DNA from: Hoplostethus atlanticus
Taxonomy: Eukaryota > Chordata > Actinopteri > Trachichthyiformes > Trachichthyidae
Direction of reading: 5' to 3'
Length of the DNA stretch: 64,000 nucleotides
Assembly: GCA_034670405.1 (NCBI GenBank)
Contig: JAXDDX010000058.1
Span: 186,001 to 250,000 of the forward strand
The position numbers and the translations under genes are program-made. Position 1 is the stretch's first letter. Each line of letters starts with the position of its first letter. A model generated the notes under the pieces. That model was not told where the DNA came from, made no database searches, and saw nothing but the letters and a program-made list of their open reading frames with translations. This document shows, one piece after another, positions 1-64,000 of the stretch.

Positions 1-61
1 CAAACGGCACAGAAGCCGGTTGTGTGTGTATCACCAGAATCCAGGTGGTGCCCTGTCTGAG
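1..61 (+). CDS. Possible 3' part of an exon of an unidentified upstream gene
   Basis: The first 61 bases stay open in one frame (ending Asn-Pro-Gly-Gly-Ala-Leu-Ser-Glu). They stop exactly at a strong 5' splice site, GAG followed by GTGAGT at 62-67. A long CA repeat follows inside what would be the intron. The peptide is too short to name, and the exon start lies outside the window. It could also be a chance donor-like site or a 5' UTR exon. Confidence 0.25.
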
Positions 62-106
62 GTGAGTCATGGGCTAAGTTTGCACCCCCAGGCTCTAGAT
101 ACTGAC

Positions 107-129
107 CTGGGCTCACACACACACCCACA

Positions 130-200
<71 letters not shown>
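107..200. repeat. (CA)n microsatellite
   Basis: An almost pure CA dinucleotide tract of over 80 bp, broken by a few CCCACA interruptions at its left end. The His-Thr peptide it would encode is not a gene. Confidence 0.95.
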
Positions 201-202
<2 letters not shown>

Positions 203-719
203 CATCCTAACTAGAACCAAGAGAAAGAGAGAGACATGCAAAACTGACAGTCTTTGGAGCTGTGGTCAGTTTTCTGCAAAAACTCAAACTAAATCAAAAA
301 CATACACTTTCATCAGCTAGTCAAACTGAGTTAGCAAAATATTTCCTGTGTAGTCTGGGCCCCTCTGCAACATTTCTGTGGCTGAGCAGCAGTGAGTGAG
401 AAAACATACTTGGAACATCAGGAGTGGATAAACACTAAATTACACTCTTGAATTACTTACTGAGTGGAACATGACAAAAATCATATGTGCAGTATGTCTG
501 TTCTGTGGAAAGGCAGTACAGTGGCGAGCCACAGCCTCCCAAATCCGACCAGGAGACGGCTGCTGGTCCTCTGTCGCTCAAATGGAGGAAGAGACCATGG
601 CTTTAATGCTACTAGATTAAAGGACTACACTTGGTCACCTTACCCAATATCTGACGAGAGGATTGGTACCAACTGACCAGAGGATTGGGAGGTGCTGTGG
701 GAGTATGGGGTGCCAGGTT

Positions 720-960
720 CATTGCTGCGGGCCATTCAGTCCCTATACGCTCAGAGCGAGAGTTCATAAACTTTTATGCACTCTGTATACGATGCTTGCC
801 CAAACTCCTGGTACGGGGATCGCTCTCTGAGTAGCCCTTCCCAAGGTTTCTTCCATTTTTTCCTAAAAGTTTTTGTGGGAGTTTTTCCTGCTCCTCTGTG
901 AGGGTCCAAGGCTGGGGGATGTCGTGTACTAACCATTAATTGTTTTCACACTTTGGGCAT
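720..960 (-). repeat. Dispersed repeat, copy 1 (inverted relative to the copy at 38835)
   Basis: Read on the minus strand, this stretch matches 38835-39125 over most of its length. The order is the same: a block on dispersal of 'wounded' phrases such as GGTTAGTACAC, CATCCCCCAGCCTT, GGAAAAACTCCC, TGGAAGAAACC, GGCTACTCAGAGAG and TTTGGGCAAGC. Two diverged copies in opposite orientation in one window mark a dispersed mobile repeat. The family was not identified. The rest of 250-2300 shows no gene. Confidence 0.7.
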
Positions 961-2069
961 AACCAGTGCTACGGTAAAAGTGCAATAAGTTAGCTACCTA
1001 CTTTTTATGATTGTTAGTTGGCTCCCTGGTTAACACAAGAGTGGGCAGAGCAACCGAAAAGGACAGCTAACCGTGTTTTATGGGAATTAACAGCAAGGTT
1101 TTAAAACACATCTTTGACCAATCAAATTGCTTGGCTGAAACTATCCATTGCGTAATTAGGTTTGGATTGACTGTGTGGATTACATACACAAGTTTGACAT
1201 TCTCCAGAAGTATACACTGGTTGAAGATCTGGTGTATTCCTACATTGTTCTTAGCAGTAATTCTTCTCCAATCCTTTCCATAGACTTTTGGTGTACCAGC
1301 TATCTGAGCAATGTCCTTTATTTCTAGATTGGTTAGATTGGTGAAATGCAGCTGCCAAGCTACTAAACCGTGGACAGACAGGCTGTGTGTGTGTGTGTGC
1401 ATACGTCTATATGTATGGGCCCCCTCCCTCCTCCCTACATCTTTCTACATAGCCGCTTATAAACGACTCCAGTCACAGATCTCCATTGTTCACATCAACC
1501 CTGATTCTTAGTCTGGTTTTGCCCCTCACTCATCAGACTCAAATATCAGGTGTACAGAATTCAGAGCTCAAATTTCGGGCATATATCATGATAAACTTTT
1601 GACACTTGTTTCTCCTGCCTCGATAATTTGACTTTTATGGTTATGTGTGTATTGCCATAGCTGTTTTAGTTACATCATATAACCATATAACCAAAACAGC
1701 TCAGTGATGCCATGATAAAGGCACCAAGTTGTGGAATGTGGAAGCTGTGAGATGATACTCACACATGGCCTCGTAGAGCACTAAGTTTGAATTGTACCAC
1801 AATAAAAACCATCACTGAAAAATATTACTCAACTAGTCAACTTAATCATTAATTATCTTTGTTTGGATACTCGTTAATCCTATTTCCACAGCAGCCAATT
1901 CCTTCTGTCTCTTTCATCCCTCATCATGGCCTCTGGTTGCCTTCAGAGCTGGGCCCCGGTAATCACACTGTAATAAGCTTGATGAAGGCTGTGTTAAAGG
2001 ATGTCCCCTGACATAACAGTGAAATTGGACAACACTTCCAGCTGTAGTGCTTAAATATTAAGAGCTTGG

Positions 2070-2106
2070 CAACTCTCTCTCTCTCTCTCTCCCCCCCCCT
2101 CTCTCT
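2070..2106. repeat. CT-rich simple repeat
   Basis: A CT repeat followed by a C run and further CT, upstream of the tropomyosin muscle promoter region. GAGA/CT tracts are common near fish promoters. No specific role is visible. Confidence 0.8.
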
Positions 2107-2326
2107 TTCAAACTCATGCACTGTTTATCTCTCAAACTCCCTCCCTCTGTTTTGCATTATGCTCTCTCTCATCCTCTCAAATGCACACACTCACAGACTT
2201 TGAGTGTGAGATGTGTGTGTGTCAATCAGCGGAACTCTTATCCATTGGCAGGAGGTTAAATGTGGAAACAGGACCTTGGCTTCTCTCGCCTGTCTGATCT
2301 CCGGCTCTCTGTGAAAACTCAGCAAC

Positions 2327-2336
2327 CCAAATAAGG
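2327..2336 (+). promoter_or_regulatory. CArG box (SRF site) upstream of tpm4 exon 1a
   Basis: The ten bases CCAAATAAGG fit the serum response factor consensus CC(A/T)6GG exactly. They lie about 550 bp before the exon 1a start codon. SRF drives many smooth and striated muscle genes, which suits a promoter making the 284-residue muscle-type tropomyosin. Use in vivo is inferred. Confidence 0.55.
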
Positions 2337-2389
2337 AGATCAGCCCCAGCCGAAGAGTGAGTGAGTAGAGCAGAGTGGGCCAGCCAGAC

Positions 2390-2396
2390 CATTCCT
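2390..2396 (+). promoter_or_regulatory. MCAT (TEAD) element near tpm4 exon 1a
   Basis: CATTCCT matches the muscle MCAT core bound by TEAD factors. It sits 54 bp downstream of the CArG box. The pairing of the two sites makes a muscle promoter or enhancer more believable than either short motif alone. Confidence 0.4.
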
Positions 2397-2882
2397 TACA
2401 AAGGCCTTGGATGAGTAGGTTGATAGGGTGGAGTGTGTGCGTGATAGCCAGTGAGCGACTGTATTGGGGGGGTTAGATGGGGTAGACGCAGAGGGGTGAG
2501 TGTTGGGATGAAAGGAGGAATGGATGGAGGGATTGAGGGCAATGGAGAGATAGGATAGAGGGAGGGAGGGGGAGGACGGTGGTCATCAGAAACTGGAGGC
2601 AGGTTCTGTTGCAGTTTAAATCTCTAACGGTGACCGTAGGGCTGGAGTCTGCATCTCCCTGCAACAGCGTGCCTGCTCTCTCTGTCTCTCTCCCCTTTTT
2701 CTCTACGTCTCTCTCTTTGCATTTCCCTCTAGCTTCGTTGGACTCAGGCTCAATAAAGTGAAACACTCAATCTCACGCAGGAAAAGAATCTCCTAAACCA
2801 TCTCAAACCAGAAGAGACAAAGCCTCAACTTTCTAAGCTACATTTCTCAGCTCAGCGAGGGAAATCCAACTGAACCACCACC

Positions 2883-25466
<22,584 letters not shown>

Positions 25467-26770
25467 ACACACAGAGAGGAAGATGGAGAGGATGAGATAG
25501 TCATGTAACATTCCATCAATTTTCGACTCCATTCCGCATTTCAAGCTGTAAAATCTTATTCCCTATGGAAAAGGGGATTAACTTAATACTTGTACCCTTG
25601 TTTATTTTCTTCAAAGGCACAACTTTCTTTCTGTAATGTCTCTTTTTAAGATGAGAAAGTCATTCTGAACCCATCGCCTCCTTTGTATCTCCTGCTTTGA
25701 TTGCAGAATTTTCTTCCGGGAATTATTTTTGACCACTTTATAGAAAGAATGGACAATTACTATATTTAGAAAACACCCACAGGAACCTCAGATTTGGTCA
25801 CTCAAGAACTCAAGTTATATTATAAGTGAATATAGGTTCTATCTTGATCTCTCGATTTCAATGCATATACTGTAGATGACATTGGGTTTTGCCCAGTCTC
25901 CAGTAGTGTGGCTCCCAAGCGCCACCTAGAGGTTAGTCAACAGTTTTTGTAATCATAATCATGACGTGCCACCTACACACAAACATATGCAGTGGGCTCC
26001 TCTGTGCCTGTCTCAGCAGTATGCTCCTAAATGCATCTGTTTGTGTGTAAACATCATGGTCAAATGGACAGGTGCCGTCTCGTGGAAAGGTTTCACGTCA
26101 TTTCTAGCGCTCACTGTAAAATAACGTTATGTAGTCAGATGTAAAAACCTGCTGCTCCATATCAATATCTGTGAGGCTTCTTCAAACATCAGGCACACTT
26201 CATACACTAGAAAGCAATAACTTCTCTGCCAATCCTAGATGATCCTGAAGCCTACATGCTTCAGGATACAATCGGCGCACAACCTGTGTATGTTTATATT
26301 GAGACCTGTGCATTTGTGTCTTGGACTTACACATATTTTCTTCGATGTACCACCTTTCCATGAGCTTGACCTGACCACTTTTCCTACATTCCTACAATTT
26401 TCCATAATGAATAGTCATATTTCCTATGGTATTATGTGATCGACCAAAACCCAAAACCACTGGATCTTCAGTCAAGTTTTATAAACCATGGATAATTATT
26501 GTATATAGTAGAACAATGTTAGGTATTATTAATGAAAAGTTGTATTGCTCCGATTTTTTACACCACTTCTGTTTGGCAGGGGAACTCTCGAAACCAAAGA
26601 AGACGCATAACAGAGACAATAAACCTTTAAAATGTTATATTGTTGTTTGTGAAGGTCATCGTGGTTTTATCTCATTCTTAGGCCATGTAAAAGCCTCACA
26701 TTTGACTGAACCTTTGAAATATTTCATTCCCCCCTTATTTCAACCTAATAAATTTTTTTTTTTACAGAAA
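25467..26770 (+). other. tpm4: tpm4 3' UTR with polyadenylation signals
   Basis: There is no gene after the exon 9d stop up to the convergent S27-like gene. AATAAA occurs at 26618-26623 and 26747-26752. The second is followed by a T run and fits a distal 3' end. The exact cleavage site is inferred. Confidence 0.5.
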
Positions 26771-27127
26771 TAATGACTTTTATATTTTGTGCACTCAATA
26801 TTTTAACGACAAAAATGACAAAATGTTTTGTACATACAGGACAAGCAGTCACCATTTTTACATTCAGGGCGAATTCCACATTAAGTGCCACATCAGATCA
26901 ATCCGTTACAAATAACATTTTACAAGATAATCTGAGTTTATAGAGATTCTCTATAATTTAGATCAAGTTAAGAGACAATTTCTCTGATAAAGAGAGTTCT
27001 GTATGGTGAAAACAACACGATGCCACAAAAATCAGGAGTCAGGAATGGTACCGAAAACTCATTCATCTAGCCATGGTCCATGCTGATGCCAGTCAATGGC
27101 TCTCTGCTGACTTTTGCACTTTTCTGC

Positions 27128-28360
27128 TCAGGATTTCCTTCTGAAGGAGCAGCCTACATGGAGAAAAGTCAGAAGAACAAACATTTCAATAAGTCATTGT
27201 AGACAAAACACTGAGTAGAAGACAGGACTTTTCCCCAAGCTGTGTCCTCTGATACTTGGTCATCTCACCAATGTAATTACACCTTGATGTTACCTGGCAA
27301 GAACTACAGTGGATGAGCAAGAAGGGTGCAGTGCACAGGGCAGTTTGGTTTGCTTCAACAAAAATGGACAGTAAATAAGCGCGAGCATGCAATTGAAATT
27401 AATTGTGCTCCACAAACATGATACTAGACTGGGAAGTGAGTCTTCCAATAGGGAGCCAGGGATCCAAGAGAAAGGACAATAACATTTTTGTAACCCTGTT
27501 TGAAAAGTGCTACACAAATAAACTACTATTTATTATCACAACATGTAAGAATGGGGAGACAGTACTGTCAAAGCGTATCTGAACTGGAGATGAAACGTAA
27601 TGTGTTTGTGATCTTGCGCACCACTGTTGTTACAATATAACTCACCTGCAGTTAGTCGACATTTGCCCCCCTGAGGCTGGCAGAGGATGATGGAGCAGCC
27701 CCCACAAGGCACCACTGCCTGGGCATGGCTGAAAATGGTGGTGATCCTGTAGCAGCCTGGGGAGCAATTAAAGAAGGATGAGAGATCACTTTTAAACGTT
27801 TGATTGATCAATCCAAACAGATTTCAAGAGATAACCACCACTGTGATCTCTGGGGTTGAAAACTGCTGTGGTGTGGTAGTCACCCACTGCTTACTTGGGC
27901 ATTTAACATCCATGAAGTATGAGTTGGGGCTCTGCACCAGCCTCTTTTTCTTGTGTTTTCTCTTCTCATCGACAAAACTGGGGTGCATCAGATCCTTAGC
28001 CAACTGCAATGGAGATCAGAACATGAACGAGCCAATGAGGGTTTGTTAAATGTTGATGTTATAACCCCTCCCCCTACAGTCTGATGAGTGAACTGCTAGT
28101 ACACAGAGACATGCCCGTGCATGTCCTGGCATCATTCATATAAGTTATACACAGATCCTGGCATATTTACTTATTATTGGTCTATTTTCGATTATACCAT
28201 AATATATGTGTGTATCTGTACTTAACTGATGTCATTCTGTTTCTATCGATCTATCTATGTGTTGCTCAATTATTAATCACTTTTTGTACAGCTTTATCTC
28301 AGGCAGTCAAAACATTCTAACATTTCCACCAGCAATTAAACGTAATTTACTTACAGGCAT
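27128..28360 (-). CDS. Divergent ribosomal protein S27-like (eS27 family) paralogue
   Basis: Four coding exons on the minus strand: 28360-28355 (Met-Pro, donor GTAAGT), 28003-27895, 27756-27646 and 27153-27128 (stop TGA). All borders are GT-AG and give 83 residues; the family usually has 84. The N-terminal half has the eS27 signature [20 protein letters not shown]. The zinc ribbon keeps both CxxC pairs (CPSC and CGGC). The intron positions, including the tiny Met-Pro first exon, are those I recall for vertebrate RPS27, so this is a gene duplicate and not a retrocopy. The second half differs from the almost invariant family sequence at many sites, and the C-terminus ends GCSFRRKS. It could be a lineage-specific rps27 or rps27l paralogue, or an early pseudogene with intact splicing. 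It converges on tpm4 and is head-to-head with rab8a. Confidence 0.8.
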
Positions 28361-28950
28361 TTTAAAAAAAAAATCCAAATCACTCAATTTGTTCGTCCAA
28401 GTCGATTGCAATGCAAAAGTAAAAGACTGTGAAGAGATCCTGTTTTGCGCCTCTGAAATGACTGTCTGATAGTGTTGTACCGGAATAGCCCGAGCAGGCG
28501 GAGTTCCACCTTTAACGGGATAAACAACTCCACCGATTCAATTTATCAAGTAATAAAAACGCAATTCTAGATAAGCTGCAATGTATTTGGCTCTATGAAA
28601 CCAACTAACTCCTCCCATATGTTGCTGTTGTGTACTTTCAGCCTTTGGTTTCTATTCATGGCAATTGCCTTGGAGTGCAGTAGGACCAGCCATGTCACGT
28701 GTATATTAGACTTGGGTTTGAGGTAGAGATTAGCAAATGTTTCTTGGTTAGCTGTCGCAGCGCTTTACACTTTTGCCCAAAAAAGAATAGGATTTATGCA
28801 GAGAATGTAATTAGTGGCTCCCCATATTTGAATGAATATAATCTTGTATCAGTGAAATACGTTGGAAGAATTTATCAGCACTTCAGCTCCTCTATCCTAA
28901 AACAGTCAATGTTTGCAAAGCCCATATATAAACGATTAAACACATCAATG

Positions 28951-29220
28951 CAATTTGAGACGACGCTGAACTTGGTTTCGGATTCATAGTTTCGGATTCG
29001 GCAGTTAAGGGGAAAGTTAAGGGAAATTTATTGCTGAGCGACGATCCTCCGTTTTTTGCACCTCTTACAAAAACCACTGTACATAGACCTGTCAAATCTG
29101 GACTAGATTATCCCAGAGGGGTTAAAGATTCCTTAAAACACAGTTTTAGATTTGTGAAACCTTTACTCTATGAATGTGACTCTGTGAATCCGAAACCAAC
29201 TTCAGCGTCGTCAATTTGAG
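28951..29220. mobile_element. 252-bp MITE with 9-bp target-site duplication
   Basis: The element at 28960-29211 has 30-bp terminal inverted repeats starting ACGACGCTGAA, which match at 28 of 30 positions. CAATTTGAG flanks it directly at 28951-28959 and 29212-29220. Nine-base duplications suggest a Mutator-like mobiliser. There is no coding capacity. It lies between the S27-like gene and rab8a. Confidence 0.8.
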
Positions 29221-29531
29221 CGTCAATCTATACAGATGATCAAAATAAAGCCAACTGGGACAGAGCGAGGGGCTTACATGACATCACCAATCAATAGGAA
29301 ACTCTCCTGAGCCTGATGAGCTATCACTCATGTCAATGAAACTTTAGGATCAATAGATATAGATGATGAAAATACAGCCAATTAGGAAAGGTGAGTGGAT
29401 TAAATGGCATCACCAATCAATAGGACACTCTCTCCTCCAACTCTGTGCCTTCAGGTTTGTTGTGCTGAGTCTGATGGACTGTCACTCACGCAAAAGCGAC
29501 TTTGGGATCAATAGATACAGGTGATATCCAG

Positions 29532-30768
29532 CATAGACATATATACATAGACGCCGCATTGACTGCTTCTGCCCATTGCTACGATACGTAAACGTCGCCG
29601 CCATATTGGTTCGGGCAAGACTGGCCTGTAAACAATTACAAGTGAACGGGGAGCTGCGGTTTTTCTGGATGAAAAGCACTATAACGTTTACATTTCTCAA
29701 CCGATTTCAATGAGTCCTTTTTTATATTCAAGGGTTTATGATCTACGTGGAGTAGAAAAAAAAGTTTTGTCTCCAGTTACTTAGTTAGGCTATAATCGCT
29801 GCTAGACGCCCAAGAGAGCAGTGTCAACGTTAGGCTCACATGAACTAAATTACTTACGTGGTGGAAAATAATTCATTGTCATAAGGCATTGTAAAAACTC
29901 AGGTTTGTCAAGCATGGATTTGGCTTATTTTCCTTGGTTAATACTTGTGGAGACGTCCATATATAATATAAATGAATGTACATGAAATGTGTAGAAAGTT
30001 ATTTTTCTGTCCATGTCCCCATCATTTTAGCTTTTCTTGTGCTCCAGGTCAGAACACAGCTCATTCACTTTGAAATACTGGGGGGGGGAAATCTAAATAG
30101 CGCATTTTTAAGTACTAATAATTGACCATCATTGAGAAAAATGGAACAAAATCGGCAAATACAAATTACAATAGTGAGACACTGGCAGTCAGTCTGCTTT
30201 CTATATTTGTATAGCAGTGAAAGGATACAGATATACTCCAAGACAGACAATTAAAGACAAAGACAATTATAAGATAAGATACACCTTTATTGATCCCCAG
30301 AGGGAAAATAAAGAGGGAAAATTCAAATGGCATATAATCAAGATTTTCATCTATATTTATATATCTATATTTCTCCAAACCTATTTTTATGACAAGCTAC
30401 TCGTTTCGGCTAAGCGGCTGACATATTATGAATCTGACTGTAGTTAGCTGGCTAGCTAACTTTTCTCACACTTTGAAGGTTTCCCAAAGAGAAAGAGTTG
30501 ATACACAGCGATTATAGATTAACGATCGAGATTCTAAGTAACTGGAGACAAAACTTTTTTTCCCTACTCCACGTAGAGCATAAACCCTTGAATATAAAAA
30601 CGGCTCTCGGTTGAGAAATGTAAACATTATAGTCCTTTTCATCCAGAAAAACCGCAGCTCCCCGTTTACTTGTATTTGTTTACAGGCCAGTCTTGCCCGG
30701 TCCAATATGGCGGTGACGTTTACGTACGATCCACAGGCCAATGCGGCGTCTATGTATATATGTCTATG
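29532..30768. mobile_element. 1.24-kb inverted-repeat (foldback) element with 8-bp target duplication
   Basis: The ends are a perfect 30-bp inverted repeat beginning CATAGACATATATACATAG. Homology between the arms then continues, with gaps, to about 29810 on the left and 30475 on the right. ATATCCAG flanks both ends (29524-29531 and 30769-30776). Eight-base duplications fit hAT or P-type transposases. No transposase is seen. The middle carries a TTTATTGATCCCC fragment (about 30286) shared with other repeats in the window. Its right end lies 225 bp before the rab8a start codon. Confidence 0.8.
30702..30713 (+). promoter_or_regulatory. YY1-like site in the element arm next to rab8a
   Basis: CCAATATGGCGG contains the YY1 core ATGGCGG in a good context. 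The mirrored copy is at 29598-29609 in the other arm. It is about 280 bp before the rab8a start codon. Binding is inferred from the motif only. Confidence 0.4.
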
Positions 30769-30776
30769 ATATCCAG

Positions 30777-30992
30777 TGCCTCAAACTATGAATTGCGAAA
30801 GCTCATGGCCAACCGGGCGACCAATGATAACAAAACATGCAAACCCAATAGAATCGAAACGGATTTCCGGAGCCACGACGACAGAGAAGAGTGACAGTTT
30901 CCGTGGCCAATCCGCAATCCCATAAACTGACAATCGGTGACGTCTTTGGCCTCGCAGAGCAGACGGGCGGGATATCCGCAGTAGCTAATAAC
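30777..30992 (+). promoter_or_regulatory. rab8a: rab8a promoter and 5' leader
   Basis: A TATA-less, housekeeping-like stretch with CCAAT at 30821-30825, 30845-30849 and 30907-30911, an ETS-type ATTTCCGG at 30863-30870, and a CRE-like TGACGTC at 30938-30944. It fills the gap between the inverted-repeat element and the start codon. The transcription start is not determined. Confidence 0.5.
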
Positions 30993-33900
30993 ATGGCGAA
31001 GACTTACGATTACTTGTTTAAACTGCTTTTAATCGGCGATTCAGGCGTCGGAAAGACCTGTGTGCTATTCAGATTCTCAGAAGATGCCTTCAACTCAACG
31101 TTTATCTCCACTATAGGTTGGTATATTTGGCATTATTTGTGCTGTCTAGGCCGAAAAGTGTTACTGGAGCAGCCCATCCCGTCATGCTAATATATTGCTA
31201 ACTTTTTGGCTAGCAATCATTATGTAGTGGCTAGCCAGGAAGCAGCCTTACCGGCTTGTTACAGGGTACTTGATTAAGGCCAACAAGTTACGTTACAGTC
31301 CAGACTTTGCCAAAACTGTCAAAGCGATTTTAGCAAGTCATGATCCCTGGAAAGCTACTGACTATCTTAACTACAGCTTGGGTGGGGTACCCAGCTGAAT
31401 TAGCAGACTACAAAGCTGTCAAGTGATCTACTTAACGTTACCCAGTCTCATTTTCCACATGAGCCAACGTGTTGCACTTCCTACTGTAGTATTGCAAGTA
31501 TGAATGAATTCGACAACCATTTTCTTCTGTATGCAAACATTAATACTGTTATTACTAGGATGGTGAGTTGTTTTTGCCGGGTGTCCATGAAGATCACACT
31601 CATTTGCTGAGCTTGAACTGTTTTGTTTTTCTCTTATTTCCCTTAGGTATAGACTTCAAGATCAGAACAATAGAACTAGATGGGAAGAAGATCAAGCTAC
31701 AAATATGGTAAGAGAGTGATACAAAATCAAGTATGGTCACTTCAGAACTTGAAAGTAAAATGGAAAGTAAAAAAAAAAAAAAGAAGTGGAAAGTAAAATA
31801 AATGGTAAATTGCTGCATTTATATAGCGCTTTTATCCAAAGTGCTTTACAATCTATGCCTCTCATTCACCCATTTACACACACACTCACACACCGATGGC
31901 AGTGAGCTACCATGCAAGGTGCTAGCCTGACCATCGGGAGCAATTTGGGGTTCAGTGTCTTGCCCAAGGACACTTCGACATGTGGACTGGAGGAGCTGGG
32001 GATCGAACCTCCGATATTCTGATTAGAGGACGACCCGCTCTACCTCCTGAGCCACAGCCGCCAGAAAGTATTATAGGATGGGATGGTAGAATGGCACAAT
32101 GCAAAGATGTCTCTGTACATCTGCTTTGGTACCCCACTCATATCTCTTGACATCACTGGCCACTCCACATTCTTCCATGTAGTAAATATAGCAGTATGGT
32201 GCTTGAAAGAGTACCGACCCTAGATACATCTGGCCAACAAGTCCAGATTATGGTTGTGTCCATTGAACATGTCATCTGTATGGTACATCTTTATCCCAGG
32301 CAAATACCAAAACATTAAACCATGCGATGTAAACCATATTTTATAGCAAACAGAATGCACTGTGGGTATGACTCTGGCCTGGGCATTGTGGTTTACTTTG
32401 GCTTGGTTCAGCAAGGTAAAGATGAAAAACGTCTCTCTCATCTAGGGATACAGCAGGGCAGGAGAGGTTCAGAACCATCACAACAGCCTACTACAGAGGA
32501 GCCATGGTAAGTTGCCCTGTGGGCCGTACATCTCAATAGAATGGATGTTCCCATGTCAATGGTAACTGAACTGAGGGATTGGTGGTCATCTCAGGTGTGA
32601 GCACTATTTAATTATCCGTAGCTCACTGTACACTCTTTCCACAATCACGCTCTGTATTGTTGTTAATGATTTCTTACATACTTGGGTAATCGAAAAGGTG
32701 TGCCCAACGCTTTGCCATGGAATCTTGGTATGACTCTTTTTCAGTTCAGGCTCAACTGGATGCCTGTGTCTGTTGATTGTTGTTGCCTTTGCTATTGAAG
32801 GACCCATTTTAACTTGGTCCCACGATATCATGTGGTCCACCAATAATAAAGCTAAAATAAAGATGATGAATGTGACTATGACACCTCTGACCAGACATGA
32901 AAGGCTAACATGGTCAGAAGAAAATCATGTTAAGCACTCTACTTCCATCACTGTTTCATTGGACTAAGAGCCAGTGAGGGATGATTCCATTGTTGTTTGG
33001 CATCTCTATATTGATGTCTACCATCTATTACCTTTCCAGGGCATAATGTTAGTGTATGACATTACCAACGAGAAGTCGTTTGACAACATCAAGAACTGGA
33101 TACGGAATATTGAAGAGGTAAAATATTAGTTACATTGGTTTATATGTCCGTGGGAGTATGTTTGTGTGTGTGCCACTGTTCATACAAATACATAGTTATA
33201 CAACTGTTTTATTGCATGATCGAGTGTATTTTATTGTGTTGATATTCTATTTATGAGGTACCACCTGAACAGTCATAGTTTTTACACACATTTTGTTACT
33301 GATCCCTCCCCTGTCTGTTTGCTATGCCTACTTCCCCTCCACAGCATGCCTCAGCAGATGTGGAAAGGATGGTCCTTGGGAACAAATGTGATGTCAATGA
33401 CAAACGACAGGTGTCCAAAGAACGAGGAGAGAAGGTGGGATCATGTGACTTGACAGATGAAAGCATATAAAGTAGAATCTTGATCTCCTGGGGTGGCCTT
33501 ATGAGTTATTGTACTTAAGCTGTCTGAGTACTAACAGTGTGTCTGTTTCTTATCTCCTGCCATCAGCTGGCATTGGAGTACGGTATCAAGTTCATGGAGA
33601 CAAGTGCAAAGGCCAACATCAACGTGGAGAATGTGAGTTCACTTCCTTTGTAGTCACTCATTCACAGTCTAGAGCAGTGTTGCCCAGTGTTGGGCCTGGG
33701 GGCCAAACGTGCCCCTCAACCAGCAATATTTTGTCTGTTTTGATACAGTTCATATCTTAGTAGTGATTTTGACATTACTTTCTACAAGGCCTAATGTTGA
33801 TAAAAGACCTAAGAAGCTATCATTTAAAAATAATCAATGTAACAATTTTGGCCCACTCACCCATTTTACATTCCAACCAATGGGTATCCCTGATCTAGCG

Positions 33901-34202
33901 TCACTACCATTTCTGTGATGCTCTGATTCACCTACTTTTTTGTCTGCAGGCCTTCTTGACTCTTGCCAGAGACATCAAGGCAAAAATGGACAAGAAGCTG
34001 GTAAGAATTTGGAAGACTGACAATATTAATTGGAGTGGGTGCTTTCTTTTGTATGTGGTGTAATGGTGTTATTGTTGTTCTCTTATTTGGTTGTTTTCTT
34101 ATGTGTGTATTTTAGGAGGGCAACAACCCACAGGGCAGCAGTCAAGGGGTGAAGATCACAGAACAACCCAAGAAGAGTTTCTTCCGCTGCACGCTCCTGT
34201 GA
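30993..34202 (+). CDS. rab8a: Rab8A small GTPase
   Basis: A Rab-family GTPase that directs trans-Golgi and recycling vesicles to the plasma membrane and the cilium. Eight exons: 30993-31116, 31647-31707, 32446-32506, 33040-33117, 33345-33434, 33567-33632, 33950-34000 and 34116-34202. They total 205 residues; human RAB8A has 207. The N-terminus [20 protein letters not shown] is the Rab8 signature. GDSGVGKT is the P-loop, [12 protein letters not shown] is switch [10 protein letters not shown] is switch II, NKCD and TSAK bind guanine, and the C-terminal CTLL is a CaaX-type prenylation site (geranylgeranylation). The neighbours tpm4 and hsh2d match human 19p13 order and favour rab8a over rab8b. 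Nothing is missing or shifted. Intron 2 holds a SINE and intron 6 a hAT-like MITE. Confidence 0.96.
31803..32066 (-). mobile_element. tRNA-derived SINE in rab8a intron 2
   Basis: On the minus strand a tRNA-like head has box A (TGGCTCAGGAGG, near 32055) and box B (GGTTCGATCC, complement at 32000-32009). It is followed by a conserved body and a tail containing CTTTGGATAAAAGCGCTATA. This whole unit is a common teleost repeat. It is antisense to rab8a. Confidence 0.8.
33675..33892. mobile_element. hAT-like MITE in rab8a intron 6
   Basis: The left end reads CAGTGTTGCCCA and the right end, read inward, reads CAGGGATACCCA, the usual hAT terminal pattern. The flanks GTCTAGAG (33667-33674) and ATCTAGCG (33893-33900) match at six of eight bases, as an aged 8-bp duplication would. 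Confidence 0.65.
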
Positions 34203-36905
34203 GGAGGAGATGTAGGAGTGTCCACAACCACCATTGCCTTAACTATGTCCCCCACTGGACAGAACTGGACAGAGCACACTTTTTTTGTTGTCTTTTTATT
34301 TTTTCTTTATTTCTCTTTTCGTCCTTCTTCAGTTTGTTCTCTTCTGTTATCCCTGTGCTTATCCGTCTTTCAAAAAAAAAATGTTTCATGCTCCCTTGCT
34401 TTGCCGGTCTTATGATCTCAAAACAGTCTCTCATCAAACTGAAGCATCACAATCTCTGCTCATGCTGACCAAACTCAAAAGACACAGCGTGTCTGAGAAT
34501 GAGCTTCCCTCGACACTCATATATTCAACTTCTATGGCCTCTGTTATGTACCAAAGAGGCTATATATCCTTTTCTTTTTAAAGGCTATTTCGGCTTGATT
34601 CCATAGATTTTTTTTAATGATTTTTAAGGACTGCTTTGAAAGAGAGGCATCTATCTTTGTGAGAAACACTGAAAGTATATTGCAGAAAATGACTCTTACT
34701 GTCAATAGCTCTTTGAAACCGAAGTGACTGAATTGATCCTCTGCTTACAGATTATTGTAGTTCTTGTCTTCACAATTCTATCTGATGCCTAATTGGCTTC
34801 TCTTACCTGTTGCTAGTATCACTCAGTGAAGGCTTATCGCTTGGGTGCTTCAGTACCTTCTTCCAGAATAGGCTCACTGTTCTTATAGGCCTCCTGATTT
34901 CATATATATTCCATCTGTCAAATACATGTGGCCTGTGTCACCAAGTTGGTGAGAACCTGGTGCCAGCTGCGTATCAGCAGGAGTTCTTATACTAAATATA
35001 TGCACTGACTGTACTGTAAGTTGTTTTGGATAAGTGTGGCCTAGATTGCTTATATCTACATGTGGTAATTGCAACATGTAAATATATCATTGGTTATGAT
35101 TTGCCGTGTGAAACAATAGTGCCAGCGCATTTTACGCATCGTGTTTGGGTTTATGTGTCCTTTATTCCCATCCAGAAAATGTGTATGCCGTTTCTACTCT
35201 TATTACTTCCTGAGTTTGTAGGCTGAAACATTCCATTCCTGTCGTGAACTCTGTACGTGTGCAATGCGATGTGTGTGTGTGTGTGAGGCTCAAGTGGTTT
35301 TAGTGTCTCTCGTATTCACATGGTTGTAATGAGGTTGGGCTTGTGAAAAGTACGCTTTTTATGAGCAAAGAGATTCCTTCTGTCGTCGCCGTGCTTATCA
35401 TTTTAGGTATTGCATATTTTTATGAAGATGAGGTTGATGTGAGGCGGATGGTTATTTAATGCACTTCAACTGGTGGACTAGCAGCACTGTAAAAAATGGC
35501 AATACCTAAGCTAAACACCAGGAGGCAATACATGTTACATAGTGGCACAGAAGGAGTCATGGCAATGATTCATTAATTTGTATGCATTTATATTTCTTCC
35601 AGTTCAGTTCCAATGGGGGAATTGTACACAACTGTTTTCCTGGGCCTTGGAAAGGGGCTGTGCTGTAGCAGTATTTATGGAGTGAAACTAAGCATAGCAC
35701 CAAAATGACAAAGTGCCCTTTTATGTTCTCATTGATTATGCACTTTTCTAGTTTTTCTTTCTGTGCAAGATTTATTTCAGGAAAATTCTCAGCATTCGTT
35801 GCTTGTGTCCGTTGCAAGTCTTAACTGAGAGCAAAGAATATTCATGCATGTTTGCCATCTTTTTCACGCCGAACCCTAGCTGGGCTTCCTGAAAACATCT
35901 TAGCACTGAGACCTTATTTTATCATTGTAAGTTAGTATAATGAAGATATTAGTGCGATGATTTGTGCTACAATTTCAGTTTTTTTTGAAACAATACTCCA
36001 ATTAATTTATTTATTTCACTGTTCCCTGCTTTTCTCCCACTTTTTGAGAACCCTGTATAGAGAGGTGCTAGGTGTTCATCCCTTCATCTCTCTTTCCCTC
36101 TGAGTTTTCTCCTATCCCATAGTATGTCATTATTTTGACTCTATCATGGCCTTCTGAACTATGCATCACAAATGCGTGGAAAACCTCGAAAGCTTTGCAC
36201 ATTTGACTTGACAAGCTTTATTTGAGATTAGAAATGTGCAAAGGATCTGTCTTGTATAGCTTTCTGTTTTTTTTTGTTTTTTTTCTTTTCTTCTGTCACT
36301 CCCTGTTCAACTTGTTGTCTTAAAGTGGAGCTTGGTTGCTGCTGTTGAGGCACAGTAATAGAAAATTGATTGAAAGCCGGTTAAAATCACCTCGGAGGTA
36401 TAAAGTTGGGGAACAGAATCTGTAACTGAAGCTCTTAGCTGTTTACCTGTGGATTGAAACAATCATTACAATGGTGTTATCATTGTCCGCCCTGTTAGAC
36501 TTGGTAGATATCTCACAACTATACGGTTAAAGTGACACACACAGATTAAGTTTATTCTTGGATGGATTAAAATGTATTTTTTTAGACTTGAATTAGGCTT
36601 GGTTTTGGTCTGGGAAAGGGGCTCAGTTTCCTTTTGATTGGAGCTATTTGTAATTCTGTCACATTAAACATCTGGCAGTTTTATGTGAACATATCTTTAG
36701 CATTCCCTTTGTTGAAATTAAATTTGGATTTCATCACTGATTGTTGTTGGATTTCGTGGGGAAGAAATTTAGCTTTTTCAAAAATTGTAAATACAAGATC
36801 CACAATGATTGTACTGTAGTTTCATACATCTTATTGATCTACACCTTTGTAGATATGTGTACTTTTGATGAATTATTAAAGTGAGATTCTTAAAAAAAAG
36901 TCGTA
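34203..36905 (+). other. rab8a: rab8a 3' UTR
   Basis: No gene is visible here. The stretch is AT-rich with T and A runs. ATTAAA at 36875-36880, followed by a GT-containing stretch and an A run, is the best poly(A) signal, which makes a 3' UTR of about 2.7 kb. Shorter forms are possible. Confidence 0.5.
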
Positions 36906-37340
36906 TAGCCAATTAATTTCATTATTATGATTATATTAGAATACATTAACTCAAAACATTTTATGAGATCGGGAACGTCGGTTTCAACGTGCAGCTTGTT
37001 AGGTTACTGATTTCCCTCTTAAATTGTGATCAGAAAACGCAATCAACTGGATTACTCAAATCTGGTACTGTAATCAGATTACTCTCAGATACTTTGGGAT
37101 ACTTTTCCTCCAAAATCCAACTAATAAAAACCAGAAATTGTATTCCCGTTTACACTGTAATTTCACGTTTTTCGGTTCATAATCGTACTATGAAGATGTT
37201 TTCCCCCTTGTTTCCAAATAATCCAACAAACCATCACCTATTTCCTTACGTATCTGTAATCTGATTAGGGCTACTGTGATACATTTCTGGTAGTTATAAT
37301 AAAGCACTGTAGGTTTTTTTTGGTTACTCCCCAATCATAA

Positions 37341-38254
37341 ACTGCTCAAAGAAATTAAGGGAACACTTAATCATCACAGTATAACACCAAGTCAATTAAA
37401 CTTCTGGGATATCGATCTGTCCAGTTAGGAAGCGTAAACAATTGTGAATCAATTTCACCTGCTTTGGTGCAAATGAAAGTGACAACAGGTGGACAGGAGA
37501 GGCAACAGCAAGACAACCCCCAAAAAGGAAATGGTTTTGCAGGTGGTGGCCACAGACCATTTCCCTCTCTCCTTATCCTTCCTGACTGATTTTTCTCTAG
37601 TTTTGCATTTTGCTAGTGTCCCTTGTCACTACTGGTAGCATGAGGCGGTACCTGCAGCCCATTCAGGTTGCACAGGTAGTCCAGCTCCTCCAGGATGGCA
37701 CATCCATACATGCCGTCGCAAGGTTTGCTGTGTCTCCCAGCAGTCTCAAGAGCGTGGAGGAGATACCGGGAGATGGCCATTACACGAGGAGAGCTGGACA
37801 GGGCCGTAGAAGGGCAACAACCCAGCGGCAGGACCGGTATCTGCTCCTTTGTGCGAGGAGGAACAGGAGGAGCACTGCCAGAGCCCTACAAAATGACCTC
37901 CAGCGGGCTACTCGTGTGCATGTTTCTGACCAAACTGTCAGAAACAGACTCCATGAGGGTGGCATGAGGGCCCGACGTCCTGTAGTGGGACCTGTGCTCA
38001 CAGCCCAGCAGCTCGATTGGCATTTGCCAGAGAACACCAGAATTGGCAGGTTCGCCATTGGCGCCCCGTTCTCTTCACAGATGAGAGCAGGTTCACACTG
38101 AGCACATGTGACAGACGTGAAAGAGTCTGGAGACGCCGTGGCGAACGTTATGCTGCCTGCAACATCTCCAGCATGACCGGTTTGGCGGTGGGTCAGTGAT
38201 GGTCTGGGGAGGCATATCCTTGTGTTCCCTTACTGCTCAAAGAAATTAAGGGAA
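37341..38254 (+). pseudogene. Tc1/mariner-like transposon, 3'-deleted and rearranged
   Basis: The left end ACTGCTCAAAGAAATTAAGG is a Tc1-type terminal repeat. Downstream, the plus strand encodes the N-terminal half of a Tc1-like transposase ([17 protein letters not shown] helix-turn-helix block from about 37655, then [18 protein letters not shown]-like and TDESRF), with frameshifts near 38000-38060. The C-terminal DDE half is absent. The right side (38222-38254) ends in GTTCCCTTA joined to a second copy of the terminal repeat in direct orientation. Confidence 0.75.
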
Positions 38255-38834
38255 ATGTCATCAGGGAAAGCCTTGCTACATCCTCTTCTCTATGGTGAAA
38301 AAACGAGAGATGAGATGTGACTGCTGGTAAGCACTTTTCCACTTATCCTATAGAGCTAGCCAACATTAGTAAACACAAGTGTGTTTATCTTATCTTCTTT
38401 AAACCTTGTTCTCAGTAATAATGAACACTGTAGGTAATGTTTTGAGTAGTTCTAGCTAGCTAGCTGGTCAACAGGACCCTGTAGTTGTATTTAACTACAG
38501 ATGAGTGGTCTCACACTGAAATTATAAAATTAGGTCTGTTAATTTATTTTAATTGTCACAAATTGAATGTAGGCCTAAGATGTTTTTTTGTTTCCTAGGT
38601 GAGAAACACATGTTCCTGTCAGCAGCACAATGAACTGATCCAAAGAAACTGCTTGTTCCAAAGGAAGCAGCAAAAAGAAAGGATGCACCAGAGGACCTCT
38701 TACTTTATTGATGGTGATCACATATGCAGATATGATGAATGTCTAGATGAATTATTGAATCATTTAAGGATTTAATTAGTGATATGTGTAATATGGTTAT
38801 ATCTTTTCTTGCAATATTACTTTGGGGTTTAAAT

Positions 38835-39125
38835 CAAATCAAATCACATGTATCTGTACAGCCCTTAATCACCGTTCCAGTCTCTAAGGGCTTCACAGTG
38901 CCCAACGTGTGAAACAATAAATGGTTAGTACACAACATCCCCCAGCCTTAGACCCTCAACAGAGGACAAGGAAAAACTCCCCAAAAAAAACCCTTTTAGA
39001 GAAAATTGGAAGAAACCTCTGGAGGGGCTACTCAGAGAGGGATCCCCCTACCAGGACGGTTGGGCGTGCAATAGATTAGAGATTTGATAGAGTTTGGGCA
39101 AGCAGCGTATACACAATGCATAAAC
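38835..39125 (+). repeat. Dispersed repeat, copy 2
   Basis: The plus strand carries the same blocks as 720-960 on the minus strand, preceded by an ATCAAATCAAATCA start. This is a widespread teleost repeat of unidentified class. Confidence 0.7.
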
Positions 39126-39184
39126 GTTTATTATGGTGGGACGTCCGGATCTGACGTTTATTATGGTGGGACATCCGGATCTGA
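39125..39184 (+). repeat. Tandem duplication of a 30-bp unit
   Basis: CGTTTATTATGGTGGGAC... is repeated twice head to tail (39125-39154 and 39155-39184) with one base change. It lies between the dispersed repeat and the hairpin. Confidence 0.9.
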
Positions 39185-39226
39185 TGTGTTTAATATTTTG
39201 GCACTTGGCATTTATACCAATCTATA

Positions 39227-39303
39227 GATTTATACCAATCTATAGCAATGTCTAGGTCAAAGGGACACTTTGACCTAGACATTGCTATAGATTGATATAA
39301 ATC
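39227..39303. repeat. Near-perfect DNA palindrome (36-bp arms, 5-bp loop)
   Basis: Arms 39227-39262 and 39268-39303 are complementary at 35 of 36 positions around the loop GGACA. The core reads CTATAGCAATGTCTAGGTC. A partial extra copy of the arm start (TTTATACCAATCTATAGA) precedes it. No gene overlaps. Confidence 0.9.
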
Positions 39304-40700
39304 TTCTACACTGTATAGGCTACTGTATACATTAAGCATATATTTACAAATAAAGAATGTGTTTACATAAACACTTTAATGTATATCAGTATGTTTGTCT
39401 TTCTTTTTACGCAATTGAATTATGTGTAACCATAATTGTGGGGGGTTGGGGAGGGGAGTCACAGATTTTTCACAACGTCTTCAAGGTGCTTTTGAAAGAT
39501 TCATTAATAGTAGATAAATAGTGTAAGTGTACTGTGTGTAATATAACCTGAAAGAGCAATTTCTCCTCATTACATAGATGCCTAAATGTTATGTCTGTTA
39601 TTTAAAATAATCACTCAAGCAGCATTTGTTTGTGATGTCAAAGCGGCAGCCCCCCAGAAATGGAATGTTCAGAGTCATAATGGAAAGGTTTTTTAAAGGC
39701 CTTTTTCTCAAAACCACACTTTTGTGTCTCTCGTATAATGCCACATAACTTTCCTTTCTTTTTTTTGGAGGAGTGACATGGTTTTGGTCTCATTGGAAAG
39801 CCTACATTCTCCTATTTCAAGTAATATGAAAACCCCAAAATGTGTTTTGGGGTCAATGTGACTCATTTTGTGAGAGCAGGTCACAAATGTATTGCTGGGG
39901 AACTTCCACTGCGGCAAGGCAAGATGTCATTCAAAAACCTAAATTAATCAATAACTTAACTTACATACTCTTGAGAATCGAAAGTTACAAGTCTCTTAGC
40001 ACTTGGCGTACAGCTAACCGCAGCATGGACTTATTTGTTTTGCAAATGAATCCACTACTCTGCAAAATGCACAACATTTCCAGCATGTGGCATGTTGAGA
40101 ATCCCGAAAGAATAATCTTCACAATTTTGTATTTTAGCCAGGTACTTTTGTTTACCCGACAATTAGCATGTTGTGGGGAAAAGTTTCTACGTTGTTTCTT
40201 TGGTTTCACTAAACCGGTTTGTTCGAGGTTTCCGTGAAACCAGTAGTAACCAAAGAGATGTGAAATTACTATCAAGATCATTCACACCCTATGAAAAACC
40301 GCAAGACCGGAAGTCATATGGCACATGCGTACAATCTGAATAAAATTGCCATATCCGCCTAGGGAGATTTAAGCGAAGACGGAAGAGGGAAGGAGTGAAA
40401 CCTCGCGCTTCGCATGAATACCTCTGGCAACAGCCGTTGGTGGAGAAAGCTAACCAACTGCGATAGAAATGTTCATTTTAGCAGATTAAACTGTTAAAGC
40501 TATACCTCCATGGCCCTAAAAATCACTACAATATTCCTATATTATATATTCCTATAGGATCTTTTATTGTGTCCTAAGGTACTTATCATACTTGATGCGA
40601 TATATATATATTATCTCTTGTGGTATTACAACTGTAGGATTTTTGTGGGCTCGTTTATATTTTGAAGTTTTGTTGTGACATTCGTATAATATCCGTTTAT
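39304..40700. other. Gene-free stretch before hsh2d
   Basis: AT-rich sequence with poly-T runs. I see no exon with a convincing splice pair and no clear repeat borders. Confidence 0.4.
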
Positions 40701-40739
40701 AAGAGGGGCCGGAGTATAGCAATTCACATGCGTGAGAAA

Positions 40740-40818
40740 GAGTAGTCTCCGCCCTCGGACAGGTGCTTATCAGATGTGTTTAACTGTGCTGTGTCACACC
40801 AAGGTGCTGCCACCAAAG
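40740..40818 (+). other. hsh2d: Probable non-coding first exon of hsh2d
   Basis: The donor AAAG|GTAAGT at 40818/40819 is the best splice donor upstream of the first coding exon. The short stretch before it includes CTTATCAGA (a GATA motif), which fits a haematopoietic promoter. In the frame that would join exon 2, a TAA lies in this exon, so translation starts at 42095. The exon's 5' limit is a guess. Confidence 0.4.
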
Positions 40819-42094
40819 GTAAGTCCTCTTTACTGCGAATGTATCAATAAATTACGATCCTAACATCATAATTATTATTCCCGATTTTGCTTCTATGTTT
40901 TTTTTTTTGTTCTATGATTTGAATATTGAGACTATAATTCAGAAGTATTATCTAAGGCATAAGCGAAACCAAAGAGGTTGTATGTATGTAGTTTGTTAAG
41001 ACTTTGATACCTAGGTGTAGGAGTAGTAGCCGTACAATATATTATAGGCTATAGGCTATTGTTTTCATATCTGATATCTATAAAATAACCTTTAGAGATG
41101 GACAATAGGTGTGCAATGCTGGAACAATAATATGGAACTTGTGGCATTTCTCTTTGTCTTACTGGTTGGTTAGAGGAACAATGTTCACAAATGTCTCACG
41201 CACAATTTCACCTGACATTTATTCAGTGAAGCTAATTATGTGATGGAAGGAACATTGAAGATTACAAAGTGATACGGCAACAGCCAATACAGTTGTTTAT
41301 GCACACCAGTATTGGTTGTAATCAGACTGGCTTGGATTTTTTCTTTTTTCTTTTTTCTTTTTAAAAAAAAATCATTGGCACTGGCTACATTTGTAATGGA
41401 AAAATACAGCAAAAGCCATTTCCCTTTGTCCCTGTATAACTGACCCAGTCCTGACCTGGTGTGGTAATGTCTGACTCCCTATATGTAACAAGCAAAGTCT
41501 TCTCTCTTGTCACTGTCCTGACCGTGACTTGACCTGATGCTCCTCAAAGGGAATTGTAAGTCATTGTAGTCCTTTAACATGCAGCTGTCTTGGTTCCAGT
41601 CAACGATTTATTACATGTGATATGGGAACAGAGCTCTTATTAGCAAGGCCTTTACCCTGCCTTGACCTTATGTTCTTATGTGAGATTTCTTTCTTGTACT
41701 TCTGTCTTAGAATGCAATAGGCATGGAGTATGGGCGAAAGGTATAAATGGAAACTGAGAGAAGAGCTCTTTGCTCTCTCTTAGCCTGAAACTCTGTTGAA
41801 GGTTGTCTGAGCCTGCTTGCAAGTGTGAGAATAAAACCCAGGAAAGACGCTCTCATTTGTGAGCTTTTATTACAGAAATTGCCAACACAATTATCAGGTA
41901 TTCAACTGTAGGAAGTTGCTTATAGACTAAACAGTTGTTTGTTTGTTTGTTTGTTTTGCATGTAGCCTGCCGTCCTGTCTGCGTCATTATCTCACATGTA
42001 TGCATTGCGTTCTTTGTGTGTTTCATGCACAGTGAATTTTCCAAAAAAGACAATAATGTACATTTTTCCTACTAGGAGACCAGACTGTAGGGGT

Positions 42095-44852
42095 ATGGAG
42101 GGGGGCCAGTCGCAGGAGCAACACGACACTGCCTTTACCTGGTTCACAGAGTTTCAGCTCCAGTCTGTGATCAGGAATGGAGTAGTTCCTGAATGGTTCC
42201 ATGGTATTATTTCCAGGAAGTAAGTACTCCATCACTGTCTGTCATCTGCTGGAATGGATGGCAAACAGAGGAATGTTGAGGGCCATGTTTTTTAAATTCT
42301 ACATGATAAGGCGTCAGCTTTGTGTACATGCAGAGTGATCAAGCATGATTACTTAATTACTCCACTTAAGTAACTAACTTTCAAAGGAAGAATGGTTCCC
42401 TTTGTTAAATCACAAGGACAAAATATTGTACTTTTGATACATAATTATATTTAATAGCAAATATTTCAGTTCTTATCATCACTTACATATTGCTCTTACT
42501 TAAATAAAAAGAAATGCCTCCTCCACAGCCTGTGTATCTAATGCAATAAAACTCTGTTTGATGTGTAATATTTGTAAACCAGCATGAAGCACTGAACACA
42601 TTGCTTTCCTTTATTGACAACATTATAATGCATGGTATTTTTTTGACCACCCTATGGAATGAATACATCCATACATGTTAAGAATGTGTTGTTGTAATGA
42701 GTTGATTGCTAACATAATGTCTTTTTGTGTGTGGTAATTTGGTCACGTTATTCCCCTCTGTAGGACTGCAGAGGACCTGTTGCTGTCCAAGCCTCCAGGC
42801 TACTTCCTCATCCGAGTCAGTGAGAGCAGGATTGGCTACACTCTCTCATATCGGTGAGTGTTTGCAGTATAAAGGGTCCCTTATTTACCCTCAACAATCC
42901 CATTTCAAATGCATTTTCACTATAGCCAAGTTAACTCCGTGCAGGTTCATTTATAGAGCGCTTTTAGACTGTTGCAAAGTGCTTTACAGAAAACAAAGGA
43001 TAAAACCAGGATAATAACACGGATAATAAAAATGCATGGCACATATGCATGGCACATATGGTTTTATAAACAAACACTCTACAGTATTTTTTGCCGCTCC
43101 ATCAGCTTCTGCTCCGTCCTACAGTTCAAAATCCTGCCCTGTTTCCTCATCCTGATGATCAAATTCTTATTTCAACCTCTCTCTGTAGCGTTGAGGACCG
43201 TTGCAGACATTTTATGATCGATGCTCTGAAGGATGGACATTACGTCATTGTGGGGGAGAATACACGTCACCGGCTTCTGCAGGACCTCGTGGACTTTCAC
43301 CGCAGGACTCCCATTATGCCTTTCAACGAGGTGCTGACTGTCGCCTGTGGACAAGTAAGGAAATGTTACTCTACATCCCTATAGGATCTATGTGCATATG
43401 CGCTTGAACCTGAAACTGAATCAGATTCACTGTATCACAAAGCACAAAGTTTGCTTTCAACGTCTGCACTATATAAACGAAGAACAAACATAATCACACT
43501 ATCAATTGCATCTAGTGAGTTTGTCTTGTACGTTTCTACTTGTCAAACAAGGTTAACCAACATCTGCTCTGTCTCTCTCTCACTGATCTTATTGAAGATC
43601 TCAAAGGACAAGACTGATTATGCAGAGCTGCTTTTTCCCCAAAGGCATGTGACAAACCCTAACATCAGTCCTCTACTAAACGACTCCCTGCATCCCAACA
43701 ACAAGAGTCACCTGAAACCACAGGAAGATATCCCACCTGCTCTTCCTCATCGACCAGATACACTGAGCTCTGGACTCCCATCTCCACATGTTACCAAGAT
43801 GCCTAACAGCCAGCCAAACACACTTTACCCTTGTCTGGAAGATGAAGTGTCACACTTCATGTCTCAAATCCCAGCCACGGTAATAAAGATGCTTCTAAAT
43901 TGTCTTGGGTATTGTTTGGTAGAAGAATTGTTTTATTGGTGTACTTGATGTCATGTTTTAGTGCTTTAGAAGTCTTCCTATTGCTCACCAATTGAGGCCA
44001 TTCTTAAGACATCCAAATGGTTTTGATGGCAACAAATGCTAACAGGAGTCTGGTGCCAGTTCCTTTGAAGAATAAACCCTGGGAACAAAGCATTTTGAAT
44101 GGCCTAAAAGGGAGCTTAGTTAATGATCACTAGGATAGGCTTTTACAAAAACCTGACCTTTCCCTTTTAAATCCAGAGACTTTACTGCGGTTAAAGGCTT
44201 GAAGTGAAATCATTGTCTTGTGGCAGTGTAAGTTTCTTTCAAAAAACCTTTCTCTCAGTTTGTGATTTATATATATAAAATGAAGTCCTTTTATTTGTTA
44301 ACAAATTTCTATGTTGTGTTTTTCATATTTATGCTCTCAAGCCTGTGCCATTGCCCAGGAAGAGATATACTGCCAACACCACCCAACCAGACCAGCCTCC
44401 TGAAGTCCCTGCTAGGAGCCCTATACCACCACAGAAGCAGAACCAGGCTTGCACCAGAACTAACTCTGCACCTGAGAGTCCCTCAGCATTGGGAAGACTG
44501 GTCACACAGTCAGCTGGACAAGAGGATGACCACCCCCACAGTGCCAACAGCCAGTCAGGAAGGAACCAGGACGTGAAGCCTGGCTGTGGTCATCAACCTA
44601 ACTAACCTCAAGAAAAGGTTCCAGAAGAAGAGGAGCACATCAGAGGAGCATATGTACGCCGAGATCAGTGTGGAGGCCGAGGAGAGGCAGAAAGAGAGGC
44701 TGGAGAATGGAAATACTGAGAATGAGTACCAGGAGCTTTCGGGGGAGCAGACCATCGAAGGGGTTTCCACCCCTGGCACTACTATGACACTGACTGATAG
44801 TGGGTTACCTCAGGAGTACCTACCACCTCCACCTTTTGCCCCCGGCTACTGA
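42095..44852 (+). CDS. hsh2d: Haematopoietic SH2 domain-containing protein (apparent frameshift)
   Basis: A cytosolic SH2 adaptor of leukocyte signalling. Coding exons: 42095-42219, 42764-42853, 43189-43354, 43598-43879 and 44342-44852. The SH2 domain spans about residues 30-128: WFHGIISRKTAEDLL start, FLIRVSES (the FLVRES arginine), GYTLSYR, then the EDRCRHFMI strand. A Pro-rich middle follows. The C-terminus LPQEYLPPPPFAPGY matches the human HSH2D end closely. In the last exon the frame that continues from exon 4 stops at TAA 44603-44605. The conserved tail from INLTNLKKRF onward lies in the next frame, open only from 44577. One extra base (or two missing) in 44577-44605 would explain it. 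Without it the product stops at about 307 residues. Synteny with rab8a supports the call. Confidence 0.85.
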
Positions 44853-45530
44853 TACACACCTGTCTTTTTGGAAAATAATGGATCAGATCAATGGATGGAT
44901 TGATCGAAAGATCAGCTTATGGCAACTGAAACTATGTTAACTTACTTGAGTGTGCTGATGCTTTAATGATATTGTGTATGACTCGACTATGTTCATGGAG
45001 GCATCTTTGATAAAGAGTATGAAACTCTAAAAAGAGATTAAATTATTGTGCATATCTGACTCTAATAACTGCAGGCGAGATGTGTTGATGCTTCAGTGGT
45101 ATCATATGTGACTCGGGGACAAAAGACAATGCTTATGGAAATACTCTCCTCTGGTAGTCTAAAAGAGTATGGAAAGGCAACTGTGTGACGTTTATGTATG
45201 TACATCGTAAACTATGTGGATGATGTCAACTGCCCTGATCCGTTATCATCCAAGAGTGCAGATACTTGTTTGACAGCTAGAAACCTACACCGTTGTAGCT
45301 GGGCCAATTTCCTGAACACATCACTTTCAGACTAAATATCTTATCTTTTCCCCCCATATAGCTGTTATATCTTTGTCAAGTTTTTCAGTTAGGGGTGGTA
45401 GACCATTTAATGGCAATATTTAATTTCATATTTATGTGTATGTATCTGTCTATATTTAGACAATATGCCTTTTTGATACTAATGATGCGATAACCCTTTG
45501 AGCTAATAAAGTGTTACTGAAAAACCTGTT
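44853..45530 (+). other. hsh2d: hsh2d 3' UTR and poly(A) signal
   Basis: AATAAA at 45505-45510 is followed by GTGTTACTG and a GT-rich downstream element. No other gene is seen before the LINE at 45935. Confidence 0.55.
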
Positions 45531-45934
45531 CATTCTGTGTTGGTTTCCAAGGCTGTTAGCCTTTACACAGTTTCTTGTCTAATATTACTGTATGTTTGCA
45601 CTGTAAAACAAGAGGCTTACTGTGTGATTTTGACTGCTATTCAAATCAGCGACAGACCTTTCTATTTACACACACTGGACACACATTTTCTAGTCCTCTT
45701 TAACCTCTACACAGTCTACACATTTTAACCTCTCTTTCTCCTCATCTCCTTTTGTGTTCTCTCCAAAATCAGGCAGCTAAAAAGGCTAAAAGGCAGGGAA
45801 ACAACAGGTTTCTTCCATGCAGAAAAGGCTATTATCAAAAGAAGCATGGGAACCACATGCTAATTAATGAATGGCAGTCAGTGTCCCTATCAACTTTGTT
45901 GGTAGTAGCAGTAAGGCAGTAGCCTAACAGGACA

Positions 45935-47920
45935 AGATTCAATTCAAGATTCAAGATTCAAGAAGTTTAATTGTCACATACACACACGAGGTGTGCAGTG
46001 AAATGTAAAGTGGCAATGCTCAGCAGAAATGTGCAAAATAACAGGTTCACACTATTTACAATAAACCAACACAATATTTACAATGTCACAGTTTTAAGAG
46101 CTCTATATAAAAAACAACACAATATTTACAATAAGAGCACTTTATAAAAATATAGTAAAAAAGGGAAGGGAAATTGTATGTATAATATAATATAAATTAT
46201 AAATTATGTGTAGTCTTTACCTAAGTGTGTGTGTGCATAAGAGGGGCAGTGTGTGTGTCTTGGTGGGGGCCCTGGTGAGGTCAGAGTTCACAGTCCTGAT
46301 GGCCTGAGGAAAGAAACTCCGTCTCAGTCTCTCTGTTTTGGCAGCGTGACTACGGAGGCGCTTGCCTGACCGCAGCAGCTGAAACAGTCCGTTGTTGGGG
46401 TGGTGAGGATCCTTCATGATCCTGCAGGCTCTGGTTCTGCACCTCCTGGTGTATAAGTCCTGCAGGGTGGGGAGTGTAGTTCCAATAGTGCGCTTCAGCC
46501 GAACGCACTACTCTCTGCAGAGCCTTCCTGTCCTGAGCGGAGCTGTTGCCAAACCAGGCAGTGATGCTTCCTGTCAGGATGCTCTCTACAGCTCCAGAGT
46601 AGAAGGACTGAAGGATCCTCCGAGAGACTTTAAATTTCCTCAGTTGCCTGAGGTGGTAAAGGCGCTGCCTTGCCTTTCTCACCAGAGTGTCTGTGTGTGA
46701 GGACCATGTAAGATCCTCGGAGATGTGGACTCCCAGGTATTTATACCTGCTCACCCTCTCCACAGTATTCCCATTAATCCCCAATGGTGCGTACGTCCTC
46801 TGTTGTTGTGTCCTCCTAAAGTCCACAATCAGCTCCTTAGTTTTGGTGACGTTCAAGAGGAGGCTGTTGTCCTGGCACCAGAGTGACAGATCAGCGACTT
46901 CCTCCAGGTAGGCCTTCTCGTCGTTGTTGGAGATCAGGCCCACCACCACTGTGTCATCCGCAAACTTAATGATGGAGTTGGAGCTGAACCTGGCCACACA
47001 GTCATGTGTGTACAGGGAGTACAGTAGGGGGCTGAGGACGCAACCCTGGGGGGATCCTGTGTTCAGGGTGAGGGGGTTGGAGGTGTGTCTACCCACCCTG
47101 ACCACCTGGGGCCTGGCGGTCAGGAAGTCCAGGATCCAGGCACACAGGGGGGTGTTCAGTCCCAGCTCAATCAACTTGCCAGCCAGTCTGGTGGGGACTA
47201 TGGTGTTGAAAGCTGAACTATAGTCCATGAACAGCAGTCTCACATAGCCCCCCTTCCGGCTGTCCAGATGAGAGAGTGTGGTGTGCAGTACCTGGGAGAC
47301 AGCATCATCCGTGGATCTGTTGGGACGATAAGCAAACTGCAGCGGGTCCATGGAGCAAGGGAGGAAGGCGCAGATGTAGTCCTTTATCAGCCTCTCGAAG
47401 CATTTCATGACCACCGAGGTGAGGGCCACCGGTCGGTAGTCATTCAAGCATGCTGGAGAAGCATTCTTGGGCACAGGGACAATAGTGGATCTCTTGAAGC
47501 AGGCGGGGACCACAGACTCAGCCAGGGAGATGTTGAATATAGTGGTGAACACTGGAGCTAGCTGATTAGCACAGGTCTTCAGTACTCGCCCAGATATGCC
47601 ATCTGGACCAGCAGCTTTCCTGGTGTTCACCCTCGTCAGAGCCCTCCTCACACTGTGCTCAGGTCACAGAGAGTGTGTGTTCGTCCCCAGCGGTAGAACT
47701 CACTCCGGCTGCGCTAACGGTGATGTTGTTAGCCGGCGAGCTAGCGCTGTTGTTGCTAGCCTCAAACCGTGCATAGGATGAGTTCAGGTCCTCCGCTAGG
47801 GATGCGTCGGCACTCACAATTGCGGGGGGTCTGCCCTGGTAGTCCGTTATAGTCCGTAGCCCCAACAGGTCCCTTGCCTTCTCGTCACACACCTGGGCTG
47901 GAGCACGACTCTGAAACGAC
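45935..47920 (-). mobile_element. 5'-truncated L2/Rex-clade non-LTR retrotransposon
   Basis: The minus strand encodes most of a reverse transcriptase (47651 to about 46495). Motifs in order are [56 protein letters not shown] and the catalytic FADDT, then [15 protein letters not shown] one-base frameshift near 46497 moves the tail ([17 protein letters not shown]-like) to another frame. Upstream residues (about 47890-47650) are also out of frame. The 3' end, at low coordinates, carries short TTGAATC tandem units, the tail style of fish L2-type LINEs. It is antisense to the flanking genes and no longer codes for a working protein. Confidence 0.85.
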
Positions 47921-48019
47921 TGGTTTCAAAATATTGAAACCATAAACATTCACAAGCAGCTGACATGTTTACAAATGGCCATCTCTACTTGAATGTGACA
48001 CTTAAAGTAGAGGGTAGGG

Positions 48020-48102
48020 TAGCCCTGATACAGGACCCTTTGGGAGTCTTTCATCATATGGCTGTTAACCTCTGAAAGGTAAACTGTCCTGTATCAGGGC
48101 TA
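48020..48102. repeat. Small inverted repeat (17-bp perfect arms)
   Basis: TAGCCCTGATACAGGAC at 48020-48036 is exactly complementary to 48086-48102 across a 49-base spacer. It may be a small MITE remnant upstream of tax1bp3. It is too short to be a clear RNA gene. Confidence 0.8.
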
Positions 48103-48573
48103 ACTAGAGGGATAACCAAAGTAACGTTGTTACGGTTTATTTTTTGATTAGGAACTGTAATATTACTAATGAAAATACTACTTGTTACTGGGGGAAAGTA
48201 CTTAATTACTTTAACGCCCCAACGCAAGTCCCTTTTAAGGAATACACCCAACCCTGTCCCAGGACACTAGCGTCCGCCTTGAAGAGCTCGATTTATTAAC
48301 CAAGGTAGGGTGGGGCGATCGCCTTGTGAACGTGTTACACTTAAACACCGCCTTCTCTGGCTACCTCGTGTTACAGAACGCGCGCACCTAATCCACGAGG
48401 GGGCGAAGTGACGTCATCTGTAAAACCTTTCGTTACATGCCAGGGATCAGGCAGTTGTTAGTTACTCATGCAGTGATCTAGGAAGTTGTCCCAGTATCGG
48501 AAGCCTTTTCTTTGACTATAACAGATATAAGAGACGCAGGTGATTACCTTATTGAACTACAAGATCCTAGACA

Positions 48574-50386
48574 ATGTCTTTCATCCCAGGACAGCCAGTG
48601 ACTGCTGTTGTGGTAAGTTTGAGAGTCGGACGGTTTTCCTTCAACGGGACTCCATTGTTTAACCTCGGGCCTAACGTTAAACCTTATCAGTAAAGGCAGC
48701 TCCCGAAGAGTATTATTGCAGAAGTGGACTTTATTGTAGCTGTAAGACTAATTCGTTTGTCAAAAGTGAATCCAGGAGTTGGTGTTTACCTCCCCAACGG
48801 TGAAACGATCCAACTTTCATGTCGCGTTAGTCATATTTATACTTACTCAGTAAAACAATGGTTCAGGAAATGCAACATTGAAATGGCATGTGAAATGTAA
48901 CACTCTGATGTCAATTGTTGATAAAATGGCATGGGTGAATCTGGCAGATGGCATGAAACTATTCTGTGAGGCATGGGCGTAGCCATAGGTGTTAGATAGG
49001 CGTGGGGCCCCCCACATTCAGGCTTCCTGGTCATATTGATTTAAGGCTTGGTGCTATCTGAGGTCTTATCAGTCAATGTTCATAATGTGCTTTGCTTAAC
49101 AGCTATCGACCAACTTCACATTTTATTTTTCATATCAGAGGCAAAGCCCATTCAGTCTTCAGCCTCAGTGTAGTCAAAGCCCTCTCAGTCTACATCAGTG
49201 GGCCTCAGATCAGGTCCTGTGGGTCAAGAGGACTGCTGGTTTTCTATATTACAAGGTAGTTAATTGCATTCACAGGCATTTTGACTGGGAGAGAGAAATT
49301 CGATAGCGTGACAAAGCAGAAGTCAGCAGAGTGGCTGGAAGTAGTGACTGACTCAGACATTACAGACTTCTCCAGACATCCTCAGACATCGTTTTATCAG
49401 CCACATCACTGACAGAAAGTCTTAATTATTCACCATCACACACAGAGGCAGTCTTTGTGTTGAGGAGTGCTGTGAGGAGTTCTAGTGTCAGAGCTTTCCA
49501 TCCATCTGGCTCAATAAGGCAGCAGCTGCTAGTCAGTCAAGGGAGCATTCATAAAAGGAAGCGTGCATAGTGATGGGGACTTTTACTTTAGTAAGTTTTG
49601 ACTGAAGTATTGTACTTCTGTACATTTTAAATCAGATCCGTTACAGAGTACACATTTGTAGGCTCTCCATAGCATTGCATCAGAAACTGGACAATAGTAC
49701 ATTGGTCATTTGTGGAGCTGTTAGCAGTAAAAGGTCAGTCAGCAGAGAAGAATAATCTGCTTTTAAGGTTTATGCGCTTTATTTTATATTCTTTTGTCCT
49801 CTGTCCTCTTGTGGATCAAAGATCAAAGATCAAATCCCACAATGTCCACTTTTGTAAATAAATAAATAAATTAAAAATCACTAACTTTTACTGAGTACAC
49901 TCTGAATGAGCTACTTTTTACTCTCACAAGTAGATTTTTTTCACCAATAGTTAATAGTTTTGCTTCTACTTAAGTAACATTTCAGCAAGATAACAGCACC
50001 TCTACTTGAGTAGGATGTTTTTGTACTCTTTCCACCCCTGGTGCAGAGACATAGCTCCCACAGTTATGCACTACATACTGATAGGCTTGTGGTTTAAGAT
50101 ACCTGACACAAGAGAACACTGCCATTAACCTTGATAGCCAGTGTTTTATTGAATGGGTGCGTGTCAGTATGTGACAATGGTCATAATGTGTCTTGGTTTT
50201 TCAAGTTGGCTAGTTATGCACAATGAGGAGGAATCTAAAACAGATGATTTTTTTTCACTGTTGAACAGCAACGGATTGAGATCAACAAGTTGCGGCAGGG
50301 AGAGCACCTGATCCTGGGCTTCAGTATCGGAGGAGGTATAGACCAGGACCCTGGACAGAACCCATTCTCTGAAGACAAGACTGACA

Positions 50387-50421
<35 letters not shown>

Positions 50422-52554
50422 TGTGTGTGTCTGTGTGTGTCTGTGTCTGTGTGTCTGTGTCTCCCATTTTATTTCTAGTGGGGTATTACTCTTTTCCTAC
50501 CTTAGTCCTGTCTTTTTTGTGTCCTTCACATTCCTGTTCAGGCACAGTTTAAGTAGAGCAGTAGTTTAGTCAGATATAACTGAGGGACAGGCCTCAACAC
50601 ATTGTCTGTAGCCTCAGGTAGGAGCAAACCAGACACACTTAGTTGATGTCATAGAAAGGCATAATACAGCTTCGTTCATACCAGCCGACTGTATATACTC
50701 TGAAAGTCAATATGTTACCCACCTATCCTGTCGTCTTTGGAGACACGGTTGACATTCCTAAATGCGACCTGTGAAATAAGTAAAATCTCATTCCCTTGTT
50801 TGTGAAAGACAGAGGTGATCACATTGGAGAGAAAACGCATTTGTTATTTTTTTAAACATTACTTTCAAAATGTTGAGTATGCTGTGATCTAAGGAGACTT
50901 CAGACGATCTCAGGAAGCCAATAGTGAATGTGCATCAGTCTGGGGAAAGTTATCAAGTCATGTAAAAAAACATTTGGACTCCTTTCATCCACTGTGAGAC
51001 AAATAATATACAAATGCAGAGCATTTAACACAACGGCGACTTTGCCTAGAAGTGGATGCACTTCTAAAATATCGGTGGAGGGAGTGTCGTGGTCTGGGTC
51101 TATTTTTTTTTTTTCCCTCGGGACTCCTATGGACGACTCGACATCATTAAGGGAACCATGAATTCATCAGTCTGAGAGCTGGGCCGAAAGTGGCTGTTCA
51201 ACAAGACAATGATCCTAAGCATTCAAGCAACTCTACCAAAGACTGGCCCAGGAAAAAGAAGTTTAGTGTTTTGGATTGGCCAAGTCAAAGTCCCAACCCA
51301 AATCCAGTTGAGATGCTGTGGCAGGACCTGAAGTGGCTGTTTATGTGAGACTCCCTCCAACCTCACTGAGTTGGCTGAGTTCTGTAAGGAGGAGTGGGTG
51401 AAAATCCCTCCAGGAAGATGCCAGAGACTGATCAGTGGCTGTAGGAGACGTTTACTCCAAGTCATTGCTGCTAAAGGAGGTGCCTGTAGCATGACTGTAT
51501 GTCTGATTGTGTGCATATGAAGTAATGCATGTTTGTGTACTCTAAAGGGCATCTATGTGACCAGAGTAACAAAAGGAGGACCAGCAGAGGTGGCAGGCTT
51601 GATGACAGGAGACAAAATAATGCAGGTATATAGTGAGATGGATTTTTGCTTCTGCTTTCACAAATGTAATTTCCACAAGATGGCACTATTTGCATACTAC
51701 ATGCTGTAAGTGAAGGAGCTGTGTATTGAGAGCATTGCTCACTATGCCCAAATGGTTACAACATTACTCAAACAAAATTGCCACCAGTGATGCATATCAG
51801 GGTCCTCACGGTTGAGAAAACAAAGGCCTTAAAGGTTTTTGAAAATGAATGACCTTGAAAGTACCTGATTTTTATTAAAATATAGCACCCAAATATGCCT
51901 CAGCTCTCTTGGACCTCCCTCTGTCCTAGGATCAACACTTCACATCCTGAGGAAAACTCTTATGATGGATATTTGCCTTGATATAACAGCAATTTTAAAA
52001 TTATGTCACCATGATTTCTTGACTTGAGAAGATCATGAGTAAATGAGCCTTTGACCAATGTCATGTCTTACCCCTAAACATGCCAGTTTGGAGTCACTGA
52101 CTTCCATTTCACCAAATAAGAGCTTGAAAGTCATTGAAAAGTCTTGAATTTGATCAAAGGATGTGTGGAGTTGAAGTGTGGTAACCTGACCTTTTTTTAT
52201 TTATTTTGTTTTAAACTTTTTATGCATTTTATGCAAGTTTTGCCTTTCATTAGACAGACATTTTTCATCTCCATGTGCTTTAGTGAATTTGTACTAGTGA
52301 ATGCTTAGCAACCTTGCATTTGCCTCAAATGTCTGTATGCAGGCAACTATCCAAACTTGCTAGCTTGACACAACAATTTCCACACAACTTTTCCCTCTTT
52401 CTCCCAGGTGAACGGTTGGGATATGACCATGGTGACCCATGACCAGTCTCGTAAAAGACTAACCAAGAAGAACGAAGAGGTGGTGCGGCTACTGGTAACC
52501 AGGAAGTCGCTGGAGCAAGCTGTCAAACAATCTAGGACTAATTACCCCAAATAA
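48574..52554 (+). CDS. tax1bp3: Tax1-binding protein 3 (TIP-1), single-PDZ protein
   Basis: A small protein made almost wholly of one class I PDZ domain. It binds C-terminal peptides and antagonises scaffold binding (known partners in mammals include beta-catenin and rhotekin). Four exons: 48574-48612, 50269-50388, 51548-51625 and 52408-52554, giving 127 residues (human 124). The start MSFIPGQPVTAVVQRIEI is the family N-terminus. LILGFSIGGG is the carboxylate-binding loop region. IYVTRVTKGGPAEVAGL and GDKIMQVNGWDMTMVTHDQS are the core PDZ strands and helix B. The end, NYPK, is a few residues longer than in mammals. Exon 2's donor is the first GT of a long GT microsatellite. Intron 2 carries a Tc1 relic ending some 60 bp before exon 3. 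Confidence 0.94.
49570..50042. repeat. Probable hAT-type dispersed repeat in tax1bp3 intron 1
   Basis: TACTTTTACTT/AAGTA-rich sequence ends in CTCTTTCCACCCCTGG, whose complement begins CCAGGGGTGG, a phrase common at hAT-like ends in fish. The left border near 49570 is not clear. The rest of intron 1 shows nothing recognisable. Confidence 0.35.
50389..50462 (+). repeat. (GT)n microsatellite starting at the 5' splice site
   Basis: GT units begin right after AAG of tax1bp3 exon 2 and continue with GTCT interruptions. The first GT must serve as the intron donor. Confidence 0.95.
50860..51485 (+). pseudogene. Tc1-like transposase relic in tax1bp3 intron 2
   Basis: The plus strand reads Tc1 transposase pieces in several frames. 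These are a helix-turn-helix/PR-RT region near 50990-51060, an FDNDPKH-like stretch near 51205, a DWPSQSPNPNPVEMLWQ-like catalytic block near 51280-51320, and an ending in ALLLQVIAAKGG-like sequence near 51470. Many stops and shifts make it dead. Confidence 0.75.
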
Positions 52555-55440
52555 TAACAGTAACATAGCAGCTTTATTCATGCCACTGACTAATGCAATA
52601 GCCAAGGACTGAACATTGACACGTACTGAGTCTCCCACAATTTGGGATGATGGTTGCAGTGTGCCCTTTATAACCACTTCAATGCTAAAAAATCACAGAC
52701 CACATCAGATCTCCCACTGTGTAGGTGACATATCCAGATGTCTGAGTCGGCACAAGTCAATGCTCCCTCTGATTAGTCATCTTACTATGAGAGGATGCTT
52801 TTCCTTTCCATATTCACTTGAACTCACTCACATTCATTCACTCGACTTTATCCCACTTATTTTCATCCTTTTTGTTAAGTTAAGTATGGCACAGCATTCT
52901 TGATCTATTTCCATTTAGGAGATATTCTTCACATTCAATCCATCTTTAATAGCAATTCTTTGGGAGCAATAATATTCTGTCTTAGTAGATGGTAAGTGTG
53001 GGCAAGTTGGTTTCCCAGATGCATCAGCCTTAAGGGCATCTTTGTTCCTGTGGCCTGCACCTGCCCAAGAACATGGTCTTAGTGCTGAATACATTTGGGA
53101 AATCCAGTTGTTTATCACGTCCTCAATGATAAGTCAACACATTTCATCTAATTTAAATAAAATAACCAATGTTGTGCATACCTGTGAGTCATTGTTGTCA
53201 CATGACATCAAAAGCCAAAGCAAAATGCCAAGGAACGATAGATTAATCAATGTAAACTAGTTTTTGTAATCATTTTTGTATGCGTATTATATAATGACTT
53301 TACTATACACTGTACAACGTTTGTACTACAAACCAGTATACACATTTTTTAATGCAGATTTCTTTTCACTTATTACTCTCTCACGGATATATCTGTACTT
53401 TCTGTTCTCCTATTTATCTTGCTTTTCGAAGTCTGTTGTATGTGTGAGGAAACACTTTCTGTTAGGGATTGACACTACACTCTCAAACTGTAATGCTCCA
53501 TTTGGTTAGTGTGATTTTTATTTTTCTTATCTTATCCACATTGTGCATCTACCGAATCAATACAGCTAAAATGCATACTTTGTTCCATTAATTGCATCCC
53601 ATATGATCAATACTCTTTTGGGTGTTACCTATTATACAATCCATCTACTTTCATTATATTCACTCAAGTGCCTTCTTTCTCAGGTTCGGCTAGAGACAGT
53701 TGGTAGCTTGGGTTACTTAGTCGTTTGCTGTTTTTATGCAAGCAAATCCACTAGTTTCACACTGGAATGGGCTGCATTCACAATATCTCAAACTGTAAAT
53801 CTCCCTTGTTATGTTGCTCATTGTACATGCCAGTGAGCACGGTCAAAGAAAAGTCGCAGTGAAAGAGAAAAAAAGTTCACTTTTGGCGTTTGGTGGAAAG
53901 TCACCTTAATGCAGCTGGCTTTTAGGACTGTCATTACATCTGTAGTGTTTTACTCTGTATGTCACTGTTGATTTTTAGAGTCGCATCCAAAGACCAGCTA
54001 AAATGTGTCCCATTTAACTGCAATGAAAGTAACTTGGGACTGTCTTTGTCAACAGCAGCCTTAAATGAACACTTAACACCAGCAACTTCAATGATACCAA
54101 TAGTTTTTTCATTCCGTTTTACCATTCCTGTATTATTTCTGTGACATGTAAACAGTTTACTGCCTCTGATATGTACTTCTACAAAGCATTGCCTTAACTG
54201 ATTTAGTACTAATCCTAAACCTAATCCTAATATTTTGGTCTTGTAATGTCACAATATTGAAATGGACATTGCAATGTTAAGCTTACAATGTTAGCTAATC
54301 ATTTTGTCCCTTTTGTATGTAATGCTAGTGGTCTATAAATAACATGTGGTTTTATAGAACCCTTTCAGTTGAGTTACCTTTCATTGCTAAACAAAATGTC
54401 TCAACATAGAGATTCATGTAGCCATGCCTGTAATTTTGGCATTGACAAATCCCTTACAGTATCTTCTATTTGTATTGATATGCCTGCCCCCCTATTGCAC
54501 GTCATCTACCAACAGAAGACAACGTTTTTGCATTTGATTGTATGCAGTTTATCTGAATGTTTCTCAAATATAAAAAGAGAAAACAATTATATTTGCCTCT
54601 CTACCTTTTATTGATAATGTAGTTATTGAATATGTTCCAGGACAGAAACCTATTTTCCACTACTCTCTCCACACTGCACAGCCTTGTTATCATATGGGAC
54701 CTTCAAATAGCTTCATGTTGCCAGTTATAAGGTAATCACTTGACATTTTAAAGTTAAGAATCTATTCCCTGACCTTTCTGTGTTTACCTAGGCATTTTGA
54801 TAAAGAGGGATTTCTTTCATCTCTTAATATGTGAACCTGGGACCAATCACTTGCCTTTGAACTTTGGGCTTAGGAAACAAACAACACCTGATGCAGCACA
54901 TTGAGATGAACAGGGTGATGGAAGCATTCAGCCTGCAACTAACTATTAAAAACATATTGGATGTAAACATCAAAGCTCATGATTATGGGTTTCTGAAGCT
55001 GATGTACCTGTTGATCTTGATCTTGGATTTCAGAAGCGTTGGCTTTCACAATTTTCTCACAATCAAATTGAATAGTGGGAACATGCAAATAAGATTCCTT
55101 CCTCTCAAATCTGTTGCTATGAACCCAGTTGGTGTTCATCATTATCTTCAATCTACAACAGCATCTTTTTGTTAACTGCCGTTATTGTTCGTTGTCAATA
55201 AGTAATCAATCAACTAATCAAGTTAGTAAATACTTGCATGGGCAGTGTCAGGTGAAGTTCTACCAGTGAGGTCTCTGATCTCTGAGGGCCAAAGCTACTT
55301 GAGGTGAATTTGCTTGCTCCAATTTTTCTTTAGCTAAGTCTTAAAATAACACCTGGTCTATGTCACACCATAGACGGTCGATTTAGTGTGATGCTGAGCT
55401 AAAATCCCCCCTTTGAGAAATAATTGATGAGGAAACTCTT

Positions 55441-55442
<2 letters not shown>

Positions 55443-55488
<46 letters not shown>
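55443..55488. repeat. (GT)n microsatellite
   Basis: A pure GT tract of about 46 bp in the interval between tax1bp3 and slc1a6. Confidence 0.95.
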
Positions 55489-55491
<3 letters not shown>

Positions 55492-57251
55492 CCAAGTATG
55501 CCCGTGTTATTTTTGTTCTAGGGATGGAGGGAAGCATGCCCCATTCCACTTGCCTAGGCATAGTAATACTATTATACTATGTTGTCAGTTGATACAGAAC
55601 ATTTTGGCCACTGCTCACACTACAGTAACTCACAACTGCTCTCACCAATACCACAACATTAACACTTTGTGTGTTGCTAGGTAACTGATGGATAGCTAAC
55701 TGGGAGAAATGGCCACCCAACTTCATTACAGCAGATACTGTACTGTACTGTATATGATGTATATATTAATCAGCACTTTAGCGTAAAGCGATATGTAGCA
55801 TTTACAAATCATGGGTACACTTAATCATTTTGTCATGAGTGCCCTCTAATTGACAATATGAATTTGACTGATGATGAACCAGTGATTAAGTGGCATTTAA
55901 ACCACTGAAGTGACACAACCAACATAGATAACTGATTATTGAAATTGCATATATTGAATTAACTAGTTGTAATGTTATACCAAAACAATACATCTTCTAT
56001 CTGCACAAGATATCACAGAGATAAAATGTGTTCCTTTCTGCAGGCGAGTGAATAATTAAACTATCTAAACGTGGCTCATGATCTAAGCCTCCCACGTTAT
56101 GGCAGGGTAATTGTGTTGCCATAGCGATGCAATCTGCTCTCCCATCATTTTGGTCCTACACCAGATTGGAACCAGAAGGTAGTCCACAGCCTCAGATTCA
56201 CTGGCTTGTCAGGAGTAATACATGCCTGAAGAACTGGTGCACAAGATGAGGAAAGTGCAGGCTGTGTACAGTGAGCATATGGACATGCAGGTGTTACCTG
56301 TCTGTGTCCATACTGTGTTTTAGGGGCAGAATCATGCCTGGGTACCACTGGTTATGTGGTAATGCAGTACAGTACTTCATTTGTTATAGGAATGACTCAT
56401 GTTGAGATGAATGACCATTAAGATCATTAATATCGGTCTTGGCCCTGGTACAAGGCTACATTGTAGATTGAAAAATGTTTCCTGTTGTCTTTGTTTGTAT
56501 GGTCAAATATATAATAAATAATAAAATAAAATTCCCTGACTGACTTTCAAAATGTCAAAGTCTTAGTATGCATTTTTAGAATGCTTGGGGAAGTCTGCAG
56601 AACTTCCTGTGTTTTACAATGTCTTCAAAAAACCAATGAGCCTGGTGCTTTGGGGTTTACATGATGCTGAATAGACTACACATGTCAGCCTGTGCTGTAT
56701 TCTTTTGCTGTTGCTTTGTATATAACATATACAGCTACTTAGGACCTGGGGGGCATTTCACAAAGAAGTGATGCTGATTTGAATCTGTAAAACAAAACAT
56801 TAGGTTTAGGAATATGATTCAGTCATGCATGTTGATGATTGCTAACAATAAAAAAAAAAGAGTTGGAGAGTTATGTGGCTAATGTTGAAATACCCCACTG
56901 GAAAAATGTAAACAGATAATATGTAATTTGTAAACAGATCAAGTGCAAAATAAGTTACAGTGTTTCATCATTTCACTGTTGAACAGAGCGTTATGTACAT
57001 TTCCTCACAACTGTATGTTAATAAACACTGCACAAACGGATCCAATGCATTTGAGCATGGTGTTTTTCGATGGCCTCTGGAGTTTGTAGTAGGCTACTTC
57101 CACACTAACACCATGAGTGGGTGTGAGAGTGGGAAGCTGGGTGCCGAGGGTTACAAATACATGTGTCCCCTGAGTAGTTCAGAGGAGATCCTGAGCAAGG
57201 CAAGAGAGGCATGTTGTCATAGCAATGACTACAGTGTGTGTGTATCTTTTC

Positions 57252-57253
<2 letters not shown>

Positions 57254-57295
<42 letters not shown>
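57254..57295. repeat. (CT)n microsatellite
   Basis: A pure CT tract of about 42 bp, 0.4 kb upstream of the putative slc1a6 first exon. Confidence 0.95.
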
Positions 57296-57299
<4 letters not shown>

Positions 57300-57699
57300 C
57301 TCCTTTCCTCAAGGAAACACATTCAATATCATTCCAAGAAAGTAGAAGGGGTGTTGATATCTAATATATATATATCTGTATAACCTCATCAGATAAACTA
57401 TTAGTAATAACTAGTAATAAAACAACTAATTGATTAATCTGATTAAACATGTGACATACGCCTAATTATGATATCCATTAAGAGATCTCTCTTCATTGGT
57501 TCAAACCGCCCACCAATATTATCAGCCAGTGTTTCTTCCTCACTACCGTTGTGGATGGGCAGCAAGTGTTTTTTTCTCTCGCTCCTGAAGAATCCTTAAC
57601 CTCTCCTCCCACGCAAACCTCCCTGTGCATTTTCCAGGCGCTCTTCTTCGCTGGAGGGTTTATGGAAAAGCGTATGTGGTAAACGGGAAATAACAGAGA

Positions 57700-58034
57700 A
57701 GATGATAAGGGAAGATACACTGTGTGGGCAAGACTAGTTCGTTTCGGCGAGTGGAGAGAAAGCCAAGACGTTCACAAGACGGCGTGAGGAGAAGAGGTAT
57801 TTTGTTTGTAATTAATCATGAATGCAGCCTAATAGTTGCAGCATTGCTGCCAGGCGCCACGGCTCTATGTGACAGAGGCGCGTTTTGAGTGAAAGTTGCT
57901 TGAAAGATTGTGAAGTTTTAATCCTATTTTCTTCTTTCTTGCAGCGTATAAGGAAGACCACCAACTGAAGACGGTCCATTCAGACCAGCAGGATCTCCTC
58001 ATGACAGCTTGAAAGAACAAAAAGCAGTAACAGG
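57700..58034 (+). promoter_or_regulatory. slc1a6: Putative slc1a6 promoter and two 5' UTR exons
   Basis: A GC-rich stretch ends at donor AAGAG|GTATTT (exon end 57796). An acceptor TTTCTTGCAG opens a second exon, 57945 to about 58034, before another GT. The second exon has a short upstream reading frame ATG-ACA-GCT-TGA at 58001-58012. Assignment to slc1a6 rests on position and strand only. Confidence 0.4.
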
Positions 58035-58463
58035 GTATCTTCCTTTCCCCTTTGTGTTGCTTTTAGAGACAGCCCAGTTTGATCTAGCTGATACATTTTC
58101 ATATAAGTTTCTATGCCATAGTCATTTGTGAAAAGAGTCATGCATTTGTAAGAAAAACTGTTTTCTCTGTGGATGCTGGGACGTATCATACAGAAAACGT
58201 TTTAGATGCTACTGATCAAGAATTTTGACAGATTATGAATGAGATGGTTTGTTGTTTCTTTCCAGTTTTATTTGATGAATTTGAGAAACCATGGCTTCCC
58301 TAGGGTTGTGATGTCATGTTGCCCAAAATGTTGCCTAGTGTATGACAGCCCTTGGTCCTGTGGAAAAGTTGCAATTGGGGACTCCAGGGAAGTGGATTGA
58401 ATGTGTGGGAGTGACAGGGCTGTTGTGGACTGCAGAAGGTTGGGTGCACAGTGTGCAAATATA

Positions 58464-59575
58464 CACTGATCAGCCACAACATTAAAACCACTGACTGGTG
58501 AAGTGAATAACATCGATTATCTTGTTACAATGGCACCTGTCAAGGGGTGGGATATATTGGGAAGCAAGTGAACAGTCAGTTCCTGAAGTTGATGTGTTGG
58601 AAGCAGGAAAAATGGGCAAGTGTAAGGATCTGAGCGACTTTGACAAGGGCCAAATTGTAATGGCTAGACGACTGGGTCAGAGCATCTCCAAAACGGCAGG
58701 TCTTGTGGGGTGTTCCCGGTATGCAGTGGTTAGTACCTACCAAAAGTGGTCCAAGGAAGGACAACCGGTGAACCGGCGACAGGCTATCCCGTCTGCTCCG
58801 ATCCCACAGAAGAGCTACCATAGCACAAATTGCTGAAAAAGTTACTGCTGGCTATGATATAAAGGTGTCAGAACACACAGTGGGGCTGCGTAGCCGCAGA
58901 CCAGTCAGAGTGCCCATGCTGACCCCTGTCCACCGCCAAAAGTATGAAGGTAAATATGTTGCAAAATGTGAGAACTTGTAGAACAAAAATATGAACTCGT
59001 ATGTTTAAATTTTCACTTGTATAAAATATTCACACACACGTGAGCTGAATTTGAAGTCACAGAAAAAAAAAAACACATTAGAGCTTGTAGAAAAAATGTG
59101 AACTTTTTGAAATTTTCTCATAGAAAATATTCACACCCGTGTTCTGAAGTCACAGAAAAAATATTCACAAATGTGTAGATTGATATTTACATAAATACAA
59201 TGACAGCTGCAAAAAAGGCACGTGAGCGTCAGAACTGGACCATGGAGCAATGGATGAAGGCAAGGATAATGCGCCCTGCCACACGGCAAAAAATTGTTCA
59301 TGAATGGTTTGACAAAGAGTTCAAGGTGTTGACTTGGCCTCCAAATTCCCCAGATCTCAATCTGATTGAGCATCTGTGGGATGTGCTGGAAAAACAAGTC
59401 CGATCCATGGAGGCCCCACCTCGCAACTTACAGGACTTAAAGGATCTGCTAACGTCTTGGTGCCAGGTACCACAGGACACCTTCAGAGGTCTTGTGGAGT
59501 CAGAGCTGTTGTGGCAGCACAAGGGGGACCTACACAATATTAGGCAGGTGGTTTTAATGTTATGGCTGATCGGTG
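58464..59575 (+). mobile_element. Tc1-like transposon with a replaced core, in slc1a6 intron
   Basis: Terminal repeats begin CACTGATCAGCCACAACATT on the left and CACCGATCAGCCATAACATT on the right (read inward), flanked by TA on both sides (58462-58463, 59576-59577). The N-terminal DNA-binding part starts at 58612 ([20 protein letters not shown]). The C-terminal part runs from about 59200 (TWPPNSPDLNLIEHLWDVLE). Between 58950 and 59195 the transposase is missing, replaced by AT-rich tandem sequence. A frameshift lies near 58790. It is not functional. Confidence 0.85.
58960..59175. repeat. Diverged tandem units inside the Tc1-like element
   Basis: Two or more units share the order TTGTAGAAC/AAAAAA, TGTGAACT, AAATTTTC, TAGAAAATATTCACAC, GTGTTCTGAAGTCACAGAAAAA. 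The unit is about 75-85 bp. The array stands exactly where the catalytic centre should be. Confidence 0.6.
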
Positions 59576-59577
59576 TA

Positions 59578-59581
59578 TGTG

Positions 59582-59612
<31 letters not shown>

Positions 59613-59647
59613 TGGTCTCTGTCTGTGCCTGTGTTTGGGTGACCGTG

Positions 59648-59691
<44 letters not shown>

Positions 59692-59692
59692 T
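59578..59692. repeat. (GT)n microsatellite
   Basis: Two GT tracts with a short interruption begin directly at the TA next to the Tc1 right end. Confidence 0.9.
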
Positions 59693-59892
59693 GAGTGAGA
59701 AGGTCAGGCCAGATGAAATGAGATGAGAGGCCTTTTCATGTCTGTCTGCTTATGAGAGCAGCTGAGAGAGACCTCCTGTCACTCTTCCGCTCGGCTCTGC
59801 ACACACACACCTTTCTGACTCTCTGGCTTTACTGTAAAGCTTACAGTGTAAACTGGCTGTGATCGGACGGGTTGCACCAGACTCTCTAAACC

Positions 59893-62800
59893 ATGAGTGG
59901 TGAGTATGTGTATTGTGTAGTAGGTTGAGGTTTGCAGAGTTTATGGGAGCTCTACAAACCTCTGACTGTATTTTTGTATTTTTGTAAAAAATACAGGAGA
60001 ATAGAATTGATCAGGACAGAAGGATCAACATTATCTTTTATTGTGAAACTTCCTTGAAAAGGCACTGCATTTCTAGCAGCGTGTGTGCACTTTTTAAATT
60101 TAGTTTTACAAAGTTTTAGAAAATGTTTTTTGGATACAGTAAACTGAATGTTTTGAGAAACTTTTTGGAGCAACTTTGTATGTGATGTGATGGTGCAGAT
60201 ACAGAAAAAGACAATGTGAAAGACAAAAGTGTCCCTGTGTATTTTAGCATGGTAGTTTGAAGAGGCTTTCTGTTGAGGTGTGAAATACCGTCTGGCTAAC
60301 AGCATGTCCTTCCACTACCAATACTGGACCCAACACCGTGGTGGCTAGTGAATCATTGCAGTTCAAAATTAAAGGATTTTCTAGAATGAAGTCAATGTTT
60401 TCACATGATTTATTAATTAATCCAATTGTGGTTCTATGTTTTCGAATTTATTTTTAAACTTTTAAACTTATTTTTTGTTCTTTATTTGAATTAAGAAAAT
60501 TGAACATCAGTCCTGAGTTTCTCAGGATTCTTTCTGTTGTCTTCTCACCACACTAGAGACCTCATATTAGTCCAACATTTTCGTGCTGTTAGTCTAATAT
60601 TTATATGTTTGGTAGGCTAGATTGTAGTTCATTATTCCTGAATCTTGGATCCCATCTTGCTGATGTCCCCAGTGAGCAATCTGGGTGCTGGTCTGATTGG
60701 TCAGGGAACCAGTTCACTAGTGTGTCCAGTGGTAAAATTGAAAAAGAACAATGCCTGTGTTCTTTCATAAAAAATCTGAATCGGATTGATTATCTGGGAA
60801 CTGTTGAACTCTTTAGTAGGCTTGCAAAATTCCAGGAATTGTCAAAGGTGGAAACTTTCCATTGGAATTAACAGGAATAAACTGGAAATTTACCGGAAAA
60901 TGTCTGCCCCATTGCAACCCTAGTGGGTGGCTGTAGCCTGAAAGTTAGAAGAGCGGGCTTGCGATTGGAATGTCACTGGTTTGAATCCCCAGACTGGCTG
61001 GCTGTGAAACATTCTCCCCTGTCTCAACAACTATCTTTGTAGTGCCCATGAGCAAGGTACTGAACATTATGTGTTATTACTGTTAATGGCTTTTACTGCA
61101 GTACAGTAATAGTAGTTCAGTAATACCAGTATAAGTGGAGACACAGGTTTGTTGTGATAATATGTTGTAGCAGTTGGTTAAATGAGTTATGGGTGCAGGA
61201 AAGGTTGCTTACAATATGTGGTCATGTTCATTCAGGTATCCAGTTGATACTTGGTTTGGTTTCTGTAATAAGGCTTCATTTGCCCCTTATCATTCTGTTT
61301 AGTGGGCTCTGTGACATTGGCATCAGTAGGATAGCATGCACTGAACATGCACAGAGCTCAGTTACATCTCGCTGTACCGTATTTCACACTGACATAGCGG
61401 AGAACCCTATGATTTTGTCCACCTATTCATCCTCTCTCACCCATTCAGCGCTCTACAGTGGTGGTGAAATGGGACCGCTCCCTGAGTCCTTTAGCCTTAA
61501 TAGAAAACATTTTGAGTGTGTTGTTTATTTCATCAGCTGTTTCCTCTTGAGCTTCAATTAACATCAGCAACACAAAGAACTGCTTTTCAGACATTGATTT
61601 GTGAACCACGGCACTACGTCTGAACAGGGCAGTGAGAGTAGTATCTTATTATGCTGCCTCTGACACCAAGCTGAACAATGGGGTTGGATTATCCAGGGTC
61701 ATCCAACAGCCCACTCAATGGGGCTTTTACATTGTATGTAGGATATATAGATAAATGTCCACCTAACAATGGACAATGGACAAAAGAAAATGAATAGACA
61801 AGAATGATGTAAACAATAGATTACATCTATGGGGATCCTATTGTAAGTGTTTATTCCCAGGGCAAAAGTACAAATATAAAGGCGTTTCAGTTTGTGGCAA
61901 TTTCATTTGATATGGACGATACGCAGGTGTAGGCTCTGGTTGTATACTTGATTCTTTAAGTGCTGGACTTAAATAAGTCTAATAGCGGAAGGTGATTCAG
62001 AGGAAAAGCTTCTAGCCTACTTAGATAAGAAGAACTGAGGACAACAACCACATGTAGTCAAGTGTTGCCCACAGGACTGCTTGGTGTTGGCAAGCGAGCA
62101 ATCACGGTAAGACCGGCATTCTGAGCTTGGTACTATTAATATGTTGTGGGACTTGGTACAGAAGCTCTTCAAATGTTATCTTGAAGATTAACAGTGCCTT
62201 GTTACAATTCTTGTCTGCTTCGAACTTTCCCAAGGTCATGCTTGCTCTGCTTCCTCAAGCTGTTTTGATGTTTGACTACTTGTATTTACAGTTCAAGATG
62301 TGTGTGTTTATATATAATGGTTTGGTAAAAAGCATCTAAACTCAGTTTCAGCTGTGTAACTAGAATGCAAGTGATAAACATGTAATTGTAGTTGCTGTAA
62401 TTAAAGGAGGCCGATTAGGGATTAAAAGCTACCTGTGTTTATAAGTATGTTGTCAAGGATGTTTAATAAAGACGGTGTCAAAATCAACAACGGCTTAAAT
62501 CCTTCCAATCAAACAGGTTCGGTCCATTTTAATTGACATTGAATGCCTCCACTCAGCACTTTTGCATCATTTGCATTGGGGAGCTGGTGCTGTCTGCCAG
62601 TCAGACCCAGTGTTGTGAGAACTGTCATGGAAATTTGACAAAGAAGTCAATTACCACTGAAAGTTGTTTAAGCAGAGTGATCATTCAATCATGTTGCAGC
62701 CCGGGGAGAAATCAGCACACAGCTCAAACAGCATTCAAGAATTTCTCTGCCCCTCCAAGAGAGAGGAACTCTATATGAATCGAGCAATACAGCATGGCAT

Positions 62801-63802
62801 ATATGTACTGCAACTACTACTATTTCATGTCATACAGTATATTAAAGTTTTTTTCCACAGAACATACTCTTCAAATTCATTCAAGACATTGCCTATTAAC
62901 TAAACTACATTTATTTAGAAAATGTCATCAAGCACATGATTATCATCCAGAAATTTGAAAAGAAAGTCATGAAATGTGAATTACACAAGACCATTAACAT
63001 GTTTCTGACTATGTTTTACTCTCCCTCTCCCTCCCTGCCTGCCTCCATCTTTCTCCCCCCCTAGTTTCCCACGAGACCTGCCTCCTGGACCAGGTGCTGG
63101 AGCTGATTATGAATGAGAAGCCCCCGACCAGTGCCAGTCTCTTTCTGAACGAGGACACGGACAAGCCCCCACTGCCGGAGCGAGGAAACCTGAGGAGGTG
63201 CTTACGCAGGGCCATGGAGAGGAGAGCCAGTAGTGTGAAGGAGAGGATGAGCTCCATCACCAGGGACAGCGTGAAAGGTTTCCTCAAGAGGAACCTGTTC
63301 GTTCTGTTCACCATCGCAGCTGTGGCTCTGGGTCAGTGGAGAGGGAAACCTGGTTTATTTGAGGACAATGGTGGTGGTGGCAGTGATGATGATGATGATG
63401 ATGATGATAGTGATGATGGTTATGTTTTGTTACCAGCTTTTTTCACTGCTTTCTCTGCACTTAGTGAGTGTTTTCATACAGTTTGCCCTTTCCCATTTCC
63501 ATGTTTTGTGTTTAGCTGCCAGATTGTGCATGCTTCATCCACTGTATATGTTTTCTCATGATTTAATCAACACTTGCACTGTGTGTGTGTGTGTGTGTGA
63601 GTGTGTGTGTGTGTGTGTGCGTGCGTGTGCGTGCGTGTGCGTGTGCGTGTGCAATTGTTTTCAGGTGTCATCCTGGGCTTTGCTCTACGCCCCCACAACC
63701 TGTCCCTGAGGGAGATCAAGTACTTTGCCTTTCCTGGGGAGCTCCTAATGAGGATGTTACAGATGCTGGTGCTACCACTCATTGTCTCCAGTCTGGTCAC
63801 AG
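59893..63802 (+). CDS. slc1a6: Excitatory amino acid transporter, 5' part (EAAT4-like); continues past the window
   Basis: A sodium-coupled glutamate/aspartate carrier of the plasma membrane. Coding exons seen: 59893-59899 (Met-Ser plus one base, donor GTGAGT), 63065-63331 and 63665-63802. They join in frame. After [12 protein letters not shown] comes a long cytosolic N-terminus with SASLFLNED, similar to the SLFLRE of human EAAT4. The first membrane helix is [20 protein letters not shown]. The SLC1 hallmark [20 protein letters not shown] and LIVSSLVTG follow. EAAT1 is the nearest alternative and the fish-only slc1a8/9 cannot be excluded. SLFL and the 19p13-like neighbourhood favour slc1a6. 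Transport-domain and HP1/HP2 exons lie beyond the window. A splice acceptor at 59845-59846 probably opens the first coding exon. Confidence 0.8.
60922..61075 (+). mobile_element. tRNA-derived SINE in slc1a6 intron
   Basis: Box A-like TGGCTGTAGCCTGAAAG is followed by box B-like GGTTTGAATCC (60978-60988). A body follows with GAGCAAGGTACTGAAC, common in teleost SINEs. The remainder of 59900-63064 shows no gene. Confidence 0.6.
63385..63420 (+). repeat. (GAT)n trinucleotide repeat
   Basis: A GTG/GAT tract in the slc1a6 intron after the second coding exon. It would read as poly-Asp, but it is past a clear splice donor (63332). Confidence 0.9.
63580..63652. repeat. (GT)n/(GC) microsatellite just before a splice acceptor
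   Basis: GT/GTGC units end at 63652, only 12 bases before the slc1a6 acceptor TTTTCAG (63664). The pyrimidine tract of this acceptor is therefore short. Confidence 0.9.
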
Positions 63803-64000
63803 GTTGGCCTTCAATGAGCATAGAAGAACAAAAACACCCAATACTCCCAATACTCAACAATAGATGCTGGCCAGAACCTAAAATAGGAAGAAAACGTTGA
63901 GCTTGGACATTGTATTGTACCTCCAAAGTGAATGAATATTACTAAAGCTACACCCGGTAGCTTCACATGTTGGAGGCTCCAAATGGCATAGATACAGATA

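What the first reader, a model, noticed from the sequence alone, without database searches (positions are those of the whole stretch)
27128..28360. Divergent, intron-bearing S27 (eS27) paralogue with an altered second half and C-terminus
Vertebrate RPS27 and RPS27L differ from each other at only a few residues. This copy differs from my recollection of the human sequence at roughly 17 of 84 positions. The changes cluster after the conserved [11 protein letters not shown] core, and it ends FRRKS with no final His. Both CxxC pairs and all six splice sites, including the two-codon first exon, are intact. Intact structure with rapid change in a normally frozen protein suggests a specialised ribosomal protein (for example germline or stress-specific) or a gene at the start of decay. 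This is the best candidate here for something undescribed.
Basis: partly seen in the sequence, partly recalled or inferred. Interest (0 to 1): 0.72.

Follow-up and report, generated by a model that had tools for sequence, protein, structure and literature searches.

The report
Third vertebrate copy of ribosomal-protein S27
This fish-like genome carries a third, unusually changed but intact copy of a small ribosomal-protein gene; its neighbours suggest it is an old whole-genome-duplication twin of two genes that people still have, and people appear to lack this one.

Summary
A four-exon eS27 gene lies on the minus strand (28360-28355, 28003-27895, 27756-27646, 27153-27128), with GT/AG sites, four zinc-ribbon cysteines, no internal stop, and 83 encoded residues: 16 substitutions against human RPS27 plus one missing residue. 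Its neighbours are informative: TPM4 (+), this gene (-), RAB8A (+), HSH2D (+). RAB13 flanks human RPS27 and RAB8B flanks RPS27L (PMC2687790), so this copy fills the matching slot beside RAB8A. It is most likely a third ohnologue of the early vertebrate duplications. Against a recalled human RPS27 CDS, dS is about 2.5 and dN 0.14, so an old pseudogene is unlikely; but 7 of 46 positions invariant in 13 PDB eS27 sequences are changed, so constraint is altered or recently relaxed. A divergent, short halibut cDNA, RPS27-4 (PMC1933418), may be the same gene, so such copies are not wholly undescribed; I found no paper placing one at TPM4-RAB8A in the listings and passages seen. Expression, orthologues, tree position and ribosome incorporation were not tested; the own-genome search did not complete.

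The parts
28355..28360 (-). eS27 exon 1 coding part: ATG CCT, donor GTAAGT
   Evidence: sequence
27895..28003 (-). eS27 exon 2 (N-terminal arm and the first CxxC up to its third residue)
   Evidence: tblastn
27646..27756 (-). eS27 exon 3 (rest of the zinc ribbon; most substitutions)
   Evidence: tblastn
27128..27153 (-). eS27 exon 4 coding part (GCSFRRKS, first codon split with exon 3) and stop TGA
28431..28436 (-). possible start site in a pyrimidine tract CTCTTC (5'UTR would be 76 nt); inference only
   Evidence: short tract, could be chance
2883..24484 (+). TPM4 gene (two alternative first exons at 2883 and 8691; last coding exon found 24401-24484)
   Evidence: tblastn with recalled human TPM4, TPM1, TPM3
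30993..34199 (+). RAB8A gene; 191 of 207 aligned positions as recalled human RAB8A, 172 of 207 as RAB8B
   Evidence: Pfam Ras on exon 1
42134..44849 (+). HSH2D-like gene (three SH2-region exons and a C-terminal motif)
   Evidence: tblastn with recalled human HSH2D; Pfam gave no hit on 43070-43381 and 43385-43945
62998..63819 (+). start of an SLC1A3/SLC1A6-like glutamate transporter gene
   Evidence: tblastn; no Pfam hit on 62998-63558

Best explanation
The gene is a third vertebrate eS27 paralogue, the RPS27 ohnologue of the TPM4-RAB8A-HSH2D paralogon, left by the early vertebrate genome duplications and apparently absent from the human gene set. It most likely makes an eS27 protein that folds as the usual zinc ribbon and is built into a minor share of 40S subunits. 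Its retention is best explained by expression (dosage in some tissue or stage), with looser constraint on the second half of the protein. Shown: intact gene, protein family, neighbours. Inferred: age, selection history, expression, incorporation into ribosomes.
For: Intact four-exon gene and 83-aa protein; Pfam and PDB membership. Order TPM4(+)-eS27(-)-RAB8A(+)-HSH2D(+). RAB13 flanks RPS27 and RAB8B flanks RPS27L in human (PMC2687790 passages); RPS27/RPS27L are accepted 1R/2R ohnologues (PMC10313321 section 5). Teleosts have one 3R region with tpm4a and hsh2d and another with tpm4, rab8a and cib3 (PMC12111056 passage); a sole BAC holds tpm4, rab8a, cib3 and slc1a3 (PMC6236887 passage). Against the recalled human RPS27 CDS pS is 0.72 (dS 2.5) and dN 0.14 over 82 codons. 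In 5000 simulated unconstrained copies with 15 amino-acid changes, 48% kept no stop, 40% the four Cys, 0.26% residues 15-38 and 0.06% all three (the core was chosen after seeing the data). Halibut RPS27-4, seen as one EST, is of similar divergence, 78.0% to human RPS27, two residues short.
Against: No orthologue from another species was fetched and no tree was built, so the ohnologue reading rests on local gene order. A pairwise dN/dS over such distance mostly reflects past constraint on both lineages and cannot show selection now. Changes are as common at family-invariant as at variable sites (7/46 against 8/36 over the first 82 residues, Fisher p 0.57), which suggests weakened constraint. 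Upstream CpG content is only moderately raised (top 9-11% of 500-nt windows, against the top 0.2-0.7% for the RAB8A start). No AATAAA or ATTAAA within 850 nt after the stop, only variants such as AATATA. The published gene lists of sole BAC 5K5 name no rps27. PMC2687790 calls the human RAB/RPS27 pairs tail to tail, whereas here the genes are divergent (heads facing); I recall the human pairs as divergent, so that point is unsettled. LACTB, the other RPS27L neighbour in human, was not found in the window.
Confidence: 0.7

Rival explanations
1. A specialised eS27 (germline, larval or stress form) whose changed second half gives 40S subunits a distinct property, kept by positive or lineage-specific selection.
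For: Seven positions invariant in the 13-sequence set are changed (L8M, G39S, V46I, T61I, T67Q, A71C, E75A) while residues 15-38 and all four zinc ligands are kept. dN in residues 39-82 is 0.16, against 0.02 between the recalled human RPS27 and RPS27L. Tilapia RPS27-1b, another copy, is higher in XX than XY gonads though weakly expressed (PMC7072992 passages).
Against: No expression data. Mouse Rps27 and Rps27l are interchangeable (PMC10313321 section 11 part 1). No sex- or stage-specific RP gene was found in tilapia gonads. Relaxed constraint predicts the same pattern.
Confidence: 0.2
2. An old ohnologue that has recently lost constraint and is at the start of decay, with its open reading frame not yet broken.
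For: Changes fall on invariant sites as often as on variable ones; lost last residue; only moderate CpG enrichment upstream; no canonical poly(A) signal found; humans lack a copy at this place (recalled).
Against: No internal stop, frameshift or splice-site loss; residues 15-38 unchanged; dS saturated with low dN. A similarly divergent copy is transcribed in halibut, if it is the same gene.
Confidence: 0.18
3. A teleost-specific (3R) or lineage-specific duplicate of rps27 or rps27l that happens to lie here.
For: Teleosts do carry 3R duplicates of both genes (PMC7072992 passages, PMC10313321 section 5).
Against: It lies beside TPM4 and RAB8A, not beside RAB8B or RAB13; a chance landing next to the right Rab relative is unlikely.
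Confidence: 0.12

Closest known systems
Vertebrate RPS27 (eS27) and RPS27L ohnologue pair
   Same: Same protein family, three introns, zinc-ribbon cysteines, and a RAB8/RAB13-family gene next door (PMC2687790 passages, PMC10313321 section 5).
   Different: 16 and 18 substitutions in 83 residues against 3 in 84 between the human pair; 12 of 16 changes in the second half, whereas the human pair differ only at residues 5, 12 and 17; one residue shorter; sits at TPM4-RAB8A.
Atlantic halibut RPS27-4 (EST EB040256, PMC1933418)
   Same: Divergent (78.0% to human RPS27, 75.6% to RPS27L) with a shortened coding region (249 nt); here 80.7% and 78.3%, 252 nt. In both, similarity to RPS27 exceeds that to RPS27L by about two residues.
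Tilapia RPS27-1a, 1b, 2a, 2b (PMC7072992)
   Same: Four-exon eS27 genes in a teleost.
   Different: All 84 aa, read there as 2R plus 3R copies of RPS27 and RPS27L; no TPM4-RAB8A-linked copy is mentioned in the passages read (its main text has no hit for 'rab' or 'tpm' as word starts).

Membership tests
eS27 ribosomal protein family | Match to Pfam PF01667 and full-length similarity to 40S eS27 | tested here: met
   residues 28-82 on profile 1-55 of 55, E 1.6e-25; PDB eS27 chains E 1.6e-44 over residues 1-82
eS27 ribosomal protein family | Zinc-ribbon cysteines CxxC...CxxC | tested here: met
   C37, C40, C56, C59 present
eS27 ribosomal protein family | Vertebrate gene layout with three introns | tested here: met
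   Four exons with GT/AG sites; three introns in human and mouse genes. The two-codon first exon of the human gene is recalled.
eS27 ribosomal protein family | Incorporation into 40S subunits | not testable with these tools
   Needs mass spectrometry or ribosome purification
1R/2R ohnologue of RPS27/RPS27L | Location in a paralogon shared with the other copies | tested here: met
   TPM4-eS27-RAB8A-HSH2D against RAB13-RPS27 and RAB8B-RPS27L; the TPM3 and TPM1 neighbourhoods are recalled
1R/2R ohnologue of RPS27/RPS27L | Present at the same place in non-teleost jawed vertebrates, with tree position outside RPS27 and RPS27L clades | not testable with these tools
   No vertebrate collection reachable; own-genome search unanswered in eleven tries
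Pseudogene | Broken reading frame or splice sites | tested here: not met
Processed (retro) copy | Loss of introns | tested here: not met
   Three introns present

The most novel reading that the evidence does not exclude
Jawed vertebrates started with a third eS27 ohnologue at TPM4-RAB8A. Some fishes have kept it for some 500 million years as a distinct ribosomal protein with a re-tuned second half (extra Cys71, altered knuckle residues 39, 55 and 57, shortened tail) and a restricted expression, making a natural test of ribosome specialisation that human and mouse cannot offer.
Probability: 0.2. Interest if true: 0.65.

Novelty: new member of a known kind. Interest (0 to 1): 0.4.

Why it matters
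RPS27/RPS27L is one of four ribosomal-protein families said to have kept 2R duplicates (PMC7072992 passages), and in mouse the two proteins proved interchangeable (PMC10313321). A third ohnologue with real protein divergence would complete the family's history. It would also give an in vivo case where protein change, not only expression, can be tested as a reason for keeping a ribosomal-protein duplicate.

Tried and rejected
Processed pseudogene: rejected, introns present. Chance exons: rejected. A second eS27 copy in the window: only weak tblastn hits (E 0.48 and up outside the gene). RNA families in the window: none at gathering score. Relatives in viral contigs: 4 pattern matches, none confirmed. 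LACTB, CIB3, FAM32A and AP1M1 in the window: no tblastn hit at E 0.05 with recalled queries; lpl, reported near tpm4 in teleosts, was not searched for. Bacterial promoter scan of 26500-28600: uninformative, 6 found against 5.8 expected. Tandem repeats in 26000-31000: none. CpG argument for expression: weak. The zebrafish rps27.2 egg-quality paper (PMC6631549, passages) concerns a gene whose relation to this copy could not be tested. PMC11612004 held only a citation. Structure prediction was not run: the spliced protein is not read letter for letter from contiguous window DNA, which the tool asks for. The genome-contig collection was not scanned.

Full report
What is there. On the minus strand the window holds a complete eS27 coding region in four exons at exactly the coordinates given: 28360-28355, 28003-27895, 27756-27646, 27153-27128. 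Splice sites are GT/AG with good context. The 252-nt CDS is open and encodes 83 residues. Pfam Ribosomal_S27e matches at E 1.6e-25 and 57 distinct PDB sequences match at E up to 0.001, the best being 40S eS27 chains. Against human RPS27 there are 16 substitutions in 83 positions plus one missing C-terminal residue; against RPS27L 18 in 83.

How unusual the protein is. Human RPS27 and RPS27L differ at 3 of 84 residues, at 5, 12 and 17 (PMC10313321 section 5; PMC2687790 passages). Here 12 of 16 changes lie in residues 39-83 and none in 15-38. The split itself is not significant (Fisher p 0.09), and a change-free run of 24 or more has a chance of 0.034 under uniform placement. Using 13 eS27 sequences printed from the PDB (13 of 17 distinct printed, of 57 matched), 46 of 82 positions are invariant, and this copy changes 7 of those 46 and 8 of the 36 variable ones (Fisher p 0.57; residue 83 left out). 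So it does not respect the family's pattern of constraint, although all four zinc ligands are kept. The set is small and its members are related, so 'invariant' is a loose term here.

Neighbours. Before it on the plus strand lies a TPM4 gene (2883-24484): tblastn with recalled human tropomyosins scores TPM4 best or tied best at the six exons that all three queries share; the first exons at 2883, 4973 and 8691 could not be compared among all three, because the queries were different isoforms. Beyond it lies a RAB8A gene (30993-34199), with 191 of 207 positions as recalled human RAB8A against 172 for RAB8B, then an HSH2D-like gene (42134-44849) and, at the window end, an SLC1A3/6-like transporter. 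Published work places RAB13 beside RPS27 and RAB8B beside RPS27L in human (PMC2687790 passages). In teleosts one 3R region carries tpm4a and hsh2d and the other tpm4, rab8a and cib3, with rab8a also near the first in Euteleostei (PMC12111056 passage); this window has tpm4, rab8a and hsh2d together. I recall the human order as TPM1-LACTB-RPS27L-RAB8B on chromosome 15, RAB13-RPS27-NUP210L-TPM3 on chromosome 1, and TPM4-RAB8A-HSH2D on chromosome 19 without an RPS27 gene. The window gene fills that slot. The simplest reading is a third ohnologue of the early vertebrate duplications. One detail is unsettled: PMC2687790 describes the human pairs as tail to tail, while here eS27 and RAB8A are divergent.

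Selection. Against the recalled human RPS27 coding sequence, synonymous differences are near saturation (38.3 of 53.0 sites) and nonsynonymous ones low (24.7 of 193.0; dN 0.14); the recalled human pair gives dN 0.04. In residues 39-82, dN is 0.16 here and 0.02 for the human pair. A simulation of unconstrained change to 15 amino-acid differences kept the frame open in 48% of 5000 runs, the four Cys in 40%, the unchanged core in 0.26%, and all three in 0.06%; the core was chosen after seeing the data, and the frame and Cys results alone do not reject neutrality. If the gene dates from 1R/2R, long purifying selection is required. Recent relaxation remains possible, since a pairwise comparison over this distance cannot show selection now.

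What is already in print. Eight literature searches showed no account of an RPS27 gene at TPM4-RAB8A. I saw at most 20 listed papers per search (held 29, 26 and 206), and papers outside the open-licence library, figures and supplements were not seen. Atlantic halibut RPS27-4, known from one EST, is 78.0% similar to human RPS27, 75.6% to RPS27L, and two residues short (PMC1933418 section 7). That profile is close to this gene (80.7%, 78.3%, one residue short), so the two may be orthologous; its sequence and genomic place were not available, and its authors' tree puts it nearer RPS27-2. The tilapia survey lists four genes, all 84 aa (PMC7072992 passages). The eLife study counts three to six copies in most teleosts and does not describe this one in the parts read. 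Published gene lists of a Senegalese sole BAC of this region name no rps27, so it may be lost or overlooked there.

Regulation. A pyrimidine tract CTCTTC 76 nt before the ATG could be a TOP-like start. No AATAAA or ATTAAA occurs within 850 nt after the stop. Upstream CpG content is moderate. These hint at a weaker promoter than RAB8A's but prove nothing.

Limits. Expression, ribosome incorporation and the tree position are untested.

Noticed in passing
29532-29784 and 30534-30768: Inverted duplicate of the CpG-rich region just upstream of RAB8A (222 of 234 ungapped aligned bases identical, with gaps; blastn 86% over 254), pointing toward the eS27 gene about 1.2 kb upstream of its ATG; either a copied promoter or a foldback element.
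   Followed up: partly
28959-29525: Further short inverted and direct repeats between eS27 and RAB8A (41-nt inverted pair; 61-nt and 40-nt direct pairs), suggesting a nested repeat element.
   Followed up: no
46350-47663, minus strand: 437-aa open frame with a reverse transcriptase domain (RVT_1) and a following ALKBH8_N match, a LINE-type remnant by my reading.
   Followed up: partly
37601-38098 and 58507-59691, plus strand: Tc1/mariner-like transposase fragments (HTH_Tnp_Tc3_2 in the first; DDE_3 and a below-cutoff HTH_23 in the second).
   Followed up: partly
63664-63819: SLC1A-type transporter exon matches recalled EAAT4 (76.9%) and EAAT1 (73.1%) about equally, so SLC1A6 or SLC1A3 is unresolved.
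   Followed up: partly
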